From Nitrosomonas sp. (GTDB lineage Bacteria > Pseudomonadota > Gammaproteobacteria > Burkholderiales > Nitrosomonadaceae), in assembly GCF_022842015.1 (NCBI RefSeq), contig NZ_JALHQJ010000004.1:1-64000 (forward strand): a stretch of 64,000 nt of DNA, written 5' to 3'. Position 1 is the first letter of the stretch. Each line of letters begins with the position of its first letter. Positions 1 through 64,000 of this stretch are shown here, piece by piece. The position numbers and the translations under genes were made by a program. A model generated the notes under the pieces. It was not told where the DNA came from. It was given only the letters and a program-made list of their open reading frames with translations, and did not search any database.

Positions 1-933
1 GCAGCCGACACATTGCTGACGCTGATGCCCGCAGCGGGACATCTGATACACATGTCATCGCATATTTATCAGCGCGTTGGCCGTTACGCCGACTCAATAA
101 AGAGCAACCAACTTGCAATCGCGGCGGATGAAGATTATATCTTGCAATGCCAGGCGCAAGGTTTGTATCCGATGGTGTACTATCCGCACAACATTCATTT
201 TCTCTGGTTTGCAGCGACGCTGGATGGTCAGAGTAAGCTTGCCATGAGCGCTGCGCAGGAAGCAGCTAGCAGGATTGACGATGAAGTGTTGAAAACAATA
301 CCACTGACCGCTATATTCCGCGTAACGCCATTTTGGGCGCTTGCACGATTCGGACACTGGCAGGAAATTCTTGCACAGCCTGCGCCTCCCGCAACTAATT
401 TGTTTTTAACCGGAAGCTGGCACTATGTACGTGGTCTCGCATTTGTCGCAACAAAACAATTGCAGCAAGCTGAAAATGAACTGGAAGCGCTGCGCAAGAT
501 TATGAAAGATCCGCTACTGGATAGCCCACTGCTCTCAAAAAATACCACGAAGACTGTGCTGAACGCTGCGCCTGAAGTTCTGGCAGGAGAGATTGCCGCT
601 GCGCGAGGGCAGTTCGATCAGGCCATTGCATATCTTGAAAAAGCGGTTCGCCTGGAAGATGCTTTGGTGTACACCGAGCCGTCGGAATTTCACTTGCCGC
701 CACGGTTGGCGTTGGGTGCTATCCTTCTGGAATCAGGGCGACCCAATGAAGCGGAAACAGTTTATTGGGAAGATTTGCGCCGGAATCGCAACAATGGATG
801 GGCGCTTTACGGTTTAGCACAGGCATTGCGAGCACAAAACAAAAACGATGAGGCGGCCATTATCACAGCACGCTTTGAGCAGGCTTGGGCGCGTGCCGAT
901 ATAAAACTGCGCGCATCTCGTTTTGGGCGCTGA
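1..933 (+). CDS. TPR-repeat protein, 5' end outside the window
   Basis: The frame is open from base 1, so the true start lies upstream and only the last ~310 residues are seen. The sequence is rich in helix-turn-helix TPR-like units. Early in the visible part is a stretch beginning HIYQRVGRYADSIKSNQLAI, and near the C-terminus are repeats around ARGQFDQAIAYLEKAVRLED and ESGRPNEAETVYWEDL. The HMSSHIYQRVGRY segment is typical of a family of tetratricopeptide proteins of unknown role found in many proteobacteria. TPR arrays bind proteins, so a scaffold or adaptor role is inferred; no catalytic motif is visible. A separate enzymatic or signal-peptide part could lie upstream of the window. Confidence 0.75.
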   Translation, partial: AADTLLTLMPAAGHLIHMSSHIYQRVGRYADSIKSNQLAIAADEDYILQCQAQGLYPMVYYPHNIHFLWFAATLDGQSKLAMSAAQEAASRIDDEVLKTIPLTAIFRVTPFWALARFGHWQEILAQPAPPATNLFLTGSWHYVRGLAFVATKQLQQAENELEALRKIMKDPLLDSPLLSKNTTKTVLNAAPEVLAGEIAAARGQFDQAIAYLEKAVRLEDALVYTEPSEFHLPPRLALGAILLESGRPNEAETVYWEDLRRNRNNGWALYGLAQALRAQNKNDEAAIITARFEQAWARADIKLRASRFGR

Positions 934-1228
934 TGAGCCATTTGTGGAGTGAAGTGGTGCCGCCAGATAGGGCAAGCAATTAAGCCCTGATATTGCGTTA
1001 AAGAGTGACAATAAAATATATCTTTACACAATTTAATTGTTCAGAGAGACTAGAAAAGCCACTGAACAGCTTAAGCCATTGAACCACTCAATAGCGTTAT
1101 TCAAAAACCAACAAAAACGCAGGTTGCTTCTTACGGGAAGCTGAATTTGATCTGACAGGTACTTTGTGAAGTCAGAGTAACTGTCAGATCAAGTCGCGGT
1201 GACTACAAATTAGATGAAGCTACCTCTC
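934..1228. other. Gap between TPR gene and cheZ with two inverted repeats
   Basis: No credible coding frame is seen on either strand. The gap holds a 7-bp inverted repeat (TGTTCAG at 1038-1044 with CTGAACA at 1062-1068) and a much stronger 12-bp one listed separately at 1147-1192. It lies between convergent genes (TPR plus, cheZ minus), so terminator or mRNA-end functions are plausible, but neither hairpin is followed by a clear T-run. Confidence 0.5.
1147..1192. repeat. 12-bp perfect inverted repeat, 22-nt spacer
   Basis: TTGATCTGACAG at 1147-1158 is exactly complementary to CTGTCAGATCAA at 1181-1192. The spacer holds a smaller ACTT/AAGT stem. It lies between convergent genes. It could be a stem-loop terminator without a T-run, or the relic of a small mobile element; the sequence alone does not decide. 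Confidence 0.6.
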
Positions 1229-1987
1229 TCAGAAACCGAGACTAGCTAACAAATCATCCGCTTGGTTTTGATTGCATACGACATCATTTCTTTTCTCAGG
1301 ATTTGTAACTGGTCCATTCATGAGTCCTTCATGTTCAGTTGTAATTTTCTTGGCAGGGGCATTGGCGAGTAAAAGATCAATTAGATCTTTTTCTAAACTT
1401 TGCACCATATGCGTGATTTTTTTGATGACTTGGCCTGTCAAATCTTGGAAGTCTTGTGCCATCATTATTTCAAGTAATTGGGCATTGGTTGTACTGGTCT
1501 GTTCGGGTACCTTGTCAAGATACTGAAGTGTTTCAATAAGCAATGTTTTGAATACTTCAGGATCTGAATTCGCTTGCTGGGTTTCAAAGGCTTTTTTCCA
1601 TTGCTCGGATAGATAAATTGCATCATTTGAAAGTTTATCTTGAATCGGCATTGCGATTTCAGTGGCATTGAGTGTGCGCTCAGCAGCTTGTTCAGTTTTT
1701 GTGGCGACATAAGCCAGTTTATCTTGAGCATCGGGCACTTCAGAAGCAATTTCTTGGAGACGTGTGTCATACCCTAATTCCCGTAAGCTATTGTGTAAGT
1801 TCCGTGTTAACAACCCAACCTGATCAAGAATTTTTTTGTCAGTTATTATGGGTTCTTGGTTATCGTTGAATTTGGTTTCAGAATTTTTTGATGTATTAGT
1901 TAATTGAATCGGTTTTCTGGATTTTTTGGGGGTTAGAGCTTGATCAATTTCGTTAATTTTTACTTTTATTTGATCTTTTGAATTCAT
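1229..1987 (-). CDS. cheZ: CheZ, CheY-P phosphatase
   Basis: CheZ dephosphorylates phospho-CheY and so ends the signal to the flagellar motor; it acts in the cytoplasm near the receptor arrays. The diagnostic helix is present at about residues 178-188 (QDFQDLTGQVI), with Asp182 and Gln186 matching the catalytic Asp143 and Gln147 of E. coli CheZ. The extreme C-terminus (ADDLLASLGF) is the conserved amphipathic peptide that docks onto CheY, preceded by a flexible linker. At 252 residues it is somewhat longer than the E. coli protein (214), with a charged, low-complexity N-terminal ~45 residues. It lies 32 bp downstream of cheY on the same strand, surely one operon. The start is an ATG with AGGTAAG upstream. 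Confidence 0.95.
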   Translation of the reverse strand: MNSKDQIKVKINEIDQALTPKKSRKPIQLTNTSKNSETKFNDNQEPIITDKKILDQVGLLTRNLHNSLRELGYDTRLQEIASEVPDAQDKLAYVATKTEQAAERTLNATEIAMPIQDKLSNDAIYLSEQWKKAFETQQANSDPEVFKTLLIETLQYLDKVPEQTSTTNAQLLEIMMAQDFQDLTGQVIKKITHMVQSLEKDLIDLLLANAPAKKITTEHEGLMNGPVTNPEKRNDVVCNQNQADDLLASLGF

Positions 1988-2019
1988 AGTTAACTTACCT
2001 ATTCGTTGATAGATGGGGT

Positions 2020-2427
2020 TTACGCCTTCTCAGAAATTTTGGCTTTCATGTTCTGGAAAATTTTATTTAGCTTTTCCTCAAGCACGATGGCAGTGAATGG
2101 TTTAACAATATAACCGCTTGCGCCGGCTTGGGCGGCAGCCACAATGTTTTCTTTTTTGGCTTCAGCGGTGACCATAAGGACGGGAATATCTTTTAGTGCA
2201 GAGTTCGCGCGCACATTTTGTAGCATAGTTAACCCATCCATATTGGGCATATTCCAATCGGATACAATAAAGTCAAAGTTACCGTCTTGCAGTTTACGTA
2301 ATGCGCTTGCACCATCTTCAGCCTCGTCAACATTGACAAATCCAAGCTCTTTTAAAAGGTTGCGAATGATTCTACGCATGGTAGAAAAATCATCGACTAC
2401 CAGAATTTTCATATTTTTGTCCGTCAT
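2020..2427 (-). CDS. cheY: CheY chemotaxis response regulator
   Basis: Single-domain receiver of 135 residues. Asp57 (VSDWNMPN) is the phosphorylation site, with the acidic pair Asp12-Asp13, Thr in the MVTAEAK segment and Lys in IVKPFT completing the site. Phospho-CheY binds FliM at the motor. The sequence resembles E. coli CheY closely, more than the second CheY-like protein at 42829-43194 does. GGAGAAAAGC precedes the ATG. Its direct partner cheZ follows on the same transcript, so this two-gene unit supplies motor signal and signal termination, separate from the cheA operon 40 kb away. Confidence 0.95.
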
Positions 2428-2804
2428 GCTTTTCTCCGAAAATAGTTGTATCTTTCGTATTACTCGTGCTGCTCGATCTATAACTGGCTAATTAAATAGT
2501 TTTATTTGTATCAATCTTGCTGGTGTATTTACGACAAATGACTATTAAAATTGAGGTTAAACCAGAAGAATATTGTGTAGAAATCGTTACTTTAAGGTTT
2601 AAGAATTTTAATGTACTTCAGATTGATTAATGCTACGAGAAGTAATCGACGATATTTAGGGAAACTATAATGAAGATAATTAACTGTATTTATAAATATT
2701 CTGTTGAGAGCATTCATAAATATATGAAGTATGAAGTTATGCAATAAGAAATAACAAAATCAGCCTGGGTTTGTAGTGTTTTTAGGACAAATGTTTTTGA
2801 TCAA
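2428..2804. other. AT-rich gap upstream of cheY
   Basis: No gene is seen. The stretch is AT-rich and must hold the promoter of cheY-cheZ (minus strand) and the 3' end of the squalene/hpnA unit. I found only weak matches to the flagellar sigma-28 consensus and no convincing terminator. Confidence 0.4.
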
Positions 2805-3794
2805 TTAGTTGTTGTAACCATTTTCTTTGAACCAGTTAATGGCGTCTCTAATTGCTTCAAATGCCGGACGGTATTGGTAGCCTAATTCATGTTGTGCTTT
2901 CTTGCTGGAGAAAAACATTGTTTTTTTGGCCATACGAATGCTATCCATCGTTGCGCGCGGTTCTGAGTGCGTGAGGCTTGCAATTTTTTCCATACACCAT
3001 GCCATAGGCAACATTAGACTGATAGGTATGTTGATGCGATTCTTCTTTGTTCCGGTGATTGAATCAATAGTTTGTAAGATTTGTAACAGAGTCATGTCAT
3101 CGCCACCTAATATGTAGCGTTCCCCTATTTTTCCACGCTGATACGCTAATAAATGACCATATGCAATATCATCGACATGAGCAACGTTCAGTCCAGTATT
3201 GACGTAAGCAGGCATACGACCCATGAGTGTATCCAATATGATGCGCCCAGTTGGAGTAGGGCGAATATCTCGAGGGCCTATCGGAGCTGAAGGATTGACG
3301 ATAGTTAAGGGTAAATGATACTCATCGGTTAATTGTTTCACCATTTGTTCAGCGAGATATTTGGAGCGCTTATAGTATCCGGAAATCGTAGAAATATCGG
3401 ATGGAGTTTCTTCGTTGGCCGGTGCTCCATCGGGGTTGAGGCCGAGTGTCGCTACACTGCTAGTATATACTATACGTTTTATGCCTTCCTGATGAGCAGC
3501 TAAGATGAGTGCGCGCGTACCATGAATGTTAATATCATACATAGTTTCAGGGTCAGGTACCCAGAGGCGATAATCAGCGGCGACATGAAAAAGGCTATCG
3601 CAACCATGAACTGCACGTTTCAGGGATTCATGGTTACGTAGATCGCCTTCGAAAATTTCAACTGCAAAATTTCTAAGATTTCTCCGATCACTATTCGGTC
3701 TAGCCAAAACACGAACGTCATGTCCGGCAGTGAGCAAACATCGCATGACCGCTGAACCGAGAAATCCAGTGGCGCCTGTAACCAATGATTTCAT
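2805..3794 (-). CDS. hpnA: HpnA, hopanoid-associated sugar epimerase
   Basis: NAD-dependent epimerase/dehydratase of the extended short-chain dehydrogenase type, 329 residues. The N-terminus has the Rossmann motif GATGFLG (residues 7-13), followed by FHVAADYRLW, YTSSVATLG and the YxxxK catalytic pair in YYKRSKYLAE. This pattern, especially the HVAADYRLWVPDP block, is characteristic of HpnA, which is encoded with hopanoid genes. Its exact sugar substrate is not firmly established. The gene follows the squalene synthase gene by 14 bp on the same strand, which fits a hopanoid-lipid role. No squalene-hopene cyclase or other hpn gene is in the window. Confidence 0.88.
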   Translation of the reverse strand: MKSLVTGATGFLGSAVMRCLLTAGHDVRVLARPNSDRRNLRNFAVEIFEGDLRNHESLKRAVHGCDSLFHVAADYRLWVPDPETMYDINIHGTRALILAAHQEGIKRIVYTSSVATLGLNPDGAPANEETPSDISTISGYYKRSKYLAEQMVKQLTDEYHLPLTIVNPSAPIGPRDIRPTPTGRIILDTLMGRMPAYVNTGLNVAHVDDIAYGHLLAYQRGKIGERYILGGDDMTLLQILQTIDSITGTKKNRINIPISLMLPMAWCMEKIASLTHSEPRATMDSIRMAKKTMFFSSKKAQHELGYQYRPAFEAIRDAINWFKENGYNN

Positions 3795-3808
3795 ATTATC
3801 GCAATTGC

Positions 3809-4867
3809 TCAGTTAATTTCTGATAACACCGCTTGGTGTAAGCTAACTTCAGGAAGGTTTCTGGAAGTATACTTGAACAATAGTTCGAGTATCCAGTTGT
3901 GACTGGCAAACAAACTGGTTGTTACGATGGCCGCTTTAACGCTACGACGACTGATTTTTACTTGTGCTCCTGCAGAAAAATTTCGGTGTTGATTTATTTT
4001 GTTGAGGGTCAGGATGGCCATGCCAATGGCCCATAAACAAAAACGGCGAATACCTTTTTCGTGCGGAGGGATCAGGCTAGTGTAGACTAGGGCGTTAAGC
4101 AAATGCCCTTTGGCAACTCCCAATAGTTCTGCTAATCCGGCTTGAAATTTGGTATCACTCATGCCAGGATGCAATTTGCTGAGATCAAATCCATGCTTAA
4201 GAAAAATATCTTGTGGCAGCCAGCATGCACCACGCTCACGGTCATCCCATATGTCTTTAAGAATATTTGTCATTTGCAAGCCCTGTCCAAATGATACGGC
4301 AAGTTTCATCAAAGTGGGTTTATGCGCATTGATCTCCTCTGAGTAATCACAGAATAGCTCGGTTAACATTTCACCGACAACGCCTGCAACGTAATAACAA
4401 TATTGGTTCATTGCGGATAAATCTTTGAGTCCTTCCAAAGATTCGGTTTCCTGATAATCCGCCATACCCTGAGCCATGATTTTAACGCATCGCTCCAATG
4501 CTTTGCGTTGCACGGGATTGAAACTGTGTGTGATGCGAATAACTGCGGGTGTATTTTTAATTAAGTCATGTTCTGCAGGAATGGTTTGCTCAGAAAGGAG
4601 AGGGCGCAATATTTGTGAAAATTCTTTTGCTGATGCATTTCCACATACCACTTCAGCAAACATGTCCGATAATTGTCGGGTTTGTTCGATTGTCAGAGCA
4701 TTATCATCTTCAATCGTGTCAGTGATACGACAAAGTAGGTATGCATTACCGATGATGCAACGTAAAGTCTCAGGTAATTGTGGAATGGTTAATGCAAAAG
4801 TGCGTGAGACACCTTGCAGGATGTAGTCTTGATATTGCTCATCATTGATGCGAGAGTGGCTTGTCAT
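3809..4867 (-). CDS. Squalene synthase, eukaryote-like single-enzyme type
   Basis: Likely condenses two farnesyl diphosphates into squalene (farnesyl-diphosphate farnesyltransferase), feeding hopanoid synthesis. From the ATG at 4867 the protein has 352 residues. The first aspartate-rich motif is DTIEDD at about 50-55; the second is within TNILKDIWDDRERG. QYCYYVAGVVGEMLTELF matches the YCHYVAG signature of eukaryotic squalene synthases better than the HpnC/HpnD pair used by most hopanoid producers. There is no C-terminal membrane anchor, unlike the eukaryotic enzymes. A TTG seven codons upstream (4888) is possible but has no better ribosome site. A phytoene synthase role is less likely given the motifs and the adjacent hpnA. 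Confidence 0.85.
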   Translation of the reverse strand: MTSHSRINDEQYQDYILQGVSRTFALTIPQLPETLRCIIGNAYLLCRITDTIEDDNALTIEQTRQLSDMFAEVVCGNASAKEFSQILRPLLSEQTIPAEHDLIKNTPAVIRITHSFNPVQRKALERCVKIMAQGMADYQETESLEGLKDLSAMNQYCYYVAGVVGEMLTELFCDYSEEINAHKPTLMKLAVSFGQGLQMTNILKDIWDDRERGACWLPQDIFLKHGFDLSKLHPGMSDTKFQAGLAELLGVAKGHLLNALVYTSLIPPHEKGIRRFCLWAIGMAILTLNKINQHRNFSAGAQVKISRRSVKAAIVTTSLFASHNWILELLFKYTSRNLPEVSLHQAVLSEIN

Positions 4868-4933
4868 TACAAATTTATCATAAAGCAATACAACGTGTTA
4901 ATACAATTAAATGCGTCCCCTGATTCATGTTGC

Positions 4934-6190
4934 TCAGTAAGATGGAATTTTCTCGTTAGAAAATAACTGATCAATTGTTTCACGTTGCCGGATAAGGTGG
5001 GTAGTGTTTTTATCTACCATAATTTCAGCGACGCGCGGCCGCGAATTGTAATTCGAGCTCATGCTCATGCCATATGCACCGGCTGACATGATAGCCAAAA
5101 GATTACCACTAATCAGACCAATTTTGCGATCATGACCCAAAAAATCACCCGTTTCACATACAGGTCCAACGATCTGATAATCATTGATTTCTCCAGAATT
5201 CTTTTTAACGGGTAAAATTTCATGATAGGCATCATAAAGTGCTGGACGCATAAGGTCGTTCATTGCTGCATCAACAATAGCAAAATTACGTACAGGCGTA
5301 TGCTTCAGATACTCAATGCGTGTTAGAAGGATGCCTGCGTTACCTACCAAAGAGCGGCCCGGTTCGATTAAGAGGCGCTGTTTTGCTTGATGCGTACTGG
5401 CGCAAAGCATGGAGATATAATCACGAATCGATGGCAAAATCTCATTAGTATAGCGAATGCCTAATCCTCCGCCTAAATCCAGGTGCTCAATTTCTAGGTT
5501 TTTCGACTGCAGGGTATCCAGTAAGCTGAGCATTTTTTTACTGGCTTGGATGAAGGGTTCGAGTTCTGTTAACTGCGAGCCAATATGGCAATCTAAGCCG
5601 ATAAAACGAATATTTTGATATAAGTGTGCAAATTGGTAGATCCTTTCAGCTTCGCTGGCCAGAATGCCAAATTTATTTTCTTTGAGCCCGGTGGAAATAT
5701 ATGGATGCGTTTTAGCATCGACATCCGGATTTATACGCAAACTAACCGGTGCAATCTTGTCCATTTCTTTGGCAATTTGATTTAATGAAATTAATTCAGC
5801 CTCAGATTCTACGTTGAAACATAAGATATTGACGTCTAGCGCCATACGCATTTCATGCATACTTTTTCCAACACCGGAAAAAACCGTTTTTCCTGGATCT
5901 CCACCTGCCTTAATGACACGTTGCAATTCCCCGCCGGATACGATATCGAAGCCGCTGCCAAGTTGGGCGAATAGATTAAGTATGGCAATATTTGAATTGG
6001 CTTTTACTGCAAAACAAATCAAATGGTCACGGCTTGCAAATGCAGCATCGAATTCTTGATAAGCTTTAGTTAAAGCTGATTGCGAATAAACATAACACGG
6101 TGTTCCGAATTTCTCGGCAATCTGTTTTAAAGGTACTGATTCGACAAAGAGCTCATCGTCATGGTAATCAAATTCTGGAAAACCACTCAT
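4934..6190 (-). CDS. lysA: Diaminopimelate decarboxylase LysA
   Basis: PLP enzyme of the alanine-racemase-like fold (group IV decarboxylase) that converts meso-diaminopimelate to L-lysine. The PLP lysine is in CFAVKANSN (about residue 63). HIGSQL, the glycine loop GGGLGI, EPGRSLVGNAG and the C-terminal Cys loop PVCETGDFLG with the substrate Tyr region follow in the usual order. Length of 418 residues is normal. Its ATG overlaps the stop of lptM by one base (TAATG), so the two are translationally coupled; the lptM-lysA pair is common in proteobacteria. Confidence 0.96.
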   Translation of the reverse strand: MSGFPEFDYHDDELFVESVPLKQIAEKFGTPCYVYSQSALTKAYQEFDAAFASRDHLICFAVKANSNIAILNLFAQLGSGFDIVSGGELQRVIKAGGDPGKTVFSGVGKSMHEMRMALDVNILCFNVESEAELISLNQIAKEMDKIAPVSLRINPDVDAKTHPYISTGLKENKFGILASEAERIYQFAHLYQNIRFIGLDCHIGSQLTELEPFIQASKKMLSLLDTLQSKNLEIEHLDLGGGLGIRYTNEILPSIRDYISMLCASTHQAKQRLLIEPGRSLVGNAGILLTRIEYLKHTPVRNFAIVDAAMNDLMRPALYDAYHEILPVKKNSGEINDYQIVGPVCETGDFLGHDRKIGLISGNLLAIMSAGAYGMSMSSNYNSRPRVAEIMVDKNTTHLIRQRETIDQLFSNEKIPSY

Positions 6191-6315
6191 TATCTTTCAA
6201 TTTCAACTGGAGTCAAGCGACTAGCTTCATCAGTTTTAGGTAGATAAAGCGGCCCTTTGAGCCCGCATGCACTTAAAGAATAAACTAACAGGATCACGGC
6301 ACAGATTAAACGCAT
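6190..6315 (-). CDS. lptM: LptM small lipoprotein (YifL family)
   Basis: A 41-residue lipoprotein, too short for most gene finders. It has a hydrophobic signal segment, a lipobox LSAC at about residues 14-17 and the family hallmark CGLKGPLYLP directly after the lipidated Cys. LptM assists oxidative maturation of the LptD/LptE lipopolysaccharide translocon in the outer membrane. The stop codon overlaps the lysA start by one base, which is the usual genomic setting of this family and supports the call. Confidence 0.9.
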   Translation of the reverse strand: MRLICAVILLVYSLSACGLKGPLYLPKTDEASRLTPVEIER

Positions 6316-6407
6316 GGAAAAACCCTAAATGATAATTTACCGGATACTATCATAAGCGAATGACAAATTAATCAAACTTGTAATTAATTTTGGCAATCAT
6401 AACAAGG

Positions 6408-7034
6408 TTAAGCGGGCGGCAGTTTTACGGTCAACCAGCTCACTAATTCATTTATTAGTTTATCGCTTGCAGAGTTAAGCGCGAATACTGCGCCTGCGGC
6501 ATCAGCAGAAGGACTGCTTTCGATAGTACTGAAATCTTTTTGAGCGAATAATTTGCGGGAATTACGTTCAATTAAGCTAACACGAAGACTAACAACGACA
6601 TGACTTGAATCTGTTGTATCAAATAGCTGGGTAAATTCGTCCAGTTCAATTTGCAGCACATAATCAGCTTTGGCTGTGCCGCTATCTTTTAAGACTTGCT
6701 CGGGCGTGTTGGTCACGATACGGTTGCGTATTTGTTGGGTAAGCAACGTTGCAGGTGCTGCAATCCAGCGGCTATTGGCATAAGCATAAGACTGCGCAGG
6801 ATTGTCATAGAGCAACCGGTAATGGATCGCGGTACTGTCTAGCCAAGCAGGTGCTGCCGCTTCGTTAATGAGCAGACTTCTTCGGTGTAGTTGCGATTGA
6901 TTTGGCACTTGTTCGGTCAGGGATAAATGCGGCATACCAAAAGCGTAAGTCGATATGGCAGATTGAGGTTTGTGCAATACAGAGCAACCCGTTAGAAAGA
7001 GAAGAATAACGATTAACAATAGCATTTGCTTCAT
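6408..7034 (-). CDS. ABC-transport auxiliary lipoprotein (PqiC/DUF330-like)
   Basis: Outer-membrane lipoprotein of 208 residues. The N-terminus is a signal peptide ending in lipobox LTGC (Cys about 17). The body fits the ABC-type transport auxiliary family, with an AIHYRLLYDNPAQSYAY stretch (the substrate-contacting part of PqiC-like proteins) and a C-terminal helix. It is the last gene of the MCE transporter operon: its ATG overlaps the stop of the MlaD-like gene (ATGA). The presumed role is the outer-membrane end of a phospholipid pathway across the periplasm. The assignment rests on operon position and overall pattern more than on single residues. Confidence 0.78.
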   Translation of the reverse strand: MKQMLLLIVILLFLTGCSVLHKPQSAISTYAFGMPHLSLTEQVPNQSQLHRRSLLINEAAAPAWLDSTAIHYRLLYDNPAQSYAYANSRWIAAPATLLTQQIRNRIVTNTPEQVLKDSGTAKADYVLQIELDEFTQLFDTTDSSHVVVSLRVSLIERNSRKLFAQKDFSTIESSPSADAAGAVFALNSASDKLINELVSWLTVKLPPA

Positions 7035-7927
7035 GGTTTATTTCCTGTGGGTGGAACGAAACCTGTCTCGCCCGGGCCAGGTGATGAAGGAGAGCGACCA
7101 AATATTAAGCTCTGCGGATTTTCTTCTAATTGGTGAAGTACTTTATCTAAGTTGTTGGAATTACGTATTATGCTGTGACTTAATTGTCGTAACTCAGGAA
7201 TTGTAGTGGCGAGCTCCTGGGTACTTTGTGACAAACTATCAAAGATGCCTTCTTTTTGATTAGCTTTGGATACCGTAAGATTGAGCTCGCCCAGAAGTTG
7301 GTCCAAACGTTTGACTAAGGTGCCGGATTCTATGGTTAATTCAGTAAATGCTTTTAACACCGGTTGCAAATGACCAGCAATACCATCAAAATTTTTAGTC
7401 GCTTTATCAATATTCTGCAAAATTTGTGAAACATGCCCCTGGTTTTGCTCATTCAACAATTGGTGCATTTTTAGTACCAACTGATTGACGTTGCTGAGTA
7501 GATCCTGTCCAGAGCCTGTGACCTCATCCAGCAATGATCGACGCATTGGAATCCTTTCATCGCTAAGTATTTCATTATCAACACCATCATCATTGAGCTG
7601 AATATAAGCGAGTCCGGTAACACCTTGATAGCCTAATTGCGCATAAACACTTTTTCTCAGGGTAACATTCTCGTTAACTGCAATCTGGATAAGTATTTGG
7701 TGTGGATTATCAGGATCAAATTGAATCTTTTCCACTTTGCCAATATTAACGCCGCGATAATGTACGGCAGATTGAGGATTAAGCCCGCTCACTGATTCCT
7801 TGGTAACCACGAGATAATCTGTGCGCTTAGTATTGTTGCCGCTGAACCACATGGCGACTAAAGCTACAGAAATACTCAATAAAATAACAAAGATGCCGGC
7901 TATGAGGGCATGGGCACGGTTTTCCAT
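7031..7927 (-). CDS. MlaD/MCE-domain substrate-binding protein
   Basis: Inner-membrane-anchored periplasmic protein, 298 residues. A single N-terminal transmembrane helix (about 8-30) is followed by one MCE domain (about 38-118; LVVTKESVSGLNPQSAVHYR and GYQGVTGLAYIQL are typical). A long helical C-terminal part follows with heptad-like Leu/Ile, as expected for the helical tube that MCE proteins form. MCE hexamers bind lipid and link the ABC transporter to the outer membrane. It overlaps the ATPase gene by 28 bp and the lipoprotein gene by 4 bp. At 298 residues it is longer than E. coli MlaD (183) and nearer the single-MCE proteins with extended C-terminal helices. Confidence 0.9.
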   Translation of the reverse strand: MENRAHALIAGIFVILLSISVALVAMWFSGNNTKRTDYLVVTKESVSGLNPQSAVHYRGVNIGKVEKIQFDPDNPHQILIQIAVNENVTLRKSVYAQLGYQGVTGLAYIQLNDDGVDNEILSDERIPMRRSLLDEVTGSGQDLLSNVNQLVLKMHQLLNEQNQGHVSQILQNIDKATKNFDGIAGHLQPVLKAFTELTIESGTLVKRLDQLLGELNLTVSKANQKEGIFDSLSQSTQELATTIPELRQLSHSIIRNSNNLDKVLHQLEENPQSLIFGRSPSSPGPGETGFVPPTGNKP

Positions 7928-8709
7928 GTTCGCTCCGAGTGATTTTTTTGCTCGATTTTATGTCGTATGTTTTTAAAAAAACTGGTAATAAATGGGTGTT
8001 GAAAGCTATCTATTTCATCTAAGGTGCCCGTTACGATCACTTGTTGATCAGCCAGAACCGCAATGCGATCAGATAATGCTACAAGCGTATCAAGGTCATG
8101 GGTAACCATAACAATGGTGAGATTCATTTCACTGCGTAAAGCTAGAATCAATTCTACAAAACTTTGACTTAGCTCTGGATCCAGTCCGGCAGTAGGTTCA
8201 TCGAGAAATAACACTTCTGGGTCTAATGCCAGCGCACGAGCTAAGGCGACGCGCTTGATCATTCCTCCGGATAAGGCCGCTGGCATCTTGTCAGCATGCT
8301 CGAGTTTTATTGCCACCATATTGAGTTTGACTAATACTAAATCACGAATTATATCTTCACTGAGCGTATGCAATTCACGTAAGGGCAGCGCAACATTATC
8401 GAACACAGTTAATGCGCTAAATAATGCCCCTTGCTGAAAAAGTACGCCGGAATGACTTCGTATATTTTCTTTTTTCAGATTGGAATTGGCATCTTTTAGA
8501 GAGCTACCAAAGATTTTTACTGTTCCTTGGGAAGGCTGCTCAAGCCCCAGCATATGACGTAGTAATGTCGTTTTTCCACTACCTGAGCCACCGATCAATG
8601 TCAAAACCTCGCCGCGATACACATTTAAATTGACATCGCGATGGACAATATGATTGCCGTAGCGAGTGTTTAGTGATTCGATTTCAATAATACATTCCGA
8701 CTTTTTCAT
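7900..8709 (-). CDS. ABC transporter ATP-binding protein, MlaF-like
   Basis: ATPase of the lipid-transport ABC complex, 269 residues from the ATG at 8709. Walker A GGSGSGKTT, the Q-loop around LFQQGALFSAL, signature LSGGMIKRVALARAL and Walker B VLFLDEPTAGLDP are intact. The FQQGALFSAL and GGMIKRVALARA motifs are those of the MlaF/Ttg2A group. I chose 8709 because it lies 4 bp after the permease stop; a longer frame would run back into the permease gene. Upstream and downstream genes encode the permease and the MCE protein, so the whole complex is present. Confidence 0.93.
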   Translation of the reverse strand: MKKSECIIEIESLNTRYGNHIVHRDVNLNVYRGEVLTLIGGSGSGKTTLLRHMLGLEQPSQGTVKIFGSSLKDANSNLKKENIRSHSGVLFQQGALFSALTVFDNVALPLRELHTLSEDIIRDLVLVKLNMVAIKLEHADKMPAALSGGMIKRVALARALALDPEVLFLDEPTAGLDPELSQSFVELILALRSEMNLTIVMVTHDLDTLVALSDRIAVLADQQVIVTGTLDEIDSFQHPFITSFFKNIRHKIEQKNHSERTWKTVPMPS

Positions 8710-8713
8710 TAGT

Positions 8714-9826
8714 CTAACCAATTCCCACGTCAGAGAATAGTATTGCAAAAATTGCATCTATAATGATGACCACGGTGATGGCAGTCACCACAGAAGCGGT
8801 AGTGCCTTCACCCAAGCTTTCAGTATTGGGTTTGATTCTTAGGCCAAAATGACATGCAATCAATGCTATCACCATTCCACTTACAATACCTTTTCCTAAT
8901 CCCAGCCACAAATTTCCTATTGGTACAGAATCCGGCAGTGCAGTAATGAAATAATGATAGTGCAAGCCCAGCTGTATTTCGGCTGCGACCATGCCGCCTA
9001 ATAAGGCCACTGCACTGGTCCATAGAACGAGGAGTGGCATGGCAATACCAAGACCCAGCACTTTGGGCAATATCAATCGTTGACTATGAGAGATGCCCAT
9101 GACAGTCAAAGCATCCAGTTCCTGAGTTACACGCATAACGCCCAGTTGCGCAGTCATTGCTGAACCCGAGCGACCCGCTACCAGTATTGCCGCCAGCATT
9201 GGGCCAAGTTCGCGAATGATGCTAATTCCCAATATGTTAACTATAAAGATGTCGGCGCCAAATAATTGCAATTGTTTGGATGAAAGATAACTTAATACAA
9301 TCCCAATCAGAAACCCCACCAATGCAGTGATACCCAGCGCCTGTGCGCCAGTCCTGTATAAATTTGCTGAGATTTCACGCCAAGGAATGTAGACAGGATG
9401 CCGGATTAAGTAAATCACATCAAGCATTAATTGACCAATCAATGCGATCAAACCTACGAAATGTTGCCATAAAACTAGCGCTAGTTCTCCTAAGGCAGTG
9501 ACTGGCCATAGTAAATCCCGGTGCTTGGTTTCTAACCGGAGGGGGGGTAACCGTTCTAAGCGTTCAAACATCTTTTCATGTTCGGAACGTAGTTGCAGAT
9601 GCTCTGGGCGCTTTGTTTTCCATGCACGCCAGAGCATGACAGTGCCAGCAGTATCGATTTGTTCAATGCCCGTTAAGTCCCAATAAAGATTCTGATTTTC
9701 AGCCGCACGGGATAGCTCGTTTTCTAGGGGTGTCAACAAGGATTTCAATGCGGTCAAGGTATAGTTGCCCGTCAGGATAATGTGAGGAGAGCCTTCTTTA
9801 GTACAGAGTTGATACCAATGACTCAT
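8714..9826 (-). CDS. MlaE-family permease with N-terminal STAS domain
   Basis: Integral membrane permease of an MCE-type lipid ABC transporter. The first ~100 residues form a STAS-like domain (WDLTGIEQIDTAGTVMLW), as in the fused STAS-MlaE proteins; in E. coli the STAS protein MlaB is separate. The MlaE part has about five to six transmembrane segments and the family blocks IVNILGISIIRELGPMLAAI and GRSGSAMTAQLGVMRVTQE. It opens the operon permease-ATPase-MCE-lipoprotein. Start choice: the ATG at 9826 has GGAAAACC upstream; an ATG at 9877 and a TTG at 9889 in the same frame add 17-21 residues and cannot be excluded. Confidence 0.9.
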   Translation of the reverse strand: MSHWYQLCTKEGSPHIILTGNYTLTALKSLLTPLENELSRAAENQNLYWDLTGIEQIDTAGTVMLWRAWKTKRPEHLQLRSEHEKMFERLERLPPLRLETKHRDLLWPVTALGELALVLWQHFVGLIALIGQLMLDVIYLIRHPVYIPWREISANLYRTGAQALGITALVGFLIGIVLSYLSSKQLQLFGADIFIVNILGISIIRELGPMLAAILVAGRSGSAMTAQLGVMRVTQELDALTVMGISHSQRLILPKVLGLGIAMPLLVLWTSAVALLGGMVAAEIQLGLHYHYFITALPDSVPIGNLWLGLGKGIVSGMVIALIACHFGLRIKPNTESLGEGTTASVVTAITVVIIIDAIFAILFSDVGIG

Positions 9827-10062
9827 GGTTTTCCGAGAGTGATGACTAGATATTAATTTAGACTTGGTCTTATTCATGGAAATTACCAAGCAGATTTAAA
9901 GCCGATCGGGTTATCTAATGCAAGCAGATTCTCGCATCTTAGTTTGGTTGTGCTTATTGCAATCTACGTAAAATAAAGGGTGTTATTGTTATTGTATATG
10001 CATATAGCAATCCAAAGCAGTTTAATCAGATTTGCCATTCTTCCGACAAACATTCAGCAGAT

Positions 10063-11532
10063 TTATTTTGTTTGCGCTATCGTAGCGCGAGCTAATGCCG
10101 GATTATCTAAAAAATAATTCTTAATTCCTAGAAACATCGCGTCTGCCATCTTGCTTTGATAATCTCCACTGCGTAATTTTACTTCTTCTTTGGGATTGCT
10201 GAGGAAAGCGGTTTCCACCAGAATTGAAGGAATATCTGGTGATTTAAGTACTGCAAAACCAGCCTGCTCTACATTTCTTTTGTGTAAGTGATTTATGTTG
10301 CCGAGTTGTATTAACACATATTCAGCCAATTTAACGCTGTCATTGATAGCGGCGTTAAGTGACAAGTCCAGTAGCAATTCTTTGATATCTTTTGATTTTG
10401 ACGTGATGTCAATTCCTCCCATCAAATCACCGTCGACGCTGTTTTCCTTGTCAGCTAGCCAGCTGGCCGTAGTCGAAGTGGCGCCATGTTCAGATAACGT
10501 GAATACCGAAGAGCCATGGGCATGTGACTTTGGATTGGCGTCTGCGTGTATTGACACAAACAAATCGGCATTGGCGCGTCGTGCAATGATTCGTCGTTGC
10601 GGAAGCGAAATATAATGATCGCCATCACGTGTCAGAACAGCCCGCATGTTGGGCTCTTTATCAATTTTTTCCTTAAGCTTTCTGGCAATTGCCAACGTGA
10701 TATCCTTTTCGTAGGTGCCTTGTTTCCCGACTGCGCCAGGATCCTTGCCGCCGTGGCCGGGATCAATTGCTACAATGATAATCCTTGGCACCATACTTTT
10801 GGGTGGCGTCGAATTGGGTTTACGGTTTTGTGCTGCTTGAAAACTGCCGGGTTGTTTAGTTTGGTTTGCTTGTTGAGGTTGGAGTTGGGGTGGTGATGGA
10901 GGAATCAATTGGGCTGGGCTGGGTTTTCGTTTGTTGCTCCCTTGTATTAGAGCGGTAACCAATTTATCCAGAGCATCTGTTTCAAGATCAGCGCTGGCAG
11001 CAGGATGGGCGTGATTGTTCAAATCTATCTTAGCTGCTTTGTGCGGATGATAAATATCCAATATCAATCGATAAGCAAAATTTTCTTTGGGTGGTACAAC
11101 AAATGTGCGTGGAACAACATGCGCTTTTAAATCGAATACCAGCCGGATAACGTGTGGTGTAAACTGACCGATACGAATATTTTGCACAAATGGGTCGATG
11201 GCATCCACCTGCCGGGGCAAGGTATGCAGTATCGGATTAAGCTTGGTATTGTTTAGATCAATAACCACGCGGTGCGGGTTATCCAGCATACTCAGTTCAT
11301 AATCAAGCGGCAGATCGGATTCAAGCGTGATACGCGTGTAGTCAGGGGTCAATCCAACGCGAACGGATTGCACGGTGGCATTCGCAGCCAGAACGGATTG
11401 GCTCAACAACATCCAGCAACAAAAAAAGATTAATATCAGGGACGTCAGAAAACCATGTTTCACGGTAGCATTGCTGCAGTCGCTAAAATATGCAATCAGG
11501 TGTTTTTTTCTGTATTCCAACGTATCAGGCAT
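10063..11532 (-). CDS. amiC: N-acetylmuramoyl-L-alanine amidase AmiC
   Basis: Periplasmic zinc amidase that cuts the stem peptide from MurNAc during septal peptidoglycan splitting. Order: export signal segment (about 29-49), AMIN domain (about 55-155, septal peptidoglycan targeting), a Pro/Gln-rich linker (about 200-245), then the Amidase_3 catalytic domain. Zinc ligands and acid are in AIDPGHGGKDPGA, TYEKDI, FVSIHADAN and VETAFLSNP. The N-terminus before the signal is unusually long; the ATG used overlaps the 3' end of tsaE by 37 bp, and a later start close to the hydrophobic segment is possible. tsaE-amiC is a classic pair. Confidence 0.93.
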   Translation of the reverse strand: MPDTLEYRKKHLIAYFSDCSNATVKHGFLTSLILIFFCCWMLLSQSVLAANATVQSVRVGLTPDYTRITLESDLPLDYELSMLDNPHRVVIDLNNTKLNPILHTLPRQVDAIDPFVQNIRIGQFTPHVIRLVFDLKAHVVPRTFVVPPKENFAYRLILDIYHPHKAAKIDLNNHAHPAASADLETDALDKLVTALIQGSNKRKPSPAQLIPPSPPQLQPQQANQTKQPGSFQAAQNRKPNSTPPKSMVPRIIIVAIDPGHGGKDPGAVGKQGTYEKDITLAIARKLKEKIDKEPNMRAVLTRDGDHYISLPQRRIIARRANADLFVSIHADANPKSHAHGSSVFTLSEHGATSTTASWLADKENSVDGDLMGGIDITSKSKDIKELLLDLSLNAAINDSVKLAEYVLIQLGNINHLHKRNVEQAGFAVLKSPDIPSILVETAFLSNPKEEVKLRSGDYQSKMADAMFLGIKNYFLDNPALARATIAQTK

Positions 11533-12002
11533 TGTTTTCCTGTCTCTGTGCTGCTCCGGATTTGAATATTTCTGCCCGGATCAAGCATGTTAAGAAAGCA
11601 CTGCAGATCAGCTCTTGGCAATAAATCCCCTGCTTTTTCAGGCCATTCCACCAAACAAATAGAATCTGAATTAAAATAATCGCGGAAGCCTGCTTCTTCC
11701 CATTCAGAATAATCATTGAAACGATAAAAATCAAAGTGATACAAGTATAACCCAGAGATTTTGTAGATTTCAACTAAATTATATGTAGGACTTTTGACGA
11801 CATGCGAGTATCCCAGGCCGTGTAAAATACCCCGAGTTAATGTGGTTTTACCGGCGCCTAGATTACCGAACAGATGAATTGTCAAGCCAGAATGCAAGCA
11901 AGTTGCTAATTCTTCACCGAATTTCAGGGTTGCTTTTTCATCGGCAAGATAGTGCGTGAGAATTTGTGCTGATTCAGCATCTGTCGAATGAATGCTATGC
12001 AA
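11496..12002 (-). CDS. tsaE: TsaE, ATPase for tRNA t6A synthesis
   Basis: P-loop ATPase that works with TsaB and TsaD to make threonylcarbamoyladenosine-37 in ANN-reading tRNAs. Walker A is GNLGAGKTTLTRG (about 47-59); SPTYNLVEIY, LYHFDFYRF and LVEWPEKA are further family blocks. Length of 168 residues is standard. The start is TTG: GGAG sits 7 nt upstream of it, and there is no in-frame ATG before the Walker A region. Its first 15 bases overlap the start region of the divergent queG gene. It is co-transcribed with amiC downstream. Confidence 0.94.
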   Translation of the reverse strand: MHSIHSTDAESAQILTHYLADEKATLKFGEELATCLHSGLTIHLFGNLGAGKTTLTRGILHGLGYSHVVKSPTYNLVEIYKISGLYLYHFDFYRFNDYSEWEEAGFRDYFNSDSICLVEWPEKAGDLLPRADLQCFLNMLDPGRNIQIRSSTETGKQCLIRWNTEKNT

Positions 12003-13106
12003 GAGAATACTCCAACAAATAATATATCTGATTATGCAGCCTTTGCCGTTGCCATTAAAACATGGGGCAGGGAGCTAGGCTTTCATGACGTCCGTATCGC
12101 CGATGCTAAAGCGGACATCACCGCGATCGAGTCCAGTTTGTTCGCATGGTTAAACAAAGGATATCACGGTGAAATGGATTATATGGTGAAACATGGCACC
12201 AAACGTACCCGTCCTGCCGAACTTGAACCTGGTACGCTGCGAATTATTTCTGTGTGCATCAATTATGCGCCACCTGCAGTCAAAAATAGCTGGGATGTAA
12301 TTCACTCGGGAGAACGAGCATTTATTTCGCGCTATGCACTGGGACGAGACTATCATAAGGTTCTGCGCTCTCGGTTGCAAAAATTGGCGGATAAAATGAC
12401 AACGGAAGCGGGGCCGTTCAATTACCGGGTTTTTTCTGATAGCGCGCCGGTTATGGAAGTGGCGTGGGCGCAGAAAGCCGGCCTGGGTTGGCGCGGTAAG
12501 CATACTTTGTTGTTGTCACGCCAAGCGGGCTCGATGTTTTTTCTCGGTGAAATGTATACCGATCTACCGCTACCTGTCGATGAGGAAACTGAAAATTATT
12601 GTGGTAGTTGCACCCGATGTATCGATATTTGTCCGACACAGGCTATCGTTGCGCCATATCAGGTTGATGCGCGGCGCTGTATCTCCTACCTGACCATCGA
12701 ATTAAAAGACAGCATTCCGGAGTCGTTACGCCCGCTAATTGGTAATCGTATTTATGGCTGCGATGATTGTCAGTTGGTGTGTCCGTGGAATAAATTTGCC
12801 CAAATTACTAATGAGAATGATTTTCATGTGCGCAATGGATTGGATGATGTGTCGCTGATTGAATTGTTCAGTTGGGATCAACAGACATTCGAAGCTAAAT
12901 TAGCCGGCAGTGCGATTCGTCGTATCGGCCATACGCAGTGGTTACGAAATATTGCGGTCGGTTTAGGAAATGCACCGTATTCTGCGGAAATTGTCCAAGC
13001 GCTGCAAGCACGGCTCGATGATACTTCAGTTTTGGTGCGTGAGCATGTGCAATGGGCGTTACAACAACAGAGTTTGAAAAAAACAGCAACCGAGGAAAAA
13101 ATATGA
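11988..13106 (+). CDS. queG: Epoxyqueuosine reductase QueG
   Basis: Cobalamin- and iron-sulphur-dependent enzyme for the last step of queuosine synthesis in tRNA (epoxyqueuosine to queuosine). 372 residues. The central DUF1730-like part ([27 protein letters not shown]) is followed by two ferredoxin-type clusters, [16 protein letters not shown] and [11 protein letters not shown], and C-terminal HEAT-like helices ([18 protein letters not shown]). The start is either ATG 11988 or ATG 11997; neither has a strong ribosome site, and both lie in or next to the bases that encode the tsaE start on the other strand. purT follows with overlapping stop and start. Confidence 0.95.
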
Positions 13107-14317
13107 TGAATAAACGATCCGCTATCGGCACACCGCTGAGTGCATCAGCGACCAAAGTCATGCTGCTGGGCAGTGGCGAGCTGGGTAAAGAAATCATTAT
13201 CGCGCTGCAGCGATTGGGGGTGGAAACCATTGCAGTAGATCGCTATGCTGATGCGCCTGGGCAACAGGTGGCGCATCGTGCGCATGTGATTAATATGACG
13301 GATGGTCAGGCGTTACGCGCACTGATTGAGCAAGAACGCCCCGACATCATTGTGCCGGAAATTGAAGCGATTGCAACCGATATGCTGTTAGAAATCGAAC
13401 AAGCGGAGATGGCTACTGTAATTCCTACTGCGCGCGCCGCCAAACTGACGATGAATCGTGAGGGAATTCGTTGTCTGGCAGCAGAAAAACTGGGTTTGCC
13501 AACTTCGTCGTATGCGTTTGCCGATAGTCTGGATGAACTGCGCGTAGCAATTAATGGCAAGATTGGTTATCCCTGCATCGTAAAGCCGGTGATGTCCTCT
13601 TCGGGTAAAGGGCAATCGCGCATCGAGAATGCAGATGAAATTGAAACAGCATGGAATTACGCTGCGAGCGGCAGTCGGGTAAATCAAGGGCGGGTAATTG
13701 TCGAGGGCGTGATCCATTTTGATTACGAAATTACGCAACTGACGGTACGTGCACTGGATGCTGACGGTAATGTTAAAACGCATTTCTGTGAGGCGATCGG
13801 CCATGTGCAGGTGCTTGGTGATTATGTCGAAAGCTGGCAACCACAGGGAATGTCACCCATGGCATTGGAACGCGCACGTGAGATTGCTAAAAAAATTACT
13901 GATGATCTGGGTGGTTTTGGTATTTTTGGTGTGGAACTGTTTATCAAGGGTGATGATGTCTGGTTCAGTGAAGTCAGTCCGCGCCCGCATGATACCGGTA
14001 TGGTAACCATGTGCAGCCAGAAACAAAGTGAGTTTGATTTACATGCGCGCGCCATTTTGGGATTGCCTGTGGATGCCACTTTGCTGGCACCGGGTGCCAG
14101 CGCAGTGATTTATGGTCAACTGGAAGCGCAAGGTATTGCATTCTCCGGTGTGGTTGAAGCGCTCAGCGTCCCGCACAGCGATTTACGCTTGTTCGGCAAA
14201 CCAGAATCATTCAAGCGCCGGCGCATGGGCGTTGCGCTGGCAAACGGCGTTAATACGGACGAAGCCCGCAGCCGTGCTAAACTTGCGGCTAGTCGGGTAA
14301 TACCCATCAAAGCATAA
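13103..14317 (+). CDS. purT: Formate-dependent GAR transformylase PurT
   Basis: ATP-grasp enzyme of purine synthesis that makes N-formylglycinamide ribonucleotide from GAR, formate and ATP. From ATG 13103 the protein has 404 residues, close to E. coli PurT (392). Blocks in order: [23 protein letters not shown], the ATP-grasp core [38 protein letters not shown] and a C-terminal [11 protein letters not shown]-like segment (here [12 protein letters not shown]). GAGGA lies about 7 nt before ATG 13103, which overlaps the queG stop; this sets the start against a longer frame opening inside queG. Confidence 0.96.
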
Positions 14318-14353
14318 ATAAACTGAGTAACCAACAATTGAATAAGGAAAATC

Positions 14354-15259
14354 ATGACTATTGAGCAACTCAACGCTAAATACAAACTGACAGGGCAACT
14401 TGAATTTATCGTCGGTAAAGGCGGATTGCCGATGATTCAGGTGAATAGCGCCAAAGCCAAAGCACTGGTTTCAATTCATGCCGGACAAGTGTTGTCGTAT
14501 CAGCCAGTCGGTGAACCGGAAGATGTCATGTTTTTGAGTGAAAAAGCGTATTACCAGGACGGCAAAGCGATCAAAGGCGGTGCACCGATTTGCTGGCCAT
14601 GGTTTGGCGCCGATCCGGAAGGCAAGGGCCCGGGACATGGCTTTGTGCGCAATCGTGCGTGGAATGTCGTGGCAACCGAAGCCATGACAAATGGTGATGT
14701 CAAAGTCACGCTAGGTTTAATAGATACGCCGGACACGCGCGAGATCTGGCCGCAATCGTTCAGTCTGCAGCAAGAAATTATAATTGGCGAAAGTTTGAAT
14801 CTGTCTCTGATCACGCGTAATACCGGCAAAGAAAAATTCTCCATTACGCAAGCGTTTCATACTTATTTTAAAGTGGGGGATATTGCACGGACGAAAGTGC
14901 TTGGTTTGGAAAACTGTGAATATATCGACAAGGCGGGCGGCAGCAATGCACAAAAACAACAATCGGGCGCTGTGACCATCGAATCCGAAGTCGATCGCAT
15001 CTATTTGGATGTGGGAAATACTTTAACAATTGCCGATAGTGCGCTCAATCGACATATTCAGATTACTTCGCAAGGCACTAAAACCGCAGTGGTTTGGAAT
15101 CCCTGGGAAAAAATTTCCAAGGAAATGGCCGATCTGGAAGACGCTGATTACCAGCGCTTGCTGTGCGTTGAAACGACGAATGCTGCGAATGATGTGGTGG
15201 AAGTCGTGCCGGGAGGTGAATGTCGATTAACCGCAGACTATCGGGTGATACGCAGCTAG
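14354..15259 (+). CDS. D-hexose-6-phosphate mutarotase (YeaD-like)
   Basis: Aldose-1-epimerase-like enzyme that interconverts the anomers of glucose-6-phosphate or related hexose phosphates. 301 residues with the family blocks GGAPICWPWFGA, GPGHGFVRNRAW (active His), ITQAFHTYFKVGD and VVWNPWEK followed by CVETTNA. An AAGGAAAATC ribosome site precedes the ATG. It lies 36 bp after purT and may be co-transcribed with queG-purT. Cytoplasmic; no signal peptide. Confidence 0.92.
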   Translation: MTIEQLNAKYKLTGQLEFIVGKGGLPMIQVNSAKAKALVSIHAGQVLSYQPVGEPEDVMFLSEKAYYQDGKAIKGGAPICWPWFGADPEGKGPGHGFVRNRAWNVVATEAMTNGDVKVTLGLIDTPDTREIWPQSFSLQQEIIIGESLNLSLITRNTGKEKFSITQAFHTYFKVGDIARTKVLGLENCEYIDKAGGSNAQKQQSGAVTIESEVDRIYLDVGNTLTIADSALNRHIQITSQGTKTAVVWNPWEKISKEMADLEDADYQRLLCVETTNAANDVVEVVPGGECRLTADYRVIRS

Positions 15260-15274
15260 TCCAGGAAAATGTAC

Positions 15275-15300
15275 ATGATGCAGCGTGCTTTCCGCATCAT
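15275..15300. terminator. Possible stem-loop between convergent genes
   Basis: ATGATGC (15275-15281) pairs with GCATCAT (15294-15300), 12-nt loop, in the 37-bp gap between the mutarotase stop and the ampD stop. There is no T-run, so a terminator role is only suggested by position. Confidence 0.3.
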
Positions 15301-15869
15301 AATAAATGCTGGGCTGCAGTGAAAACTTTCTTGTCGCCAAGCTCTAACGCATATTTGTTCCAATTGAAACAAGATCCCGGATCGGTTTTGCGTCCAGGTG
15401 CGATATCGGAATGTCCGGCAATATGTTGGATGGGGTATTGATTGCATAGGCACTGTGTCAGTGCAGTCAATGATGAATATTGGTTCTCAGTAAACGGTAT
15501 GGTGTCACTGCCTTCGAGTTCTATGCCTAACGAAAAGTCGTTGCATCGCTCTTTCCCTTGCCAACAAGATACACCCGCATGCCAGGCACGTTTAATACAG
15601 GAGACAAATTGAATGATTGCACCATCACGGCGAATGAAAAAATGCGCCGATACTTTCGATCCCTGTAATGATTGATAATAAGGATGTGCTTGCGGGTCGA
15701 GTTGGTTGGTAAACAATTCAATCACGCCATTGCCGCCAAATTGGTTGGGCGGGAGACTGATGTTGTGGATCACCAATAAGCTGATTTTGGTATCCTCTGG
15801 ACGGTCGTCACAGTTAGGGGATGCGATGAATCGAGCGGTATCCAACAAACCGGCGGCATCAATGTGCAT
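15297..15869 (-). CDS. ampD: AmpD, anhydro-MurNAc-L-alanine amidase
   Basis: Cytoplasmic zinc amidase for peptidoglycan recycling; cleaves 1,6-anhydro-MurNAc from the stem peptide. 190 residues, one Amidase_2 domain. Zinc ligands and neighbours are in LVIHNISLPP, RAWHAGVSCW and IAGHSDIAPGRKTDPG, and the GIELEGSD segment is typical of AmpD. N-terminal residues NCDDRP match the NxDxRP entry motif of the family. It is monocistronic and convergent with the mutarotase gene. No ampE or ampG is adjacent. Confidence 0.95.
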   Translation of the reverse strand: MHIDAAGLLDTARFIASPNCDDRPEDTKISLLVIHNISLPPNQFGGNGVIELFTNQLDPQAHPYYQSLQGSKVSAHFFIRRDGAIIQFVSCIKRAWHAGVSCWQGKERCNDFSLGIELEGSDTIPFTENQYSSLTALTQCLCNQYPIQHIAGHSDIAPGRKTDPGSCFNWNKYALELGDKKVFTAAQHLL

Positions 15870-15941
15870 GATAAAATGAGCTGATAATCCTATGATCCTC
15901 CATGGTAGCTTACCTTAACAAAACTTGAAAACCAGAATCGT

Positions 15942-16568
15942 ATGAAGCAGGGCAAATTCATTACATTGGAAGGCATAGACGGTGCGGGTAAATCGACCCA
16001 GTTGGCGTGGATTGTCGAACTATTGCAGCGCGTAGGAAAGTCAGTCGTAGTGACGCGCGAGCCAGGCGGGACGGCTTTGGGCGAACAGTTGCGTGCAATA
16101 CTACTGGACAAGACCATGGCTATGCATGCGGAAACCGAAGCATTGCTGATGTTCGCTGCGCGGCGGGAGCATTTGGATAAAGTCATTCTACCCGTCCTTG
16201 CGCAAGGCCAATGGGTGGTCTCGGATCGCTTCACTGATGCCAGCTTTGCTTATCAGAGCGGTGGCAGGGGATTGGATAGCGATAAACTGGCTATCTTGGA
16301 ACAATGGGTGCAAGGCGGATTGCAACCTGACTTGACGCTTTTTTTCGACGTGCCGGTAGAAATCGGGCAAGAGCGCGTTAGTCAAATCAAGAATAGGGAT
16401 CGTTTTGAGCAAGAACAAGCTGACTTTTTTCAGCGCGTGCGCGCAGCGTATCTGGAGAGAGTAAAGCAGTTTCCTGACCGTATCAGAATCATCGACAGCA
16501 GCCAATCCTTAGCGGGAGTCAAGGACGCGGTTGAACAGACGTTGCAGCCTCTGTTGAATTATGGGTGA
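15942..16568 (+). CDS. tmk: Thymidylate kinase Tmk
   Basis: Phosphorylates dTMP to dTDP. P-loop GIDGAGKST at about residues 10-18, DR(F/Y) motif in [14 protein letters not shown] with GGRGL lid-adjacent residues, and [14 protein letters not shown]. 208 residues, standard length, type as in E. coli. It overlaps the start of holB by 8 bp, the common tmk-holB order in proteobacteria. Confidence 0.96.
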
Positions 16569-17598
16569 TATTTATAGCTGGCAACAGGACATTTGGCAGA
16601 AATTGACGCACAGCCGACAATTCTTGGGGCATGCGTTGTTGCTCAAAGGTAAACCAGGCATCGGCAAATATGATTTTGCGCGCCAACTGGCGAAATCATT
16701 GCTCTGTATCGTACCAAGGACTGATCGCAAGGCTTGTGGGCAATGTTTGAGTTGTGGTTGGTTTGAGCAAAACAGTCATCCTAATTTTTATCCGGTGATA
16801 CCGGAAGCACTTGCTGTCATGTCGGGAGGGAGCGAGAAAGAGGAGGGTGAAGAAAAATCCGGTAGCGCGGCAAGCAAAAAAAGCGTCAGCCAGCAAATCA
16901 GCATCGAGCAGATCCGTAAACTCTCCGATTTTGTTTATCTGACAGGTCATCAAAGCGGTTACAAGATTATTCTGATCTATCCGACGGAAGCGATGAATAC
17001 TGCATCAGCCAATGCATTGCTGAAAAAGCTTGAAGAGCCGCCGGAAAATGTGTTGTTCATCCTGGTCACGCATCAGGCGCAGCATTTGCTGCCGACCCTA
17101 CGCAGCCGCTGTCAACAAATTGCGATGCCAATTCCGGACGTTGAAACCGCTGTTGCTTGGTTGAAACAGCAAGCGGTTGATGATCCCGAAGGTCGCCTCG
17201 CGGGCGCAGGTTATGCACCCTTATCCGCATTGCTGTTGGATAAGGGAGAATATGCGGCGCACTACGAGCAATTCATCCAGCACATTGCCTATCCCAAGCA
17301 ACTGGATCCATTGTCGTTGGCCGGATCGTTGCAGCAAACGAATCTGCCTGCTGTCGTCGATTGGCTGCAAAAATGGTGCTATGATCTGGTCAGTTATCAC
17401 ACCACGGGGAAAATCCGCTACTATTTGAACCAGTTGCCGGCCATTCAAGCGCTAAGCGAACAGATCGATTTGCTTGCGTGCGTGACTTTTACGCGGGAAC
17501 TCAACACCAAACAACAACTGTCGCGTCATCCGCTCAATCCACGTCTGTTTCTGGAGGAAATGTTCATCGCATATGCCGCCCTGATGCGGGGAGAATAA
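16561..17598 (+). CDS. holB: DNA polymerase III delta' subunit HolB
   Basis: Clamp-loader subunit, 345 residues. AAA+ fold with a P-loop-like [11 protein letters not shown] (about 29-39), a zinc module with Cys residues in [18 protein letters not shown], and the sensor region [18 protein letters not shown], which carries the SRC motif downstream in LRSRCQQ. A Glu/Lys/Ser-rich insertion at about 85-112 is unusual but not disruptive. The stop codon directly touches the stop of the convergent GlcG-like gene (no bases between). Confidence 0.94.
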
Positions 17599-18120
17599 TT
17601 ACTGCTTCTCAAATGCATCGTCCGCTTTCAAAACTTTCAGTGCCGCGCTGGCGCAGACTTCATCGTATTCAATTCCTGGTGCACCGCCGACGCCGATGCC
17701 ACCCACTACCTCACCGCCGATTTTGATCGGAAAACCGCCGCCCAATAACAGAATGTTTTCATTCATCCGGGTCAAACTTTGTAATTCCGGTTTTTGCGTC
17801 ACCAGGACGGCAAATTTATGCGTCGAATCACGCAAGCTGTTTGCAGTGTAGGCCTTGCGGCGACTGCTATCGAGCGTATGCGGCCCTGCGCCATCGGCCT
17901 TCAATTGTACCTTGAGCAAACCGGATTGATCGACAATGGCCACGCTAACCTTGAATCCATCGTCGTGACATTTTTTGATTGCCGCCATCGCCGCCTGGGT
18001 TGATAATTCCAATGGTAAAACTTTTTGCGAGGGAAAATCCTGCGCTAATATATGTGTAGACGCTGCACACAAAACGAGCGCGGAAATACCGGTTAATAAT
18101 GATTTGAATGTATGAGTCAT
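17599..18120 (-). CDS. GlcG/HbpS-family exported protein
   Basis: 173-residue protein with a Sec signal peptide (about 1-26, ending near ILAQ) and one GlcG/HbpS domain: LSTQAAMAAIKKCHDDGFKVSVAIVD, RKAYTANSLRDST, GGGFPIKIGGEVVGGIGVGGAPG. Members bind haem or cobalamin-like ligands or have unknown roles; exported versions are common in betaproteobacteria. The ATG at 18120 has GAGGA 7 nt upstream. The immediate convergent gene is holB, so context gives no hint of substrate. Confidence 0.85.
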   Translation of the reverse strand: MTHTFKSLLTGISALVLCAASTHILAQDFPSQKVLPLELSTQAAMAAIKKCHDDGFKVSVAIVDQSGLLKVQLKADGAGPHTLDSSRRKAYTANSLRDSTHKFAVLVTQKPELQSLTRMNENILLLGGGFPIKIGGEVVGGIGVGGAPGIEYDEVCASAALKVLKADDAFEKQ

Positions 18121-18205
18121 GATCGAGTCCTCTAGGTCAATTTTCACGGATATACATTAACACGACATGGTGAGATTATCACTGCTTTCAAGTAAAGGTG
18201 ACAAT

Positions 18206-18922
18206 ATGATTACAAAAATGATCGATTATCAGGATGGAAACACAAGTCTGGAAGGGTATCTGGCCTATCATGAAACCGACAAACTAAAGCCTGCTGTGTT
18301 GGTTGCGCATGACTGGAGCGGACGGCGCGAAATGGCGTGTAAAGGAGCGGAAAGCATCGCCGACATGGGCTATGTGGGTTTTGCGCTGGATATGTACGGC
18401 AAAGGCATATTCGGTGCCGATGGTGACGCAGAAAAGAACGGCGCGTTGATGGCGCCGTTTGCCCAGGATCGCGCCCTGCTGCGGCGCAGAATTACTGCTG
18501 CACTGCAAGCCGTGCAGCAACTGCCGCAAGTCGATACCTCAAGAATTGCTGCGATGGGTTATTGTTTTGGCGGCATGTGCGTATTGGAACTGGTGCGCTC
18601 TGGTGCGGATGTGCAAGGCGTGATCAGCGTTCACGGCATTTTCGCGCCCGGCAATGTCGCCAATACAAAAATTACTGCAAAGGTGCTCTGTCTGCACGGC
18701 CACGACGACCCGATGGTGCCGCCGGAACAAGTGCTCGCATTTGAAACTGAAATGACCCAAGCCCAAGTGGATTGGCAGGTGCATGTGTATGGTGGCACGA
18801 TGCACGCTTTCACCAACCCGAAAGCCAATAATCCCAGCTTCGGCACGGTATACAAGGAAGTGGCGGCGAACCGAGCGTATCGTTCGATTGCGAATTTTTT
18901 GGGAGAAATTTTTTCTTCTTAA
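18206..18922 (+). CDS. Dienelactone hydrolase family protein
   Basis: Alpha/beta hydrolase of 238 residues from ATG 18206 (AAAGGTGA upstream). The nucleophile elbow GYCFGGMC has the Cys used by dienelactone hydrolases; the acid is in LHGHDDPMVPPE and the His in GGTMHAFTNP. Most such genomic copies are general carboxylesterases, not true carboxymuconolactone enzymes. No aromatic-degradation gene is nearby. It is divergent from the GlcG-like gene. Confidence 0.9.
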   Translation: MITKMIDYQDGNTSLEGYLAYHETDKLKPAVLVAHDWSGRREMACKGAESIADMGYVGFALDMYGKGIFGADGDAEKNGALMAPFAQDRALLRRRITAALQAVQQLPQVDTSRIAAMGYCFGGMCVLELVRSGADVQGVISVHGIFAPGNVANTKITAKVLCLHGHDDPMVPPEQVLAFETEMTQAQVDWQVHVYGGTMHAFTNPKANNPSFGTVYKEVAANRAYRSIANFLGEIFSS

Positions 18923-19080
18923 TAGGTTTTTAATTTTCTAGGGCTGTCGCGGATACCAACGTAGATATTGGTCTTTTAGCCTATGTCACAAGGCCGTAAG
19001 GTGAAAATAAACTAGACGGTAGTTGGGTTATACGCTGAAAATGTAGCTATTGATTTATTCATAAAAGCTTTCCATAAATT

Positions 19081-19542
19081 TCATTCTGGTGCCATACCTT
19101 TTGCACGCAGTTCTGCCAATGCTTGCGCGGTTTTTTTGAGATTACTCAGCCCCATACCGCGCAGAATATGGTCTGCCTTTGTGTATTGAATATTAATATA
19201 GGTCGTAATTTCTACTCGATTTCCCCACGGGTCAAGAAAATCAAGGAAAGAGCCACTTAAAAGCTTAACACCCATTTCTTCCAGTGACTGTCGCGCCAAT
19301 TCTTTATCATCAACAGCAATTCCAAAGTGTCTTTTTTCATCAGGTTTTCTATCGCTATGCTTGGTGAAATTAATAAATTGATCGCCGAAATAAATAAAAG
19401 CTTGCGTGTCACTTTTATCGTTAATTTCGAAATTCAAGAAACCACTATAAAATTCCAACGCTTTATCAATGTCTCCAACCTCTAGCGCCACATGGTTTAT
19501 CCCCACGGCATTTGCCTTGAGTGTTTCAGTTTTCTTCGTCAT
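19081..19542 (-). CDS. VOC-superfamily (glyoxalase-like) protein
   Basis: 153 residues with one vicinal-oxygen-chelate domain: GINHVALEVGDIDKALEFY (metal His early), HFGIAVDD in the middle and DPWGNRVEI near the end, with paired beta-alpha-beta modules. Metal-dependent lyase, dioxygenase or resistance function cannot be told apart from this sequence. It stands alone with its own RBS and shares no operon. Confidence 0.85.
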   Translation of the reverse strand: MTKKTETLKANAVGINHVALEVGDIDKALEFYSGFLNFEINDKSDTQAFIYFGDQFINFTKHSDRKPDEKRHFGIAVDDKELARQSLEEMGVKLLSGSFLDFLDPWGNRVEITTYINIQYTKADHILRGMGLSNLKKTAQALAELRAKGMAPE

Positions 19543-19764
19543 ATGTTATCTCCGTAATTTCTCCCAATATGATACTGCATTGACTCTTTCGAATACTCTA
19601 CAATTCCCCGTAACAACCGCCAATTCAACAATTATGCTACGGAAATTGAAATGCGCCTGTGACGGCATTACAAGCCAAATTTGATCTGTAGTTGAAGAAT
19701 CATAGACTTACTCTGATTGATGCTGGCTTTTAATAGAGTCTCCCGAAGGACTAAAGGTGTGTGT

Positions 19765-20508
19765 TCATTTTATCCACATCCAGATCCCCATTGCCATCAT
19801 CATCAAATTTTCGGTCAAGGATACGAAACCTAATGGCACCTTGCTGCCGCCACCGACGCAGGCGCATTTCAATTCGCGCTTGTCGATGTACACGGCCTTA
19901 AGCACCGAAATTGTGCCTACGGTGCCGATAAAGAGCGCGACGGGAGAAGATAGCCAAACGAGCGCACCCGAGATCATTAGGATACCCGCGAGTGCTTCTC
20001 CAAACGGATAGAGATAGCCGTAACGCACCCACTTTCTAGCCAGCAGATCATAATTTAGGAACATGGTCGAAAAACTCTCTACATTCTGCAATTTTTGTAC
20101 TGCAAGCAAGCACATAGCAACGGAAATAAACCATTCAAAGGCGCGAATGGTAAATACAGTCCCGTAAATTTCCCAGCTCATGGCCAGTGCCATCAGAAAG
20201 GAGACGGCAAATATGGCGACGACCGGCTTATAGCTGGTGTCATCATCATTTTTGACTTTTTCTCCGAAATACATACGCAGCGCGTCGTATCCGCCAATAC
20301 GTTTGCCATCAATCCAGGTTTGAGGCGTCGTTTCGACCTGGTGTTTTTCCTGGAAGGCGTCTGTTTCTTCACGTGTCTCAAGGTGATGGTCTTCAACGTT
20401 AAAGCCCTCGCGCTCCAGCAAGTCCTTTGATTTGAGACCATAAGGGCAGATATGATCTTTCATCACCATGCGATATAGTTTTGCGTTTTTTTGATGGGCT
20501 GAGGTCAT
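19765..20508 (-). CDS. Glutaredoxin-MauE fusion membrane protein
   Basis: 247 residues in two parts. The first ~90 are glutaredoxin-like: HICPYGLKSKDLL as active-site loop, TTPQTWIDGKRIGGYDAL as the cis-Pro and glutathione-binding segment. The rest has about four transmembrane helices of the MauE/DoxX type, with FGEALAGILM and the Cys-x-Cys pair in KCACVGGGSKVPLGF. MauE proteins help maturation of disulphide-rich periplasmic proteins, so a thiol-redox relay across the membrane is inferred. The glutaredoxin site is CPYG, a one-Cys version of CPYC. GGAGAATAGAC precedes the ATG. Confidence 0.85.
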   Translation of the reverse strand: MTSAHQKNAKLYRMVMKDHICPYGLKSKDLLEREGFNVEDHHLETREETDAFQEKHQVETTPQTWIDGKRIGGYDALRMYFGEKVKNDDDTSYKPVVAIFAVSFLMALAMSWEIYGTVFTIRAFEWFISVAMCLLAVQKLQNVESFSTMFLNYDLLARKWVRYGYLYPFGEALAGILMISGALVWLSSPVALFIGTVGTISVLKAVYIDKRELKCACVGGGSKVPLGFVSLTENLMMMAMGIWMWIK

Positions 20509-20609
20509 GTCTATTCTCCGTCGTTTTTTATTTATCAGGGCTGAGCTGGAATCTATTGCGGTTTGAATTGGAGGGATAGGGATAGCTTTAATCTCATTGG
20601 GTTATATTT

Positions 20610-20627
20610 CCCGCCGCTTGCGGTGGG
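20610..20627. terminator. GC-rich stem-loop after the alcohol dehydrogenase gene
   Basis: CCCGCCGC (20610-20617) pairs with GCGGTGGG (20620-20627) apart from one G-T mismatch, two-base loop. It lies 9 bp beyond the dehydrogenase stop. There is no T-run on the minus strand, so the terminator role rests on position and stem strength. Confidence 0.4.
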
Positions 20628-20635
20628 GTGCTTTA

Positions 20636-21820
20636 TTACAATCGTTCCAGCAATATCTCTCTGATTTCTTCATCCTTCAACACAATTGGATTGGTCTTCA
20701 TGCTGCTGCCACGGCAATTAGCGATGACTTTATCTAACGCAGTTTCTTGCAAACTGTAATGCGATAGCCGCGCCAAGGCAAGTTCGTTGGTCCATTGCAC
20801 CAGCAAATCGATTAGTGCGTTATACGCGGCTTGAGGATCGATGAAGCGTTTCTGGCAGAGAATTTCGGCGACATGCAGGTACTTTGCCAGTGCCTTGTTG
20901 CTGGGTTCGCGCGCCAGCATGCTTTGAATATTAATTCGCGTGGCGGATGCGACTAGGGTGCCGCAGACGACGCCGTGGGGGATTGGATAAAAAGCGCCTA
21001 GTGGGGAAGCTAGGCCATGGACCGCGCCGAGGCCAACTTGCGCCAGCGTGATACCAGAGAGTAACGCGGCATAGGCCATTTTCTCGCGATGCTCTTGCAG
21101 TTCCCCCTCCTGACGGTAGAGTGGAATCAACCCATCCCGGGCGGCTTGCAGGCCACTGATTGCCAAAGCATCGGTGAAAGCATTGGATTTGATCGATACA
21201 TACGATTCCAGCAGTTGCGTTAATGCATCCATGCCGTTGGCGGCGATTACTTCAGGTGGGCAACTGGCGAGTAAATCCGGATCGACAATGGCATATTCAG
21301 CGACCAGTTTGTCATGCCGGAATGATTTTTTAAAACCCTTTTCACCTTGCACGCTTAGCACGGCATTTTTGGTGGCTTCGCTGCCGGTTCCGGCGGTGGT
21401 GGGTACGGCAATGAATGGGATGGCTGGGCCTTGGTACGGTAATTCTGGGCCGACGCCTTCCAGGTAATTCATGACCGAGCGTTGAATTTTTATTAGTCCG
21501 GCAATGGCTTTGGCGGCATCCAAAGCACTGCCGCCGCCGATGCCCACCACGGCATCAAATGATTGGTTGGCATATGTTTTTACCAGATCATCGATCAGCT
21601 TAGGGGAGGGTTCTTCAGCAACCACGCAGTGCTGCCATCTGATTGCGTGTTGTTGGAGCTGATTGATCAAAGTCTCCCAGTGATTGGTATTAGTGAACGA
21701 GCTTGCTCCTGTTACAAGTAAGATGCGTGAACCATAACTCGCGATAATATCCGGCAATTTTTTGATAACACCCGTGCCAAATTCGATACGCGGCAGTCGA
21801 GCGATGGAGAAACTAAACAT
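20636..21820 (-). CDS. Iron-containing alcohol dehydrogenase
   Basis: 394-residue group III dehydrogenase from ATG 21820. NAD site GIGGGSALDAAKA; the metal-binding block is in NGMDALTQLLE and GAVHGLASPLGAFYPIPHG, with the His residues in their usual spacing. ATG 21820 overlaps the stop of the upstream monooxygenase-like gene by one base (TAATG), which fixes the start against a longer frame. Substrate unknown: family members act on simple alcohols, lactaldehyde, maleylacetate or hydroxyacids. FSFSIARLPRIEFGTG at the N-terminus resembles the maleylacetate reductase/hydroxyacid-oxoacid transhydrogenase type. Confidence 0.9.
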   Translation of the reverse strand: MFSFSIARLPRIEFGTGVIKKLPDIIASYGSRILLVTGASSFTNTNHWETLINQLQQHAIRWQHCVVAEEPSPKLIDDLVKTYANQSFDAVVGIGGGSALDAAKAIAGLIKIQRSVMNYLEGVGPELPYQGPAIPFIAVPTTAGTGSEATKNAVLSVQGEKGFKKSFRHDKLVAEYAIVDPDLLASCPPEVIAANGMDALTQLLESYVSIKSNAFTDALAISGLQAARDGLIPLYRQEGELQEHREKMAYAALLSGITLAQVGLGAVHGLASPLGAFYPIPHGVVCGTLVASATRINIQSMLAREPSNKALAKYLHVAEILCQKRFIDPQAAYNALIDLLVQWTNELALARLSHYSLQETALDKVIANCRGSSMKTNPIVLKDEEIREILLERL

Positions 21821-22122
21821 TAGCTGTTTACGACCGGATACAAGCCTTGATAGGGGACGCCCTGACGTGGTTCTGCCATCCAATCCGCGACGGTGTCCCG
21901 CCATGACAGGTAATGTGTAGTCTCCTTATGGGCGAGCGCATCCTGTTGAGTTTTATAGGCTTCGTAAAATACAAACTTTGTTGGATCATCCGCGGATTGC
22001 AGAATATCAAAGCGCACATTGCCTGGCTCAAGAATGGAGTTTTCGTGATTAAGTCGGCAAGCTTTCTTGAATGCTTCTATTTTTTCCGGTTTGACTGAAG
22101 CGTAGACAATGGTTACATGCAT
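21820..22122 (-). CDS. Antibiotic-biosynthesis-monooxygenase (ABM) domain protein
   Basis: 100-residue dimeric ferredoxin-like fold protein of the ABM/YgiN/LsrG group: VTIVYASVKPEKIEAFKKAC, FDILQSADDPTKFVFYEAYK and the ETTHYLSWRDTVADW helix. YgiN/LsrG relatives act as quinol monooxygenases or isomerases. An AAAGGAAA site precedes the ATG. It is translationally coupled to the iron-dependent dehydrogenase, so the two probably act on the same small oxidised metabolite; this link is inferred from context only. Confidence 0.85.
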   Translation of the reverse strand: MHVTIVYASVKPEKIEAFKKACRLNHENSILEPGNVRFDILQSADDPTKFVFYEAYKTQQDALAHKETTHYLSWRDTVADWMAEPRQGVPYQGLYPVVNS

Positions 22123-22399
22123 GATTTTTTTCCTTTCATCAATTTCTTGCTACTTAACTGATTGTAAAGTTTTCTGGTAATGAGCCCAGATATGCAGGTC
22201 TGGTGGTATTCTACTACTAATCCTTTAGGAGTTCTTTAGGTGTCTGCAGACTGCAGATATTTCAATTGCAAATTTCTGAATGAGCCAGATAGTTTTTGTC
22301 TAAGAGCGATTTTAAACTCTTTTTATTAATATTGAGGTTTTACCCATCTAAGTAATATGGATATAATTACGATATTGCCTTGTCATCCAAATCTTACGC

Positions 22400-23485
22400 A
22401 TGCCTAATAAAAAAGACGTTGTACCGCCTTCCCTGCTGAATAAATTAGTATCTTTGACTACCATTCGAGACGTTGAATTATTCGAATCCAGTTTATTGAA
22501 AACTTTGACTGAGCTTTTAAGAATTAATCAAATTTCAATGTACAAGCTTGATCAGTTCAATACTACGTGCTGGTTGTCGACTTATTCAACTAATTTGATT
22601 CAAGATGATGATAAAAGAAAATTCTCAGAGTCACAGGAGATTTATACATCCGAAATCATGATCCCTGAGGAAATAAAATCTGCTCAGTTGTGGATAGAGA
22701 CAACGAAGAAACCATATATTCATTACCAAGAAGACCGGTATCTGGTCGTTTATCCCATACTGTCCCTCAATAAAATTGAGGGGATGTTGACTTTTGAACT
22801 TTCTCATTCATTGACTGAAGAAGAAATGCTGATCATTTCCAGTTTGCTGAGTATTACGCATAATTTTTGTAGTTTGTTGGATGAAAGTCAGAAAGACAAG
22901 CTAACTGGTTTATTGAACCGTCAAACATTTGAAGCGAATATCAAGAAGATAAGTGCGCTTACATTAAGCTCCGATCTTAATCAAGATCATGATGGTAGTG
23001 AGTTAAACCGGAGAAGGCTAAAGGTGGAAGTAGGAAAATTCTGCCTCGCTATCATTGATATTGATGACTTTAAATCGATCAATGACCAGTTTGGTCATAT
23101 CATGGGAGATGAGGTTTTGCTGCTGTTATCCTATGTGATGAAGCAAAATTTCCGCGCAAGGGATTTATTGTTTCGCTTTGGTGGAGAGGAATTTGTAGTG
23201 ATTTTCCGTGTTTCCGATAAGGAAGAGGCCTATAAAGCATTGGAGCGTTTTCGTAATAAGATTCAAGAATATCGCTTTCCGCAAATCGATGGCGTGACAA
23301 TCAGTATGGGCGCGACCTTGATCAACGAATTGAACTACTTGGCTTCCGAAATCATCGGACGTGCAGATCAAGCGCTTTATCATGCAAAACAAAACGGAAA
23401 GAACCAACTGCATTTTTATGAGAACCTTTTGGAAAATGGCCATATCCTTGAAAAAAAAGAGACCAATGCGATAAACTATTTTTAG
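22400..23485 (+). CDS. Diguanylate cyclase with GAF-like N-terminus
   Basis: 361-residue soluble protein. Residues ~15-155 look like a divergent GAF-type sensor (LLKTLTELLRINQISMYKLD). The GGDEF domain covers about 165-345 with DKLTGLLNRQTFE, IIDIDDFKSINDQFGH and GGEEF at 261-265. RARD five residues before it is the RxxD product-inhibition site. A variable insertion of about 30 residues after the first helix (about 190-215) is longer than usual. It makes c-di-GMP from two GTP. Single-gene unit, divergent from the ABM/dehydrogenase genes. Confidence 0.9.
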   Translation: MPNKKDVVPPSLLNKLVSLTTIRDVELFESSLLKTLTELLRINQISMYKLDQFNTTCWLSTYSTNLIQDDDKRKFSESQEIYTSEIMIPEEIKSAQLWIETTKKPYIHYQEDRYLVVYPILSLNKIEGMLTFELSHSLTEEEMLIISSLLSITHNFCSLLDESQKDKLTGLLNRQTFEANIKKISALTLSSDLNQDHDGSELNRRRLKVEVGKFCLAIIDIDDFKSINDQFGHIMGDEVLLLLSYVMKQNFRARDLLFRFGGEEFVVIFRVSDKEEAYKALERFRNKIQEYRFPQIDGVTISMGATLINELNYLASEIIGRADQALYHAKQNGKNQLHFYENLLENGHILEKKETNAINYF

Positions 23486-23544
23486 CAATGCGAATATTTA
23501 TACTACGCAGGAAATTTTTCAGTTATGGCAAATAAAATTGCAGA

Positions 23545-24081
23545 TCACCAGCGATAATAAGGCCCATAAATTCCTCCCCGGAAAAATGGATAGTAACTAG
23601 GATAGCCAAAATAGGGATAAGGACCATAACCCCGGTTGTCATAATAATTGGGATAGGTTGGCCAAAGGTGAATTGCCGTTGCAGATAGCAGCGGTACTTG
23701 AATAATTCTTTTCCCGACAGTCCGTTCAATATCGCCAGCAATTACCCCGGCAACGGTAATTTCCTTATCTTTGGAATAGACTTCCGGATCGAGGAACTCA
23801 GTGGTTTTGACCACAAAGCGACCTTCGCCTGCTTTGTGTAACTGCGGGCGACCACTGAAATCGAGAGGATAATATAGAACTTGCATCAAACTTGCATACT
23901 CCTCATTTTCCACGTCAATAATCACGCCTCCCCAGCGTACAGGTGCATCCTTATAGTTATTGACGTCATGGCTGAGCTGATTATAGGAAACGTTTATTGC
24001 TGGCGCATTTCCGATTGCAGGCGGTAATCCAGCGCAGCCACTCAAAAGCAAATACGGTAATAGTAGTAGAACTGGTTTCAT
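23545..24081 (-). CDS. Slp-family outer-membrane lipoprotein
   Basis: 178 residues with a signal peptide and lipobox LLSGC (Cys about 16). The Slp domain follows: VSYNQLSHDVNNYKDAPVRWGGVII, an ENEEYASLMQVLYYPLDFSGRP stretch and GRFVVKTTEFLDPEVY. The last ~30 residues are very rich in Tyr, Gly and Pro. Slp is a starvation-inducible lipoprotein in E. coli, with no defined biochemical role. CAGGAGAAAAG precedes the ATG. It lies convergent to the diguanylate cyclase gene. Confidence 0.9.
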   Translation of the reverse strand: MKPVLLLLPYLLLSGCAGLPPAIGNAPAINVSYNQLSHDVNNYKDAPVRWGGVIIDVENEEYASLMQVLYYPLDFSGRPQLHKAGEGRFVVKTTEFLDPEVYSKDKEITVAGVIAGDIERTVGKRIIQVPLLSATAIHLWPTYPNYYDNRGYGPYPYFGYPSYYPFFRGGIYGPYYRW

Positions 24082-24371
24082 AACTTTTCTCCTGCGATTT
24101 ATCTATATCCGGTCCAGTTGTGCTCCTAATTCAGTGCTTATACACAATTTGTTGTTATGATTCTTAGCTCCCCTGCGAGCTACAATTTGAATTGCAGGGT
24201 TGATCAATGGCAATGCTTTGCGGTTACTACTGAATCAGAGGCCAAGATTAAGATTCTAGTCTGATTGCTGCTGATGCCAGTCAGTTGTATGATTCTTAGG
24301 CAAGCATTTGGACAGAAAATTTCTGGACGGGTATTTGCTTGGACTAATTATTCAGTCAAAGGAAAATAACA

Positions 24372-25988
24372 TTGTATCCATTATTACTGAAACAGCTTTG
24401 GCATGCGCCTTTGGCGAATGCGCCTGAGCAAGAAATTGTTTATCGTGATTATTTGCGTTTGAGTTACCGTCAAGTGTATGCGCGAATTCAGCAATTCGGT
24501 GCGGCGTTGGCAGCTGATAATATTCAGCAGGGGAATGTGATTGCAGTCATGGATCACGATAGCCATCGTTATCTTGAATGTTATTTTGCAATCCCGATGT
24601 ATGGTGCAACCCTGATGACGGTGAATACGCGCCTGACACCGACGCAGATTGCTTTTACCTTAAATCATTCCGGTGCATCAGTATTGCTGCTGCATGTGGA
24701 TTTCGTTCCGATTATCGATGGTATACGCGCGGAACTGTCAGGAATACACAAGATTATTTTGATGATGGATAAGGCGGAAGTTTTCCCAGCTACCGCGTAT
24801 GTTGACGGTGAATATGAAACTTGGTTGGCAAATCAGCCAAGTAATTTTGATTTTGAAGATTTTGATGAGAATACGCGGGCGACGACGTTCTATACCACCG
24901 GCACTACCGGTGTGCCCAAGGGAGTTTATTACACGCATCGGCAGCTGGTATTACATACTCTTGCGGCAGGGATGGCGTTAGCCGCGCCGGCGGTACATCA
25001 ACGATTTCATGCGAATGATGTTTATATGCCGTTGACGCCGATGTTTCATGTGCATGCCTGGGGTGTTCCGTATATTGCAACGTTGCTTGGTGTGAAACAG
25101 GTGTATCCGGGGCGCTATGTTCCCGAAATGCTGCTGAAATTAATTCGTGAGGAGCGAGTTACCTGTTCACATTGCGTGCCCACGTTATTGAAAATGGTAT
25201 TGACGGCAGCGCGAGCATCAGCAACCGATTTGCGTGGATGGAAGGTTGTGGTGGGTGGATCAGCACTGCCTCAGGCGCTAGCCAGACAAGCGTTGGAAAT
25301 GGGGGTTGATTGCTTCTCCGGTTACGGTTTGTCCGAAACAGCGCCGATCCTTACGTTGGCACAGTTGAGCGGTAACTACAGCAGTGCAGAGGAAGCCGTG
25401 ACGGAAGATTCGTTGACGGTGTTATGCAGTGCTGGACGGGCCATACCGCTAGTAAATTTGCAAATTGTTAATGATGCGATGCAGTCGCAAGCCCACGATG
25501 GGCAAAGCAGTGGTGAAGTGGTTGTGCGGGCGCCTTGGTTGACGCCGGGATATCACGATAATCCTGAAGCAAGTGCAGCGCTTTGGCGAGGTGGTTATCT
25601 GCACACGCAGGATATAGGTGTAATCGACTCGGATGGATATTTACGCATTACCGATCGTATGAAAGACGTTATTAAAATTGCGGGTGAGTGGGTGTCTTCA
25701 TTGGAGGTGGAAAATGTGCTTGTGTCGGTTGCAGGAATTAAGGAGGTGGCCGTAATCGGCATGCCGGACAAGCGCTGGGGAGAGCGTCCGTTGGCTTTGC
25801 TGGTTGTAGATGCAGCCTTGTTCAGTGAATCGGTTGCGCAAGATCATGTGCGCCTATGTGCCGCGCGTGGATTGATTTCGAAGCATGCACTGCTAACGCA
25901 ATTTAAACGGATTGACTGTATTGCTAAAACCAGCGTCGGGAAAATTGATAAAAAAGCCTTGCGCGCTGAACATATTTCAGGCAGTTAA
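24372..25988 (+). CDS. Fatty-acyl-CoA synthetase-like AMP-binding enzyme
   Basis: 538-residue adenylate-forming enzyme. The phosphate loop is FYTTGTTGVPKGVYYTH; the A4/A5 motifs are VGGSALPQALARQ and GYGLSETAP; the hinge and C-terminal lysine are in ITDRMKDVIKIAGEW and KTSVGKIDKKALR. This set fits medium- or long-chain fatty acyl-CoA ligases. The start is TTG at 24372, with AAAGGA about 8 nt upstream and no in-frame ATG nearby. It stands alone between intergenic stretches, so the acyl substrate cannot be inferred from context. Confidence 0.9.
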   Translation: MYPLLLKQLWHAPLANAPEQEIVYRDYLRLSYRQVYARIQQFGAALAADNIQQGNVIAVMDHDSHRYLECYFAIPMYGATLMTVNTRLTPTQIAFTLNHSGASVLLLHVDFVPIIDGIRAELSGIHKIILMMDKAEVFPATAYVDGEYETWLANQPSNFDFEDFDENTRATTFYTTGTTGVPKGVYYTHRQLVLHTLAAGMALAAPAVHQRFHANDVYMPLTPMFHVHAWGVPYIATLLGVKQVYPGRYVPEMLLKLIREERVTCSHCVPTLLKMVLTAARASATDLRGWKVVVGGSALPQALARQALEMGVDCFSGYGLSETAPILTLAQLSGNYSSAEEAVTEDSLTVLCSAGRAIPLVNLQIVNDAMQSQAHDGQSSGEVVVRAPWLTPGYHDNPEASAALWRGGYLHTQDIGVIDSDGYLRITDRMKDVIKIAGEWVSSLEVENVLVSVAGIKEVAVIGMPDKRWGERPLALLVVDAALFSESVAQDHVRLCAARGLISKHALLTQFKRIDCIAKTSVGKIDKKALRAEHISGS

Positions 25989-26125
25989 TTAATAAGAAAA
26001 TATTGAACGCTACAGTAGATGGTTTTAGTTTCTTACAGACAGCCTGGATTATGATGTTTATGAGCTTGCGGTTGAGGTTGAGTACGGAGCGACCTGATAC
26101 GAAGCTAGCCGAATCATGAAGTCTA

Positions 26126-26365
26126 TTAGCGGATAATTTCCTGATTTTCGGATCGGCGGTGATGGTAGTGGTTAAAAAAACGTCGTAGCAGATAGCTGCG
26201 CGCTATTGAAACAGCCGTGAAGATTAATCCAATTTGAATGTTTTGACTCATGCTGACTTCTATTTCATAGATCGGAAACACGATCAATTGAGCGGCTAAG
26301 GCTACAAAATACCCAATGATAACATTGGCGAATGATTCTATGAATGATTGGGTCCTAGTTTGCAT
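26126..26365 (-). CDS. DUF7220-like small membrane protein
   Basis: 79 residues with two predicted transmembrane helices and the conserved pattern QTRTQSFIESFANVIIGYFV plus FTAVSIARSYLLRRFFN. I recognise this pattern from small proteins found in phages, integrated elements and their relics. Function is unknown. The C-terminus is basic and His-rich (HYHHRRSE). It lies in a stretch of very small genes with poor ribosome sites, which fits horizontally acquired or relic DNA. Confidence 0.75.
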   Translation of the reverse strand: MQTRTQSFIESFANVIIGYFVALAAQLIVFPIYEIEVSMSQNIQIGLIFTAVSIARSYLLRRFFNHYHHRRSENQEIIR

Positions 26366-26392
26366 AATTTTAATGAAGATTGGGTTTTACTG

Positions 26393-26545
26393 CTATTTTT
26401 CTGTCAGCAACATCATTGCACAAGTAAATGAAACAAGGAGGCCAAGCAATATGGGAGCCAATACTATTTCATCACCGGTTATTGCATAATATCCATATAG
26501 AATCAGTGAGAGTATCAATGTAATTATCAAAATTATTTTTTTCAT
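26393..26545 (-). CDS. 50-residue two-helix membrane peptide
   Basis: A short frame with an ATG preceded by AAGGATCTGAAT. The product starts MKKIILIITLILSLILYGYY, then a short polar loop (ITGDEI) and a second hydrophobic segment (LLGLLVSFTCAMMLL), ending in TEK. The charge pattern (Lys at the start) and two helices are those of a real small membrane protein. It lies 27 bp upstream of the DUF7220-like gene on the same strand. I do not recognise a family. Confidence 0.6.
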   Translation of the reverse strand: MKKIILIITLILSLILYGYYAITGDEIVLAPILLGLLVSFTCAMMLLTEK

Positions 26546-26937
26546 ATTCAGATCCTTCTGCGTAATTTAAGATCGCTATACTATTGCATTCGTATAAGTT
26601 AAATAAGGTTTTTCTTTATTCCTTTTAAAGTTGTGTTCGCCGCCTGTTTGCCAGGATTTATCGATTCCGAGTGCACTTCAGGTCGACTCATTTTGAAATC
26701 ATGTGTCAATACACCTATACAGATGTCGAGCAAATAAACAAATAAATGTGGGGAAATTGAAAGCGATTAAGGATGAAAGGAAGCATAATTGGAATTTGAC
26801 GTGGATCTTGTATGAGGTTGTGGGCTGTAGCTTTGGATTTTTCTGCCACAAAATGTACCGCGTTCGATCCATTCGAAAAGATATCAGTCAGAATTCAGAA
26901 ACATAATACTACGCGAACTGCTCTCTAAGCAGGCTTA
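26546..26937. other. Gap in the small-gene patch, no clear gene
   Basis: A 67-codon plus-strand frame opening with GTG at 26703 exists, but its product has no hydrophobic, domain or repeat pattern and there is no ribosome site. I see no other structure. Confidence 0.4.
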
Positions 26938-27033
26938 TTATTTGCGAAATTTCTCATTGATAAACTGTGCAACAAATAAACCCGCAACTAATGCAATTGC
27001 AGAATATAAAACGATCTCTAACATATCAGACAT
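26938..27033 (-). CDS. 31-residue single-helix membrane peptide (candidate)
   Basis: MSDMLEIVLYSAIALVAGLF then VAQFINEKFRK: an acidic start, one hydrophobic helix and a basic end, the build of known bacterial micro-membrane proteins. GGAG lies about 10 nt before the ATG. No family is recognised. The helix-plus-positive-C-terminus pattern is more orderly than chance, but at this length expression needs proof. Confidence 0.45.
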   Translation of the reverse strand: MSDMLEIVLYSAIALVAGLFVAQFINEKFRK

Positions 27034-27148
27034 TTTCCGAATACTCCAAATTAACCTACTTTCAATCATACTATATTCAATATTATTCATTGAATATTTT
27101 AATGGACGCATAATCATTATTTTTAAAACTGTAAGGAGAGTATTAATA

Positions 27149-27532
27149 ATGAGAACAATTAGAAAATTAGCCTTGGTGATATCGCTGTGCTTTATTTTTT
27201 CGTCACAGGTTCAGGCCATGGAAGAAATTACTAACAGAGTTTATTTTAGCAGGGCGGGCACGAAGATTATAAGCGGAGTAGCTAATGCAACCACCGGATG
27301 GATGGAATTACCAAAAAATATGATTTTGTGGGGACAGAGAGACAAGAATGTTGTCATTGGGACTGCAGAAGGATTGTTATGGGGTATTTTTCATACTGCC
27401 AGTCGCACTGGAAATGGTGTATTGGATCTTGCCACTTTTTGGCTCCCAACCTATCCAGCGCCTGATCCGTTGTTCATTTGGGATGATTTCTCGAAAGATT
27501 CTGACTATATTGGTTGGCGCATGGCTAGGTGA
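27149..27532 (+). CDS. Exosortase-system-associated protein, TIGR04073 family
   Basis: 127 residues from ATG 27149, which has AAGGAGAG at 8 nt. A Sec signal peptide (about 1-23, ending VQA) precedes a small mature domain with the family pattern KIISGVANATTGWMELPKNM, GTAEGLLWGIFHTASRTGNG and FWLPTYPAPDPLF. The TIGR04073 family was named for co-occurrence with PEP-CTERM/exosortase systems; its role is unknown. No exosortase or PEP-CTERM gene is in this window. Confidence 0.85.
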   Translation: MRTIRKLALVISLCFIFSSQVQAMEEITNRVYFSRAGTKIISGVANATTGWMELPKNMILWGQRDKNVVIGTAEGLLWGIFHTASRTGNGVLDLATFWLPTYPAPDPLFIWDDFSKDSDYIGWRMAR

Positions 27533-27803
27533 TAGATTGCTTTTATTTTACGCTATTTGTCTTATTGGTTGCTTTGTTGTTTAAGCTTGTTTTGTTTTAA
27601 TTCGAGGAATATCTCTATATGAAACAAGGCCATGTCGTACTACATTAGACGCATGCCGTTGAAAAAATGGTGACACAAACACAACGAATGCTTTGTAACC
27701 ACGCTTCGCGATGCTTGAACAGAAGAGCATATTATTGATCAGGCCTCTGGAAGAGGCAGGTCAAACTGAATTGTAGTTGTTCCTTTTAGCAAGGAATCTT
27801 AAT

Positions 27804-28589
27804 TTATTTCATTTTTCTAATTTGTTCTTGTTTAATAATATAGCGCTGTATCATAGCCTCCATACTTGCTGCTAGATTGATAAACTGACATCCGGCGCGC
27901 ATACAATTTTGACCGTTACGTAAAGTGATTTCGTAGGTGTTTTTTACCTGGATAGTGACATTAATAGTTCCAATCTCTGGGAGCATGATTTGGCAATTGC
28001 TATAAATTATGCCTGGGTCAAAATTGATAATTGGGTGCTGATCGATGACAGCAGTACCGCCACAACTTATGTCAAGGATCGCTACTTCCGCTTTGGCAGC
28101 TGTTGAACTTTTTCCGGGTATTGGAATAACACATTTAAGTGGTTTTACAATAGGAGTAGTAATGCGGAAATGATTTCTTCTTTGTATACGTAGAAGCATT
28201 TCTGGAACATTGACTAAAAATGCATCTTTATTATTAAATTGTATTTTCTTGATTTGATTACAGACAAATTCTATTTTTACTCTATTTTGTGTAGTAACAA
28301 ATACTAATTCTTTGGAATTAAGTGCTTTATGGCAATGTTTGTCATTAATGCCATAATCAATCACCATTTCCTTCTTTTCAGAGTTTATGGATAGAATTGA
28401 TGTTAGTATAAAATCGCTTTCATAGTCAGGATAAAGTGTAATCAGTGAATCTGCTTGCATGATTCCGCGAAGTATAAAAAGAATATCAATTTCCGAGTTA
28501 ATGCGGAATTTTTCACTTTTTTCTTCAGGAGTTAGCATAGTAGGCTCTAATACTTCGTATGTTTCAGTATCTTCATTGGGTGCGAGCAT
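27804..28589 (-). CDS. ycgR: YcgR-like PilZ flagellar brake protein
   Basis: 261 residues from ATG 28589, two bases after the FlhB-like stop. The N-terminal YcgR domain (about 30-115) is followed by a PilZ domain: RRNHFRI (RxxxR) near residue 135-141 and LDISCGG (the D/NxSxxG part) near 170. These are the c-di-GMP contact motifs. c-di-GMP-bound YcgR slows the motor by acting on MotA/FliG in enterobacteria. It is the last gene of the late flagellar cluster, next to several cyclases. Confidence 0.9.
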   Translation of the reverse strand: MLAPNEDTETYEVLEPTMLTPEEKSEKFRINSEIDILFILRGIMQADSLITLYPDYESDFILTSILSINSEKKEMVIDYGINDKHCHKALNSKELVFVTTQNRVKIEFVCNQIKKIQFNNKDAFLVNVPEMLLRIQRRNHFRITTPIVKPLKCVIPIPGKSSTAAKAEVAILDISCGGTAVIDQHPIINFDPGIIYSNCQIMLPEIGTINVTIQVKNTYEITLRNGQNCMRAGCQFINLAASMEAMIQRYIIKQEQIRKMK

Positions 28590-28590
28590 T

Positions 28591-28917
28591 TCAATGTCCT
28601 TCCAAAGTTTGTTGTGTGATCTTGCTGCCAAGACTGTTAGCAGTCAAAGGCGTTTTTGCTTTTTCCAAGCGATAAAGCCATGCAAGTAATTCGGCGATTG
28701 CGACATAAAGCTGTGGCGGAATACGATCGTCGAGATTAACCTGCATTAATAATGCGACCAATTCACTTGATTCATGAACATAAATCCCCGCTTCTTTGGC
28801 GCGCCTTATAATTTCCTGAGCAATGAGGCCTCGACCTTTAGCAATGACTTTGGGCGCGATTTGTCCCTCTTGATAAGCAAGCGCTACAGCAGTGGGGTAA
28901 GATTCATTCATTGTCAT
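28591..28917 (-). CDS. FlhB C-terminal-domain paralogue (FhlB/FlhB2)
   Basis: 108 residues equivalent to the cytoplasmic C-terminal domain of FlhB only: ATALAY-like block TAVALAYQEGQIAPKVIAKG, IIRRAKEAGIYVHES, VALLMQVNLDDRIPPQLYVAIAELLAWLYR. The autocleavage NPTH of full FlhB is replaced by YPTA, and there is no membrane part. Such stand-alone copies are common next to fliK and can partly stand in for the FlhB C-domain in export switching. It overlaps fliK by 14 bp. Confidence 0.88.
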   Translation of the reverse strand: MTMNESYPTAVALAYQEGQIAPKVIAKGRGLIAQEIIRRAKEAGIYVHESSELVALLMQVNLDDRIPPQLYVAIAELLAWLYRLEKAKTPLTANSLGSKITQQTLEGH

Positions 28918-29935
28918 TGTGCTGAACTTCTACCGTTTGTATGGTTAATCCTGCGGATTGCATATCTGTCGTGAGTAATGATCGATTGTCTTTTAATAAA
29001 CTAGACGTATCAATTTGTGATGTTTTTAATTTAATATTAATACCTTGGGCATTAAATAAGATGTTGGCGGTAACATCTCCCAGTTGTGGCAACGATAAAT
29101 GAAGTTGCGTACGCCACTGTGCTGCATGATCGAATTCATCGGTCTTGTTTCCATCTTCAGATTGTTGTTCATAAATATCCCATTCCATCGATTGGCCATG
29201 CCAAACTTCACCTCGCCAGAATAGATGTCCGGTTTCCAGTGTATTTAGTTGTTGCTGTACTAGTGGCAGAGTCTGAACATGCACTGGCATTTCAGGACTT
29301 GGCGAAGCTAAAATCGCTGTCTTAGTCACAGATAGTTCAGGCACTGCTAACATTAACTTACCCTGTGGTTCTTGTTGTAAATTCTCCAGTGTATTTTCTC
29401 CATTAATCCATTGAGCCTGATGTGATTCATAGAATAACCCACTTTGGGTAATTGTTTTTTGCAATAAACCGGGTAATTCAGTGCTATTTGTTAGCGTTCC
29501 ATTCAGAATAGGAGAAGAGTTTGTTAGTGATTGGGCGGTATTTGTTGGAGCATGCTTTAAAGTATCATGCATTAGGAGGCCGATAAATCGTCCAGTGGTG
29601 CTTATTGAAGCGATATTTTCCTTTGATTCTATCGTTGCTTTGTCGAGGATAAGGAATTTTAGATTTGGTTGGTGAGAAATGAAAACTAATTCTAGTTTAT
29701 TGCCGGGTTGAAACTTTGCAGGGAGATCTATCTGGAGTAGTTTATCGTTAACCAAGACTCTGGAACTTCCATTAGATAAACGTGCTTCAACAAATGCCTG
29801 ATATTTTTGTCCTTGCTCAAATTTACTAGAAGAATTTTGTGAATCAAGAATTGCTGTTACAGGTGCTATCGGTGAAACAGATTTTATCTGTGTTAGGGGC
29901 GTGATTAAATCGGTTTTGATAATGATTGGATTCAC
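28904..29935 (-). CDS. fliK: Flagellar hook-length control protein FliK (C-domain type)
   Basis: 343 residues, starting at a GTG (29935). The N-terminal ~230 residues are Ser/Thr/Asn/Gln-rich and low in pattern, as in FliK rulers. The C-terminal ~90 carry the hook-length domain: THLHLSLPQLGDVTANI-like block and VDFNAQGINIKLKTSQ-like strand-helix, then LTTDMQSAGLTIQTVEV. FliK measures hook length and switches the export gate with FlhB, matching the FlhB-like gene directly after it. Divergent N-termini make FliK identification depend on the C-domain. Confidence 0.8.
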   Translation of the reverse strand: MNPIIIKTDLITPLTQIKSVSPIAPVTAILDSQNSSSKFEQGQKYQAFVEARLSNGSSRVLVNDKLLQIDLPAKFQPGNKLELVFISHQPNLKFLILDKATIESKENIASISTTGRFIGLLMHDTLKHAPTNTAQSLTNSSPILNGTLTNSTELPGLLQKTITQSGLFYESHQAQWINGENTLENLQQEPQGKLMLAVPELSVTKTAILASPSPEMPVHVQTLPLVQQQLNTLETGHLFWRGEVWHGQSMEWDIYEQQSEDGNKTDEFDHAAQWRTQLHLSLPQLGDVTANILFNAQGINIKLKTSQIDTSSLLKDNRSLLTTDMQSAGLTIQTVEVQHNDNE

Positions 29936-29990
29936 GACAGCTTGTATTTATCCAATAGAAGCAACATATTCTGATACTTTATTTGGATGC

Positions 29991-30326
29991 TTATACATTG
30001 TTAACAGGTTGATATGTTTGTTGAAGATTGCGTGTGCGTTTATTAATGCTGAGCATATCTTGTAGTCTTGCCATCCAAGGTTCAATGATTGCTCGAATTT
30101 GGGCATCGTTATCCAATATTTGGTGAATAATTTTTACCTTTTTTTGCTGTAATTCTTTATCTAGTAAAGGCTCCGTGTCATTTTTTTTGAGGCTATCGGT
30201 TAGCTTTCTACATTCTTGTTCTAATGATACCAATTGATCCCATTCGCTATTTTGTGCAGCAGTCAGCATTTTCCCAGTTGTTGCTAAAATGGCATTGTAG
30301 GTTATTATCGTATGCGCATTATCCAT
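29991..30326 (-). CDS. fliT: FliT-like flagellar export chaperone
   Basis: 111 residues, all helical. The block SEWDQLVSLEQECRKLTDSLK matches FliT, the export chaperone of the cap protein FliD and an FlhDC antagonist in enterobacteria. It follows fliS in the order fliD-fliS-fliT. ATG 30326 is chosen; a GTG 9 codons upstream is possible. Confidence 0.85.
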   Translation of the reverse strand: MDNAHTIITYNAILATTGKMLTAAQNSEWDQLVSLEQECRKLTDSLKKNDTEPLLDKELQQKKVKIIHQILDNDAQIRAIIEPWMARLQDMLSINKRTRNLQQTYQPVNNV

Positions 30327-30365
30327 TCTTTTACATATCCTTTTTCTTGTCACAGAAATCTTTGT

Positions 30366-30794
30366 TTAGGTAGCAATTGCTTTTATTGCAGTTAGAGTTC
30401 CATTGGATTCTCCGATTTCTTTCCAGGCACTATATAGTTCGGATAAAAGTTTATTTACTTCATTCAGTGTCTCAATATTATTCTGAATATTAGCCATTAA
30501 TAATCGGTGCGTCATATAATCATAAAGTGCTTGGAGTTTAATGGCCAAATCACCGCCCGCATTCATGTCCAAACTAGCTTTCAAGCCGTGATCAATAATC
30601 ATGATGGCTTTTGAAATCATTTGTCCTTTTTCTGCGATCTCGTTATTCTGCATATGTATTCTGGTTCTCGCCAGTGCTTCTTGTGCTCCTTCGAATAGCA
30701 TTAAAATAAGTTTGTGCGGATCAGCTGACTCAACGCCGGTTTCAACACCAATACGCTGGTAGGCGGATATTGCATTATTCTTGGTAGTAAACAT
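30366..30794 (-). CDS. fliS: FliS flagellin export chaperone
   Basis: 142 residues, four-helix protein. Typical blocks are NAISAYQRIGVETGVESADP, HKLILMLFEGAQEAL and ISKAIMIIDHGLKASLD with a C-terminal LNEVNKLLSELYSAWKEIG. FliS binds the C-terminus of flagellin and prevents its early assembly. It lies between fliD and fliT, 49 bp after fliD. Confidence 0.95.
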   Translation of the reverse strand: MFTTKNNAISAYQRIGVETGVESADPHKLILMLFEGAQEALARTRIHMQNNEIAEKGQMISKAIMIIDHGLKASLDMNAGGDLAIKLQALYDYMTHRLLMANIQNNIETLNEVNKLLSELYSAWKEIGESNGTLTAIKAIAT

Positions 30795-30843
30795 TTGGTA
30801 CTCTCTTTTATATTATAAAAAGCTTACTTCTTGGAGCTTATTT

Positions 30844-32817
30844 TTAGCTACTTGCACCAGGCAATCTGGACAATTGTTGTTGTAAGAAATTGCTGGTTTG
30901 GGTCATGCTGACGATTGTCGCATCCAGTGCAGAAAACTGTGCACGTATACGCTTCTCTACTCCCTCGAGTCTCTGATTTAATGCTTCTCTCTGTGATTCA
31001 ATATCTTTGATTGATGAATTAATGCCATCAATACGATTATCAATTAGATTAGATTTCAACATATCATCTACTAATTTACCCAGCTTTGCCGCAAAGCCAT
31101 GCGCAAAATCGACAGTTCCTCTAGCACCTGTATTGCCACCGGATATTTTGAGAGTGAGTCCACTGCTGTCGGCAGCACCGGTTAGGATTTGACCAGAACC
31201 TGTGGCGGTGACGCCATTAATCGTCCCAGCCACATCTAGACCACTGGTTTCAACAGGTGTGCCAAATAAATCCTGTTTACCATTCCCGCCTGTAATTGAT
31301 ACAGTTGATGCAGCACCGAATTGATCGGAAGTGATAGTTAATTTTCCCGCTGACTCGCTTAGTGCTACTTTTATACCGGCTGCAGAAATTTCTGGTGCAC
31401 CATTGATTCTTGACTGGATTTCAGCTGCCAGTGAAGTTGCCGTATAAGTGCCTGTTGCAAGAGTTACACTAGCGCTTACTCCATTAATAGTGAAATTTAG
31501 TGTGTCGTTGACTCCAGTATTAATACTCAGCGCAGCAGGAGCGCTACCTGCCGCAGTGCCTTGTGTCGCAATTTGACTGATATCCAATGAGTGCTTGCCA
31601 TTGTTTGTATCAGGCTTAGCACTGATAAATGATACTAAACTGTCACTGGTTTTTCCAACGGAGGCAAACAGTGTCGAAATATCTTTTGTCGGATCATTCA
31701 GTACTTGGGATAGAGCAGTTGAATCAAATTTGAGAGTGCCATTCGCTTGAAAAGAAACGCCTACCTCAGTTAGTATGCTCAGGCCGCCGCCTGCAGTAGT
31801 CAGTGGATCGGAGATTGTGTTACGTAATTGTGTCTGAATTGAACGAACGGTTGAATCCCCCGTTAGAATAGATGCGCGCTTAGTAGCGGCATCATATTTT
31901 GAGAGATCGACGATGGTTTTATTAAGATCATTAAAAGCTTTAACAAATGACGACACTGCACTCTGAGTGTTTGCTGTGTCTCGAGATAAATTTAAGGTTG
32001 TTGTTGTGCCAGTATTTGTTTTCAATAGATCTAACGTGACACCTTCAATAGCATCTGTAATTTTGTTGGATGCTTTGTTAATTAGAATGCCGTCAATGAC
32101 TAATGTGGCATTGCTGGCTGCCACAGTCTCAGTAAGATTAGTCGTGCCACCAGTGGATGCATCGTAATTAAGCTGAGATAATCCTACATTATCGGTATTG
32201 TTTGTATCAGTATCATTTGTAGTTATTTTTAGGGCGTTGCTCAAACCAGTATCCGTTGAAGCAATCACTAAACGATTGCCAGTGCCATCATTCACAATGC
32301 TGGCGGTTACTCCTGCGTTAGCTAGATTGATAGTGTCACGGATGCCAGCCAATGATGAATTGTCAGGAGAAATGGAAATTGATTGCGCAGCTTTATCTGA
32401 ATTCAGTGTAAATGCGCCGCCACTGTATGTGCCGAACTGTATGGTTATAGTGCCGCTGCCGATTGTGGTGCCGGTAGTTGCAAAGTTAGCAGATTTTAAT
32501 TTATGCGATTGTGCGAGTGTTTGGATTTCCATGGAGTAGCTGCCTGTTGCTGCAGTCGAATTGGCGCTTACATTGGCCAATGTTGTATCGGCAAGACTGG
32601 CCGTTTTGGCGGTATATTTTTCCGGATTGGCCAACGCAGAAAGACTGCTTTGGAATGAGGACAGCGCACCCTTTAGGCTACCGAAAGCAGTTAGCTGAGT
32701 TTGCTGTTTAGCCTCTTTGGTATCAAGGGATGACAGGGGGCGGCGTTCCAATGCCATTAATTGGCTGACAATACCGGTGACATCTAAACCTGATCCAATT
32801 CCTGGAGATGAAAGCAT
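30844..32817 (-). CDS. fliD: Flagellar cap protein FliD (HAP2)
   Basis: 657 residues. The N-terminal SPGIGSGLDVTGIVSQLMAL and the C-terminal coiled coil (NSSIKDIESQREALNQRLEGVEKRIRAQF, TSNFLQQQL) are the conserved ends that anchor the cap; the middle is Ser/Thr/Gly-rich and beta-like. Larger than E. coli FliD (468) by an enlarged central surface region. FliD caps the filament and folds flagellin at its tip. It is in the fliC-flaG-fliD-fliS-fliT line. Confidence 0.95.
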   Translation of the reverse strand: MLSSPGIGSGLDVTGIVSQLMALERRPLSSLDTKEAKQQTQLTAFGSLKGALSSFQSSLSALANPEKYTAKTASLADTTLANVSANSTAATGSYSMEIQTLAQSHKLKSANFATTGTTIGSGTITIQFGTYSGGAFTLNSDKAAQSISISPDNSSLAGIRDTINLANAGVTASIVNDGTGNRLVIASTDTGLSNALKITTNDTDTNNTDNVGLSQLNYDASTGGTTNLTETVAASNATLVIDGILINKASNKITDAIEGVTLDLLKTNTGTTTTLNLSRDTANTQSAVSSFVKAFNDLNKTIVDLSKYDAATKRASILTGDSTVRSIQTQLRNTISDPLTTAGGGLSILTEVGVSFQANGTLKFDSTALSQVLNDPTKDISTLFASVGKTSDSLVSFISAKPDTNNGKHSLDISQIATQGTAAGSAPAALSINTGVNDTLNFTINGVSASVTLATGTYTATSLAAEIQSRINGAPEISAAGIKVALSESAGKLTITSDQFGAASTVSITGGNGKQDLFGTPVETSGLDVAGTINGVTATGSGQILTGAADSSGLTLKISGGNTGARGTVDFAHGFAAKLGKLVDDMLKSNLIDNRIDGINSSIKDIESQREALNQRLEGVEKRIRAQFSALDATIVSMTQTSNFLQQQLSRLPGASS

Positions 32818-32855
32818 TTTTGAGTCCTGTTATTCTGATTCTATTAGAATTTTTA

Positions 32856-33227
32856 TTATGCTTTGTCGTTAAGTAGCAATCCTTGCATCTTGTCTAAGCT
32901 GCGAGCTATTTCAATGGCCTCTTCTGTGGGAAACTGCCGAATAACCTCATCAGTATGGGCATCCAATACCTTAATGATTGATTTGCCAGTTTCTTCATCA
33001 ATTGAGAAACGCAAATTATGTCCCAGAATATCTGCTGCCTCCTGAATTTCTTGAACAGCTTGTTTGATTTGTTCTACTGTCTCTGATTTATTATTTACTG
33101 TAGGTCGTCCAGTTGAAACAGGTGATGGAGCAACGTCAGTATCAGACATGACTTTCTTCTGAGTAACCGGCATTGGTGCTACTGGGTGTGAAATTGCATC
33201 TGATCTGTTTAATTGATTGATATTCAT
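32856..33227 (-). CDS. flaG: FlaG-family protein
   Basis: 123 residues from ATG 33227 (GAGGAG at 7 nt). The conserved C-terminal half is QEAADILGHNLRFSIDEETG, KSIIKVLDAHTDEVIRQFP and EEAIEIARSLDKM; the first ~50 residues are variable. FlaG influences filament length in Vibrio and Campylobacter. It sits between flagellin and fliD as usual. Confidence 0.92.
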   Translation of the reverse strand: MNINQLNRSDAISHPVAPMPVTQKKVMSDTDVAPSPVSTGRPTVNNKSETVEQIKQAVQEIQEAADILGHNLRFSIDEETGKSIIKVLDAHTDEVIRQFPTEEAIEIARSLDKMQGLLLNDKA

Positions 33228-33251
33228 GAGATAGCTCCTCAAAGTTGAAAC

Positions 33252-33285
33252 GTACGCGGGAGTTTTTCTTGATAATCCCGCGTAC
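33252..33285. terminator. 10-bp perfect stem-loop between fliC and flaG
   Basis: GTACGCGGGA (33252-33261) is fully complementary to TCCCGCGTAC (33276-33285), loop 14 nt, 43 bp beyond the fliC stop. On the minus strand it is followed by GTTTCAACTTT, only a weak U-rich tail. It may attenuate read-through from the very strongly expressed flagellin gene into flaG-fliD, or protect the fliC mRNA end. Confidence 0.6.
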
Positions 33286-33328
33286 TATCAGCTTTATTTA
33301 ATGCGTTGCATCATTTGTTACGGATTGC

Positions 33329-34819
33329 TTAACGTAACAGTGATAGAACATTATTGGGTAAGGAATTTGCTTGTGCAAGAATCGCTACACCTGCTTGTTG
33401 CAAAATCTGACCACGTGTCATGTTGGCTGTTTCAGCGGCGAAGTCGGCATCCTGAATCCGGCTACGCGAAGCTGAAAGATTCTCAGAAGTGCTTTGCAGA
33501 TTCGCGACGGTTGAGCTGAAACGATTCTGATATGAACCTAAGTCGGCGCGGGATGAATTGATTTGGGCCAATGCTGCATCCACTGAGGTGAGTGCAGCTT
33601 GTGAGCCCGCTACAGACGATAGGCTTAGCGCCGCTACCGAAGAAAATGTGCTGTTATTTACGCCAGCAATTGAAAATGCAGAAGCATTAGCGTTGGCTGT
33701 CGAGATCGCGCCTTTGGCACTGGAAAGCGAGACAGTACCAGTTTTCACGGCAGAGATGGTAGCAGCAGCGCCTTCCGTCAGAGTCGAGCCACCGAAGCTG
33801 ACTGTATCGTTACCAGCGGTGCTGTTCGCGAAGTTACTCAGAACAATATTGCGCCCATCCGTCGTGCTGAGGGTAATGCTCGTTTTCGAACTGGCGCTGG
33901 TGAAGCTAGCTGTGACACCGCTAGTGGCCTGAACACCGTTGATGGCAGAAACTACACTGCTCAGGTCATTCTGATCAGTAACCGATGTCGAAATCGCCTG
34001 TCCATTGATGCTGAATGAAACCGTACCAGCCGCACTCAGGCTACTTAGGGTCGTACTGTTACTTGCGGTGGCGGTTATTCCGATACCACTTGCTGCACTG
34101 TTGATAGCAGCAGCAACTTCTCTGGCTCCACCGGTAGTGGTCAACGATCCTGCTGTACCCGCAGCATAAGTAATTGCGCTCGTTGTGCCGCCATCTGCAG
34201 TGGTAAGGGTGAGATCGGTTTCTGCGAGTACAGCGTTGGTCAAGCTGGCGATATCGCCGACAGCAACGGCATTCATTGCTGTACCGCTAGTGGCTAAGGT
34301 ATGGCTGCCGAGTGCAGAAGCGCGCGCATCATTGATTTTTGTAATATCGATGCTTTGGCCAGCATTAGCGCCAACTTGGAAGCTCTGATTCTGAAAAGAA
34401 CCATCCAGTAAATTCGTGCCGTTAAACTGGGTTTGGCTGGCAACGCGAGATATTTCAGAAATTAATTGTGAAGCTTCGGCTTGTAGTGCAGTGCGATCAC
34501 TGGCACTGTTGGTAGCATTGGAAGATTGTACAGCCAGCTCACGAATACGCTGCAGGTTGTTGCCGATTTCACTCAGCGCACCTTCAGCAGTTTGTGACAG
34601 TGAAATGCCATCGTTTGCGTTACGTACAGCTTGGTTTAAACCACGGATTTGTGAAGTCATTCTTTCTGAAATAGCCAGGCCCGCAGCATCATCCTTAGCG
34701 CTGTTTATTCTCAATCCAGAAGATAAACGTTCTAGTGATGTGTTGAGTGATGACGCTGATGAGTTAAGGTTACGTTGTGCAGTCAGCGAAGCGATGTTTG
34801 AATTTATAACTTGAGACAT
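33329..34819 (-). CDS. fliC: Flagellin FliC
   Basis: 496 residues. The N-terminal D0/D1 region ([40 protein letters not shown]) and C-terminal D1/D0 ([39 protein letters not shown]) are canonical; the middle is Thr/Ser/Ala-rich. A single flagellin gene is present. TTAGGAGAACCC precedes the ATG. It is the first gene of the minus-strand late cluster, so the main promoter lies in 34820-35171. Confidence 0.97.
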
Positions 34820-35171
34820 TTGGGTTCTCCTAATTTACATTTGGCATTATTGCCAGTTGGTTTGTCCGCAATCCTGAAAGGTATAAAAACCTTGGGCGGA
34901 TAAATCTTTAATTTAAATTACGGTGGTGACTTCCTCGCAATCCAAGAAGAAAGGCAAGCACCGTTGATTGCAGTTATCGGAATTGATTTTGGAAAGTTTA
35001 GAGATTTGCTTTTTTGTGTTTTATCTATTTGGTTGGTTAGTAACAGTTATTCGTGATATAAATTACTTTCTAAAGGTGAAGTCACTCTGTAGAATATAGA
35101 ATTAATTCAGATGGTTAATTTTTCAACCTAATTCTTAAGTTTATATCGGCTTCAATCAATGAGGGACTGAG
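34820..35171. other. Flagellin leader and divergent promoter region
   Basis: No gene seen. It serves fliC (minus) and the sensor-kinase operon (plus). In the fliC leader there are two short hairpins: TGGCA/TGCCA at 34842-34855 and AAGGT/ACCTT at 34878-34893. I could not find a match to the sigma-28 consensus with correct spacing, so the transcription start is not placed. Confidence 0.4.
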
Positions 35172-36743
35172 ATGGTCGATGAAGAGAAGTTAAAAATATT
35201 GTTGATTGAGTATTCTGCAAAGGATGCTGCTGCGGTTCTGAAAATACTATCACACAGTGGTTTTCAAACAGACTATCTGTGCGTTGCTACGGCTGACGAT
35301 TTGCAAGAGGCTCTGAGGCTCCAGGATTGGAATGTGATTCTATCTGATTATGCTTCACCGCGACTTAATGCGTGCGACGTAATCAAATTGATAAAAAATC
35401 AAGGATTGGATATACCTTTAATCATCGTTTCCAGTGATATCGGTGAAGAAGCGGCTGAAAATATCATGGCTTTAGGCGCATATGATTTTATGATGAAGGC
35501 CAATCTTGCTAGATTGGTGCCGGTAATCAGACGTAGTTTGCGTGAAGTAAAGAATTATCAGCGTCTTATTACTGCTCAAGCTGCGCTACAAAAAAGTGAA
35601 GCGCTTTTTCAAGCTATTACATCTAATCTTCCCGGAGTCGTGTTTCAGTTTCAGTTGGGTAAGAATAATAAAGCTAGTTTCCCATATGTCAGTGATGCAA
35701 GCGAAACACTACTGGGGCTATCACCCCAGAAGCTAATGAGCAGCCCAGAACTTTTCCCGGAATTAATTCTGCCTGAGGACAAAGAATCTTATCGTCAACT
35801 TATGATGACATCTGCCGAGCAACTTTCAACCTGGAACTGGGAGGGCTGTATTCAAGTAAAAGGAGACAGTGATATTAAATGGGTTAGTTTACGTGCAACG
35901 CCCAGAAGAATGCTTGATGGAGCGATGTTGTGGGATGGCATTATGATAAACATTACCCGCAATAAGCTGGCTGAGCGCGAGATTGCACGTTCGCGTGAAC
36001 AGCTGGCCGAGCTATCCTCATATTTGCAGAAAGTTAAAGAACAGGAGCGAGCCCGAATTGCACGCGAAATTCACGATGACATCGGTGGGACATTAACTGC
36101 CATTAAATGTGAGTTACTTCCTTGTATGGATAAGACAGCAAGAAAGCTCGAATTTTATCAACAGAAAGCGAAATCTATTGAATCACTAGTGGATCGTGTA
36201 ATCGATAGTACTAGACGGATTTCGCTTGATTTGCGCCCTGGAATTCTTGATTGTGGGATCGTTGCCGCTGTGCAATGGCAAGCAAAAGAATTTAGTGATC
36301 GTACCGGTATTGTTTGCAGAGTATCATGCGACAATGATGAAATATCTTTAGATTCGGATTTGGCCATAGCGATTTTTCGGGTATTCCAGGAAACGCTGAC
36401 AAATATTTCCAAACATGCCAATGCATCACGCATTCAGGTAAAGCTTGTCGAATTGAAAGGCTTGATTTTACTTGATGTGATGGATAATGGGTGCGGCATT
36501 ACTGAAATTGATATGGACAAGCAAGATTCATTTGGAATACGGGGAATGCGTGAACGATGCCTGCAATTAAAGGGAAATTTTCATATTTCTGGAGAATCAG
36601 AAAAAGGAACTAAGGTGACCATTTTGATACCGACTGGGGATCCAGAATATGATTCTGAGCAAGCATGTGATTTAAATAATAAGTTTAGAGAGTTCCCGCA
36701 CTCGGAGCCCATTAAGAAGGGAAAGCAAATTTCTCGGCTTTAA
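35172..36743 (+). CDS. Receiver-PAS-histidine kinase (NarX/DegS type)
   Basis: 523 residues, soluble. Receiver domain about 8-125 (KILLIEY, phospho-acceptor candidate Asp59 in ILSDYASP, Lys in DFMMKANL); the second acidic residue is kept only as Glu-Tyr, so it is partly degenerate. A PAS domain with PAC tail follows at about 145-265. HisKA_3 dimerisation helix with His301 (IAREIHDDIGGT), then an HATPase domain with the N box TLTNISKHANASR, DNGCGI and GIRGMRERC. The next gene, 16 bp on, is its NarL-type partner. It lies divergent from flagellin, but the controlled genes are not evident. Confidence 0.88.
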   Translation: MVDEEKLKILLIEYSAKDAAAVLKILSHSGFQTDYLCVATADDLQEALRLQDWNVILSDYASPRLNACDVIKLIKNQGLDIPLIIVSSDIGEEAAENIMALGAYDFMMKANLARLVPVIRRSLREVKNYQRLITAQAALQKSEALFQAITSNLPGVVFQFQLGKNNKASFPYVSDASETLLGLSPQKLMSSPELFPELILPEDKESYRQLMMTSAEQLSTWNWEGCIQVKGDSDIKWVSLRATPRRMLDGAMLWDGIMINITRNKLAEREIARSREQLAELSSYLQKVKEQERARIAREIHDDIGGTLTAIKCELLPCMDKTARKLEFYQQKAKSIESLVDRVIDSTRRISLDLRPGILDCGIVAAVQWQAKEFSDRTGIVCRVSCDNDEISLDSDLAIAIFRVFQETLTNISKHANASRIQVKLVELKGLILLDVMDNGCGITEIDMDKQDSFGIRGMRERCLQLKGNFHISGESEKGTKVTILIPTGDPEYDSEQACDLNNKFREFPHSEPIKKGKQISRL

Positions 36744-36759
36744 ATAGCTGGAGGTATAC

Positions 36760-37392
36760 ATGATTAGTGTAATGATTGCCGATGATCATGCAATTGTTCG
36801 TCAAGGTTTGAAACAGATACTCAGTGAAACTGACGATATTAAGGTGACTGGGGAGGCAGAAACGGGTTTTCAAGCAATCAAAATTGCACGGCAACAAGAC
36901 TTCAATGTCATGTTGTTGGACATATCTCTACCCGATAGAAATGGTATTGAGATTTTGAAGCAGATAAAGAAAGATAGGCCAAATTTGTCAGTATTAATGC
37001 TTAGTATGCACAATGAACACGAGTTTGCTATTCGTGCATTAAAAGCGGGCGCATCGGGTTATCTAAATAAACAAAGCGCACCTGCGCAACTGGTAGTGGC
37101 TATTCGGCAAGTCGCGGCGGGAGATAAGTATGTTAGCCCTGTTGTCGCACAAGAACTTGCTAATATTATTAACTCTGATATCGATAAACCCCTTCATGCT
37201 ACTTTGTCCGATCGAGAGTATCAAACATTGTGTTTTATTGCAGCCGGTAAAACTTTGTCTGAAATATCGTCTGAGATGTTTCTGAGTCCTAAAACAGTGA
37301 GTGTTTATCGTGCGCGATTATTGGAGAAACTCAAACTGACAAACAATTCAGAGATAATTCGCTATGCAATAAAGAATAAATTGGTAGATTGA
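36760..37392 (+). CDS. NarL/FixJ-type response regulator
   Basis: 210 residues: receiver with Asp54 (MLLDISLPDRNG), Asp8-Asp9 and Lys in GYLNKQSAP, and a C-terminal LuxR helix-turn-helix (SDREYQTLCFIAAGKTLSEI, LSPKTVSVYRARLLEKL). Forms a two-component system with the upstream kinase. DNA targets are unknown. A GGAG site precedes the ATG. Its position between the flagellin and GGDEF genes suggests a role in motility or lifestyle switching, which is inference. Confidence 0.93.
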   Translation: MISVMIADDHAIVRQGLKQILSETDDIKVTGEAETGFQAIKIARQQDFNVMLLDISLPDRNGIEILKQIKKDRPNLSVLMLSMHNEHEFAIRALKAGASGYLNKQSAPAQLVVAIRQVAAGDKYVSPVVAQELANIINSDIDKPLHATLSDREYQTLCFIAAGKTLSEISSEMFLSPKTVSVYRARLLEKLKLTNNSEIIRYAIKNKLVD

Positions 37393-37501
37393 TTTCCTAG
37401 TTAAAGATGTTACTGCAATTAGTTTAATTTTTTTTCGAATGAGTCGATATTTTTTAGTCCCAGGATTACTGATTCATTATGTTTAATTTTGACCGATTAA
37501 T

Positions 37502-39205
37502 ATGAAACAATTTAAAGATTCTAATCCACTTACTATTGCTCGCGAAACGCTGCGGCAACTTGCCTCGCAAAGAATTCAGCCAACTCCAGAAAATTACCAC
37601 AAACTGTATCTTCAGATTTCTGGAAATTCAGAAACTAGCATCGACCCTTTAATTCCGGCATCAAGGAATCAAGAGTTGAGCCAAGCTAATGAATTAATTG
37701 ATTCCACAGCAGTTTGGGGAGGCACGATCGAGGCATTGTTGAAACATTTGGAGAACAAGCAAGGCAGGCTGACAATTGCGAAAAAAAGAGACGGTGTTAA
37801 TCGAGTGCTTACTAAGTTTTCAAAAGATTCAAATCAATTGCACATCAAGCTGAAGGCATTGATCGATTCTTGGGGAATGTTAGCGCCCACTATTCAAGAA
37901 TCATCCGAGGATGTGCAAGTAAAGAGTTCTTTGTTGCAAGTTGATTTAATACCACAAGACTCTCGAACATCGCAAGTCGTTTTAGAACAGAATCTTACCT
38001 TTGGGCATTTTGCAGATCAACTATTGGAGTTAATGTCTCAGATATTAGAGCATGTGGTCGCTCGACAAATTGAAGATATTGTTCTAAATGAAGAAGCAAA
38101 AATACTGGCAAACCAAGTGCGTAAGATTCAAAATAAATCAGACGTAGAAGGATTTACGGTTGATTTTCAGAATTTTTGCAGAAAATTCGATGCATATGGG
38201 GAAAATGGACTTAAGTTGAAGAAAGGCTTACTGAAATTACTCAATATGTTTATGGATAGTACTGGTGAGTTGTTAGCCGAGGATCAATGGGTTGGAGTGC
38301 GGCTTAATAAACTGCGTGACACTATATCCAGACCCTTAGATCTTCAGGTCATAGAACAAGCTGAGCATTATATAGAGGAGATAGCACAAAGGCAGGAAAT
38401 AATCAGACATAACCTGAATGAGGCCAAGACGACGTTGAAGCTCATGGTGACTTCTCTGATTACAAATATCGAAGAGTTGAGTGATACTACGGGAGAGTAT
38501 CAGGTTAAGCTGGAGCAATATTCGCAAAGAATTAGTAATACTGATGATATTAAAGAACTTAATCAATTGCTTGGATTGATTGTGGAAGAAACCAAGCAGA
38601 TGCAAACAAGCGCATTAAATTATCGTCGTGATTTTCTTGCTGCTCGTGCAGAGGTCAGTTTTGCACAGAATAAAATCGACCAGCTTGAAACCAAGTTGGT
38701 TGAGATGGGTGAGAAAGTTCATGAAGATCATTTGACCGGGATACTTAACCGGCGTGGCTTGGATACTGCCTTTGAGCGAGAAGCCTCTCGTTCGATACGT
38801 CATGAGCATCCATTATGTTATGCACTGCTGGATATCGATAATTTCAAACAACTCAATGATACGCACGGCCATAAAGTAGGTGATGATGCCTTGAAATACT
38901 TGGTGGAGTCTGTTAAGGATACGACGCGCCCAGAAGATATCGTGTCACGATATGGCGGTGAAGAATTTGTGATTTTGCTTCCTAATACTAAGCTAGAGGA
39001 AGCGGTTCAGATAGTATCTAGAATACGACGGAATTTAACTAAGAAATTTTTTCTGCATGAAAATAAGCGCTTGCTAATTACATTTAGTGCGGGTGTTGCC
39101 CGGCTCCGGCCAGAAGAATCACAAGAAAGTGTCTTTAAGCGTGCGGATGAAGCTTTGTATCGTGCAAAAAAAGGTGGTAAGAATCTAATTCTCGAGGCAG
39201 AATGA
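37502..39205 (+). CDS. Diguanylate cyclase with long helical N-terminal region
   Basis: 567 residues. The first ~45 (PLTIARETLRQLASQRIQPT, PENYHKLY) form a module found in many proteobacterial GGDEF proteins; residues ~50-400 are helical with coiled-coil-like runs (QNKIDQLETKLVEMGEK just before the domain) and have no transmembrane helix. GGDEF domain ~405-565: DHLTGILNRRGLD, LLDIDNFKQLND, RPED (RxxD) and GGEEF at 485-489. Its catalytic domain is a close paralogue of the next gene's. Confidence 0.9.
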   Translation: MKQFKDSNPLTIARETLRQLASQRIQPTPENYHKLYLQISGNSETSIDPLIPASRNQELSQANELIDSTAVWGGTIEALLKHLENKQGRLTIAKKRDGVNRVLTKFSKDSNQLHIKLKALIDSWGMLAPTIQESSEDVQVKSSLLQVDLIPQDSRTSQVVLEQNLTFGHFADQLLELMSQILEHVVARQIEDIVLNEEAKILANQVRKIQNKSDVEGFTVDFQNFCRKFDAYGENGLKLKKGLLKLLNMFMDSTGELLAEDQWVGVRLNKLRDTISRPLDLQVIEQAEHYIEEIAQRQEIIRHNLNEAKTTLKLMVTSLITNIEELSDTTGEYQVKLEQYSQRISNTDDIKELNQLLGLIVEETKQMQTSALNYRRDFLAARAEVSFAQNKIDQLETKLVEMGEKVHEDHLTGILNRRGLDTAFEREASRSIRHEHPLCYALLDIDNFKQLNDTHGHKVGDDALKYLVESVKDTTRPEDIVSRYGGEEFVILLPNTKLEEAVQIVSRIRRNLTKKFFLHENKRLLITFSAGVARLRPEESQESVFKRADEALYRAKKGGKNLILEAE

Positions 39206-39576
39206 ATTGCTTAGCCATTGTTAAGTCCCGATTCCCCATTAGGAAAACCTATTGAATATACTAGAGTTTCAATAAATCATCATCACGTATGTTTGAAATT
39301 CTTTATTCCCAATCAGTTTGATTAAGATTGCTTGTGTTATTGGTTTCTCGTCATTGGCAAGTTTCTAATGGGAAATCTGAGTTAATTAGCACATAAGCTG
39401 TTCTTATGGATAAATAGTACCGATTTCCCTTTTTATTCTTTAAATCCGTTCTGGATGAGTTCTGTTAACTTTGCAGACATGGCAGTCCATACCAGGATGG
39501 GTTCTCCTTCGCAATCCAACGAATTTCCCCTACTGGCTTAATCTGCATCTAATGTTGTCAATTTAGGAGGATAGCA
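39206..39576. other. Gap between paralogous cyclase genes
   Basis: No gene, riboswitch-like structure or clear hairpin terminator was seen. The strong AGGAGG ribosome site of the following gene is at its 3' edge (39565-39570). Confidence 0.4.
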
Positions 39577-40377
39577 ATGCAAGAGGCCATTAATCATAAA
39601 CAAAAAAGAATGTTGAGATTGGTTAAATCGACTAAAGCTATTAGAAGTGAGCACAAACCTATGATTGATTCTGAAGATTATTATAAGCAAGTAGAACGTT
39701 ACGCTGATCAAATCCGTAAAACACGTAATGCTGATGAGATCATTCGAATTCTGGATGTCGTGTTATCTGAGACTCGAGGGTTGAAATTTAGTGATGAGGT
39801 TTTTGCTGCGCAGGAGCAGGTAAAACGGGCAGAACGAAAGATTGAATTATTGAAAGGTGAATTGGAACAACTGCGGGGGCTTGTGCAGACAGATCAAATG
39901 ACGGGTGCATTCAATCGTCGTGGTCTTGATGAAATTTTTAAACGTGAGGCAGCGCGTGCCGACAGAAATGCACAATCGTTGGGGGTGGTTCTGATTGATC
40001 TAGATAATTTTAAGAAAATTAATGACAATTTTGGCCATCAATATGGGGATAGTGTACTAATAAACTTAGTCACTGTTGCTAAGGAAACATTACGACCTTC
40101 CGATATCGTTGCACGTTTTGGCGGAGAGGAGTTTGTGATTTTATTGCCCGAAGTTGAGCTTGAAGATGCATTAACTATCATTCAGCGGTTACAAAATAAT
40201 TTGGGAAAAAATTTTTCTTTACAAATCGATAATCAATCAATGCCTGTAACTTTTAGTGCTGGCGTTGCACTTCGTTCGTTTGGAGAGCATCAAAATTCAG
40301 TTATAAGCCGTGCTGATAAAGCACTTTATCAGGCAAAACGAGCTGGGAAGAATCGGGCAATTCCTGCCTTGACCTAA
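39577..40377 (+). CDS. Diguanylate cyclase, short soluble
   Basis: 266 residues: a basic start, a helical region (about 30-105; DYYKQVERYADQIRKTRN, KRAERKIELLKGELEQLRG) and a GGDEF domain with DQMTGAFNRRGLDE, LIDLDNFKKINDNFGH, RPSD (RxxD) and GGEEF at 182-186. The catalytic domain shares RRGLD, VILLP, TFSAGVA and RADKALYQAK with the preceding gene, and both have a coiled coil in front of it. The N-terminus is replaced. AGGAGG precedes the ATG. Confidence 0.92.
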   Translation: MQEAINHKQKRMLRLVKSTKAIRSEHKPMIDSEDYYKQVERYADQIRKTRNADEIIRILDVVLSETRGLKFSDEVFAAQEQVKRAERKIELLKGELEQLRGLVQTDQMTGAFNRRGLDEIFKREAARADRNAQSLGVVLIDLDNFKKINDNFGHQYGDSVLINLVTVAKETLRPSDIVARFGGEEFVILLPEVELEDALTIIQRLQNNLGKNFSLQIDNQSMPVTFSAGVALRSFGEHQNSVISRADKALYQAKRAGKNRAIPALT

Positions 40378-40543
40378 CTGAGAACTTGGGAAGTATATGA
40401 GGAACAAATCATAATTCAATATATTAATCCCTGTGAAATACGTTTGTTTGTGATGAATAAAACTAGTGGAGCAAGTGGAGCAAACAATGGAACCGGTGTG
40501 TTTAAACGTTTCTTTGTATCGTTTGGTTAATGTGAGGGAATAA

Positions 40544-41782
40544 ATGGAAGGTTTTTTTCTTGGGCGACAGCCTATTCTAGATCGTAATCAAAATTTGGTG
40601 GCCTTTGAATTACTTTTTAGGCAAGAAGAATATGATGAAAAAGCAAGTATTATTAATGACTTATCTGCGTCCGCAAATGTCATCATCAATGCATACTGTC
40701 AATTGGGTATTCAGAATGTATTAGGCAAGCAAAGAGGTTTTATCAATGCGGATCCAGAATTAGTTATGAGCGACATTATTAGTCTGTTGCCAAGCAAACA
40801 TGTTGTTCTCGAATTAAAAGAGACAGTAGCTGTGACGGCAGATTTTATGCGGCGATGTAGCGAGTTAAAACAGAAAGGGTATCAATTTGCACTAGATAGT
40901 GTGGTCGCGATGAATGAGAAAGTCGAGCAATTGCTACCATTGGTCAGCGTAGTCAAGGTAAATGTACTTGAACTTGAGAAAAATGAGCTTTCTAAACTGG
41001 TAACTGAGTTGAATCGTTGGCCAGTATTGCTTTTAGCGCTAAAAGTGGAAACTCGCGAACAAGAAAGCAATTGCATGCAACTTGGATTTCAGATGTTTCA
41101 GGGGTTCTATTTTGCAAAACCTGAGGTGTTGTCGGTTAAGCGAGCTGACCCAGGAAAATTGTCGCTATTAAAATTACTGACGTTAGTAATGGGTGATGGT
41201 GACATTGAAGAAATAGAGAAGGAGTTTAAGCATCAACCTGGGCTCAGTTATAACTTGATGCGCATGGTGAATTCTGTGGCAAGTGGATTGCCACAAAAAA
41301 TCAACTCAATCAAACATGCGATTATGATAATGGGACGAAAACAGTTGCAAAGGTGGGTGCAACTGTTGCTTTATACAGCTGATCAGTCTAATGAGAATAT
41401 GTCTAATGCATTAATGCAAACTGCTGCTGCACGGGGTAAATTAATGGAATTGATTGCAACAGCGGAGCGTCCTCACGATAAGAATCATCAAGAAAGAGCA
41501 TTTATGGTAGGAATATTATCTTTGCTCAATGTGCTACTTGGTATTGAGATGCAGCAGATTGTCGACAAGTTGGGAATTCCAGATGATATGAGTCAGGCAT
41601 TATTAAACCGGGAAGGACGATTGGGACAAGAATTGAAGTTAATAGAGGCTAATGAGAGAGGGGAAGTTGCTGTCATTCAATTGATATTGGTTGAACTTGG
41701 TTTTCTGAGTTTGAGTGAATTGGCGGATATTGAAATGCAAGCAATTGGATGGACTAATCGGATCGGTGAAGTTGCCAATTGA
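40544..41782 (+). CDS. EAL-like plus HDOD signalling protein (YuxH/CdgJ type)
   Basis: 412 residues. EAL-like part ~1-205: LGRQPILDRNQNLVAFELLF opens with ELL in place of EAL, and the metal and catalytic set is incomplete (ALDSV where active enzymes have DDFG; KVET where AEGVE is expected). QGFYFAKP is kept. HDOD domain ~210-400 (QPGLSYNLMRMVNSVASG, INSIKHAIMIMGRKQLQRWV). Family members such as Vibrio CdgJ affect motility without clear phosphodiesterase activity. So c-di-GMP hydrolysis is unlikely; binding remains possible. Confidence 0.9.
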   Translation: MEGFFLGRQPILDRNQNLVAFELLFRQEEYDEKASIINDLSASANVIINAYCQLGIQNVLGKQRGFINADPELVMSDIISLLPSKHVVLELKETVAVTADFMRRCSELKQKGYQFALDSVVAMNEKVEQLLPLVSVVKVNVLELEKNELSKLVTELNRWPVLLLALKVETREQESNCMQLGFQMFQGFYFAKPEVLSVKRADPGKLSLLKLLTLVMGDGDIEEIEKEFKHQPGLSYNLMRMVNSVASGLPQKINSIKHAIMIMGRKQLQRWVQLLLYTADQSNENMSNALMQTAAARGKLMELIATAERPHDKNHQERAFMVGILSLLNVLLGIEMQQIVDKLGIPDDMSQALLNREGRLGQELKLIEANERGEVAVIQLILVELGFLSLSELADIEMQAIGWTNRIGEVAN

Positions 41783-42176
41783 ACTGTATTTTTCATGTGG
41801 TTAAATGTATTTTTAAGTTTTAGCATTGATATGTAACTAATATATATTACTAGGGATTTTATTGAAGTTGTGTAATTTTCGAAGAACTTTACTGAGATAT
41901 TCGCTTTATTCGTGACTGTCGACTCCATGTCACTTATTTCATAGATCTACTAGATTCTTGGGGTGAGCGTGGAATTAAAGTTGTTAAATGTTATGACGCT
42001 AGTGCTTTATATTAAAGAAAGATATTGGTGCGAAAAAGATACTCATACTCATGTTTTTAACTTAATGAATTTGCAAAATTTAGCGGTAAAGTTTATGTGT
42101 TCGCATAATAAAAATATAGATTAATGTCTCGGACGATTGCGTCAATAGCTCTGAAAAAACAAGTGGCGAGGAAAAG
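41783..42176. promoter_or_regulatory. Upstream region of the chemotaxis operon, possible sigma-28-like element
   Basis: No gene is seen. TAAAGTTT at 42088-42095 is an exact -35 match to the flagellar sigma-28 consensus, with GCATAATAA nearby, but the spacing is about two bases short. It lies ~80 bp before the first chemotaxis gene on the right strand. The call is tentative. Confidence 0.3.
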
Positions 42177-42764
42177 ATGATGACTGAGCTGCAATCAGCT
42201 AGCGACAAGCTTGATAATAAAGCAGAAGATAAATTGGTGCTGGAAGATAAGGATGGGGTTATATGCAATAACACTGCCAGCGAGTATCTTATAGGCATTA
42301 AGGGAGATTTAAACCAAGCGGAAAGATTAGTTAGTGACGCAGCCAACAATTTAGTATGTAACTTCAGATATATAAGTAAATTAACAGGATCTCATCACGA
42401 GATGGTTCTGGCGATTGAAAGAATGGTTACTCCTGAAGAAAGACATTCTATTAATGAATTATTGGAAAAACAAATGTTAATTGCTAATCGAATCGAACAA
42501 GAGTTAGAGGCGGTAATCACTTCCTTACAATTCGGTGATTTAGTTGCACAATTACTCGCGCATACCGCGCGTCAAGTGGAAATGTTGAGCGATGAGTTGC
42601 GGGGTATTGATCGACAAGGTAGTTTGCAGGGAAAAGCTGAGAAAAGAGCCTTGAATTCAACACATTCAAGTATTAATAAGGCAGTTAATGAAGTAAAAAA
42701 TAAGGGTAAAAAGAAGCCAGTAGTGCAGCAAGGAATGAAAATGGGCGATATTGAGCTTTTTTAG
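42177..42764 (+). CDS. CheZ-like chemotaxis protein of unknown function
   Basis: 195 residues, helical. The helix ITSLQFGDLVAQLLAHT (about 115-130) has Asp121 and Gln125 in the DxxxQ spacing used by CheZ (DLTGQ) to dephosphorylate CheY. The preceding ~55 residues (SISELL-like, NRIEQELEAV) would form the partner helix. The end is a charged tail finishing GDIELF, nearly the same as the CheD C-terminus (GEIELF). It opens the operon unknown-cheY-cheA-cheR-cheD-cheB with a good ribosome site (GAGGAAAAG). Similar LQFxDxxxQLL helices also occur in receptor-linked proteins, so phosphatase activity is a hypothesis. Confidence 0.65.
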   Translation: MMTELQSASDKLDNKAEDKLVLEDKDGVICNNTASEYLIGIKGDLNQAERLVSDAANNLVCNFRYISKLTGSHHEMVLAIERMVTPEERHSINELLEKQMLIANRIEQELEAVITSLQFGDLVAQLLAHTARQVEMLSDELRGIDRQGSLQGKAEKRALNSTHSSINKAVNEVKNKGKKKPVVQQGMKMGDIELF

Positions 42765-42828
42765 CAAAATGCTTGGTAGGCAATTTTTTATCAAGCAAAT
42801 TAATATTATCAGTAAAGGAGCTAAGTAA

Positions 42829-43194
42829 ATGGCCAAGACAATACTTGCAGTGGATGATTCTGCTTCAATTCGGCAGATGGTGGCTTTTACGCTTAAAGGC
42901 GCAGGTTATGAGGTCATTGAAGCAGTTGATGGTCAAGATGCTTTCGATAAGGCGAGTCATTATCAAGTTAATCTAATATTAACTGACATCAATATGCCAC
43001 GCATGGATGGATTAAAGCTACTTGAGTTGCTGCGAAAATTGGCTCAATACAAAAATATTCCTATCTTGATACTGACCACAGAATCCGGTGATGAAATGAA
43101 AGCAAAAGGTAGAGCGGCAGGGGCAACTGGCTGGCTAGTGAAACCGTTTGATCCCAAACGATTATTGGAAGTAATCGGTAAAGTTATTAGTTAG
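42829..43194 (+). CDS. CheY-like receiver protein
   Basis: 121-residue single receiver with Asp53 (LTDINMPRMDG), acidic pair Asp9-Asp10, Thr in ILTTES and Lys in WLVKPFDP. It is the receiver encoded with cheA in betaproteobacterial operons and differs clearly from the motor CheY at 2020-2427, which is more like the E. coli protein. It may act as phosphate sink or regulator of the array. Preceded by AAAGGAGCTAAGTA. Confidence 0.93.
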   Translation: MAKTILAVDDSASIRQMVAFTLKGAGYEVIEAVDGQDAFDKASHYQVNLILTDINMPRMDGLKLLELLRKLAQYKNIPILILTTESGDEMKAKGRAAGATGWLVKPFDPKRLLEVIGKVIS

Positions 43195-43331
43195 AGGTTA
43201 ATATTTTTAAGCAGATTAATAGACTTAAATAATTTTTAATCCCAAAGGGTAAGTGTTTTGTTATTCCTTCATTACTTAGTTTCTTTCTTTATACCGCAAG
43301 CCAAACAATTCAACTTGAAATAGGGCTTCCT

Positions 43332-45515
43332 ATGAGTACAGATCTCGAGCAATTTTATGAAATATTTTTTGAGGAATCCTCAGAGTTACTTGCGGACATG
43401 GAGGCATGCTTACTTAGGCTCGATGTAAATTCGCCGGATTTGGAAGACTTAAACGCTATATTTCGTGCTGCTCATTCTATTAAGGGTGGAGCGGGTACAT
43501 TTGGTTTTACAGATATGACGGAGATGACGCATATGTTGGAAACACTGCTTGATAGATTGCGGAAGGGCGAGCTTAAAGTACGTAGCGAGATGATCGATGC
43601 TTTTTTAGGGGCTGGAGATGTTATCAAAGCACAGCTGGCGGGACATCGTGGAGAAGGGCAAGCTGATCCTGCTGCTGCTGAAGCAGTTTGCGAGGAACTT
43701 AAGAAATTAAGTGAGAACGCGCAGGAGGCTGTATCGGTAGAAGATATAAAAGTAATTGTTTATGACGATGAAGCCAAATCAGCGTCGGAGGGGACTGATG
43801 CAGAGTCAATGGCAGAAAAAATTTCTCAAGAAAATGCTGTCACACGACTTAGTTTTAGTATCGAATTTTCCAGTGCAGATTTGAGTAGTGCCACAATTGA
43901 GAATTTACTCGCTAATTTGCAGGGAATGGGTAATCTGGAAAATCTTACGCCTGTAAATGCGGAGGAGCGTTATAAATTAGTATTGACTACAAGTAGTAGC
44001 GAAGAAGATGTTTGGGAAACTTTGGTATTTGTGGTTGACCCCACAAGCCTTGAAATTAAAGCAGTTACATTTGACAGTGCTCGAGTTAAGGCAACAGAAA
44101 TTGAAACCCTTAATGGATTAGTTAGTAATACAGAATTTTTAGCAGAAGAAGATACGCTAAAGTATAGGATGCCACCTGCTCCAGGTTATGGGTTTTTCCC
44201 TGGGGCACCCGCTGCACCGAAGGATGTAGAAGACTCAGATATTGGTTTTGACCGGACACAGTTGCCGGATACAGGTAGTAGCAAAAATGAATCTCAAGTC
44301 ATCAATAAATCTTCCGGGAAAGCTAATATCGCGGCGGCTAGTGAAACTTCATCTATCAGAGTCAGCATAGAAAAAGTTGATCAAATGATTAATTTAGTCG
44401 GAGAGCTGGTCATTACTCAAGCAATGCTTGCTCAGACAGCTTCTCAGTATGATCCGGTACTGTTCGAGAAGTTGTACAGCGGAATGAGTCAGTTAGAGCG
44501 AAATACACGAGATTTGCAAGAATCTGTGATGTCAATCCGTATGATGCCAATCAGCTTTGTATTTAGCCGATATCCGCGAGTTGTTCGTGATTTGGCTGCG
44601 AAACTGAATAAGCGTGTGGAGTTGAGGACTGTTGGTGAGAATACAGAACTTGATAAAGGGTTAATTGAGAAAATTGCTGATCCTTTAACACACTTAGTCA
44701 GAAATAGCCTGGATCACGGTGTAGAAGTAGCTGAAAAACGTGTGGCTGCTGGTAAGCCAGCACAGGGCACAATAACCCTGCGAGCTTTTCACCAGGGAGG
44801 GAGTATTGTTATCGAGGTTAGTGATGATGGCGCAGGACTAAATAGAGGGAAAATTCTTGCCAAAGCAAGAGAACGTGGATTACCTGTACATGATGCAATG
44901 ACAGATCAAGAAGTCTGGTTGTTGATTTTTGAGGCTGGTTTTTCAACAGCAGATCAGGTTACAGACGTGTCAGGTCGAGGTGTTGGCATGGATGTGGTGA
45001 AACGCAATATACAGAGCATGGGGGGGCGTATCGATATTGAATCGACGCTTGGATCTGGTACGCGCATATCCATTCGTTTGCCACTAACGCTGGCCATACT
45101 TGATGGATTATCTGTGGTTGTTGGAGACCAAATGTTTATTGTGCCATTAAATTATATAACCGAGTCATTGCAACCGATGGCCACTGATATTAAAACAGTG
45201 AGTGGGAAAGGGCGCGTGGTACAAGTGAGAGGTGAATATCTCCCAGTGATTGCATTGCATGAGTTTTTCAATTTGCGTCCTAGCGTAACAGAGATTCATA
45301 AAGGAATTCTTGTCATTCTTGAGGCTGAAGGACATAAAGCAGCGTTATTTGTGGATGACCTGGTTGGACAGCATCAGGTCGTTATCAAAAGCCTTGAGAG
45401 TAATTACCGCAGAGTTCAGGGAGCTTCGGGCGCGACTATTATGGGTGATGGCAAAGTTGCGCTTATTCTTGATACCGCAGCTTTAGTAATGGCATCACAG
45501 CAAGAGCTCGTATAG
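43332..45515 (+). CDS. cheA: CheA chemotaxis histidine kinase
   Basis: 727 residues. HPt domain with phospho-His48 (RAAHSIKGGAGTFGF), a P2-like and acidic linker region (about 130-320, with the Pro-rich APGYGFFPGAPAAP), dimerisation helices (QMINLVGELVITQAML), ATPase domain (N box HLVRNSLDHGVE, VSDDGAGL, GRGVGMDVV) and C-terminal CheW-like P5. It transfers phosphate to CheY and CheB. The gene that should follow, cheW, is only a relic (45600-45776), so CheW for this kinase must come from elsewhere. Confidence 0.97.
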   Translation: MSTDLEQFYEIFFEESSELLADMEACLLRLDVNSPDLEDLNAIFRAAHSIKGGAGTFGFTDMTEMTHMLETLLDRLRKGELKVRSEMIDAFLGAGDVIKAQLAGHRGEGQADPAAAEAVCEELKKLSENAQEAVSVEDIKVIVYDDEAKSASEGTDAESMAEKISQENAVTRLSFSIEFSSADLSSATIENLLANLQGMGNLENLTPVNAEERYKLVLTTSSSEEDVWETLVFVVDPTSLEIKAVTFDSARVKATEIETLNGLVSNTEFLAEEDTLKYRMPPAPGYGFFPGAPAAPKDVEDSDIGFDRTQLPDTGSSKNESQVINKSSGKANIAAASETSSIRVSIEKVDQMINLVGELVITQAMLAQTASQYDPVLFEKLYSGMSQLERNTRDLQESVMSIRMMPISFVFSRYPRVVRDLAAKLNKRVELRTVGENTELDKGLIEKIADPLTHLVRNSLDHGVEVAEKRVAAGKPAQGTITLRAFHQGGSIVIEVSDDGAGLNRGKILAKARERGLPVHDAMTDQEVWLLIFEAGFSTADQVTDVSGRGVGMDVVKRNIQSMGGRIDIESTLGSGTRISIRLPLTLAILDGLSVVVGDQMFIVPLNYITESLQPMATDIKTVSGKGRVVQVRGEYLPVIALHEFFNLRPSVTEIHKGILVILEAEGHKAALFVDDLVGQHQVVIKSLESNYRRVQGASGATIMGDGKVALILDTAALVMASQQELV

Positions 45516-45599
45516 GAAATTCATTACTTATTTATGATGCGCGGCTTATCGGTATTTTATGTCAGAACAGGTATGAACAGTGGAAAACTTGAAGTTTGG

Positions 45600-45776
45600 G
45601 AGATGTTGATTATAGTCGGTTTACTGGGTATCTAAAGTGTGGCAGAACATGTAATGTGATCAGTTTGGAAGCGGATCAGCTGCGCCCTTACCCTAGATTG
45701 GGTTATAGAGACTGATGCCGAATACATTGTTGGCTTGGGAATGAATGATGAGGTAGTGTACCGGACTAATCAATAA
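45600..45776 (+). pseudogene. cheW: Decayed cheW fragment
   Basis: Three pieces in order match the C-terminal half of CheW. IIVGLLGI-stop-SVAEHVM (45609-45656) corresponds to the VGLLVDSVSEVV region. SLEADQLRPYPRLG (45662-45703, next frame) corresponds to the LEPEQIRPAPEFG region. ETDAEYIVGLGMNDE (45708-45752, back in the first frame) corresponds to the TEYLTGLG region. So there are at least two frameshifts and an internal stop. Only 84 bp separate it from the cheA stop, so the ~100 N-terminal codons are deleted. It sits exactly where an intact cheW is expected. Confidence 0.75.
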
Positions 45777-46055
45777 CTTTGTTATTTAAGGTGATTTTCT
45801 GTTTACTTGAAATTAAGGAGAATCCCAAAATCTATTTTTTGAAAAAATTCTTTTTATATTCTACCAATACAAGTGCCAGGCTTGTCAACGAGCATAGTAG
45901 ATGCGCCAGTTTGGTGTTTATGATCTCGAGGGATTAAGGAAAAGTATATTAGTTCGATATATGAGGAAGTGAAGGAATTGAATAAGAAGATATTGATACT
46001 GTAAACGGTTATCGCAAAATGGCATTTTATTTTATTTTGTTTGTGGATGGGAATT
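45777..46055 (+). other. Gap with possible relic of a receptor gene start
   Basis: TTAAGGAGAATCCCAAA followed by ATC and codons reading YFLKKFFLYSTNTSARLV resembles the leader and N-terminus of a methyl-accepting protein whose ATG has mutated. The frame ends 35 codons later. This is a weak match, supported mainly by its position between the cheW relic and cheR. Confidence 0.25.
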
Positions 46056-46919
46056 ATGGGATTGATTACAGATACCGAAGATGGCCCTGAAAGTAAAACG
46101 CGCGAATATAATTTTACTCAGAGTGATTTTGACCGAGTTAGAAAGCTGATATATAGGCATGCGGGTATCTCTCTTTCTATAGGTAAGCAGAACATGGTGT
46201 ATAGCCGACTTGCCAGAAGATTGCGTGCGACGGGCTTTGATAGTTTTGATGAATATTTGGACTATTTAGAACGTGGGAATTCGGAAGAGTGGGAGGCGTT
46301 TACAAATGCTTTGACAACGAATCTTACGGCTTTCTTCCGCGAACAGCATCATTTTCCCATTCTCGAGAGGCACGTAGAGAAGCGAAAAAGTCACAACAAA
46401 ATTCAACTTTGGTGTAGTGCCTCATCTACTGGCGAAGAGCCATACTCAATGGCGATGGCAATGGTGCAGGCGTTTAAATCATATACTCCTCCCGTACATA
46501 TTCTGGCGACGGATTTGGATACAAATGTATTGGCGAAAGCCCAAATGGGTATTTATTCACTGGACAAGTTAGAAAAACTACCTAAGGAAAAACTTAAACA
46601 GTTTTTTTTAAAAGGTAAAGGCTCTCATGCTGGATCAGTAAAGGTTTGTCCCGAGTTACAAAATTTGATTACGTTTCGGCAATTGAATTTGCTTAATGAT
46701 AACTGGCCCATTCGAGGCCCATTTGATGCGATATTTTGCCGTAATGTAATGATCTATTTTGATAAACAGACACAATACAAAATTCTGAAGAAATTTGTGC
46801 CATTGCTAGCTCCTGACGGATTGTTGTTTGCTGGTCATTCTGAAAGCTTTCAACATGCTATTGATTTATTTAAGTTGCGTGAGAAGACTGTTTATGAATT
46901 AACTAATCGGCAGAGATAA
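46056..46919 (+). CDS. cheR: CheR methyltransferase
   Basis: 287 residues from ATG 46056 (GGATGGGAATT upstream; ATG 46047 is an alternative). N-terminal helical domain [23 protein letters not shown]-binding core with [27 protein letters not shown] and the [11 protein letters not shown] block. CheR methylates receptor glutamates for adaptation. No receptor gene remains in this operon, so its substrates are encoded elsewhere. It is followed by cheD after 4 bp. Confidence 0.96.
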
Positions 46920-46923
46920 TAAT

Positions 46924-47535
46924 ATGGTTGAGATCCTTGATGAGCAAATTGCGAGCAATTTATATTTTGACAAAAGCTTTAACCATCAAGCAGTCAAATT
47001 GTTACCAGGTGAATACTATGTCACTGATAAAGACATGCTCTTGGTAACTGTGCTCGGCTCATGTGTAGCAGCTTGTATACGTGATTGTTATAGCGGTATC
47101 GGTGGTATGAATCATTTTATGCTTCCAGATGGTGGTGCGGACATAGGTAGTCCGTTAAATGCTTCAGCTCGTTATGGTACGTATGCAATGGAAATATTGA
47201 TCAACCAGCTACTCAAATTGGGCGCTCGCAGATGTAACCTCGAGGCTAAAGTATTCGGTGGTGGTAATGTTTTGGATGGGTTGACGGTTGTAAATATCGG
47301 GCAGAGGAATGCAGATTTTGTTTTGAAGTTTTTACAAACCGAAAAAATAAAAGTTGTAGCGCAAGATTTAGTTGATATATTTCCTCGTAAGGTCTATTTC
47401 TTTCCAAAAAACAATAAGGTAATGGTAAAGAAATTACGGGATATTCGTAACGTGACTATTTCCCAGCGTGAGAAAGATTATAGTCAACGTTTGCGCAAGG
47501 TTGAAAGTGGTGGAGAAATAGAATTATTTTCTTAG
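46924..47535 (+). CDS. cheD: CheD receptor glutamine deamidase
   Basis: 203 residues. Catalytic Cys47 ([12 protein letters not shown]), His64 ([12 protein letters not shown]) and a conserved Thr/Gly loop; [11 protein letters not shown] is also typical. CheD deamidates receptor Gln residues and in some species stimulates CheC. The C-terminal tail after ~180 is charged and ends GGEIELF, closely matching the end of the CheZ-like protein at 42177-42764. cheR-cheD-cheB are in tandem and probably co-translated. Confidence 0.95.
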
Positions 47536-47571
47536 CTGAATTTGCTTCTTGAATTTCCTTGAGTTCATATT

Positions 47572-48651
47572 ATGAAAAAAATTTCAGTTCTAGTCGTTGA
47601 TGATTCAGCACTTATTCGTAAGTTATTGAGCGAAATCATTAATAGTCAACCGGATATGGAAGTCGTTGGGGCCGCGGCTGATCCTCTGGCGGCACGCGAA
47701 ATGATACGAGCAATGAATCCAGATGTACTGACTTTGGATGTCGAAATGCCTAAAATGGATGGAATTGATTTTCTAGAGAAATTAATGCGATTGAGGCCTA
47801 TGCCTGTTGTTATGGTTTCAACTCTGACTGAGAAAAGCTCGGACGTAACTTTCCGAGCACTTGAATTAGGTGCAGTCGATTTCGTGTCTAAGCCTAAAAT
47901 GGATATAGTGTCGGGATTAAAAGAATATGGTAACGAAATTGCAGATAAAATCCGTATCGCGAAATCAGCTAGGCTCAAGCGACATATACCTTTGCCAATT
48001 TCAAAAAGTGTTAATGCAGATGTTGTGCTGCCAACTGTATCAAACCGTATTTCGTCGACTGAAAAGTTAATTATAGTAGGTGCCTCTACTGGCGGTACAG
48101 AAGCAATTAAAGAATTTTTGATTCGCATGCCGCCTGATTCACCAGGTATACTTATTGCCCAGCATATGCCGGAAGGATTTACCAGGTCATTTGCTAATCG
48201 TATGAATAGTCTATGCAAGATATCAGTTGTTGAGGCTCAGGGAGGAGAAAGGGTGTTGCCAGGCCATGCTTTTATCGCACCAGGACATTCGCACTTATTG
48301 CTTAAACGTAGTGGTGCAAATTATCTGACTGAATTAAATCATGGTGAACCAGTGAGTCGACATCGACCCTCAGTTGATGTACTATTTCGTTCAGCAGCAA
48401 ATTGTGCAGGCAAAAATGCTATTGGTGTAATTCTAACGGGCATGGGAAAAGATGGTGCTGTAGGAATGTTGGAGATGCACAGAGCGGGGGCATATAATTT
48501 TGCTCAAGATGAGGAGAGCTGTGTTGTTTTTGGGATGCCAAAAGAAGCTATTGCTGCAGGTGGAGTTAATGAGGTTATTTCATTAAAAGATATGGCTAGA
48601 TGTGTTCTATCAAAGGTATCTAGTATGGGGTCACAACGTAACCGTATTTAG
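47572..48651 (+). CDS. cheB: CheB methylesterase
   Basis: 359 residues. Receiver with Asp56 ([12 protein letters not shown]) and the methylesterase domain with catalytic Ser in [10 protein letters not shown], His in [16 protein letters not shown] and Asp in [11 protein letters not shown]. Reverses CheR and deamidates receptors after phosphorylation by CheA. Standard length. Last gene of the chemotaxis operon. Confidence 0.97.
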
Positions 48652-48686
48652 CTTGCTTGATTTCCTGGTATTTGATTTAGGATAAA

Positions 48687-49199
48687 GTGAAAAGTACACT
48701 ATCAATGAAAAGATCTGTTTCTCGACTTATTATTTTTGTTGGTATCAGTTTTTTAGTTAGCTGTGGATCAATTCAAGAACGGTCTTTTTCCACGCATGAT
48801 TCTCGTTCTGCTGCCAATAAGCCCCTAGATCCCAGTTACCTGAGAAAAATACTCTATTCTCACTATAATGAATGGCAAGGTGTGCGTTATGAATATGGTG
48901 GACTGAGTCGACGTGGGATAGATTGCTCAGGTTTTGTACATTTGACGTTTAAGTCAAAACTCGGTAAGAATTTACCAAGAACGGCAAGGATGCAAGCAAA
49001 AATTGGGCAAGAAGTTAGAAGAAATGATTTAAGGGCTGGAGACTTGGTGTTCTTCAGAACTGGTAAATCTTCAAATCACGTAGGAATTTATCTGGAGAAT
49101 AATAAATTCTTACATGCGTCTCAAAAGAAAGGTGTCACAATATCACGGCTTGACCAAGTTTATTGGAGATCCAATTACTGGAAATCCGTTCGTATCTAA
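48687..49199 (+). CDS. NlpC/P60-family lipoprotein
   Basis: 170 residues. Signal peptide with lipobox LVSC (Cys about 26), then NlpC/P60 cysteine peptidase: catalytic Cys in GIDCSGFVHLTF, His in SSNHVGIYLE and a third polar residue after FLHAS. Similar to Spr/MepS-type murein DD-endopeptidases. The start is GTG 48687 with AGGATAAA upstream; ATG 48705 is an alternative, but it leaves the signal peptide shorter. 35 bp after cheB; co-transcription possible. Confidence 0.9.
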   Translation: MKSTLSMKRSVSRLIIFVGISFLVSCGSIQERSFSTHDSRSAANKPLDPSYLRKILYSHYNEWQGVRYEYGGLSRRGIDCSGFVHLTFKSKLGKNLPRTARMQAKIGQEVRRNDLRAGDLVFFRTGKSSNHVGIYLENNKFLHASQKKGVTISRLDQVYWRSNYWKSVRI

Positions 49200-49325
49200 T
49201 TTGAAATATTTCCTTCTAGTAGCTTTCCGTATCTTGGTGTGAGCCGTGTGGGAGAATCGCTGCTGATATATTGTTTATGTTTAGAGCGTTGATAAATAAT
49301 CTACACTATATTGTGGAAAAGTGAA

Positions 49326-49640
49326 ATGGATGAAGAAATCAAGCAAAGATTACAAAAGAAAGATTTCTGGCAGCGTGGCCTTTATGTTATTTTCTTTATG
49401 TTTATCTACGGCTTATCTAATTCTTTAGTTATCTGTGTCGTTTTCTTTCAGTTTGTTACTTTGATAATAACTGGAAAAACAAATTCCCTATTACTTGGAT
49501 TCAGTCAAGGCTTAAATGCATATATCCATCAGATAATTAGTTATTTGTCATTTAATACTGACTTGCGCCCATTTCCGTTTAGCGCATGGCCACAGGATAC
49601 TAATCGTGTTGGATTTACTGACACCAGTGCAGATGATTGA
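49326..49640 (+). CDS. DUF4389 membrane protein
   Basis: 104 residues from ATG 49326. Pattern FWQRGLYVIFFMFIYGLSNS, VFFQFVTLIITGKTN, QIISYLSFNTDLRPFPFSAW is that of DUF4389: two transmembrane helices with the conserved RPFPF near the C-terminus. Unknown function, often next to envelope genes. Confidence 0.85.
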   Translation: MDEEIKQRLQKKDFWQRGLYVIFFMFIYGLSNSLVICVVFFQFVTLIITGKTNSLLLGFSQGLNAYIHQIISYLSFNTDLRPFPFSAWPQDTNRVGFTDTSADD

Positions 49641-49727
49641 TTGACTATGGCTATCTGACGCGACAAATCAGCATTTCAATGTTTTTTGTTGCAGAAGAAG
49701 AGAGTACACTGTCGGCGGTTTATCTAG

Positions 49728-49965
49728 TCGCCCTGAAAAAGTATCGGAAAACAATTATTTCAGGCAAGCTGTCGGAAAAAAGAGTTAGAAAATGATTAGC
49801 AGTCATTGTTTTAAGTTCCAAGCAGCTGCGGCCATCCACAGATTGATGTGATCACCATGTGTGCCCTTCAGGTAATTTCTGGCCATTCGGTAATCCGATC
49901 TCAGGCGGCCGATAATGGGCTCAATTGCTGCACGCCTTCTGCATTGTTTTCGTTTGTTTGACTAC
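49728..49965 (-). mobile_element. IS5-family transposase C-terminal remnant
   Basis: On the minus strand the last ~48 codons of a transposase end at 49803: RRRAAIEPIIGRLRSDYRMA, then RNYLKGTHGDHINLW and MAAAAWNLKQ. This RAAIEP...AAAWNLK block is typical of IS5-group transposases. Upstream the frame is broken by stops near 49965. CTAG lies just outside both edges (49724-49727 and 49964-49967), and CTAG-like targets are used by this family, but the far edge lacks the expected terminal repeat, so this is a decayed fragment. Confidence 0.75.
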
Positions 49966-50021
49966 TAGAGAAGTTGCCAATCTCAGTGCGACATGAATAA
50001 TTCCAGGGAATGAAATCTATT

Positions 50022-50921
50022 ATGACCGTATTAATAATAGGTGCAGCAGGTCAATTAGGTACAGAACTTTGTTTGCGCAGCAAAGAGCGTGGCTATAACT
50101 TCGTTGGTGTCGATTACAATGAATTGGATATCACCAATGAATCCAGTATTCAGGCCTTTGTTGCACATATAAATCCTACAATTATTATCAACGCTGCCGC
50201 TTATACTGCCGTCGACCGCGCTGAGACTGATATTGCTTCGGTCTTTGCCGTCAATCGTGATGGTCCGCTATATCTGGCAAGGTCCTGTGTGAAGGCTGAT
50301 ATACCGCTATTGCATGTTTCCACCGACTACGTATTTGATGGAAGAAAGTCTGCCCCATATCATGAAACAGATACTCCGAACCCGCAGGGAGCTTATGGCC
50401 AGAGTAAGTTAGAAGGTGAAACTGCTGTTGCCAATACGCTGGAAAAATACATAACGCTACGTACAGCCTGGGTATTTTCAGCCACAGGCAATAATTTTGT
50501 CCGCACCATATTGCGTCTTGCTAAAGAACATGACGAACTGAGTGTTGTTGCTGACCAAACCGGCGCGCCAACCTGGGCAGGCGATATCGCTGAAGTCCTG
50601 TTGGAAATTGTGGATCGAATACACCAAAGTATGACTATTACTTGGGGACTGTATCATTACACCGGTGTCCCTGTCACCACATGGCACGCTTTTGCTGAAA
50701 CCATCTGCCAACAGGCTTTTGAGCTAGGCATGCTGAATAAAAAACCGTTTATCAAACCCATCAGCACATCTGAATATCCCACCGCCGCCAAGCGTCCACA
50801 GAACTCAGCGCTGGCATGTGCGCGCATTCAAGAAGAATTACTCATTTCTCAAACAGACTGGCGAAAAGGGTTAGAACAAGTGTTAATCCAATGGAAAAAA
50901 AACAATGAATTATCAACCTAA
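50022..50921 (+). CDS. rfbD: dTDP-4-dehydrorhamnose reductase RfbD
   Basis: 299 residues from ATG 50022. Rossmann GAAGQLGTE, STDYVFDG and YGQSKLEGE (YxxxK) are the expected motifs. It makes dTDP-L-rhamnose in the last step of the pathway. ATG 50010 also exists. It overlaps rfbB by 17 bp. rfbA and rfbC are not in the window, so the route is split or they lie elsewhere. An IS5 remnant lies directly upstream. Confidence 0.94.
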   Translation: MTVLIIGAAGQLGTELCLRSKERGYNFVGVDYNELDITNESSIQAFVAHINPTIIINAAAYTAVDRAETDIASVFAVNRDGPLYLARSCVKADIPLLHVSTDYVFDGRKSAPYHETDTPNPQGAYGQSKLEGETAVANTLEKYITLRTAWVFSATGNNFVRTILRLAKEHDELSVVADQTGAPTWAGDIAEVLLEIVDRIHQSMTITWGLYHYTGVPVTTWHAFAETICQQAFELGMLNKKPFIKPISTSEYPTAAKRPQNSALACARIQEELLISQTDWRKGLEQVLIQWKKNNELST

Positions 50922-52017
50922 GCATTTATTAGTGACGGGTGGCGCTGGATTTATTGGCAGCAACTTCGTGCATTATTGGTTGCAGAAATATCCTGACAGC
51001 CAGGTTACGGTACTGGATGCGCTTACCTATGCCGGAAACTTACAAAACTTAAGAAATATACAAAACAACAAGGCTTACAGTTTTGTGCACGGCGACATCC
51101 TTGATACCGCATTGGTAGAAAAATTATTGCACGATGCTTCGATTGATACCTTAGTGCACTTTGCTGCAGAAAGTCATGTGGATCGATCAATTCTAGGGCC
51201 AGACGCCTTTCTTAAAACCAATATCGAAGGCACGCATTCATTGCTTAAATCTGCCAAAAAAATATGGCTTGATGGGGGCAAAACATCCCATCGCTTTCAC
51301 CATGTATCCACGGACGAAGTTTATGGTACGCTCACACCTGACGCTCCTGCATTCACTGAGCAGCATCAATATCTGCCTAATTCACCCTATGCAGCCAGCA
51401 AGGCATCTTCGGATCACATAGTGCGCAGTTACCACCATACTTACGGTCTCAATACCACCATCAGCAACTGTTCGAATAACTATGGTCCCTATCATTTTCC
51501 AGAAAAATTGATCCCTTTAATTATCGTCAACTGTCTCGAAGGCAAATCCTTGCCGATTTATGGCGATGGTAAACAGATTCGAGACTGGCTCTACGTTGAG
51601 GATCATTGCCGTGGTATAGAACGTGTTCTCCTGAGTGGAAAGGTGGGTGAGGTCTATAATATCGGCGGCAACAATGAGTGGGCGAATATCGAAATTGTTA
51701 CACTCGTCTGTCAGTTGATGGACAAATACCACCCTCATGGCGCACCACATACCCAATTAATCACTTATGTCACTGACCGTCCCGGACATGATCGCAGATA
51801 TGCCATTGATGCCACCAAGATCATGGATCAACTATCTTACAAGCCGTTGGAGACATTTGAAACCGGCATCCACAAAACGGTTCAGTGGTATCTCGATAAC
51901 GAGGACTGGTGGCGTGGCGTTATGAATAATAGTTACAAAAAATGGCTAGATACGAACTATTCTGATAAAAAAACACGGTCACAAGCAACTGAGTTTGAGA
52001 GCAAAGTAATCCAATAA
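50905..52017 (+). CDS. rfbB: dTDP-glucose 4,6-dehydratase RfbB
   Basis: 370 residues. NAD motif GGAGFIGSNFVHYW, AAESHVDRS, the catalytic Asp-Glu of HVSTDEVYGTL and YAASKASSDH (YxxxK) are all present. Converts dTDP-glucose to the 4-keto-6-deoxy sugar. Overlap with rfbD shows coupling. The order rfbD-rfbB is the reverse of the usual rfbBDAC. Role: O-antigen or other surface polysaccharide. Confidence 0.95.
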   Translation: MNYQPKHLLVTGGAGFIGSNFVHYWLQKYPDSQVTVLDALTYAGNLQNLRNIQNNKAYSFVHGDILDTALVEKLLHDASIDTLVHFAAESHVDRSILGPDAFLKTNIEGTHSLLKSAKKIWLDGGKTSHRFHHVSTDEVYGTLTPDAPAFTEQHQYLPNSPYAASKASSDHIVRSYHHTYGLNTTISNCSNNYGPYHFPEKLIPLIIVNCLEGKSLPIYGDGKQIRDWLYVEDHCRGIERVLLSGKVGEVYNIGGNNEWANIEIVTLVCQLMDKYHPHGAPHTQLITYVTDRPGHDRRYAIDATKIMDQLSYKPLETFETGIHKTVQWYLDNEDWWRGVMNNSYKKWLDTNYSDKKTRSQATEFESKVIQ

Positions 52018-52084
52018 ATTTTCTACCAATGGCTTACTTGATTGACAGCGCATCTCAGCGGATTCTCGACATTCTGTAGACGAG

Positions 52085-54847
52085 CTAATTCAGTTTTTCC
52101 AGCTGTAAAGTTAGATGATCGAGTTTTTTGTTAAATGTAACTAGGCGGTCTTTTTCTTGTTCGACAACCTGCGCCGGCGCTTGTTTAACAAAGCTGGGAT
52201 TGGAAAGTTTAGCTTGTGCCTTGGACACTTCTGCCTGAATGCGGGTAATTTCCTTGGATAAGCGTTCGCGTTCCGCTTCCACATTTACCTCGATTTTCAG
52301 CATTAATTTAAAATCCCTGACAATTGCCACGGGAGCATCTGCCACAGGTAATCCATCTGATTGAATCTCTATATTTGATAATTTAGCTAATGAAAGCAAG
52401 TAGGGCGAGAAATTTGATAACGTTTGTGAATCACCACTGGCGAGAAGTGGCACCTTGAGTGCGGGTGATAGTTTCATTTCACCGCGCAGGTTACGGCAGG
52501 CATTGATTATTTCTTTGAGTAACAGAATCTCTTCAATGGATTGTTGATTGATTTTGGTTGTATCAGCAATCGGATATGGCTGGCACATAATGCTTGCACC
52601 TTGTTTTCCTGCAAGCGGAGCGACTTTTTGCCATAGTTCCTCGGTAATGAATGGAATGATAGGATGTGCCAGCCGCAGCATGGCTTCCAATACACGCACT
52701 AATGTTCTGCGTGTTGTCCGTTGAATCGAATCCTGTGGGTTGTTTAATTGTACTTTAGCCAGCTCAACATACCAGTCGCAGTACTCATCCCAGACCAGTT
52801 CGTAGATCTCACGTGCTAAAAGATCAAAGCGATATTGGGTAAATGCCAGTTCAATTGCTTGTTCAGCTTGTTGCAGTCGACTGATGATCCATCGATCGGC
52901 TGCAGAATAAGTGAGTGGTAAGGTTTCATCCAATCCGGTATCTTTGTCTTCACAATTCATTAGGACAAAGCGTGTTGCATTCCAGAGTTTGTTGCAGAAG
53001 TTCCGGTATCCTTCACAGCGTTGCAGATCGAATTTAATATCTCGACCGTGCGAAGCCAGGCTGGCAAATGTGAAACGCAAGGCATCGGTACCAAAAGCTT
53101 GAATCCCTTCGGGAAAATGTTTGCGGGTATTTTTTTCAATCGACTCGGCTTGCTTTGGATTCATCAGTCCGGCTGTGCGCTTTGTGATCAAATCGGGAAG
53201 GGTAATGCCATCGATCAAATCCAGAGGATCCAGTACGTTTCCTTTGGATTTGCTCATTTTCTGACCTTCAGCATCGCGAATTAGGCCCGTGATATAAACT
53301 TCCTTGAAAGGCACTTGGTTGGTGAAATGTAACGACATCATCACCATGCGCGCTACCCAGAAGAAAATGATGTCAAATCCCGTGATCAATACCGATGTCG
53401 GCAGGAACGTTTTCAGTTCTGGCGTTTCATCCGGCCAGCCCAAGGTGGAGAATGGCCAGAGCGCTGATGAAAACCAGGTATCCAGCACATCATCATCTTG
53501 TTTCAGATTGCAGTTGCCGGAAAGTTTCTGTGCTTCTTCCAGGTTATGCGCCACGGTGACGTTGCCATCTTCGTCATACCATGCTGGGATACGGTGCCCC
53601 CACCATAATTGGCGTGAAATACACCAATCCTGAATGTTCTCTAGCCATTGGTTGTAAACATGCGTCCAGTTGTCCGGGGTAAACTTAATTTCGCCATTGG
53701 CAACGATTTCTAGTCCACGCTTAGCCAGGCTTTCCATCGCGACATACCATTGATCAGTCAGCATCGGCTCGATGATGGTATTGGTGCGATCGCCTCGTGG
53801 AGCCATCAGCTTGTGAGGTTTGGTCTCAACCAGAAAACCTTGCGCATCCAGATCGGCAGTGATTTTTTTTCTGGCCTCAAAACGATCCATGCCTTGATAT
53901 TCGGTTGGAGCCATATCATTGATTTTTGCATCCAAGGTAAAAATGTTGATGGGCACCAAATGGTGTCGCTGTCCCACCAGATAATCATTAAAGTCGTGAG
54001 CGGGAGTAATTTTTACACAACCGGTACCAAATTCCAGATCGACATAAGAGTCCGCGATAATTGGAATAGTGCGCTCACATAGTGGTAGTCTGAGGTGTCG
54101 CCCAACCAGATGTTGATAACGCGGATCCTCGGGATGCACGGCGACGGCCACATCACCCAGCATGGTTTCTGGGCGGGTAGTGGCGACAATTAAAGCGCTC
54201 GTTTGTTCTGTGCCAGAACCATCCGTTTGTTCCAATGGATAGCGTATGTGCCACAATGAGCCATTTTCTTCAGTTGCGACGACTTCCAGATCGGATACGG
54301 CAGTTTGCAAAACAGGATCCCAATTCACCAGCCGCTTGCCGCGATAAATCAATCCTTCACAATATAAGCGAACAAATACTTCAGTGACAGCGCGTGATAA
54401 TGCGTCATCCATGGTAAAACGCTCGCGTGTCCAGTCACAAGATGTACCCAGACGTCGCATTTGCCGGGTGATGGTAGAACCAGACTCTTCTTTCCATTGC
54501 CATATCCGTTCTAAAAATGCTTCCCGGCCCATTTGGCGTCGATCGAGATTCTGCTGATCCAGTTGACGCTCAACTACAATCTGCGTGGCAATACCGGCAT
54601 GATCAGTGCCTGGTTGCCATAAAGTACTGTGCCCTCGCATGCGGTGATAGCGCGTTAGTGCATCCATTAAGGTGTGCTGGAATGCATGCCCCATGTGTAA
54701 TGTGCCCGTAACATTGGGAGGTGGCAGCATGATGCAATAGGCGGAGCAATCTTCAGTTGCAGTAGGTTTGAAATATCCGGCTGATTCCCATTCGGAATAC
54801 CAAAGATTTTCAATATGCTTAGGGTCAAAACTTTTTTCGAGATCCAT
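52085..54847 (-). CDS. valS: Valyl-tRNA synthetase ValS
   Basis: 920-residue class I enzyme. HIGH motif HMGH in [13 protein letters not shown] (about residue 51), KMSKS in [11 protein letters not shown] (about 530), CP1 editing domain between them ([15 protein letters not shown]), anticodon-binding domain near 640-780 and a C-terminal coiled-coil arm (about 850-920). Length close to other bacterial ValS (about 950). Single gene, minus strand. Confidence 0.97.
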
Positions 54848-54999
54848 GAAATTTTAAGGGTGTAAGTGTTGCTAAGAAAATAGCCATTATACTACTGGAT
54901 GCCATGCCCGCGTGCAGGACAAGAGACGCAGGTTATTTAGATGCAGGTCGACATATCTATTACTGCAGTGGGGTAGACATAACTAACTATTTGCAACGG

Positions 55000-55359
55000 T
55001 TATTTGATTTGATTGGTCAATCGAACTTCCAAAGCGTTTGCCAGCGCCTTTTTATTCAGAGTATCCATTTCGATATTGGCATCTCTTAACGCGGCATCGA
55101 GTATTAGCTGGATCGGTGTTAGGCGTACTGGCTGCAGTTGAATTACGGACGGGTGAAGTACCACCACTTCACTCAATAGTGGTATTGTACCTGCATCCAT
55201 GGAGGCTGTTTTGTCGGCATGCTGCGCGCTTGCAGAGAGTGTGACGTTACTTATTGCAGGAGTGATTTTACCTTGACTCTGATATTTGTTGAGTAAGCTA
55301 CGAAATTTCTCCAGTATTGCAGCATCATCAAAATCGATTGCAGGTTTATTCTCATCCAT
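55000..55359 (-). CDS. Conserved hypothetical protein upstream of valS
   Basis: 119 residues, soluble, no signal peptide. N-terminal helix AAILEKFRSLLNKYQSQGKI, then a Ser/Ala-rich loop, a hydrophobic stretch (LLSEVVVLHPSVIQLQPVRL) and a C-terminal helix (LILDAALRDANIEMDTLNKKAL). No family is recognised. It lies 17 bp after holC and 152 bp before valS, in the stretch pepA-holC-unknown-valS, and may be co-transcribed with them. The ATG is the only sensible start. Confidence 0.65.
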   Translation of the reverse strand: MDENKPAIDFDDAAILEKFRSLLNKYQSQGKITPAISNVTLSASAQHADKTASMDAGTIPLLSEVVVLHPSVIQLQPVRLTPIQLILDAALRDANIEMDTLNKKALANALEVRLTNQIK

Positions 55360-55376
55360 GATAGAAGAAGCGGCAG

Positions 55377-55817
55377 TTAATGTGGATCGAGCTGTTCATT
55401 TAGATGGTAATGTTGTATCTCATAACCGGCATTCTTATAAAAACGGTAGCGTTCGCGTGCTGCCAGTTTGTCCTCATGAGAAGTGCCTGCAATCTCGATT
55501 AATCGCTTAAACTGATCCAATAAATTTGGAGGTTGATCATGCAGATTAATCAACACATCAAACGGAGAGCTTACTTGAATTTGATTACTTAAAATCACCG
55601 GCGTTACGCCTACCAACTGATCACTGTCCAGGATATTGCAATGTGGAATAAAGCTGGTAGGTGAAAACGTCCATAGTAATTCATCTAACTGATCTAGCAA
55701 TGTTGATCCGGGCGTGTAAATCAATATTTTCATATTTTTCTGTACTGCTTTGGCGCAAAGCCGACACGTTGTTTGTAACTTATTGCTTGATCCCGAGTAG
55801 AAAATAATATGTGTCAT
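55377..55817 (-). CDS. holC: DNA polymerase III chi subunit HolC
   Basis: 146 residues from ATG 55817. THIIFYSGSSNKLQTTCRLC and KILIYTPGSTLLDQLDELLW TFSPTSFIPH-type blocks are typical of chi, which links the clamp loader to SSB. Its place between pepA and valS is the conserved order in many proteobacteria. A start three codons earlier exists, but this ATG is the family position. Confidence 0.93.
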   Translation of the reverse strand: MTHIIFYSGSSNKLQTTCRLCAKAVQKNMKILIYTPGSTLLDQLDELLWTFSPTSFIPHCNILDSDQLVGVTPVILSNQIQVSSPFDVLINLHDQPPNLLDQFKRLIEIAGTSHEDKLAARERYRFYKNAGYEIQHYHLNEQLDPH

Positions 55818-55852
55818 AAAAATCAATGCATTGAATTTAGACTGATAGAACT

Positions 55853-57349
55853 CTAGCTAGAAGCCCTGGATTGTGCAATCAAGAATTGTGTTAATAACGG
55901 CACTGGTCGGCCGCTTGCTCCTTTATCTTTACCTGATTTCCAGGCTGTTCCTGCAATATCCAGATGTGCCCAGCGGTATTTCTTGGTAAATCGGGATAGG
56001 AAGCAAGCAGCCGTAATAGTTCCTGCAGTTCTTCCTCCGATATTAGCGATATCTGCAAAATTGCTTTTTAGTAAATCCTGATATTCATCCCATAAAGGCA
56101 GTTGCCAAGCACGATCAGCTGCTTGTTCTCCGGCTTCTAATAATTCTTGCGCAAGCTTGTCATCATTACTCATCAGGCCGGTGGTGAGATTGCCTAATGC
56201 AATTACGCAAGCGCCTGTCAAGGTGGCGATATCAATCACTATTTTGGGGTTGTAGCGTTCGGCGTAGGTTAATGCATCGCATAAAATCAGGCGTCCCTCT
56301 GCGTCGGTATTTAAAATTTCAATGGTCTGGCCGGACATGCTGGTTACTACGTCTCCAGGCTTTGTCGCGTTACCGCTGGGCATATTCTCGGTTGCTGGAA
56401 TGATTGCAACCAGATTGATCGGTAATCTCAATTCGGCAACTGCAAGCATCGTTCCTAACACGCTACCGGCTCCGCTCATGTCGAATTTCATTTCATCCAT
56501 TTCAGCAGCAGGCTTGAGCGAGATGCCACCGGTATCAAAAGTCACTCCTTTACCAACTAAAACAATGGGGTGTTCTTTTTTACCCAATCCATAGTATTCC
56601 AGCACAATTAGCTTTGCCGGTTGTTCGCTACCGCGGGCAACAGAGAGAAGAGATCCCATACCTAACTTTTCCATATCTTTTTCATCTAATATGGATGCCT
56701 TGAGCTTATACGTTTTGGCAAGATCTTTGGCTTGCGTGGCAAGATAAGTGGGGGTACAGATATTCGGAGCAAGATTGCCCAAATCTTTTGTAAGATTCAT
56801 CCCATGAGCAATAGCTAAACTTTGTTGCATGGCCTGTTCACACGCAATGAGTTCTTCTTGAGTATCGATGCAAAATAATATCTTGCGTAATTTGCTCTGA
56901 TTGTTCTCGGGCTTGCTTTTTAGCTGATCAAATCGGTAAATGCTGCTGATTGTAGCAATGACGGTTTGAGAGATTTTCCAATCATTTGTGCGCACTTTAT
57001 TAGGAAAGTCAGATAAAAACAGCATGACATCAGCCACCGCTGTTTTGTGCAAGGCATTTAACGTTGAATTGATCACCGCTAAGAATATTTTTTCATTAAA
57101 TTCCTGCTCTTTTCCTAACCCAATTAATAAAATTCTTTTAAATTGCGTACCCGGAACATTATGAAGTAACAGGGAAGTATTCACTTTTCCGTCGATATCA
57201 CCCGACGTAAGTATGTTTTTAATATGTCCTTGTGTAATTTTGTCCAATACTTTTGCCGACTCAGTCATTTTTCTTGATTCGAAAATTCCAACCACAGCAC
57301 AGGCGCCTCGTTGTTTCTCAGGGGTTCCAAATTTAATTCCAAAATCCAC
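55853..57349 (-). CDS. pepA: Leucyl aminopeptidase PepA
   Basis: 498 residues (E. coli 503). Di-metal M17 peptidase: VGKGVTFDTGGISLKPA, the NTDAEGRLIL signature, and GACVIALGNLTTGLMSN with the metal and catalytic Lys/Arg set intact. GTG at 57349 has AAAGGAG 6 nt upstream and is the likely start, giving VDFGIKFGTPEKQRG at the N-terminus; a longer ATG frame (57385) lacks such a site. Besides peptide turnover, PepA binds DNA in some species. pepA-holC are adjacent. Confidence 0.95.
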   Translation of the reverse strand: MDFGIKFGTPEKQRGACAVVGIFESRKMTESAKVLDKITQGHIKNILTSGDIDGKVNTSLLLHNVPGTQFKRILLIGLGKEQEFNEKIFLAVINSTLNALHKTAVADVMLFLSDFPNKVRTNDWKISQTVIATISSIYRFDQLKSKPENNQSKLRKILFCIDTQEELIACEQAMQQSLAIAHGMNLTKDLGNLAPNICTPTYLATQAKDLAKTYKLKASILDEKDMEKLGMGSLLSVARGSEQPAKLIVLEYYGLGKKEHPIVLVGKGVTFDTGGISLKPAAEMDEMKFDMSGAGSVLGTMLAVAELRLPINLVAIIPATENMPSGNATKPGDVVTSMSGQTIEILNTDAEGRLILCDALTYAERYNPKIVIDIATLTGACVIALGNLTTGLMSNDDKLAQELLEAGEQAADRAWQLPLWDEYQDLLKSNFADIANIGGRTAGTITAACFLSRFTKKYRWAHLDIAGTAWKSGKDKGASGRPVPLLTQFLIAQSRASS

Positions 57350-57563
57350 GTTTAACTCCTTTATCAAGAATGTCCTTTCGAACAATTCATTAGTTTAGTA
57401 TTTATCCAGTTGATTGTCTTATAACTGCTTTGTTCCAAATAATCAAAACAATTTCTACGATAATCTAATCACATACTTTGGTTGGAAAATAAGCGCCTGA
57501 TTATAGAGCCAAGAAGTATGGTGAATAATTTGAAGAGTTATAGTAGGTAATCCTTGTGGAAAT

Positions 57564-57593
57564 AAGACAATATGCTGTGTTATGTATTATAAT
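57564..57593 (+). promoter_or_regulatory. Candidate sigma-70 promoter for the HDOD-GGDEF gene
   Basis: Perfect -10 TATAAT at 57588-57593 with an AAGACA hexamer (4/6 match to TTGACA) 18 bp upstream. It lies about 60 bp before the GTG start at 57656, on the right strand. The rest of the 306-bp gap after pepA holds nothing recognisable. Confidence 0.45.
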
Positions 57594-57655
57594 GAAAGCA
57601 TAATCAGTATGTTACTCAATAGTATATAAGTATTGTATAACAATAAGGGCGATAA

Positions 57656-59119
57656 GTGATTGATGATGTATTGAGAAGAAGATTAAATTTTTGTGCAACG
57701 TTGCCGAGTTTGCCTGCGGTCGCTGTCAAAATAATTGAACTGGCGAATGATCCTGATGCCGATATCGGAGCGGTTTGTCAATATATTTCAATGGATCCGG
57801 TGCTTTCTGCAAAATTACTTCGTACTGCTAACACGCCATTGTATAAATCCCGTCGGATTGCGACAAATATTCGGCAAGCTATCAGTATACTTGGCACGCA
57901 TACCGTAATTGTTATTGCCCTATCTTTTTCCTTGTCGAATTCCCTAATAAAAAGTCCTTTGTCGAGCCAGGGCTCCGCTTTTAATAGCAATATCTTCTGG
58001 CGCAGGTCGATAGCTACAGCGCTAGCTAGTCGTGCGTTTGGGGAAAAGCTTGAGTTGAATTTTCTGGATGATTTATTCCTAGCAGGCTTAATTCAGGAAA
58101 TTGGCATCCTTGCATTTTGGGTTATTATGCCGGAAGAATATGGACAGGTTTTTGCATCGACTACTGATCATGATACATTGCTTAAAAACGAGCGTGAGGC
58201 ATTTGGAGCTGGACATGATGAATTAGGGTATGCCTTGCTCAAAAAATGGCATCTTCCTGATTACATAGCTTTATCCTGCATTAATAGCCACGCTCAGCCG
58301 GAACCGAAAAACTTAGGCCCAACCTTGCAGGCATGCTTGGCAGTTTCTCGTTATATGGCGGATTATTTTTTGTACCCTCATGATGCTGATAAAATAGTCG
58401 CCTTAAATCAAGCGGCACAAAACTGGCTAGAATTTGATACAGAAGTACTCATTGATGTTATTAAAATTATGGAAGTCGGGTTGAGTGCTGTTGAGGATTT
58501 GTTTGAAATGACGTTGCATGATTCGTCAGAAGTCAATGGGATTCTAGCTGAAGCTAAAGAATTGTTGATGATCCACAGTCTATCCAGAATGAGGGACTTG
58601 GAAGATAAGTCGCAGCGCGATGGATTGACAGGCGCTTATAATCGTACATATTTTGACGATACATTACGACGAGAATTTAATCTGGCAACACAATATAATT
58701 TGCCTTTGACGGTTGCAATCATTGATCTTGATCATTTTAAACAGGTCAATGATACTTATGGCCATATTGCAGGGGATTCTCTTTTGGCCGCTGTAGTAAA
58801 AACGGTTTTTGACCAAATTCGCCAAGATGATACCTTGAGTCGTTATGGTGGTGAAGAATTTGCTTTGATTCTTCCGGGAACGGCGCTTTCTGCCGCAAGG
58901 AACTTAATTGCTCGCCTAAAAGATTCGATTGCCGCAATTTCGTACAAATTTGATAGCAGCAGCATCATTCAGATTACTGCCTCCATAGGGGTCGTTTCAT
59001 ATCATGAAAATGCTGCGCATTTTCATGATGCAAAAGACTTAATTAAGGCTGCAGATTCAGCACTCTATGCGGCTAAACATGCGGGTCGCAATAGAATTAT
59101 AGAATGGAGTCCTGGCTAG
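57656..59119 (+). CDS. HDOD-GGDEF signalling protein
   Basis: 487 residues from GTG 57656 (AAGGGCG upstream). HDOD domain about 10-215 (LPSLPAVAVKIIELANDPDA, AKLLRTANTPLYKSR, ILGTHTVIVIALSFSLSN), helical linker, then GGDEF domain from about 320: DGLTGAYNRTYFDDT, IIDLDHFKQVNDTYGH, RQDD (RxxD), GGEEF at 398-402. Both active and inhibitory sites are complete, so it is a likely diguanylate cyclase regulated through HDOD. A perfect palindrome lies in its 3' part (59001-59029). Confidence 0.92.
   Translation: MIDDVLRRRLNFCATLPSLPAVAVKIIELANDPDADIGAVCQYISMDPVLSAKLLRTANTPLYKSRRIATNIRQAISILGTHTVIVIALSFSLSNSLIKSPLSSQGSAFNSNIFWRRSIATALASRAFGEKLELNFLDDLFLAGLIQEIGILAFWVIMPEEYGQVFASTTDHDTLLKNEREAFGAGHDELGYALLKKWHLPDYIALSCINSHAQPEPKNLGPTLQACLAVSRYMADYFLYPHDADKIVALNQAAQNWLEFDTEVLIDVIKIMEVGLSAVEDLFEMTLHDSSEVNGILAEAKELLMIHSLSRMRDLEDKSQRDGLTGAYNRTYFDDTLRREFNLATQYNLPLTVAIIDLDHFKQVNDTYGHIAGDSLLAAVVKTVFDQIRQDDTLSRYGGEEFALILPGTALSAARNLIARLKDSIAAISYKFDSSSIIQITASIGVVSYHENAAHFHDAKDLIKAADSALYAAKHAGRNRIIEWSPG
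59001..59029. repeat. 13-bp perfect palindrome inside coding sequence
   Basis: ATCATGAAAATGC (59001-59013) and GCATTTTCATGAT (59017-59029) are exact complements with a 3-nt loop, lying within the GGDEF domain's 3' region. It encodes an ordinary stretch around YHENAAHFHD. Such a perfect stem in a coding region is rare by chance and would form a strong mRNA hairpin or a protein-binding site. Confidence 0.6.
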
Positions 59120-59137
59120 ACCAAGCCTATATTACTT

Positions 59138-59968
59138 ATGAATCTAATTATCCAAGGACTGGACGTAAACAACAGTGATTTACGGTCTGTTGCAAAATTA
59201 TCTCATGCAGATGGAATTGAGCGGATTACCGGTCAAGCATTCCGTTTGACAAACGCGATGCAGTCCAATGATATTCCCGAGTATTGTTCGCACTCGGAAT
59301 TGGATTGTGCGTTTATAACCTCTGAGCAAAAGCTTTCCGATATTAAATTAATTGTAATGGACATGGATTCCACGTTACTGGCAATTGAATCCATAGACGA
59401 AATTGCGGATATGCAAAATATCAAGCCTCAAGTTTCAGCTATTACACAACAAACGATGAAAGGCGAAATAAGCTTTGAAGAAAGCCTGACACGCCGAACT
59501 TGGTTATTGCGAGGCGTGCATCAAGATGCTTTGCAAAAGGTCTATGATGAACGTGTCAGACTCAGTTCCGGTGCCGAGAAAATGTTACAGCAGGCCAAAC
59601 GATTTGGCATAAAGACAATGGTGCTCTCTGGTGGTTTTACATTTTTCACCGAACGGATTAAAGAAAAACTGGGGCTTGATTTTGCGGCTGCCAATGTACT
59701 GGAGATTGAAAATAATAAATTGACCGGAAAAGTGGTAGGAGAAATTATTGGCAGACAAGGAAAGGCGCAAGTATTAAAGCAGGTGCGTGACACACTTGGA
59801 TTGAAGCGCGAACAGATCATTGCGATTGGAGATGGCGCAAATGATCTGGACATGATGTCCGAGTCTGGAATTAGTATTGCTTATCATGCCAAACCCATTG
59901 TCAAACAGCATGCGACGTATTCGATCAATTATGTGGGCTTGGATGGTGTTATCCATTTATTCACCTGA
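59138..59968 (+). CDS. serB: Phosphoserine phosphatase SerB
   Basis: 276 residues. HAD motif I DMDSTLLAIESIDEIAD (phospho-acceptor Asp), motif II VLSGGFTFF, motif III region with Lys and motif IV GDGANDLDMM. The N-terminal ~80 residues are short and ACT-like. Hydrolyses phosphoserine to serine in the last step of serine synthesis. Convergent with the malic enzyme gene, 30 bp away. Confidence 0.95.
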   Translation: MNLIIQGLDVNNSDLRSVAKLSHADGIERITGQAFRLTNAMQSNDIPEYCSHSELDCAFITSEQKLSDIKLIVMDMDSTLLAIESIDEIADMQNIKPQVSAITQQTMKGEISFEESLTRRTWLLRGVHQDALQKVYDERVRLSSGAEKMLQQAKRFGIKTMVLSGGFTFFTERIKEKLGLDFAAANVLEIENNKLTGKVVGEIIGRQGKAQVLKQVRDTLGLKREQIIAIGDGANDLDMMSESGISIAYHAKPIVKQHATYSINYVGLDGVIHLFT

Positions 59969-59998
59969 ACCGATAGGTTTTTTAATGAGGCGGGTTAT

Positions 59999-61609
59999 CT
60001 AGTAATTCGGTTCATACATCAATGGCCTAATGTAGCCACTAAGATCCTCCGGCAAACTCAAATTGGTTAGTTTCTCTTGGATTGCTACTTGGCAGACAAC
60101 GACAGCGATGGCGTGAGATACTTCACGCACTCGAGTTAGAGAAGGATAAACTGCGCCACTGTGGATTTCTTGTTCTGAAACAATGCTTGCCAGTACTTCT
60201 GCGGCTGCCAGAAACATACTTTGCGTTACTAGTCGGGCGGCACTGACATAAATACCAAGGCCTATGCCTGGAAAGATATAGGCATTATTACCTTGCGCAG
60301 GCTTAAATAACTGACCCTTGAACGTTACGACGTCGAATGGGCTGCCACTAGCAAAAATAACTTGTCCATTACTCCAATGATAGGCTTGCTCAGCCGTACA
60401 TTCCGTATGTGAGGTTGGATTAGATAAGGCTATAATAACAGGGCGTTCATTGACTGTAGACATTGCACGCACAATGGTCTCAGTAAATGTTCCAGCTACC
60501 CCGGTAGCGCCAATCAGCACATCCGGCTTGATTGTACTGATGGCATCAACAAAACTGCAAGCAGCATGATCGTGTGCAAAGGGTTGGATGCGTGGCTTAA
60601 TATTATTGTTGTGCGAGGTTACAAGCCCTTTTCTGTCGATGAACCAAAGTCTTTTCTGTGCTTGCGATTGACTTAATCCAGCGGCAAGAAATGCATTTAC
60701 CATCAGTTCCGCAGTTCCGCTTGCTGCAGACCCCGTACCCAAGAACATGATATTCAGGTCAGTGAATTTTTTCTTGGTGATACGGCATGAGGTATAGATG
60801 CCCGCTAGGGTAACTGCGGCGGTTCCCTGTATATCGTCGTTAAAACAACGTACTTTCGGAGCATAGCGATCTAAAAATTCAAATGCATGAGGCGACGAGA
60901 AATCTTCAAACTGTATCAATGCACTCGGGTAACGCAATTGCACTGCTTTAATAAATTCATCTACTAATGCACGGTAGGCATTATCGTTAATGCGTGGGTA
61001 GGGGTAACCTAGATAAAGTGGGTCTTCTCGCAAAGGTATATTGTTGGTGCCTACGTCGAGCATGACGGGCATACATTGCGCTGGATGGATTCCGGCACAT
61101 GCAACATACAGGGCTACTTTGCCGATGGAGATGCCCATGCCATTGGCGCCTAAATCTCCCAAGCCTAAAATACGTTCTCCATCGGTCACAACAATGACTT
61201 GAATATCTTCTTCAGGCCAGTTTTTTAGGATGGTGGCAATTTCACCACGGTCTTCAGGAGAAATATAGAATCCTTGTGCACTTCTGTAAATATGCGCAAA
61301 TTCACTGCAAGCTTCTCCAACGGTCGGGGTATAGACTAATGGCATAATCTCTTCGATATGATTAATCATGGTGCGATAAAAAAGTCGCTGATTGCGTTCC
61401 AGCAAGGCGTTTAAAAATATATATTTTTCTATTGCGCTATTTTTGCGACGCAGGCTGCCGAGCACGCGCTCTATTTGTCTGTCAATGCTTGCAACATTGT
61501 AAGGGAGCAATCCTCGCAATCCGTATAGTTCACGTTCTGCATGTGTGAATCCAGTTGACTTGGTATGAGCTGGATTTGTAAGTAGTGTTCTTCCGCGTAA
61601 GTTTTTCAT
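59999..61609 (-). CDS. maeA: Malic enzyme, NAD-dependent type
   Basis: 536 residues. N-terminal malic domain YTPTVGEACSEF, LGDLGANGMGISIGK and SFNDDIQGTA-like CFNDDIQGTAAVTLAG; NAD domain with GTGSAASGTAELM and ALSNPTSHTE. Length and blocks fit the large single-domain NAD-malic enzyme (MaeA/SfcA) rather than the phosphotransacetylase-fused type. Oxidatively decarboxylates malate to pyruvate. The nucleotide loop is GTGSAASG instead of the usual GAGAAGIG, a mild variant. Confidence 0.92.
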   Translation of the reverse strand: MKNLRGRTLLTNPAHTKSTGFTHAERELYGLRGLLPYNVASIDRQIERVLGSLRRKNSAIEKYIFLNALLERNQRLFYRTMINHIEEIMPLVYTPTVGEACSEFAHIYRSAQGFYISPEDRGEIATILKNWPEEDIQVIVVTDGERILGLGDLGANGMGISIGKVALYVACAGIHPAQCMPVMLDVGTNNIPLREDPLYLGYPYPRINDNAYRALVDEFIKAVQLRYPSALIQFEDFSSPHAFEFLDRYAPKVRCFNDDIQGTAAVTLAGIYTSCRITKKKFTDLNIMFLGTGSAASGTAELMVNAFLAAGLSQSQAQKRLWFIDRKGLVTSHNNNIKPRIQPFAHDHAACSFVDAISTIKPDVLIGATGVAGTFTETIVRAMSTVNERPVIIALSNPTSHTECTAEQAYHWSNGQVIFASGSPFDVVTFKGQLFKPAQGNNAYIFPGIGLGIYVSAARLVTQSMFLAAAEVLASIVSEQEIHSGAVYPSLTRVREVSHAIAVVVCQVAIQEKLTNLSLPEDLSGYIRPLMYEPNY

Positions 61610-62003
61610 AGTAGTTGGGATTTCTTAGGAGATTAGATGATCATACTACTGTCTTGCTATTCTGGATAATTCTGAGTGATTTCAAGTTGGACATTCCAGG
61701 CAACGAAAGATAGACTTATTCGTTTCAGTAAAAAATATTTAAAAATTTTATTTTCAGTAACTTGGTAAAATTTTTCCGGATAAATTTAGTCGGATTTGAG
61801 TAATCGCAACAAGCTTGGCAAAATTGTGGCAATGGATTTTTGATGTTTCTCTTTGCATCGCTTTGCGATACAAAGAAAATTTAGATCAGTAGTATGAATT
61901 AATTTGCCACGACAATAGATTCGATTCAAGTTTGAAAATCCTGTTGTAAAACTATCCTTAGTTAACTTTAATCAATAACTTTAGTGAGGTAATCAATAAA
62001 ATT
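61610..62003. promoter_or_regulatory. Divergent upstream region with an imperfect palindrome
   Basis: No gene. CTTTGCATCGC (61851-61861) and GCGATACAAAG (61865-61875) form a stem with one mismatch and a TTT loop, between malic enzyme (minus) and truncated haemoglobin (plus). It could be an operator for either gene. A weak TTAAC-TTTA-ATCAA element at 61962-61975 is too poor to call. Confidence 0.4.
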
Positions 62004-62429
62004 ATGAATCAAACGCATTTTCCCATGCCTAATCCCAGCTTATATACTGAAGAAGATGTAGCACAATTAGTGCATACTTTTTATGCGAAAGCCAGAAAAG
62101 ATCCCGCGCTAGGTCCTATCTTTGAGGCGCATGTAATTGATTGGGATGCGCATTTTGTACAAATGACTAATTTCTGGTCAGCGCAATTACGCGGAACTAG
62201 CAGATTTCGTGGAGCACCGATGCCCAAGCATATTGCACTGCCGGAACTTACTGCCGAATTATTTGAACGCTGGCTTCAAATTTTTCGGCAAACGACTGAG
62301 GAGCTGGGTAATTCGAATTTACAGCAGCAAGCCAACGCAATCGCATCTTTTATCGCAGGTCGATTGTGGCAGGGCTATCAAATCAGCAATTATCCGGATA
62401 AACAACCCGTAGCGCTTCGTACGATATAA
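62004..62429 (+). CDS. Group III truncated haemoglobin
   Basis: 141 residues. Haem-binding pattern FYAKARKDPALGPIF with Tyr27 (B10), WDAHFVQMTNFWSAQL and proximal His76 in MPKHIALPEL. This is the type seen in Campylobacter Ctb and many proteobacteria; role in O2 or NO chemistry is inferred. It is divergent from malic enzyme and 24 bp before the next gene, which may be co-transcribed. Confidence 0.92.
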   Translation: MNQTHFPMPNPSLYTEEDVAQLVHTFYAKARKDPALGPIFEAHVIDWDAHFVQMTNFWSAQLRGTSRFRGAPMPKHIALPELTAELFERWLQIFRQTTEELGNSNLQQQANAIASFIAGRLWQGYQISNYPDKQPVALRTI

Positions 62430-62453
62430 CTTATGATCTGATCAAGGCTGAAT

Positions 62454-64000
62454 TTGAATATTAAAAGCAAAATTATTGTTTTCTCTATTCTAGCTACACT
62501 GATACCAGCTGTGGGGTTGGGTATATTGTCGTTTCAGCAAAATGAAACGATGATCAACGAGAATGTTACGCGTGAATTGCGTGCACTGGCTAATTATGCT
62601 GGCCGGGAGTCGGATTTATGGATTAAAGAGCAAATTTTAATTGCGCGCGATCTTGCGACATCTATTTCAACTTCTAAGATTCTTATTGAGGAACTATCTT
62701 TAGAAAATCAATCTCAGGAAAATATATCTGTAGCACAGCAAGGAGCTCTGGAACTTTACTTGAAATCAGTGCATAGGCGCTTAGAGGATGTATTGGAATT
62801 GACGGTAGTTGATGTAGAAGGCGGAATAGTTGCAAGTAATGTAGCAATACCGTTTTCAGTAACATTGTCACAGGACTGGCCAGAAGATGCTTCTATTCAG
62901 GGGGATGTGGTAATTTCTCCAGAGTGGAATGAGAATTATGCAACTGCAATCTTAAGTGTCTCGGTGCCTATATTGTCGATCGATGATTATATCTTGGGAG
63001 CGCTAATCGTGACGTTTGATATGCGCAGCATTCAATTAAGTTTGAAAGATAAGGTTAAGTCTCCTCCTGGCGAAGTTCTGCTGTTAGATAAAGCCGGAAA
63101 TATAATGCTGGCTAGCGATGCCGAGATTCTTAACACAAATGAATCGAAGTTGTTTGATTCAGGCATGATGAATCGCTTGCAAGAGAAACCGGGAGAGTAC
63201 GAGATTTTTCTTGGGCCGCAGCAAGAAAAAGTGGTCGGTCTGGCGTATGAGTCGGAGAAACCTTCTATCACAATAATTGCGCTCAGAAACTATCAATCTG
63301 TCTATTCGGCTTGGGAACAACAACGTGATTTGTTTGCTGGTCTGATCGGCATAATGATTCTTGTAGTAGCAGCCATTGCATTGCGTATGAGTCATGCCAT
63401 TGTGACTCCTTTGCAAAAACTAATTAGCGCAACAGAGAAAATTGTAAAAGGTGATCTTAACGTCGAATTAGTTAATTCACAGCACGATGAAATAGGGCAG
63501 CTTACGCAAAGATTTAATCAGATGACTGATAAGTTGCGGCAGAATCAGGTCGAAATAAACGCTGCAAGTGATGCTATGCAGAAGAAAAATCAATTATTGG
63601 AAACGTTATCGGTAACCGATAGCCTTACGGGTCTTTATAACCGTAATAAACTAAATATGATCATTAGCGATCAACTAGCTCGATATGAGCGAAACAAACG
63701 CCCTTTTGCTGCACTGATGATTGATGTTGATTATTTTAAAACTTTAAACGACAACCTTGGACACATAGCTGGCGATGAGGTTATTGCTGCGATAGCGAAA
63801 AAGATTTCACAATCAATTCGCAACGTCGATTTCGCGGCTCGTTATGGGGGGGATGAATTTATTATTATTCTGACTGAAACCTCTGTAAATGAGGCGGTGA
63901 AAACTGCGGAGCGGATACGAGCGCAAGTGGCTAATGTACATTGTAGCTCGCTCAATAAAACGCTGAAAGTTACGCTAAGTATCGGGATCATCCAAAGTGA
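62454..64000 (+). CDS. Membrane-bound diguanylate cyclase, 3' end outside the window
   Basis: Runs off the window end; 515 residues seen. TTG 62454 (AAGG upstream) starts a transmembrane helix (about 5-27), a periplasmic Cache-like domain to ~290, a second helix (~292-312), HAMP (~313-365) and a GGDEF domain: SLTGLYNRNKLNMI, MIDVDYFKTLNDNLGH, RNVD (RxxD) and GGDEF at 465-469. It would sense a periplasmic signal and make c-di-GMP. It follows the haemoglobin gene by 24 bp. Confidence 0.9.
   Translation, partial: MNIKSKIIVFSILATLIPAVGLGILSFQQNETMINENVTRELRALANYAGRESDLWIKEQILIARDLATSISTSKILIEELSLENQSQENISVAQQGALELYLKSVHRRLEDVLELTVVDVEGGIVASNVAIPFSVTLSQDWPEDASIQGDVVISPEWNENYATAILSVSVPILSIDDYILGALIVTFDMRSIQLSLKDKVKSPPGEVLLLDKAGNIMLASDAEILNTNESKLFDSGMMNRLQEKPGEYEIFLGPQQEKVVGLAYESEKPSITIIALRNYQSVYSAWEQQRDLFAGLIGIMILVVAAIALRMSHAIVTPLQKLISATEKIVKGDLNVELVNSQHDEIGQLTQRFNQMTDKLRQNQVEINAASDAMQKKNQLLETLSVTDSLTGLYNRNKLNMIISDQLARYERNKRPFAALMIDVDYFKTLNDNLGHIAGDEVIAAIAKKISQSIRNVDFAARYGGDEFIIILTETSVNEAVKTAERIRAQVANVHCSSLNKTLKVTLSIGIIQS

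Follow-up and report, generated by a model that had tools for sequence, protein, structure and literature searches.

A CheZ-like protein encoded ahead of cheY and cheA in Nitrosomonas and its relatives, with a probable docking tail that recurs on CheD

The gene that opens the cheY-cheA operon of a Nitrosomonas sp., referred to here as X, encodes a CheZ-like protein that is conserved and has gone unrecognised. Its probable docking tail is common to CheD, and its likely client is the single-domain receiver CheY1. The window, meaning the whole stretch of 64,000 nucleotides that was analysed, holds the following features.

42177–42764, + strand: gene X, an ORF of 195 aa, a CheZ-like, hairpin-less member of the X family.
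42270–42425, + strand: first long helix of X, residues 32–83, as predicted by the AlphaFold2 model and alignment columns.
42432–42626, + strand: second long helix of X, residues 86–150, as predicted by the AlphaFold2 model; it bears the DxxxQ motif.
42528–42551, + strand: CheZ-like DxxxQ site of X, Q118-F119-G-D121-L-V-A-Q125, from its invariance among homologues and its HHalign/HMM register with CheZ FQDLTxQ.
42717–42761, + strand: C-terminal tail of X, PVVQQGMKMGDIELF, the proposed docking peptide, from family conservation and a core, GxIELF, common to CheD.
42829–43194, + strand: CheY1, a single-domain receiver (Pfam Response_reg, 2.4e-27), the proposed substrate and tail partner of X.
43332–45515, + strand: CheA, the kinase of the X operon (Pfam/NCBIfam).
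46924–47535, + strand: CheD (Pfam/NCBIfam), which ends in GGEIELFS and has the same tail core as X (47512–47529).
1229–1987, − strand: ordinary CheZ (Pfam CheZ, 3.7e-71), with FQDLTGQ and a DDLLASLGF end.
2020–2427, − strand: second CheY, adjoining CheZ (ORF; cheYz query) and presumably the motor CheY.

X is followed on the same strand by CheY1, CheA, CheR, CheD and CheB. A preliminary description of this DNA had reported Asp121 and Gln125 in LQFGDLVAQLL, a CheY-like receiver directly downstream and a normal CheZ elsewhere in the genome, and all of this holds. D121 (codon at 42537–42539) and Q125 (codon at 42549–42551) both lie within SLQFGDLVAQLL, as within TSLQFGDLVAQLL, of the plus-strand frame; the receiver adjoins X and is succeeded by CheA; and the ordinary CheZ, which carries AQDFQDLTGQ, is on the minus strand, the plus strand at 1229–1987 having no open frame. 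The best Pfam match of X is at chance level (E 0.75), and searches of NCBIfam, PHROGs and PDB sequences gave no match.

Two features of the surroundings may be mentioned. The spacer between cheA and cheR (45516–46040) contains neither cheW nor mcp, genes that lie at this position in several Nitrosomonas relatives and in many other loci, and it may be a deletion scar. Before X, positions 35172–41782 encode a histidine kinase, a response regulator, two GGDEF proteins and an EAL-HDOD-like protein; in 20 of 23 Nitrosomonas loci (L109–L131) the EAL gene is also labelled at a place before X.

A search with the single protein matched 58 of 125 genomes of its family. With a profile of 22 relatives, matches were obtained at E <= 0.01 in 177 of 399 genomes of the order, Burkholderiales in GTDB (152 of 346 good genomes). 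A profile of 61 sequences, searched at E <= 1e-4 against 369 genomes of the class, matched 100, partly through other proteins. A second match in the window's own genome (L002, E 0.03) was rejected as a relative, as it reads as a GGDEF protein. In a tree of 101 rows, those nearest the window are Nitrosomonas MAGs, followed by N. ureae and N. supralitoralis.

Gene order was read from 80 named loci, the best 80 of 365 relatives from a scan of named genomes; these were chosen on the motif itself and are therefore left out of the D and Q conservation counts given below. They include Nitrosomonas, Methylophilaceae, Oxalobacteraceae, Rhodocyclaceae, Roseateles and relatives, and Thiobacillus, together with Oceanospirillum and Moraxellaceae among the gammaproteobacteria. 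A cheY follows X in 76 of these best 80 (counting L184, where it is inside a longer frame). The exceptions are L188, whose stretch ends 214 bases past X, and L148, L151 and L149; the genomes of L148 and L151 possess CheY1 at 75% and 63% identity, respectively, and none was found at E <= 1e-25 in that of L149. In 25 of the 80 loci, motB directly precedes X, and the fullest (L135 and L153) read motA-motB-X-cheY-cheA-cheW-mcp-cheR-cheD-cheB-cheY-cheZ. Given this linkage to cheY and these full operons, X is a regular, unannotated gene of the cheY-cheA operon that occurs alongside true cheZ. The wide distribution, the receptor form and the shared tail described below are all points absent from the preliminary description.

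Among the open-access papers listed by our literature searches, none deals with the X protein or the GxIELF tail. A Comamonas che cluster of similar content is classed as F7 (PMC6391922), and a report on Laribacter names the gene directly before cheY2-cheA2 merely as a “chemotaxis sensory transducer” (PMC3180692). Judged by its place, the latter is probably a receptor form of X.

On its own, a D-x-x-x-Q in one sequence would count for little, but the pair is invariant among the homologues of X. Protein and profile searches, run with no motif pattern, found 120 homologues, one of which is ended by a contig end before the site; D and Q were each present in 119 of the 119 that cover it, the aligning profile having been built from motif-selected rows and hence carrying a mild bias. 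Both residues also occur in 20 of 20 lower-scoring matches retrieved from the order-wide profile search. The F that precedes the D is kept in 118 of the 119, the remaining one having Y, while positions nearby vary: at 120, G, Q and E predominate (46, 42 and 26 in the 120-homologue set). X thus shares with CheZ a D-x-x-x-Q of catalytic type on a predicted helix. An AxxFQ motif directly before DxxxQ is given as a CheZ feature (PMC7750401). X departs from this motif: at its A position most homologues have S or A (71 and 30 of 120), and the window X itself has S for A and G for Q.

An HMM-HMM comparison with CheZ, proposed in the preliminary description, was run with HHalign and placed the motif in register when the X alignment was compared to 41 CheZ (probability 36%, P 3.9e-4). 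Against 10 CheZ the values were 23% and 9e-4, and an alignment of 40 ordinary MCPs gave P 0.35. The 5893 ORFs of the loci include 41 CheZ, labelled as such by length and a pattern of the CheZ motif. When a profile of the motif region was searched against these ORFs, CheZ made up 24 of the first 28 non-family matches (best E 4.5e-4), and two others of the first nine were receptors in which this motif recurs. Masking nine motif columns left CheZ only weakly enriched, with 9 among the top 46 and a best E of 0.15. The family profile, run on one whole genome, matched a true CheZ (FQDLTSQ, end DDLLSSLGF) at E 1.6e-5, with DxxxQ in register over 116 positions. Curated CheZ cut-offs were not reached: the window X has no Pfam or NCBIfam CheZ match up to E 1, and was not filed under CheZ for this reason, while X relatives and related receptors scored 14.7–21.2 bits against Pfam CheZ, for which the cut-off is 30.7.

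By these profile comparisons, CheZ proteins are the nearest non-family proteins to X, the similarity being mostly the motif itself. X most likely works like CheZ, and its descent from CheZ is plausible; since nearly all of the similarity is in nine motif columns, convergence is possible as well, DxxxQ being present in other phosphatases too. Other receptors of the class, at L103 and L097, carry LQFQDITRQ or MQFQDISRQ after the MCP hairpin and weakly match the CheZ profile (E 3e-4 and 8e-4). At L234 (genome G380), a divergent X that was missed by the 22-relative profile lies before cheY, with MQYQDITHQ and a DVEPF end.

The AlphaFold2 model of the X monomer, made with 61 sequences, predicts that helices 32–83 and 86–150 form a hairpin, followed by a helix at 153–176 and a loose tail, with D121 and Q125 in mid-helix (mean pLDDT 71, which is middling; pTM 0.58). 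Conserved residues of the first helix are L45, Q47, L51, A55, L59 and F63. The predicted long hairpin resembles that of CheZ, but such hairpins are common. Lack of a CheZ-like fold had been named beforehand as grounds for refuting the assignment; a hairpin of so common a kind, and the absence of CheZ among the structural matches listed, count neither for nor against it. The Foldseek and VIA-align 2 matches listed comprise only generic helical hairpins and receptors. Foldseek ranks a model of YfmS, a soluble receptor, with CheW first, and its other listed matches include a Thermotoga receptor; every one of them has E >= 0.2.

Part of the family consists of receptors. Among the best 80 of 365 relatives, 19 loci encode a receptor form, namely 17 labelled as such and two more, L151 and L167, in which the hairpin sequence departs a little, and a full MCP hairpin is present in 28 of the 101 rows of the tree alignment. 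For instance, the protein of L164 matches Pfam MCPsignal at 4.1e-29. Receptor forms are ~390 aa or more. They begin with a hydrophobic segment, apparently of membrane helices, and continue with the N-terminal helix, the MCP hairpin, the LQFQD-x-x-x-Q helix and the same tail. The window X reads as the same protein minus the hairpin and the membrane part. A structure model of the receptor form (A4, 17 rows) contains long helices only and is too weak to show detail (pLDDT 67, pTM 0.44). On the tree, made by a quick method, gain and loss of the hairpin takes 6 parsimony changes, of which well-supported branches force only 1.

Because many X proteins are receptors, the function of D and Q might lie in helix packing or in signalling, and X could be a receptor remnant or scaffold: a stalk without its hairpin, with a structural DxxxQ, whose tail binds CheY1 and holds it at the array or off the motor. 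The full MCP hairpin found between the same two helices in those 19 of the best 80 loci, and YfmS with CheW as the first Foldseek match among those listed, are consistent with this reading, which is nonetheless unlikely. D and Q (119/119) are more constant than the hydrophobic core (A55 in 112 and L59 in 114 of 120), they survive where the hairpin is absent, and together with the preceding F they match a known catalytic pair. The preliminary description had offered a role as a receptor-array component; the MCP-domain proteins in part of the family agree with it, but the window form has no MCP signalling hairpin by Pfam. Its other suggestion, a second phosphatase for the adjoining receiver, is the best-supported reading, in view of the invariant motif, CheZ as nearest relative, the linkage to cheY and the CheD-tail data, and as an interpretation it is partly supported.

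The C-terminal tail of X has the consensus PVxQxxMxxGDIELF. Scored in the loci as a terminal [IVLM][DE][LIVMF]F, no more than one residue being allowed after it, it was found in 79 of 80 X proteins from the best 80 of 365 relatives (62 of 63 labelled hairpin-less and 17 of 17 labelled receptor forms), the sole exception being a prematurely ended frame. In the same loci it was also found in 29 of 32 CheD; two of the other three are ended by the stretch end, and the third reads GDIDLFVPE. No such tail was found in the 72 mcp, 81 cheY, 75 cheA, 59 cheB, 35 cheR, 58 cheW, 18 cheYz and 7 cheZ ORFs of these loci, and the conserved peptide of X differs from that of CheZ itself. The tail core is encoded at four places in the window's whole genome, and only in X and CheD does it end a long frame; the other two sites are inside a 524-codon frame reading as IMP dehydrogenase and in a 14-codon frame. 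Internal tails occur as well: at L227 and L229 (two genomes of family f31), CheD has PRIELF followed by ~20 residues, and these loci have a diverged cheY before cheA and no X.

X and CheD occur together in 172 genomes, X alone in 5 (one of which, G295, shows a piece of CheD), CheD alone in 45, and neither in 177, a co-occurrence that could be a mere operon effect. The CheD tail was hence counted where X is lacking, in 37 of the 45 genomes that have CheD and no X match. The 37 retained have a CheD like the window's (181 bits or more); the eight left out (G132, G180, G200, G286, G292, G324, G403 and G500) are at <180 bits against it, and G500 has a NIELF end and CheY1 at 54%. Both the bit threshold and the tail rule ([IVA][DE]LF, <=2 residues from the end) were fixed after the tails had been seen. 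The CheD tail was present in 13 of 13 X-less genomes with CheY1 at >= 60% identity, and in 2 of 18 in which CheY1 was not found at E <= 1e-30 (p 5e-7). A group with CheY1 at 47–56% identity was counted separately and has the tail in 2 of 6, or 2 of 7 with G201; G380, where the divergent X is present, and G501 keep it and five do not. Adding the weak X matches G016 and G201 gives 13/13 vs 2/19 (p 3e-7), and one vote per family and state gives 9/9 vs 2/10 (p 7e-4).

The same relation is seen within one genus. All four of its genomes with X and CheY1 have a CheD that ends in Gx[IV]DLF, and all six with neither have lost this end; in the three of these six whose stretch before cheA was read, what looks like flgK and flgL stands in place of cheY1. 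An eleventh genome of the genus, G201, has a weak X match, CheY at 50% and no CheD tail. Counter-examples exist, namely G215, in which X and CheY1 are present with a tail-less CheD, and G182 and G175, in which CheD has the tail and CheY1 was not found (G175 is 84% complete). Because the tail is kept with a close CheY1 and mostly absent without one, X being lacking in both groups, the CheD tail appears to follow CheY1 and not X, and X was rejected as the tail partner. We infer that the partner would be CheY1, although genomes without it may differ in other genes too.

A methylation enzyme or an array protein is a quite improbable alternative to CheY1 as the target of the GxIELF tail; the CheY1 link would then be a by-product of gene-block loss. 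The receptor pentapeptide does bind CheR, and the I-x-x-F spacing of the tail is like that of W-x-x-F, in which many MCPs of these loci end. However, CheD bears the tail and is a non-receptor, its tail is kept in all 13 genomes that have lost X and have a close CheY1, and, wherever the stretch extends that far, cheA, cheW, cheR, cheB and receptor genes remain in the tail-less members of the genus compared above.

It is moderately probable that X is a CheZ-like phosphatase specific for CheY1, with a GxIELF tail that docks CheY1, and that CheD docks likewise. We infer the phosphatase activity, the dimer, the binding and the feedback from sequence. The two long helices of X would form the hairpin, and a dimer would probably be a four-helix bundle, from which D121 and Q125 on the second helix could reach the active site of phospho-CheY1. 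In CheZ catalysis, the acid contacts a lysine of the receiver and the glutamine positions the attacking water; in X, the acid would make the same contact with the receiver lysine, and the glutamine would place the water. Beyond a linker, the PVxQxxMxxGDIELF peptide would act as a tether for CheY1, like the C-terminal peptide of CheZ for CheY. Since CheD has the same GxIELF end, phospho-CheY1 could hold both X and CheD, and in holding CheD it would link adaptation with kinase output, a part comparable to the one that CheC plays for CheD in Bacillus. E. coli presumably has neither cheY1 nor cheD, and the CheD search of control genomes agrees with the latter, giving no match in E. coli.

A wider reading is tentative and falls short of probable: X, CheY1 and CheD may constitute an undescribed feedback module, in which the phosphatase (either a free protein or part of a receptor) and the receptor deamidase CheD grip phospho-CheY1 by a common docking peptide. 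One receiver would then drain phosphate, report kinase activity to CheD and replace CheC.

The CheS gene of Sinorhizobium meliloti precedes a sink-type cheY1 and cheA, the same place as that of X. In Comamonas, CheY1 is phosphorylated by CheA and loses its phosphate fast, and its deletion only partly reduces chemotaxis, because of which a sink role has been suggested (PMC6391922). That X is like CheS, which binds CheA and CheY1 and raises CheY1 turnover (PMC8429497), and joins the two to speed phosphate draining through a CheY1 sink with no hydrolysis of its own is the most doubtful of these readings, for while the gene order, the binding by CheS and the behaviour of Comamonas CheY1 agree with it, it leaves the invariant DxxxQ pair without a reason.

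A second family of similar design occurs in gammaproteobacteria. The class search retrieved 15 short-frame matches, of which 13 form this other family (L328–L339 and L341), one is a CheZ and one an X-like protein. The 13 are 180–216 aa long, all have QFYD-x-x-x-Q, and 12 have ends such as DDIELF, EVELF or DIEFF. Their neighbours include cheY (L328), cheA (L330) and cheR-cheD-cheB (L329, L336). Seven of the 13, as well as the X-like protein, were compared to Pfam and NCBIfam with no convincing match. On the wider reading given above, the recurrence of site and tail in this family suggests that a docking peptide on phosphatase and CheD would be a widespread principle.

Among known systems, CheZ (PF04344, NF041271, PRK11166) is comparable in design: it likewise has F-x-D-x-x-x-Q on the second hairpin helix, followed by a linker and by a conserved C-terminal peptide that closes with F, and is encoded beside a cheY. 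Unlike CheZ, X falls below the CheZ cut-offs in every protein scanned, has a tail of GDIELF as against DDLLxSLGF, and belongs to a family with an MCP hairpin in part of its members; it also occurs together with true CheZ, in the genome of the window as well as in operons like that of L135. Part of the X family is like MCPs (PF00015) in having a full hairpin between two conserved helices, whereas the window X has no hairpin and ends in GxIELF instead of WxxF. CheC/CheX/FliY and the CheC-CheD pair are set beside X for its proposed role, CheC of Bacillus being a CheY phosphatase linked to CheD through phospho-CheY (PMC3513319); X differs in having DxxxQ in a helical hairpin and not the CheC site, and its link to CheD would run via a shared docking peptide, unlike direct CheC-CheD binding. 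CheS differs from the proposal for X in that it acts by binding CheA. CheD (PF03975) shares with X the C-terminal GxIELF core and the operon; no resemblance was noticed outside the tail, and CheD is a receptor deamidase.

Flagellar chemotaxis is the best-studied form of bacterial signalling, and many betaproteobacterial versions of it have CheD and a second CheY of unclear use. If the proposal is true, a CheY1 phosphatase that shares its docking tail with CheD would explain both, with one peptide, one receiver and two clients, and receptor-embedded X would amount to a chemoreceptor with its own CheY phosphatase site.
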